In this document: positions 1-11,832 of the stretch, in pieces
Position numbering within the stretch: position 1 is the first letter of the stretch
How the letters are laid out: each line of letters begins with the position of its first letter
Assembly (NCBI GenBank): GCA_017435025.1
Contig: JAFSFU010000193.1
Coordinates: 1 to 11,832, forward strand
Direction of reading: 5' to 3'
Source: Lachnospiraceae bacterium
GTDB taxonomy: Bacteria; Bacillota_A; Clostridia; Lachnospirales; Lachnospiraceae
DNA: 11,832 bases
Position numbers and translations under genes: made by a program
The notes under the pieces: model-generated
What the model was told of the DNA's origin: nothing
Database searches by the model: none
The model's input: only the letters and a program-made list of their open reading frames with translations

Positions 1-198
1 GATGAGAACAGCATCAGCACTGTTCATCTTGTCCAGCAGAGTTGTATAGTCTGGGATGGGAGATGGCATTGCCTCATTGCACTTGACCGCCAGGATGGGC
101 CAGATCTTCTCCGGAACGGACAGAAAAACCAGGCCGGAGCCGGTACGGACGGCGGAGTTGGCGGCAAAGGCCGGAGCGCCGGTGAAGCCCACGGCACC
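1..198 (-). CDS. nnrD: NAD(P)H-hydrate dehydratase, internal fragment
   Basis: Sixty-six codons are open on the minus strand from 198 to the window edge. The translation contains GFTGAPAFAANSAVRTGSG, then a LVFLSVPE stretch and VKCNEAMP, the pattern of the ribokinase-like YjeF C-terminal family (ADP- or ATP-dependent NAD(P)H-hydrate dehydratase). That enzyme repairs hydrated NADH and NADPH in the cytoplasm. The fragment starts inside the domain: the usual N-terminal residues and start codon are absent, and the C-terminal half, with the nucleotide-binding and catalytic residues, lies beyond the edge. It follows directly, in the same frame, a TGA that ends the truncated phosphofructokinase frame. 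Its GC content is about 60% by hand count, visibly above the neighbouring gene, and it favours GCC, GTC and ACC codons. It probably comes from another genome or locus joined here. The family call is recognised from motifs only. Confidence 0.72.
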
Positions 199-1488
199 TC
201 ATCTTCCGCCGTAGCCGAAGAAGTGTGTCAGTGTGCTGAACTTGCCGTTGTATGTACCTGCTGCTTTTCTTTCCGCTAACTTATCTGCTACGAGTGCAGC
301 GAATAATTTTTCAGACTCAATGAGGGATACCTGTACGTTTCCGTGCGGGTCTCTCTCTAAGAATAACTGCTGCTGGATCGCATGCGGAAGACTCGCGAAT
401 ACTTCCATGGATTCCTTTGTTAAGCCGTTTTCGATGAAAGCATATTTTTCTTCCCATGTCGGAAGAGCATTGAATGCATCTGCCTTGCTGCCTGCAAGAA
501 GTTCGTTGATTTCATGGATCAGTGCGCCGAACTCCGGTACGAACTCAACAACGCCTTCCGGAATAACGACAAGACCGAAGTTCATGCCCTTAGCTGCTCT
601 TGCTGCAACAGAGTCGGCAATGTAATCAGCGATAGCGGAGAGGGACATCTTCTTTTCTGCGATTTCCTCGGAGATCAGACAGATATTCGGCTGTGTCTTT
701 AAGGCACACTCAAGAGCAACGTGGGAAGCAGAACGTCCCATAACCTTGATGAAGTGCCAGTATTTCTTGGAGGAGTTTGCATCACGTCCGATGTTGCCGA
801 TCAGCTCACTGAATGTCTTTGTAGCTGTATCGAAACCGAAGGAACATTCGATATCTTCATTCTTTAAGTCACCGTCGATGGTCTTCGGACATCCGATTAC
901 CTGTACACCTGTGTTGTGTGCAGCGAAGTACTCAGCTAATACTGCTGCGTTTGTGTTGGAGTCGTCACCGCCGATGATAACGATTGCTGTAACACCATGT
1001 TTCTTACATGTTTCAGAAACGATTGCGAACTGTTCCTCTGTTTCCAGCTTTGTTCTGCCGGAACCGATGATATCGAAACCGCCTGTGTTTCTGAACTGGT
1101 TGATGTACTCATCGTCAAATACAAGATAGTCATCATCTATAAGTCCGCTTGGGCCGCCCTTGAAACCTAACAGTACGTTTTCGCTGTTTGTTGCCTTTAA
1201 AGCATCATATAAACCGCAGATAACATTGTGTCCGCCCGGAGCCTGACCGCCGGAGAGAACAACACCAACAACCTGCTTCTTATTCTCGGAAGTGTTCTGA
1301 CCCTTTACGAAAGTGATTTCTTTTTTACCGTAAGTGTTCGGGAAAAGAGCTTTGATCTTATCCTGGTCTGCTACGCTCTGTGTTTCCGCGCCTTCTTTTA
1401 CACAAATCTCAGAGATACCATTTCTAAGCATTCCCGGAAGCTTCGGAGAATACTCATATCTGGCTTTCTGAAGTGGTGAAATATTCAT
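199..1488 (-). CDS. pfp: PPi-dependent 6-phosphofructokinase, 3'-truncated
   Basis: This cytoplasmic glycolytic enzyme phosphorylates fructose 6-phosphate reversibly with pyrophosphate instead of ATP. Visible motifs are the N-terminal phosphate-binding loop [11 protein letters not shown] (residues 79-88), GFKGGPSG (108-115), GSGRTKLET (142-150), GGDDSNTNA (173-181), the catalytic PKTIDGD (201-207) and MGRSASH (250-256). The Asp pair in GGDDS is the known mark of pyrophosphate use. The family is the long form of about 550 residues, resembling plant PFP and clostridial enzymes. This frame stops after 429 residues, immediately after FFGYGGR, where homologues normally continue with a Cys and about 110-120 more residues. 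The stop lies at the junction with foreign-looking sequence, so the true gene is probably longer. The start is ATG with an AAAGGAG ribosome site 8 nt upstream (1497-1503). It is divergent from hppA. Confidence 0.9.
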
Positions 1489-1525
1489 AGTTAAATCTCC
1501 TTTGTCAAAAATTGCACATAAACGA

Positions 1526-1554
1526 ATTTTAATACATTTTCGTTAAATAGTAAA
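1526..1554 (-). promoter_or_regulatory. Promoter of the phosphofructokinase gene
   Basis: Reading the minus strand, TTTACT (1549-1554) and TAAAAT (1526-1531) are separated by 17 bp and lie upstream of the AAAGGAG ribosome site. An inverted repeat AACGAA (1521-1526) / TTCGTT (1539-1544) overlaps the -10 element and could be an operator, but the arms are only 6 bp in AT-rich DNA. Confidence 0.5.
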
Positions 1555-1640
1555 CGATTTTGAGAAAAAAAGTGGATTTTGGAAGGATGAACAATTACCC
1601 TGCAAAAAAATGGCAGTTTTTGTATTTTTTGACAAACAAC

Positions 1641-1669
1641 TTGCCCTTGATTCGCGGATGTAATATAAT
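1641..1669 (+). promoter_or_regulatory. Promoter of the hppA operon
   Basis: TTGCCC (1641-1646) and a perfect TATAAT (1664-1669) are separated by 17 bp. Transcription would start near 1676, giving a leader of about 55 nt. A better-looking TTGACA at 1629-1634 lies 29 bp from the TATAAT and is too far to pair with it. Confidence 0.55.
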
Positions 1670-1731
1670 GAAAAAAACTCTGTGTTGTAGCTTGGGGCAA
1701 CATGGTATGAAAAAAGAAAGGAATGATGAGT

Positions 1732-3726
1732 ATGAATAATCTCACAGTACTTGCACCCGTAATGGGATTGGCAGCTCTGCTGTTCGCGGCGATGCTCTCA
1801 AAGAGAGTAGCGAATCAGGACGCCGGAACTGACCGTATGAAAGAAATTGCAGCTTTTATTCATGAAGGCGCACAGGCTTTCCTTATGGCCGAGTACAAGA
1901 TCCTTGTATTCTTCGTAGCCGTTCTCTTCGTTGGAATCGGTGTGGGAATCAGTTGGACAACCTCGATCGCGTTCCTCCTTGGTGCATTGTTCTCCACAAT
2001 CGCCGGTTATTGCGGTATGAACGTGGCAACAAAAGCAAACGTTCGAACAGCAGCGGCAGCGAAAGATTCCGGTATGAACAAGGCCCTTTCCATCGCTTTC
2101 TCCGGCGGTGCAGTTATGGGTATGTGCGTAGTAGGTCTTGGCCTTCTCGGTGTCGGTATCGTTTATATGACAACCGGTGATGCAAACGTACTTTCCGGTT
2201 TCTCCCTTGGTGCTTCCTCCATCGCGCTTTTTGCACGTGTGGGCGGCGGTATCTACACAAAGGCAGCCGACGTTGGTGCTGACCTGGTAGGTAAAGTCGA
2301 GGCCGGTATTCCGGAGGATGACCCGCGTAACCCGGCTACAATTGCCGATAACGTAGGTGACAACGTAGGTGACGTTGCAGGTATGGGCGCTGACCTTTTC
2401 GAGTCTTATGTTGGTTCTATCGTGTCTGCGATCACTCTCGGTGCGGTTACATACAGTATCACAGGCGCTGTATTCCCGATGCTCCTTGCAGCCGTTGGTA
2501 TTGCAGCAGCAATTGTTGGTACATTCTTTGTTAAGGGCGATGAGAATTCCAGCCCGCACAAGGCTTTAAAAACAGGTACTTATGTATCTGGTGCAGTAGT
2601 GATTGTTGCATCCCTCGTGCTGAGCAAGATGGCGTTCGGCAATTTCAATTCTGCGATCGCGATCATCTTTGGTCTTATCGTTGGTATTCTGATCGGTATC
2701 ATCACAGAGGTTTACACTTCCGGTGATTATCGCTTTGTTAAAAAGATTGCACAGCAGTCTGAGACAGGTCCGGCTACAACAGTTATCAGTGGTATTGCCG
2801 TTGGCATGCACTCCACAGCGATTCCGATTCTTCTGATCGCAGTTGGTATCATCGGTGCGTTCATGGCAAATGGCCTTTACGGTATCGCTCTTGCAGCGGT
2901 AGGTATGTTATCCACAACCGGTATCACCGTTGCGGTTGATGCGTACGGTCCGATCGCCGATAACGCCGGTGGTATCGCAGAAATGTCCGGTCTTCCGAAA
3001 TCTGTTCGTAAGATCACTGACAAACTGGATGCGGTTGGTAATACAACAGCTGCGATGGGTAAAGGTTTTGCGATCGGTTCCGCAGCTCTGACAGCGCTGG
3101 CACTGTTCGTATCTTACGCAGAAGCAGTAAAACTGTTCGATACCGGTATCAATCTTCTTGACTATAAAGTAATCGTTGGTCTGTTCATCGGTGGCATGCT
3201 GCCGTTCTTCTTCTCTGCTCTGACAATGGATTCTGTATCCAAGGCAGCTTATAAGATGATCGAAGAAGTGCGCAGACAGTTCCGTACAATCCCAGGTATC
3301 CTGGAAGGTACAGGTAAGCCGGATTATACTTCCTGTGTTGCAATCTCCACACAGGCAGCTCTGAAAGAAATGCTGGTTCCGGGTGTCCTTGCAGTTATCT
3401 CTCCGCTTCTCGTTGGTATCGGTCTCGGTACAGCGGCTCTTGGCGGTCTGCTTGCAGGTTCTCTGGTAACGGGTGTTCTGACAGCGATCTTCATGTCCAA
3501 TGCCGGTGGTGCATGGGACAATGCGAAAAAATATATTGAAGACGGAAATCATGGTGGAAAGGGAAGTGACGCACACCGTGCAGCCGTTGTAGGCGATACA
3601 GTCGGTGACCCGTTCAAGGATACTTCCGGTCCGTCCATCAACATTCTCATCAAGCTTATGACAGTTGTTGCGTTAGTATTCGCTCCACTGTTCCTGATGA
3701 TCAATCAGGGTATGGGTCTGTTGTAA
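1732..3726 (+). CDS. hppA: K+-dependent membrane pyrophosphatase (Na+-type ion pump)
   Basis: This integral membrane enzyme hydrolyses cytoplasmic pyrophosphate and pumps Na+ and/or H+ outward. About 16 hydrophobic segments are seen. The active-site loop DVGADLVGK (about 180-188) is followed by [14 protein letters not shown], the Asp repeat DNVGDNVGD (206-214), and the C-terminal [15 protein letters not shown] (from 621). In [10 protein letters not shown] the Ala at about 440, where K+-independent enzymes have Lys, indicates K+ dependence. The Glu in GADLFES (about residue 224) sits where Na+-pumping enzymes carry their TM6 Glu; plant-type H+ pumps have it one helical turn later. Na+ alone versus Na+/H+ cannot be separated here. 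Three in-frame ATGs lie at 1723, 1726 and 1732. AGGA (1719-1722) is 9 nt from the third, so I use that; the other starts add 2 or 3 residues. Length (664) is normal. A phosphate acyltransferase gene follows after 21 bp. Confidence 0.95.
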
Positions 3727-3747
3727 TTTCCGAAGGGAGAATGAAGT

Positions 3748-4677
3748 ATGCATAATTATGAAAAAGAATTTGATTTTGTGATCCAGCGTGCAAAAAGCCT
3801 GAAACGTCCGGCTCGTATGGTAGTTGCCGGTGCGGATCTTGAAAACGTTCTGATCGCGATCAGTGAGGCAGAAAAAGATGGTTTCTGCCATCCGATCCTG
3901 GTTGGTGAAAAGAATCGTATTATGGCGATGATGGGGAAACTTGGCCTTCAGAACAGCAATTACGAAATCTGCCATGTATCCGACGATGAGCTCAATGACG
4001 ACTACCATGTATATATGAAAAAAGCTCTTACGATCATCAAAGATGGTCTCGGTGACGTTCTCGTTCGTGGTAACACATCCACACGTAATTTCCTGATGCC
4101 GATTCTGGACAAGAAATACGGTATGGTAAACGGTCTGGTAAGTGAAGTTGCTCTTGTTAAGGTTCCGTACTATGACAAGGTTCTTGCACTTTCCGATATT
4201 TCTGTACTGATCAAACCGTCCGAAGGTCAGAGAAGAAAAGTTGTTAAAAATATCGTAGAAGTTCTGAACCACCTTGGTATTGAGCATCCGAGCGTAGCGG
4301 TTCTTGCACTGGTTGAGAAGCCGAGCTTCCATATGCGCGACACCGTAGAGGCACAGAATATTGTTCGTGCACATAAGAATGAGCCGATCGCAGACTGTGA
4401 ACTGGTTGGTCCGATTCCGTGGGATCTGATCGTGAGCAAAGAAGCTGCTCGTCTGAAAAAGTATGATTGCCCGTATTGTGGTGAGTTCGATGCGGTTCTG
4501 ATGCCGAACGTAATGGCAGGAAATACGGTTATGAAAGTCCTGTCCATGTCCGCAAACGCGAACAGCTGTGGTGTTCTTGCAGGAACGAAAGCTCCGGTAG
4601 CTATGTTATCCCGAAGCAGTTCTCCGGAACAGGCTTACCTGTCTTTGTGTGTAAGTGCAGCAATGCTGGCTGAATAG
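3748..4677 (+). CDS. Phosphate acetyl/butyryltransferase family protein
   Basis: A cytoplasmic enzyme of the Pta/Ptb fold that exchanges CoA and phosphate on an acyl group (acyl-CoA + Pi = acyl phosphate + CoA), normally paired with an acyl kinase for ATP formation. The C-terminal half has the family pattern: DCELVGPIPWD (216-226), MPNVMAGNTVMK (252-263) and GTKAPVAMLSRSSS (279-292), matching the GN...K and APV...SR core of phosphate butyryltransferases. The length of 309 suits Ptb. Between these blocks sits CPYCGEF (241-247), a CxxC pair that I do not recall from classical Ptb. The start ATG at 3748 has AGGGAG (3734-3739) 8 nt upstream. It follows hppA by 21 bp with no terminator between, so they are very likely cotranscribed. 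No kinase gene is adjacent. Acetyl, butyryl or another acyl specificity cannot be decided. Confidence 0.82.
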   Translation: MHNYEKEFDFVIQRAKSLKRPARMVVAGADLENVLIAISEAEKDGFCHPILVGEKNRIMAMMGKLGLQNSNYEICHVSDDELNDDYHVYMKKALTIIKDGLGDVLVRGNTSTRNFLMPILDKKYGMVNGLVSEVALVKVPYYDKVLALSDISVLIKPSEGQRRKVVKNIVEVLNHLGIEHPSVAVLALVEKPSFHMRDTVEAQNIVRAHKNEPIADCELVGPIPWDLIVSKEAARLKKYDCPYCGEFDAVLMPNVMAGNTVMKVLSMSANANSCGVLAGTKAPVAMLSRSSSPEQAYLSLCVSAAMLAE

Positions 4678-4690
4678 TCAATATGATTTT

Positions 4691-4724
4691 AAATGCCCTC
4701 CGGCCGGTCCGGGGGGCGTTTTCA
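4691..4724 (+). terminator. Terminator of the hppA-acyltransferase operon
   Basis: GCCCTCCGG (4695-4703) pairs with CCGGGGGGC (4709-4717) through 9 bp including one T-G wobble, with a 5-nt loop, followed by GTTTTC. The AAA before the stem pairs with the T run. It starts 14 bp after the acyltransferase stop codon. Confidence 0.85.
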
Positions 4725-4753
4725 TTGTAAAATACCGATATTTCCTATATAAT
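4725..4753 (+). promoter_or_regulatory. Promoter of the radical SAM gene
   Basis: TTGTAA (4725-4730) and TATAAT (4748-4753) are separated by 17 bp. The promoter begins just after the preceding terminator, and transcription would start near 4760, about 34 nt before the ATG. Confidence 0.6.
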
Positions 4754-4793
4754 AAGAGTAGAATTTTCGGTGCATATTGGAAAGGAGGCCTGT

Positions 4794-5657
4794 ATGACAA
4801 ATTCGGAGCGTTTTGCATCCATTTACAGTCATGATATCGTATATTGCCCGCCGATGGAGGAGGAGAGTGCACTGTTAGAAGTTGCATTGGGATGCAGCTG
4901 GAGCAAGTGTTTGTTCTGTGATTTTGCCAAGGACCCGTTCTGTGTACATTCGATAGAGAAGATTGAACGGAATCTCCAAATTCTGAGTGAGGCAAAAGCA
5001 GATAAAGAGCGTGTATTCTTCCTCGGTGAGAATTCCTTCTGTCTTAGCACAGCCATGCTTTTAGAAATTATGGAGATGACGAAACGGTATATGCCGCAGG
5101 TAACGACCTTTGGAATGTACGCTCGGTTTGATGATGTTCTCCGAAAGACAGACGAAGAGCTCAAGGCGCTTCATGAGGAAGGTCTTACGGATCTTCATAT
5201 GGGCTTCGAGTCCGGAAGCGATACCATTCTTCTGACCATGAATAAGGGAGTGAGTACGCAGGATATTCTGGAGGCCGTCCAAAAGATGGATCGTGCCGGT
5301 ATCGGATATCACTTTACGATCATTTTGGGGCTTGGCGGCAAGCAGTTTACAATTCCGCATGCAATGGAGACAGCACGTTTGTTGAATCGGACAAAGCCGC
5401 GCAGTATCTGGTGCTTGAATCTTAAGGTTTGGCCTGATACACCGTTGGAGAGGATGGTGAAACGGGGAGAGTTTGAGCCGCTGTCCCTGGTGGAGATGCT
5501 GCAGGAAGAATGGGTTATGCTGCAGAATTTGAATGTGAAAAACTGTTTTTATATGGATACGACTGTACTGAATCAGTATACGATTCAGGGATTCCTTCCG
5601 GAGGCAAAACCGGCCATGCTGTACGGAATGCAGCAGCTGCTGGAACAGGCAAAATAG
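4794..5657 (+). CDS. Radical SAM protein with CX4CX2C cluster motif
   Basis: A 287-residue radical SAM enzyme. GCSWSKCLFCDF (33-44) holds Cys34, Cys39 and Cys42, spaced CX4CX2C rather than the canonical CX3CX2C; these should bind the [4Fe-4S] cluster that cleaves S-adenosylmethionine. FLGENSF (76-82), MGFESGSD (136-143) and MNKGVS (149-154) match the barrel pattern of the Elp3/MiaB/HemN-like branch. No B12-binding, TRAM or SPASM domain is seen, and the substrate is unknown. The ATG at 4794 has AAAGGAGG (4781-4788) 5 nt upstream. A GTG at 4770 would add 8 residues but lies upstream of that ribosome site, so I reject it. The gene is monocistronic, between its own promoter and the promoter of the RNA that follows. 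No terminator of its own is visible, so transcripts may run to the hairpin at 5829. Confidence 0.85.
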   Translation: MTNSERFASIYSHDIVYCPPMEEESALLEVALGCSWSKCLFCDFAKDPFCVHSIEKIERNLQILSEAKADKERVFFLGENSFCLSTAMLLEIMEMTKRYMPQVTTFGMYARFDDVLRKTDEELKALHEEGLTDLHMGFESGSDTILLTMNKGVSTQDILEAVQKMDRAGIGYHFTIILGLGGKQFTIPHAMETARLLNRTKPRSIWCLNLKVWPDTPLERMVKRGEFEPLSLVEMLQEEWVMLQNLNVKNCFYMDTTVLNQYTIQGFLPEAKPAMLYGMQQLLEQAK

Positions 5658-5666
5658 GGGAAGATG

Positions 5667-5695
5667 TTGACAATTTAAAACGGACATGCTATCAT
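5667..5695 (+). promoter_or_regulatory. Strong extended -10 promoter of a noncoding RNA
   Basis: TTGACA (5667-5672, perfect) and TATCAT (5690-5695) are separated by 17 bp, and TGC directly precedes the -10 element. It begins 9 bp after the radical SAM stop codon. Transcription should start near 5702. Confidence 0.7.
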
Positions 5696-5701
5696 CTACA
5701 A

Positions 5702-5860
5702 TGCTTCGTTCTTTTGTAAAATATTTTATAAAAGGATGCGGCGAAAGGCTGAATGCCGGTATGCCATGTGTCAGGTTCTTGCCTCCCAAGCTAATTTAAG
5801 AATCTGCAAGGAAGCGACCGGTGAATCACCCCGAAACCTTATGGTTTCGGGGTTCTTTCA
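5702..5860 (+). ncRNA. Unidentified structured RNA, about 150-160 nt
   Basis: A strong promoter, about 125 nt without a credible gene, and a perfect terminator define a short transcript. Inside it CAGGTTCTT (5772-5780) pairs with AAGAATCTG (5798-5806) in a 9-bp stem with one G-T pair. GCCGGT (5755-5760) can close around it with ACCGGT (5817-5822). A 5' hairpin may form between ATGCGGC and GCCGGTAT, competing for the same bases. I could not match it to 6S RNA, SRP RNA, tmRNA or a riboswitch consensus I know. It may be a stand-alone small RNA or a leader controlling the downstream transporter gene; that gene has its own promoter after the terminator, which favours the small RNA reading. Confidence 0.55.
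5829..5860 (+). terminator. Perfect intrinsic terminator of the noncoding RNA
   Basis: CCCCGAAACC (5829-5838) and GGTTTCGGGG (5843-5852) form a perfect 10-bp stem with loop TTAT, followed by TTCTTTCATTT. The first two C residues could instead pair in a small GGTG-AAT-CACC hairpin, a modest alternative fold. Confidence 0.88.
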
Positions 5861-5867
5861 TTTGTGG

Positions 5868-5897
5868 TTGCTTGTTCGGCAAAGACCATGATATAAT
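5868..5897 (+). promoter_or_regulatory. Promoter of the GltS-like transporter gene
   Basis: TTGCTT (5868-5873) and TATAAT (5892-5897) are separated by 18 bp, with TGA immediately before the -10 element (extended -10). It lies after the noncoding RNA terminator, so the transporter can be expressed independently. Confidence 0.65.
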
Positions 5898-5936
5898 GAA
5901 ATTTAGAGAAATTTTACAATCAAGGGGAATGGTGTT

Positions 5937-7097
5937 ATGTTTGAGTTCGACTTGATACAGTGTGTGACAGTGATTCTGATTTTGATGGTATTTGGTGAAG
6001 TGGTTTCGAAACTTTTAAAAGCAGCGATTCCGGGCGTTTTGGTTACTGCATTCACCTATCTGCTGCTGGTATGGGGCGGCGTGCTGGATACGTCCATCGT
6101 AGAAAAGTCGGGAATCACTTATCTGACCAATATTGCTATGATGTGCGTGATCATCAATATGGGTGCATCGACCAATCCGAAAGAATTGAGAGAAAACTGG
6201 AGAGTGGTGGCGCTGGCTGCGATCTCGTATTTTATTCAGATTGGCGTCATGCTGCTGGTGGTGGGAACACTGTTTGGCAGAAATATGGCGATCGGTTCTC
6301 TGCCGGGCGGAGCATCGGTAGCTCTGATGATTCAGGAGAAGGCGAGAAAGCTGGGATTTGATGATGTGGTTTTATTATCAGCATTATTGCTGTCTGTAAA
6401 GGGATTATTTTCCTGTCCACTGGCATCATTTGTATTAAAGAAAGAAGTAAAACGTCTCAAAGCGCTCGGTATTTCCACCGCGGGGGTTGCGGAGGAGGAG
6501 TCGGGCAGAGAGAGCGGACAGGCATCTGAAAAAAATGACGGTAAATTTGAATCCGCCAATATGTCTCTGTTACGTTTCCTGTTCGTGGCATGGATCGCCA
6601 GTCGTCTTGAAATGCTATGCGGGTTGTCACGCTATGTATTTTGTTTACTGCTTGGTGTTGTGATGACCCAGATCGGATTTTTACATAAGGATGAGATGAA
6701 CCGTACCAAGAGTCATGGTATGCTGATGCTTATGATGATGACGTCCATTCTCAATGGTTTTTCCAATGCGACGCCGCAGATGTTTGCGGATATGATGATA
6801 CCGCTTGTCTGTGTGCTTGTTACGGAAGTGGGATGTATCTTTATTAACTCTCTGTTGTTAGGAAAAAGGTTTGGATTCAGCAGAGAGATGGGTTTCCTGG
6901 TATGCTTAAATATTATGGTTGGTTTCCCACTGAACCTGATGCTTTCCGATGATATTATCGGTTTTCTTGTGGAGGATCCGAAGGAACAGGCGGTTCTGCA
7001 TCAGCAGGTTGCAACCAAGATGGTCATTGCCGGCTTCACCAGTGTTACCTTCCTGTCCACGGTGACAATGGGTATCCTGGCCGGTTTTATTCGATAA
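5937..7097 (+). CDS. GltS-like membrane transporter, function unknown
   Basis: A 386-residue polytopic membrane protein with roughly ten hydrophobic segments in two halves. The halves are separated by a hydrophilic acidic linker at about 181-208 (EEESGRESGQ and following). The first half carries SLPGGASVALMIQEKARKLG (121-140), reminiscent of the GGHGT re-entrant loop of the Na+/glutamate symporter GltS; the arrangement of two halves around a central loop also fits that family. The GGHGT sequence itself is not conserved, so substrate and coupling ion are uncertain. The ATG at 5937 has AAGGGGA 8 nt upstream. The gene stands alone between its own promoter and a terminator. A Na+-coupled carrier would suit a cell with a Na+-type pyrophosphatase, but that is inference. 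It could instead belong to another branch of the same transporter superfamily. Confidence 0.6.
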   Translation: MFEFDLIQCVTVILILMVFGEVVSKLLKAAIPGVLVTAFTYLLLVWGGVLDTSIVEKSGITYLTNIAMMCVIINMGASTNPKELRENWRVVALAAISYFIQIGVMLLVVGTLFGRNMAIGSLPGGASVALMIQEKARKLGFDDVVLLSALLLSVKGLFSCPLASFVLKKEVKRLKALGISTAGVAEEESGRESGQASEKNDGKFESANMSLLRFLFVAWIASRLEMLCGLSRYVFCLLLGVVMTQIGFLHKDEMNRTKSHGMLMLMMMTSILNGFSNATPQMFADMMIPLVCVLVTEVGCIFINSLLLGKRFGFSREMGFLVCLNIMVGFPLNLMLSDDIIGFLVEDPKEQAVLHQQVATKMVIAGFTSVTFLSTVTMGILAGFIR

Positions 7098-7113
7098 AAA
7101 ACAACGGAATTGT

Positions 7114-7160
7114 AAAAGAGCGTTGTCTCGGGATTGAATCCTTGTGACAGCGCTCTTTTT
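7114..7160 (+). terminator. Terminator between convergent genes
   Basis: AAAAGAGCGTTGTC (7114-7127) pairs with GACAGCGCTCTTTT (7146-7159) over 14 bp with one wobble, followed by another T. The A run on the left gives a T run on the minus strand, so it may also end the regulator transcript arriving from the right. Confidence 0.88.
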
Positions 7161-7184
7161 GCATGCTTGTAAAATCATATACAG

Positions 7185-7553
7185 TTAAAATTCGGTTCCG
7201 ATATGAGATTTTAAGGCGTCGAAGCTTTCGGAACTGATCACATGCTCGATGCGGCATGCATCTTCGGTGGCGATATCTTTCGGCACCCCCAGTCTCATAA
7301 GCCAGGTGGAAATTATTGTATGGCGTTCATACATTTTCTCGGCAATTTCCAGACCGGATTCCGTTAGGGAAATATGGCCGTTATCTTCTACTTGAATATA
7401 GCCGCTGGTGCGCAGGTTCTTCATAGCGACACTGACACTTGGCTTGGAGAAATTTAACTCGTTGGCGATATCGATGGAGCGAACGAAGGACTGTTTCTGT
7501 CCGAGCATATAGATAGTTTCCAGATAGTTTTCCGCTGATTCGTGAATTTTCAA
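7185..7553 (-). CDS. DtxR-family metal-dependent regulator, short form
   Basis: A 122-residue metal-sensing transcription factor with a winged helix (about 25-64; SIDIANELNFSKPSVS around the recognition helix) and a dimerisation and metal-binding helix bundle. It lacks the C-terminal SH3-like domain of DtxR/IdeR, like MntR. Compared from memory with DtxR and MntR, the first-site positions are Asn9 (Met10 in DtxR, Asp8 in MntR), Cys100 (Cys102 in DtxR, Glu99 in MntR), Glu103 and His104 in ACRIEHVIS. His78 matches DtxR His79, while the other ancillary ligands look replaced. Cys100 favours a DtxR-like ferrous iron sensor, by inference. The start is TTG with a strong AGGAGGA (7561-7567) 7 nt upstream; no ATG is near. 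It is divergent from an operon whose promoter is covered by a large dyad, and is the likely repressor. Confidence 0.88.
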   Translation of the reverse strand: MKIHESAENYLETIYMLGQKQSFVRSIDIANELNFSKPSVSVAMKNLRTSGYIQVEDNGHISLTESGLEIAEKMYERHTIISTWLMRLGVPKDIATEDACRIEHVISSESFDALKSHIGTEF

Positions 7554-7589
7554 AGAAGCGTCCTCCTGTTAAGAATATAATTAAAATTC

Positions 7590-7618
7590 ATTATAACATA
7601 GGAATCTTTATGGGTCAA
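7590..7618 (-). promoter_or_regulatory. Promoter of the DtxR-family regulator gene
   Basis: On the minus strand TTGACC (7613-7618) and a perfect TATAAT (7590-7595) are separated by 17 bp. The dyad at 7662-7705 is 43 bp further upstream, so the regulator promoter is not itself covered by it. Confidence 0.7.
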
Positions 7619-7650
7619 ATTATATAAAATGAAAAATGGGAACAAAATAC

Positions 7651-7679
7651 TTGACAAAACAGTTAGTGCATGCTAACTT
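7651..7679 (+). promoter_or_regulatory. Promoter of the DUF2325-DUF3793-flavodoxin operon
   Basis: A perfect TTGACA (7651-7656) is 17 bp from TAACTT (7674-7679), a weak -10 helped by a preceding TGC (extended -10). The first operator box overlaps the spacer and -10. Transcription would start near 7686, inside the operator. Confidence 0.6.
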
Positions 7680-7705
7680 ATAGCTATGAGTTAGCATACG
7701 CTAAC
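7662..7705 (+). promoter_or_regulatory. 44-bp double operator, probable DtxR-family site
   Basis: Two boxes of the form GTTAG-N6-CTAAC lie at 7662-7677 and 7690-7705, with centres 28 bp apart. The whole 44 bp is itself a dyad: comparing it with its reverse complement, only 3 of 22 symmetric pairs mismatch. The core TTAG-N6-CTAA resembles DtxR-type operators. It covers the -10 and start of the downstream operon, so binding should repress. The match to the adjacent regulator is inferred from position and symmetry. Confidence 0.78.
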
Positions 7706-7778
7706 CAATAAGAATATAACGAATTGCCGAAAATGAAAGATATGAGTGGGAGTAAACTGAAGGCAGGAGGCGAGGGAG

Positions 7779-8060
7779 ATGAGCGTCGTAATTATCGGAG
7801 GACATGACCGCATGGTCAGAAAATATAAGGATATTTGTATGAAACATAATTATAAGGCGAAAGTATTCACCCAGATGTGCACCGGATTGAGCAAAAAGGT
7901 GGGATGTCCCGATCTTTTAATTCTGTTCACCAACACGGTCTCTCACAAAATGATTCATTGTGTCACGGATGCGATTGACGAGAAGAGAACCGATGTGATT
8001 CGATGTCATACCAGCAGCCAGGCCGCATTGACGGAAATTCTGGAAAGACACAGCGCATGA
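7779..8060 (+). CDS. DUF2325 domain protein
   Basis: A 93-residue cytoplasmic protein with the pattern of DUF2325: VVIIGGHDRM at the N-terminus, YKAKVF (25-30), and PDLLILFTNTVSHKM (44-58). A short Rossmann-like alternation of beta strands and helices seems likely. No function is established that I know of. It is rich in possible metal or redox ligands for its size: five Cys (20, 34, 43, 61, 76) and six His (9, 24, 56, 60, 77, 91). It is the first gene after the 44-bp operator, so it should be made when the DtxR-family repressor releases. The ATG has AGGAGG (7765-7770) 8 nt upstream. The DUF3793 gene starts 18 bp after its stop. Confidence 0.85.
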   Translation: MSVVIIGGHDRMVRKYKDICMKHNYKAKVFTQMCTGLSKKVGCPDLLILFTNTVSHKMIHCVTDAIDEKRTDVIRCHTSSQAALTEILERHSA

Positions 8061-8078
8061 GGAAAGGCAGGTAATGGA

Positions 8079-8696
8079 ATGAGCGATGAAACTCTCAGCA
8101 TTATGAGGCGATTGGACACCAGTGTGGCAGAAATTCAGGCATCTTTGCAGTGTGCCCCGCTTTTGACTGGGATTAAGGTCTCCAATCTTCTGCAGATACG
8201 CAGTGAACAGATGGAAGAAGTGTTCCGGATGTTTGAGGGAACACAGATCTCCTGTCGTGTTTTGTCCCAAAAAGAGTGCAAGACGGCCATTCTTTTATAT
8301 AGAAGAAATCGGTTGATCCGCTATCTGTCACAGGAGGATGTGCGGGAACTGATGGAGGAATTCGGTTACTCTGAAACTGTTCTGGAACAGATTCTTGAAA
8401 AGTTGTCGGTTCATTATCAGGCTTATGTGGATGGAAACGCAGATTTTCCTCATGAGATCGGTCTGCTTTTGGGGTATCCGCCGGAGGATGTGATCGGTTT
8501 TATCGAGAATGAAGGCAAAAATTGTCTCTATTCCGGTTATTGGAAGGTATATGGTGACCCGGAAAAAGCGAAGAAAACGTTCGACGGCTATGACAGGGCG
8601 AAGGAAGCAGTCATTCGTATGGCGGGCAGCGGCTTCGGAGTGAAGGACATTGTGGCGTTCTATAATATTATGAGACGTCGTCAATTAATTGCGTAA
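8079..8696 (+). CDS. DUF3793 family protein
   Basis: A 205-residue soluble protein matching DUF3793 by FPHEIGLLLGYPPEDVIGF (123-141) and YSGYWKVY (151-158), followed by a region with spaced A, F and Y residues (AKKTFDGYDRA, 164-174). The family is common in anaerobic Firmicutes and has no assigned function. It has no signal peptide or membrane segment. Residues 1-120 look mainly helical, with a Leu/Glu-rich stretch (85-110). The last 20 residues (DIVAFYNIMRRRQ) resemble a short basic helix. It sits between the DUF2325 and flavodoxin genes, 18 and 20 bp from each, in one metal-controlled operon, so a role in iron-limited electron transfer or flavodoxin maturation is possible but unproven. The ribosome site is weak (GGCAGG, 8066-8071), which suggests translation coupled to the gene before. 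Confidence 0.85.
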   Translation: MSDETLSIMRRLDTSVAEIQASLQCAPLLTGIKVSNLLQIRSEQMEEVFRMFEGTQISCRVLSQKECKTAILLYRRNRLIRYLSQEDVRELMEEFGYSETVLEQILEKLSVHYQAYVDGNADFPHEIGLLLGYPPEDVIGFIENEGKNCLYSGYWKVYGDPEKAKKTFDGYDRAKEAVIRMAGSGFGVKDIVAFYNIMRRRQLIA

Positions 8697-8716
8697 AAAT
8701 CAGGAGGAAAAAGGAA

Positions 8717-9151
8717 ATGAGTAAGATTATTGTTGCATACTGGAGTCAGACAGGTAATACAGCAGCTATGGCAGCTGCTATTGGTCAGGGAATTACGGAT
8801 GGAGGAAAAGAAGCGGTTGTTGCCGATGTATCTTCTGTATCCATGGATGACTTAAAGGCAGCGGATGTATTTGCAATGGGCTGTCCGGCTATGGGAGACG
8901 AGGTCCTCGAGGAGAGCGAGATGGAACCGTTCGTAATGGAGGTGGAAGGTTTTGCGACAGGCAAGAAGATTGCACTGTTTGGTTCCTACGGCTGGGGTGA
9001 CGGTCAGTGGATGAGAGATTGGGAGGAGCGGATGAATGCAGCAGGCGCGACACTGGTCGGCGGCGAGGGCTTAATTTTAAATGAAACACCGGATGCCGAT
9101 GGACTTGAAGCATGTGCTGCACTAGGCAAGGAGTTGGCTGCTCTGAAATAG
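8717..9151 (+). CDS. Short-chain flavodoxin
   Basis: A 144-residue FMN electron carrier. SQTGNT (10-15) is the phosphate-binding loop for FMN after the first strand KIIVAYW. GCPAMGDEVLEES (55-67) is the 60s loop, and FGSYGWGDGQWMRDW (88-102) the 90s loop with aromatic residues near the flavin. The length is that of short-chain flavodoxins. Flavodoxins replace ferredoxin when iron is scarce, which agrees with control by a DtxR-family iron sensor. The ATG has AGGAGG (8702-8707) 9 nt upstream. It is the last gene of the operon, closed by a strong terminator at 9185. The redox partners cannot be told from this window. Confidence 0.93.
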   Translation: MSKIIVAYWSQTGNTAAMAAAIGQGITDGGKEAVVADVSSVSMDDLKAADVFAMGCPAMGDEVLEESEMEPFVMEVEGFATGKKIALFGSYGWGDGQWMRDWEERMNAAGATLVGGEGLILNETPDADGLEACAALGKELAALK

Positions 9152-9184
9152 ATAGTAATTGTAACTTCATATATATCTCCAAAA

Positions 9185-9223
9185 GACCGCCGTTCTGCAG
9201 CATGCAGACGGCGGTCAATTTTT
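9185..9223 (+). terminator. Terminator shared by flavodoxin and regulator genes
   Basis: GACCGCCG (9185-9192) pairs with CGGCGGTC (9209-9216), and an inner CTGCA/TGCAG stem (9195-9199, 9203-9207) closes on a GCA loop, with one bulged T. AATTTTT follows. The AAAA before the stem gives a T run on the other strand, so it probably ends both converging transcripts. Confidence 0.9.
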
Positions 9224-9228
9224 GCTGA

Positions 9229-10539
9229 TCAGAAAAACTCCTGAATAAATTTTTGTTTCATAAAACGATACTGTCTTGTAGGTCGCCCTTTTCCCTCCTG
9301 TTTCTGCGGCTCGATCTCCTCGATCAGACCGGAGTCTAAAAGCTGCTGTAGGATTCGATTGCAGCTGCGGGCAGTAATGTTCAGCCACTGGGAGAGCGAA
9401 GCTGCGGTCATGACTGTATATTGGTCCATCTGGAAGAGGCCAACGATCTTGAGCAGATTGCTTTCGTTGATTCCGTTTTTCTGTGAGTATTCCAGGGCTT
9501 TTGTGTTGGAATAACTGTAATTGAGCGGGCTGGAAAGGGAGAGGGGACCGGTCAGGACGTTCTCGTCGCCGTGAATGATAAAACCATCATTTTTTCCATA
9601 GCGGATTGCTTCCTGCAATGCGGATTCAGCCTGGTAATGACTTTCGCTCAGGGTTTTGCGGAAACCGGCGCCCAGGCGATATTCCAGACCTTCTTTCTGA
9701 TTTAAATAGAAGATCAGGTCACGGATTTTGTCGAAGCTTGCGCGATACAGTTCGCTGTCCATGGTCAGTTCAAAACGGTTGGAAACATTGTGGACGGAGA
9801 AGTCATACCCATATTCTTTTCGGAAATCCAAAAGATACTTGTGCAAAGTGATTTCCAGGTATTCGCGTTCGTGGGAAGAAATATCCTCCGGATAGATCAG
9901 TCGGATCAGAGTGACCATTTTTCCGGCCTGCCGTTCTTTGCGGAGTCGGATCGTATTGATGGCACTGCGGATGGAGCCGCGGATCATTTCCTCAGACGGA
10001 AGGAAATGGATATACGGGATTTTCAGTTTGTTGAGAACTTCCAGCTGATTGGTTGTTCTTGTGAGCATCATGTCGATCTTTCCGGCTTTCCATAATTCTT
10101 CTGCCCGTTCGCGGAGTGTTTGGTAGTTGTATTCCGGATTCTCGAACAGATAGGGCATATAATTTGGTGTCAGATAATTCTTCAGGTTCATGAAGTTGTT
10201 GACCGGAGTCAGAAAATCAATATAGATACGATTTAAAGGAATGTGGGGATATCGGATCACTACATTCAGAAGGATTGATAAAATATCCTTTTCTTCATAG
10301 GAAATAAAGGTACAAGGGACTTGAATGTCCGTAATATGACTTAGCATATAAGAATACCCCAGTTCGCCGGAAAAAAAGATTACATCGCAGGAGTCCTTGC
10401 ACTCTTCATAGAAGGTTCCGATCTCTTCCAGTCGGTCATATACATATTTGTGAAATACACATCCGAAATCATGGTTTTCCAAGGCTTTGTTGATAGCATC
10501 CATGGATTTTTGAGGACTCATAATTACAACGGTTATCAT
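9229..10539 (-). CDS. Transcription regulator: sensor, GGDEF-like domain, winged helix
   Basis: A 436-residue protein that I do not recognise by name. Residues 1-200 look like a PrpR/receiver-like alpha/beta sensor: alternating hydrophobic strands such as TVVIMS, DVIFFSG and CTFISYEE, and IDMMLTRT near 155-162. Residues 208-332 resemble a degenerate GGDEF or GTP cyclohydrolase III-like domain: VTLIRLIY strand, YRLGAGFRKTLSESHYQAE (287-305), ALQEAIRYGKNDGF, then GPL; no GGDEF signature is present, so cyclase activity is unlikely. Residues 365-427 form a winged helix with recognition-helix sequence LNITARSCNRILQQLLDSG (386-404) and a GKGRPTRQYRF wing. The ATG has AAGGAG (10548-10553) 8 nt upstream. 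It is divergent from gdhA, and control of that gene in response to a small molecule is the natural guess. Confidence 0.72.
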   Translation of the reverse strand: MITVVIMSPQKSMDAINKALENHDFGCVFHKYVYDRLEEIGTFYEECKDSCDVIFFSGELGYSYMLSHITDIQVPCTFISYEEKDILSILLNVVIRYPHIPLNRIYIDFLTPVNNFMNLKNYLTPNYMPYLFENPEYNYQTLRERAEELWKAGKIDMMLTRTTNQLEVLNKLKIPYIHFLPSEEMIRGSIRSAINTIRLRKERQAGKMVTLIRLIYPEDISSHEREYLEITLHKYLLDFRKEYGYDFSVHNVSNRFELTMDSELYRASFDKIRDLIFYLNQKEGLEYRLGAGFRKTLSESHYQAESALQEAIRYGKNDGFIIHGDENVLTGPLSLSSPLNYSYSNTKALEYSQKNGINESNLLKIVGLFQMDQYTVMTAASLSQWLNITARSCNRILQQLLDSGLIEEIEPQKQEGKGRPTRQYRFMKQKFIQEFF

Positions 10540-10609
10540 AGAAAAAACTCCTTTTTATTACTGACGGATTCCGGCATATTCGGATTTGGAAAACAATGGG
10601 TCTTTTAAT

Positions 10610-10639
10610 GACAAGTATGTCGATAAATCGTGTCTTGTC
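10610..10639. repeat. Inverted repeat between regulator and gdhA
   Basis: GACAAG (10610-10615) and CTTGTC (10634-10639) flank a central CGAT-AA-ATCG. The inner and outer arms are slightly out of register (5 versus 3 bp). It lies about 20 bp upstream of the gdhA -35 element and in the probable promoter of the divergent regulator (CTGACA-N16-CATACT on the minus strand), so it is a possible operator for both. Confidence 0.4.
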
Positions 10640-10658
10640 AGAATCGTACCACAGATTA

Positions 10659-10687
10659 TTGACAAAGTCAAAACCCCATGCTACAAT
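10659..10687 (+). promoter_or_regulatory. Strong extended -10 promoter of gdhA
   Basis: A perfect TTGACA (10659-10664) is 17 bp from TACAAT (10682-10687), with TGC directly before the -10. Transcription would start near 10694, which leaves a leader of about 316 nt before the gdhA ATG. Confidence 0.72.
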
Positions 10688-10746
10688 TAAACCAAATAAA
10701 AGACGTAAAATACATGAGTCTATAATATAAGGGGTTTATGTTAAAA

Positions 10747-10778
10747 CCTTTCCGGATAGGGAAACGGAAAGGATTTTT
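10747..10778 (+). terminator. Terminator-like hairpin (attenuator) in the gdhA leader
   Basis: CCTTTCCG (10747-10754) and CGGAAAGG (10765-10772) form a perfect 8-bp stem with a 10-nt loop, extended by AAAA/TTTT and followed by ATTTTTGC. It lies about 55-85 nt after the predicted start. It could end most transcripts early, giving an RNA of about 85 nt, unless antitermination or a second promoter operates. Confidence 0.6.
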
Positions 10779-10974
10779 GCATGGACATCGGTAAAAATGC
10801 TTTTGTTTTTCGAAATAAAAGTTTGTACATAATTTGTTTGAAAAATTCAGACAGATCGTGAGATTTTGCCGATAAAGGATCTTAGGATTTTTGCTTATTT
10901 TGAGACGCAATGCCTCAAAAAAGGACCCAAAAAAGTATTTTAAGTCTCTTATTGGTGCGTAATGCGCACAGGGG

Positions 10975-10994
10975 TTAAAAAACCAATTTTTTAA
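10975..10994 (+). promoter_or_regulatory. AT hairpin overlapping the gdhA ribosome site
   Basis: TTAAAAAA and TTTTTTAA pair perfectly over 8 bp around a CCAA loop. The last two bases belong to the Shine-Dalgarno sequence AAGGAGGT (10993-11000), which lies 9 nt before the ATG. The ACCAA that would pair with TTGGT upstream sits at this loop, so two folds compete. Either could tune ribosome access. Confidence 0.4.
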
Positions 10995-11009
10995 GGAGGT
11001 ATTTGCGAA

Positions 11010-11832
11010 ATGAGCAAGTATATTGAGAGAGTATTAGCTGAAGTTAGAGAGAAAAACGCACATGAGCCGGAGTTCCTTCAGACTGTAGAAGAAGTTTTAG
11101 AGTCCTTAGCTCCGATCGTTGACGCTCATCCGGAATATGAGAAGATCGCTCTTCTTGAGAGAATGGTAGAGCCGGAAAGAACAATCGAGTTCCGCGTTCC
11201 GTGGGTAGATGACAATGGTCAGACACACGTTAACCGTGGTTACCGCGTACAGTTCAACGGCGCTATTGGACCGTACAAGGGTGGCTTACGTTTCGCTCCG
11301 AACGTAACACTTTCCATCATGAAATTCTTAGGTTTCGAGCAGACATTCAAAAACTCCTTAACAACACTCCCGATGGGTGGTGCTAAAGGTGGTGCTGACT
11401 TCGATCCGAACGGCAGATCCGACGGTGAGATCATGAGATTCTGCCAGAGCTTCATGAACGAATTATATCGTCACATCGGTCCGGACGTTGATATCCCGGC
11501 TGGTGACCTTGGCGTAGGTGCTAAAGAGATCGGCTATATGTATGGTCAGTACAGAAAACTCCGTGCAGCATTCGAGAACGGCACAATCACAGGTAAGGGA
11601 ATGTCCTTCGGTGGTTCCTTAATCCGTCCGGAAGCTACAGGTTTCGGTGCTGTATACTACGTAGAAGCTGTTATGAAACATGAGAACGATACACTTGCTG
11701 GCAAGACAGTTGCAGTATCCGGTTTCGGTAACGTTGCTTGGGGTATCTGTAAGAAACTTGCTGAGTTAGGCGCTAAAGCTGTTACATTATCCGGTCCGGA
11801 TGGATACATCTACGATCCGGAAGGTATCACAA
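11010..11832 (+). CDS. gdhA: Glutamate dehydrogenase, probably NAD-dependent, 3'-partial
   Basis: The hexameric enzyme interconverts glutamate and 2-oxoglutarate plus ammonium. The window holds residues 1-274 of about 450 and runs off the right edge. Glutamate-binding and catalytic motifs are present: GPYKGGLRF (88-96, Lys90), FKNSLT (113-118, Lys114), GGAKGGADFDP (123-133, Lys126) and PAGDLGVG (163-170, catalytic Asp166). RPEATGFG (206-213) leads into the nucleotide-binding fold with SGFGNVAWG (237-245). After the second strand it reads LSGPDGYIYDPEGIT, which as I remember is the same as in the NAD-specific enzyme of Clostridium symbiosum and unlike the NADP enzyme of E. coli. NAD use, and so glutamate catabolism, is the likelier role. 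The ATG at 11010 has a full AAGGAGGT 9 nt upstream. It is expressed from a strong promoter through a long leader and is divergent from a regulator. Confidence 0.95.
   Translation, partial: MSKYIERVLAEVREKNAHEPEFLQTVEEVLESLAPIVDAHPEYEKIALLERMVEPERTIEFRVPWVDDNGQTHVNRGYRVQFNGAIGPYKGGLRFAPNVTLSIMKFLGFEQTFKNSLTTLPMGGAKGGADFDPNGRSDGEIMRFCQSFMNELYRHIGPDVDIPAGDLGVGAKEIGYMYGQYRKLRAAFENGTITGKGMSFGGSLIRPEATGFGAVYYVEAVMKHENDTLAGKTVAVSGFGNVAWGICKKLAELGAKAVTLSGPDGYIYDPEGIT

Follow-up and report, generated by a model that had tools for sequence, protein, structure and literature searches.

Replacing ferredoxin by flavodoxin is one of the central ways in which anaerobes save iron; to our knowledge, there is little explanation of how flavodoxin comes to fit enzymes that were built for ferredoxin. 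Low-iron flavodoxin is already known, as is a DUF2023-flavodoxin operon with low-iron induction. A stretch of 11,832 nt from a Lachnospiraceae bacterium (assembly GCA_017435025.1, contig JAFSFU010000193.1, positions 1 to 11,832; hereafter the window) carries a flavodoxin gene beside two genes for proteins of unknown function, DUF2325 and DUF3793, which an earlier note had grouped together as a low-iron module. What might these two proteins do next to a flavodoxin, and which metal governs them?

Gene layout and control region of the window

The three genes lie on the plus strand and encode a DUF2325 protein of 93 aa (7779-8060), a DUF3793 protein of 205 aa (8079-8696) and a short-chain flavodoxin of 144 aa (8717-9151). 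Both DUF proteins pass the Pfam gathering score (PF10087, 105.5 bits, cut-off 33.6; PF12672, 190.1 bits, cut-off 25.1). The flavodoxin scores 64.6 bits with Flavodoxin_1 of Pfam (cut-off 25) and 143.9 bits with NCBIfam flav_short, TIGR01753 (cut-off 123), which marks it as the short-chain type; its solved homologues in the PDB are 2fax (E 7.4e-43) and 2fox (E 2.6e-42). The ORF coordinates give gaps of 18 bp between DUF2325 and DUF3793 and 20 bp between DUF3793 and the flavodoxin gene, just as previously claimed, and from this layout we infer a single, co-transcribed operon.

Upstream we read a putative plus-strand promoter with a -35-like TTGACA (7651-7656) and, at a 17-nt spacing, an extended -10 element, TGC-TAACTT (7671-7679); this promoter is absent from the list of a consensus promoter scan. 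Just downstream of TTGACA stand two exact copies of GTTAG-N6-CTAAC, the motif of related loci: operator 1, GTTAGTGCATGCTAAC (7662-7677), and operator 2, GTTAGCATACGCTAAC (7690-7705), both unstranded and 28 bp apart from start to start. These two are the exact copies in the window, against a mean of 0.00 in 200 window shuffles. ORFs, Pfam and NCBIfam scores and the two palindromes together confirm that DUF2325, DUF3793 and flavodoxin are grouped under a metal-repressor-type operator. At the far end, folding predicts a plus-strand Rho-independent terminator between convergent genes (approximately 9185-9223), whose hairpin (-28.3 kcal/mol, z -5.67), missed by a simple terminator scan, is followed by AATTTTTG. 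No Rfam family reached the gathering threshold in the window. None of the window proteins scanned with Pfam is an iron transporter, which bears out the description of the operon as transporter-free; this absence is local, since relatives carry feoAB in the locus or the regulon.

Elsewhere in the window, genes for a phosphofructokinase and a membrane H+-pyrophosphatase lie side by side in divergent orientation (199-3726), a pairing that suggests pyrophosphate-linked glycolysis. A 386-aa protein (5937-7097), likely a membrane protein, has a weak LrgA-like stretch, and a 436-aa protein (9229-10539), which keeps its place beside the operon in L001 and L002, the two closest relatives, has weak C-terminal winged-helix matches; neither has a Pfam family above cut-off.

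A DtxR-family repressor, its likely operator and the probable metal signal

Divergent from the operon lies the gene of a short DtxR-family repressor of 122 aa (7185-7553, minus strand), which is likely the operon's regulator. Both of its Pfam matches (Fe_dep_repr_C and Fe_dep_repress) are above cut-off, the DNA-binding domain at 52.9 bits (26) and the metal-binding/dimerisation domain at 59.3 bits (27). In regulators of the DtxR/IdeR iron type, a Cys-Glu-His motif supplies metal-ligand residues, and a C-terminal SH3-like domain is a further feature. The window repressor carries an IdeR-type motif, DACRIEH, within EDACRIEHVI, which lines up with EACRWEHVMS of IdeR, at a position where MntR chains read DVEGIEHHLS. 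The SH3-like domain is absent: Pfam finds two DtxR domains and a sub-cut-off MarR_2 match in these 122 aa, whereas the full-length IdeR/DtxR chains matched in the PDB have 226-230 aa. Across the 81 loci described below, DAC[RK].EH recurs in 16 of 21 DtxR-labelled ORFs, some of these 21 sitting several kb from the module; the remaining five have no clear motif.

The length of the repressor, close to that of MntR, and its best NCBIfam and PDB matches, which are MntR, would suit an operon that responds not to iron but to a different metal, such as Mn(II), by way of a repressor resembling MntR. However, the repressor falls below both MntR equivalog cut-offs of NCBIfam (88.8 of 153 and 71.7 of 138 bits), it shares with IdeR a Cys at the position of the MntR Glu, and the other targets of the operator include feoA/feoB, fur-ZIP and FecCD genes. 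We consider a signal other than iron improbable.

These targets were found in relatives. We compared 81 loci, made up of the window and L001-L080, the best 80 of 566 DUF3793 similarity matches. Upstream of the module, GTTAG-N6-CTAAC was the top-ranked gapped palindrome, occurring in 54 of the 81 loci, whereas 10 shuffled sets averaged 0.1; counted again within slightly altered limits, it stood in 53 of the best 80 (41 of the 63 that have flavodoxin and 12 of the 17 that lack it). The 18-bp AGTTAG-N6-CTAACT was present in 11 of 12 related genomes at 23 sites (1-4 per genome), against 2 sites for the reversed control. Behind operator sites stand feoA/feoB (L129, L136, L140-L142), fur-ZIP (L139) and FecCD permeases with an ABC ATPase (L132), and DUF2325 has a site of its own in L129, L130 and L136. 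In L137 the site has the gene of a Peripla_BP_2 binding protein behind it and an AraC-type gene on its opposite side, and in L138 a hemerythrin-PAS protein and a DtxR gene lie behind it. Because the operator in relatives also precedes feoAB, fur-ZIP and FecCD genes, iron is very probably the signal for operator and operon alike.

Other sites face ABC exporters (L131, L134) or genes without evident iron role, namely enolase (L133, L139), methyltransferases (L134, L139) and a Trep_Strep membrane protein (L135). Genome G009 has five sites within 11 kb near ABC exporter genes (L134:1520-12312), and another ABC exporter, located elsewhere, is also preceded by a site (L131:4664-6468); a TetR gene was rejected as the L131 target, since it ends upstream of the site and the exporter lies behind it. 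Enolase, a glycolytic enzyme behind GTTAG-N6-CTAAC in two genomes (L133:4758-6133, L139:4937-6335), may belong to the low-iron regulon, and the DUF438/hemerythrin/PAS protein behind the operator at L138:5835-7131 is a possible iron or oxygen sensor within it.

The system resembles DtxR/IdeR and feoAB regulons in having a DtxR-family repressor with DACxxEH and, in relatives, feoA/feoB behind the window operator. It differs from them in its short repressor, with no room for an SH3-like domain, in its operator, GTTAG-N6-CTAAC, and in targets that include DUF2325 and DUF3793-flavodoxin.

Neighbours of DUF3793 and DUF2325

Among the best 80 of 566 matches, a flavodoxin gene lies within 2.2 kb of DUF3793 in 63 loci, downstream on the same strand in 62, with a median of 31 bp between the DUF3793 stop and the point where the flavodoxin domain match begins. 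In the same 80 loci DUF2325 stands upstream of DUF3793 in 22 and downstream in 6, the exact gene order of the window recurs in 19, and 2 of the 17 flavodoxin-less loci end within 800 bp. At a lax threshold, with a profile that may catch other GTPases, feoB lies within 6.5 kb of DUF3793 in 17 of these 80; a stricter cluster gave 11 within 6 kb, one member being Pfam-confirmed.

A less selected sample came from a family search in 299 genomes of the phylum to which L001's genome belongs, which returned DUF3793 in 52 genomes (55 matches). At the 54 loci examined, after one fragment had been dropped, we found flavodoxin in 24, the operator in 10 (all ten with flavodoxin) and DUF2325 in 4. In Synergistota, the phylum of the Synergistaceae genome holding L067, DUF3793 occurs in 48 of 149 genomes; among the loci listed, flavodoxin is next to it in 30/30 and the operator is present in 5, and feo genes gave no match at these 30. 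PGI loci of the first phylum, used as a control, had flavodoxin, feo or the operator in 0/30 (27 distinct genes). On a DUF3793 tree of 67 rows (52 of the 54 loci, the window and 14 of the 30 Synergistota loci), the flavodoxin label has to change 5 times, compared with a mean of 22 for shuffled labels, in shuffles that ignore relatedness. Conserved linkage, on which the earlier note had made its reading depend, is thus present in two phyla, in 63 of the best 80, 24/54 and 30/30 listed loci.

In some DUF3793 clades the neighbours are unrelated genes (DUF441, OpuAC, PGI, Mn-catalase-like), as they might if the neighbourhood were due to chance or were a relic of common ancestry, without functional meaning. 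Yet the operator is conserved upstream of the module where shuffling leads one to expect 0.1, the same-strand distances are as short as the above median in 62 of the best 80 loci, and the linkage is present in two phyla; we regard this explanation as very improbable indeed.

Several loci depart from the usual arrangement. At L152:6202-7453 a flavodoxin-less DUF3793 gene adjoins a Mn-catalase/rubrerythrin-like gene, which L154 and L155 match by position, and at L150:5077-7289 another is followed by an FTR1 iron permease. An apparent DUF3793-flavodoxin fusion, P0090 (304 aa, both Pfam domains), was set aside: it is without the DUF3793 end and the flavodoxin start and sits on one contig of 2250 bases, and with P0110, another odd tail, it is read as a deletion or assembly product.

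The DUF2325 family was found in 44 of 199 genomes. At the 30 loci listed, feo genes lie within approximately 1.5 kb in 10, nine of them without flavodoxin; flavodoxin is present in 4, DUF3793 in 3 and the operator in 5. Gene orders include DUF2325-FeoA-FeoB (L218, L222) and DUF2325-flavodoxin-FeoA-FeoB (L233). DUF2325 is also seen within or beside feo operons without DUF3793 (L218, L222, L233, L238), and is a candidate for an unrecognised Feo accessory. Its model (pLDDT 94.5) is a four-strand alpha/beta structure, for which fold matches predict a receiver/Rossmann-like fold; the invariant residues G7, G8, T51, T53, S55, H56, K57 and S80 lie after strand ends of the model, a clustering that suggests a possible ligand site; Cys20 is invariant as well. 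DUF2325 is best read as a Feo/flavodoxin-linked accessory.

DUF3793 therefore goes mainly with flavodoxin and DUF2325 more often with feo, and the two DUFs separate. Comparative support for a low-iron module is strong, coming from the linkage, the operator's recurrence before feo, fur-ZIP and FecCD genes, the IdeR-type motif and the published induction of DUF2023-flavodoxin operons, and the earlier note's reading is borne out in part.

In the main rival reading, DUF3793 and DUF2325 would be effectors of iron starvation in general, whether as an iron-sparing regulator, as a Feo accessory or as a handler of Fe(II) in the cytosol; they would be co-regulated with flavodoxin and would not act on it. 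Such effectors would account for the feo genes near DUF2325 in 10/30 listed loci, for DUF2325 behind an operator with no flavodoxin, DUF3793 or feo labelled nearby (L130, L220), for the 30 of 54 DUF3793 loci without flavodoxin, for flavodoxin-less DUF3793 adjoining FTR1 (L150) or feoB (L004, L024), and for DUF2023 beside feoB in 5/10 loci, four of them without a flavodoxin match. The Synergistota loci, however, with DUF3793 directly beside flavodoxin in 30/30 listed and no feo match, are tighter than co-regulation demands, and the DUF3793-flavodoxin linkage recurs on deep tree branches. We hold general effectors to be a serious but minority possibility. DUF3793 as a low-iron partner of flavodoxin is the best reading.

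DUF2023 and a proposed role at low iron

The best VIA-align match of the DUF3793 model (pLDDT 96.6) is 2GUK (PG1857, a DUF2023 protein); in Foldseek a different protein comes first. DUF3793 and DUF2023 possibly form one superfamily, for which sequence support is weak, and the window DUF3793 protein has no Pfam match to DUF2023 (PF09633) at E 0.001. In Synergistota, DUF2023 occurs in 19/149 genomes, and its overlap with the DUF3793 genomes is 0 against approximately 6 expected (P 0.0003 on the assumption of independent genomes, which does not hold); in the Clostridia-containing phylum it was found in 0/199. At 10 DUF2023 loci inspected, feoB adjoins 5, one of these also with flavodoxin, and the other 5 have neither by the profiles used. 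Named DUF2023 matches include Bacteroidales, Fusobacterium, Deltaproteobacteria and the archaeon Methanosalsum.

DUF2023-flavodoxin operons of three Bacteroidetes are reported to rise 48- to 598-fold at low iron (PMC10434189), including 159-fold for flavodoxin and 164-fold for DUF2023 in intermedia, and 598-fold for BT0516 and 326-fold for BT0517 in B. thetaiotaomicron. These DUF2023-fldA operons (PG1857-PG1858, BT0516-BT0517, PIOMA14_I_0020-21) resemble the window operon in placing an uncharacterised protein beside flavodoxin and in the match of the DUF3793 model to 2GUK; their strong low-iron induction, which is published, is predicted for the window operon too. They differ in the Pfam family, in protein length (approximately 110 aa for DUF2023 against 205 for DUF3793) and in DUF2325, which is in the window operon and is not named in the available part of PMC10434189.

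Flavodoxins with a predicted Fur box, fldX of C. difficile and fld of Desulfovibrio, are read as ferredoxin substitutes in the available excerpts. They are iron-linked, with Fur instead of DtxR; fldX is monocistronic, unlike the operon-borne window gene, and the same excerpts name no DUF partner, where the window flavodoxin has two DUF neighbours. Cj1384 of Campylobacter, which has the DUF2325 domain of the window operon, is reported under PerR and RacRS regulation (PMC9426514); it belongs to a katA cluster concerned with oxidative and light stress, with no flavodoxin or feo link in the available part of that paper. In the accessible text of open-licence papers, we found nothing linking DUF3793 or DUF2325 to flavodoxin, Feo or a DtxR operator, and DUF3793 merely as the table entry of a fungal protein. 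The same texts yielded no known function for either DUF; one unrelated to metals would, by the earlier note, have counted against its reading.

We favour, with somewhat more confidence than doubt, an iron-starvation operon in which Fe(II)-DtxR would repress transcription, flavodoxin would replace ferredoxin, DUF3793 would be a direct partner of flavodoxin and DUF2325 would act in iron handling. The sequence itself gives the order of the genes, the operators with their further targets, the linkage and the predicted folds. From these we infer the Fe(II) signal, the repression, the physical partnership and all biochemical activities. With Fe(II) plentiful, the divergent DtxR-type repressor would bind both promoter palindromes and keep the promoter off; as iron falls it would leave, and flavodoxin, DUF3793 and DUF2325 would be made together, flavodoxin taking ferredoxin's place. 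DUF3793 would be a small soluble partner, most likely acting directly with flavodoxin to assume ferredoxin's work, for example by docking flavodoxin to ferredoxin-dependent enzymes or by handling apo/holo-flavodoxin, and probably does the job of DUF2023 in Bacteroidota and part of Synergistota. Because of its feo neighbours, DUF2325 would most likely serve iron handling. A broader proposal, which we advance tentatively, is that of a single ancient flavodoxin-helper family in Bacillota, Synergistota, Bacteroidota, Fusobacteria and some archaea, whose two branches, DUF3793 and DUF2023, would replace one another between genomes and let flavodoxin replace ferredoxin at low iron; DUF2325 would be an unrecognised Feo-uptake accessory recruited to the operon.

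DUF3793 and DUF2325 are tied to iron by context and are candidates for new parts of the iron-shortage response. The GTTAG-N6-CTAAC operator is usable for predicting low-iron regulons in Clostridia, the hypothetical protein PG1857 (2GUK) may gain relatives outside its own family, and three DUFs (DUF3793, DUF2325 and DUF2023) are made testable. Similar gene groupings recur in distantly related anaerobes, and a conserved flavodoxin neighbour, present in more than one phylum behind an operator of the iron type, is a concrete candidate for fitting flavodoxin to ferredoxin enzymes.
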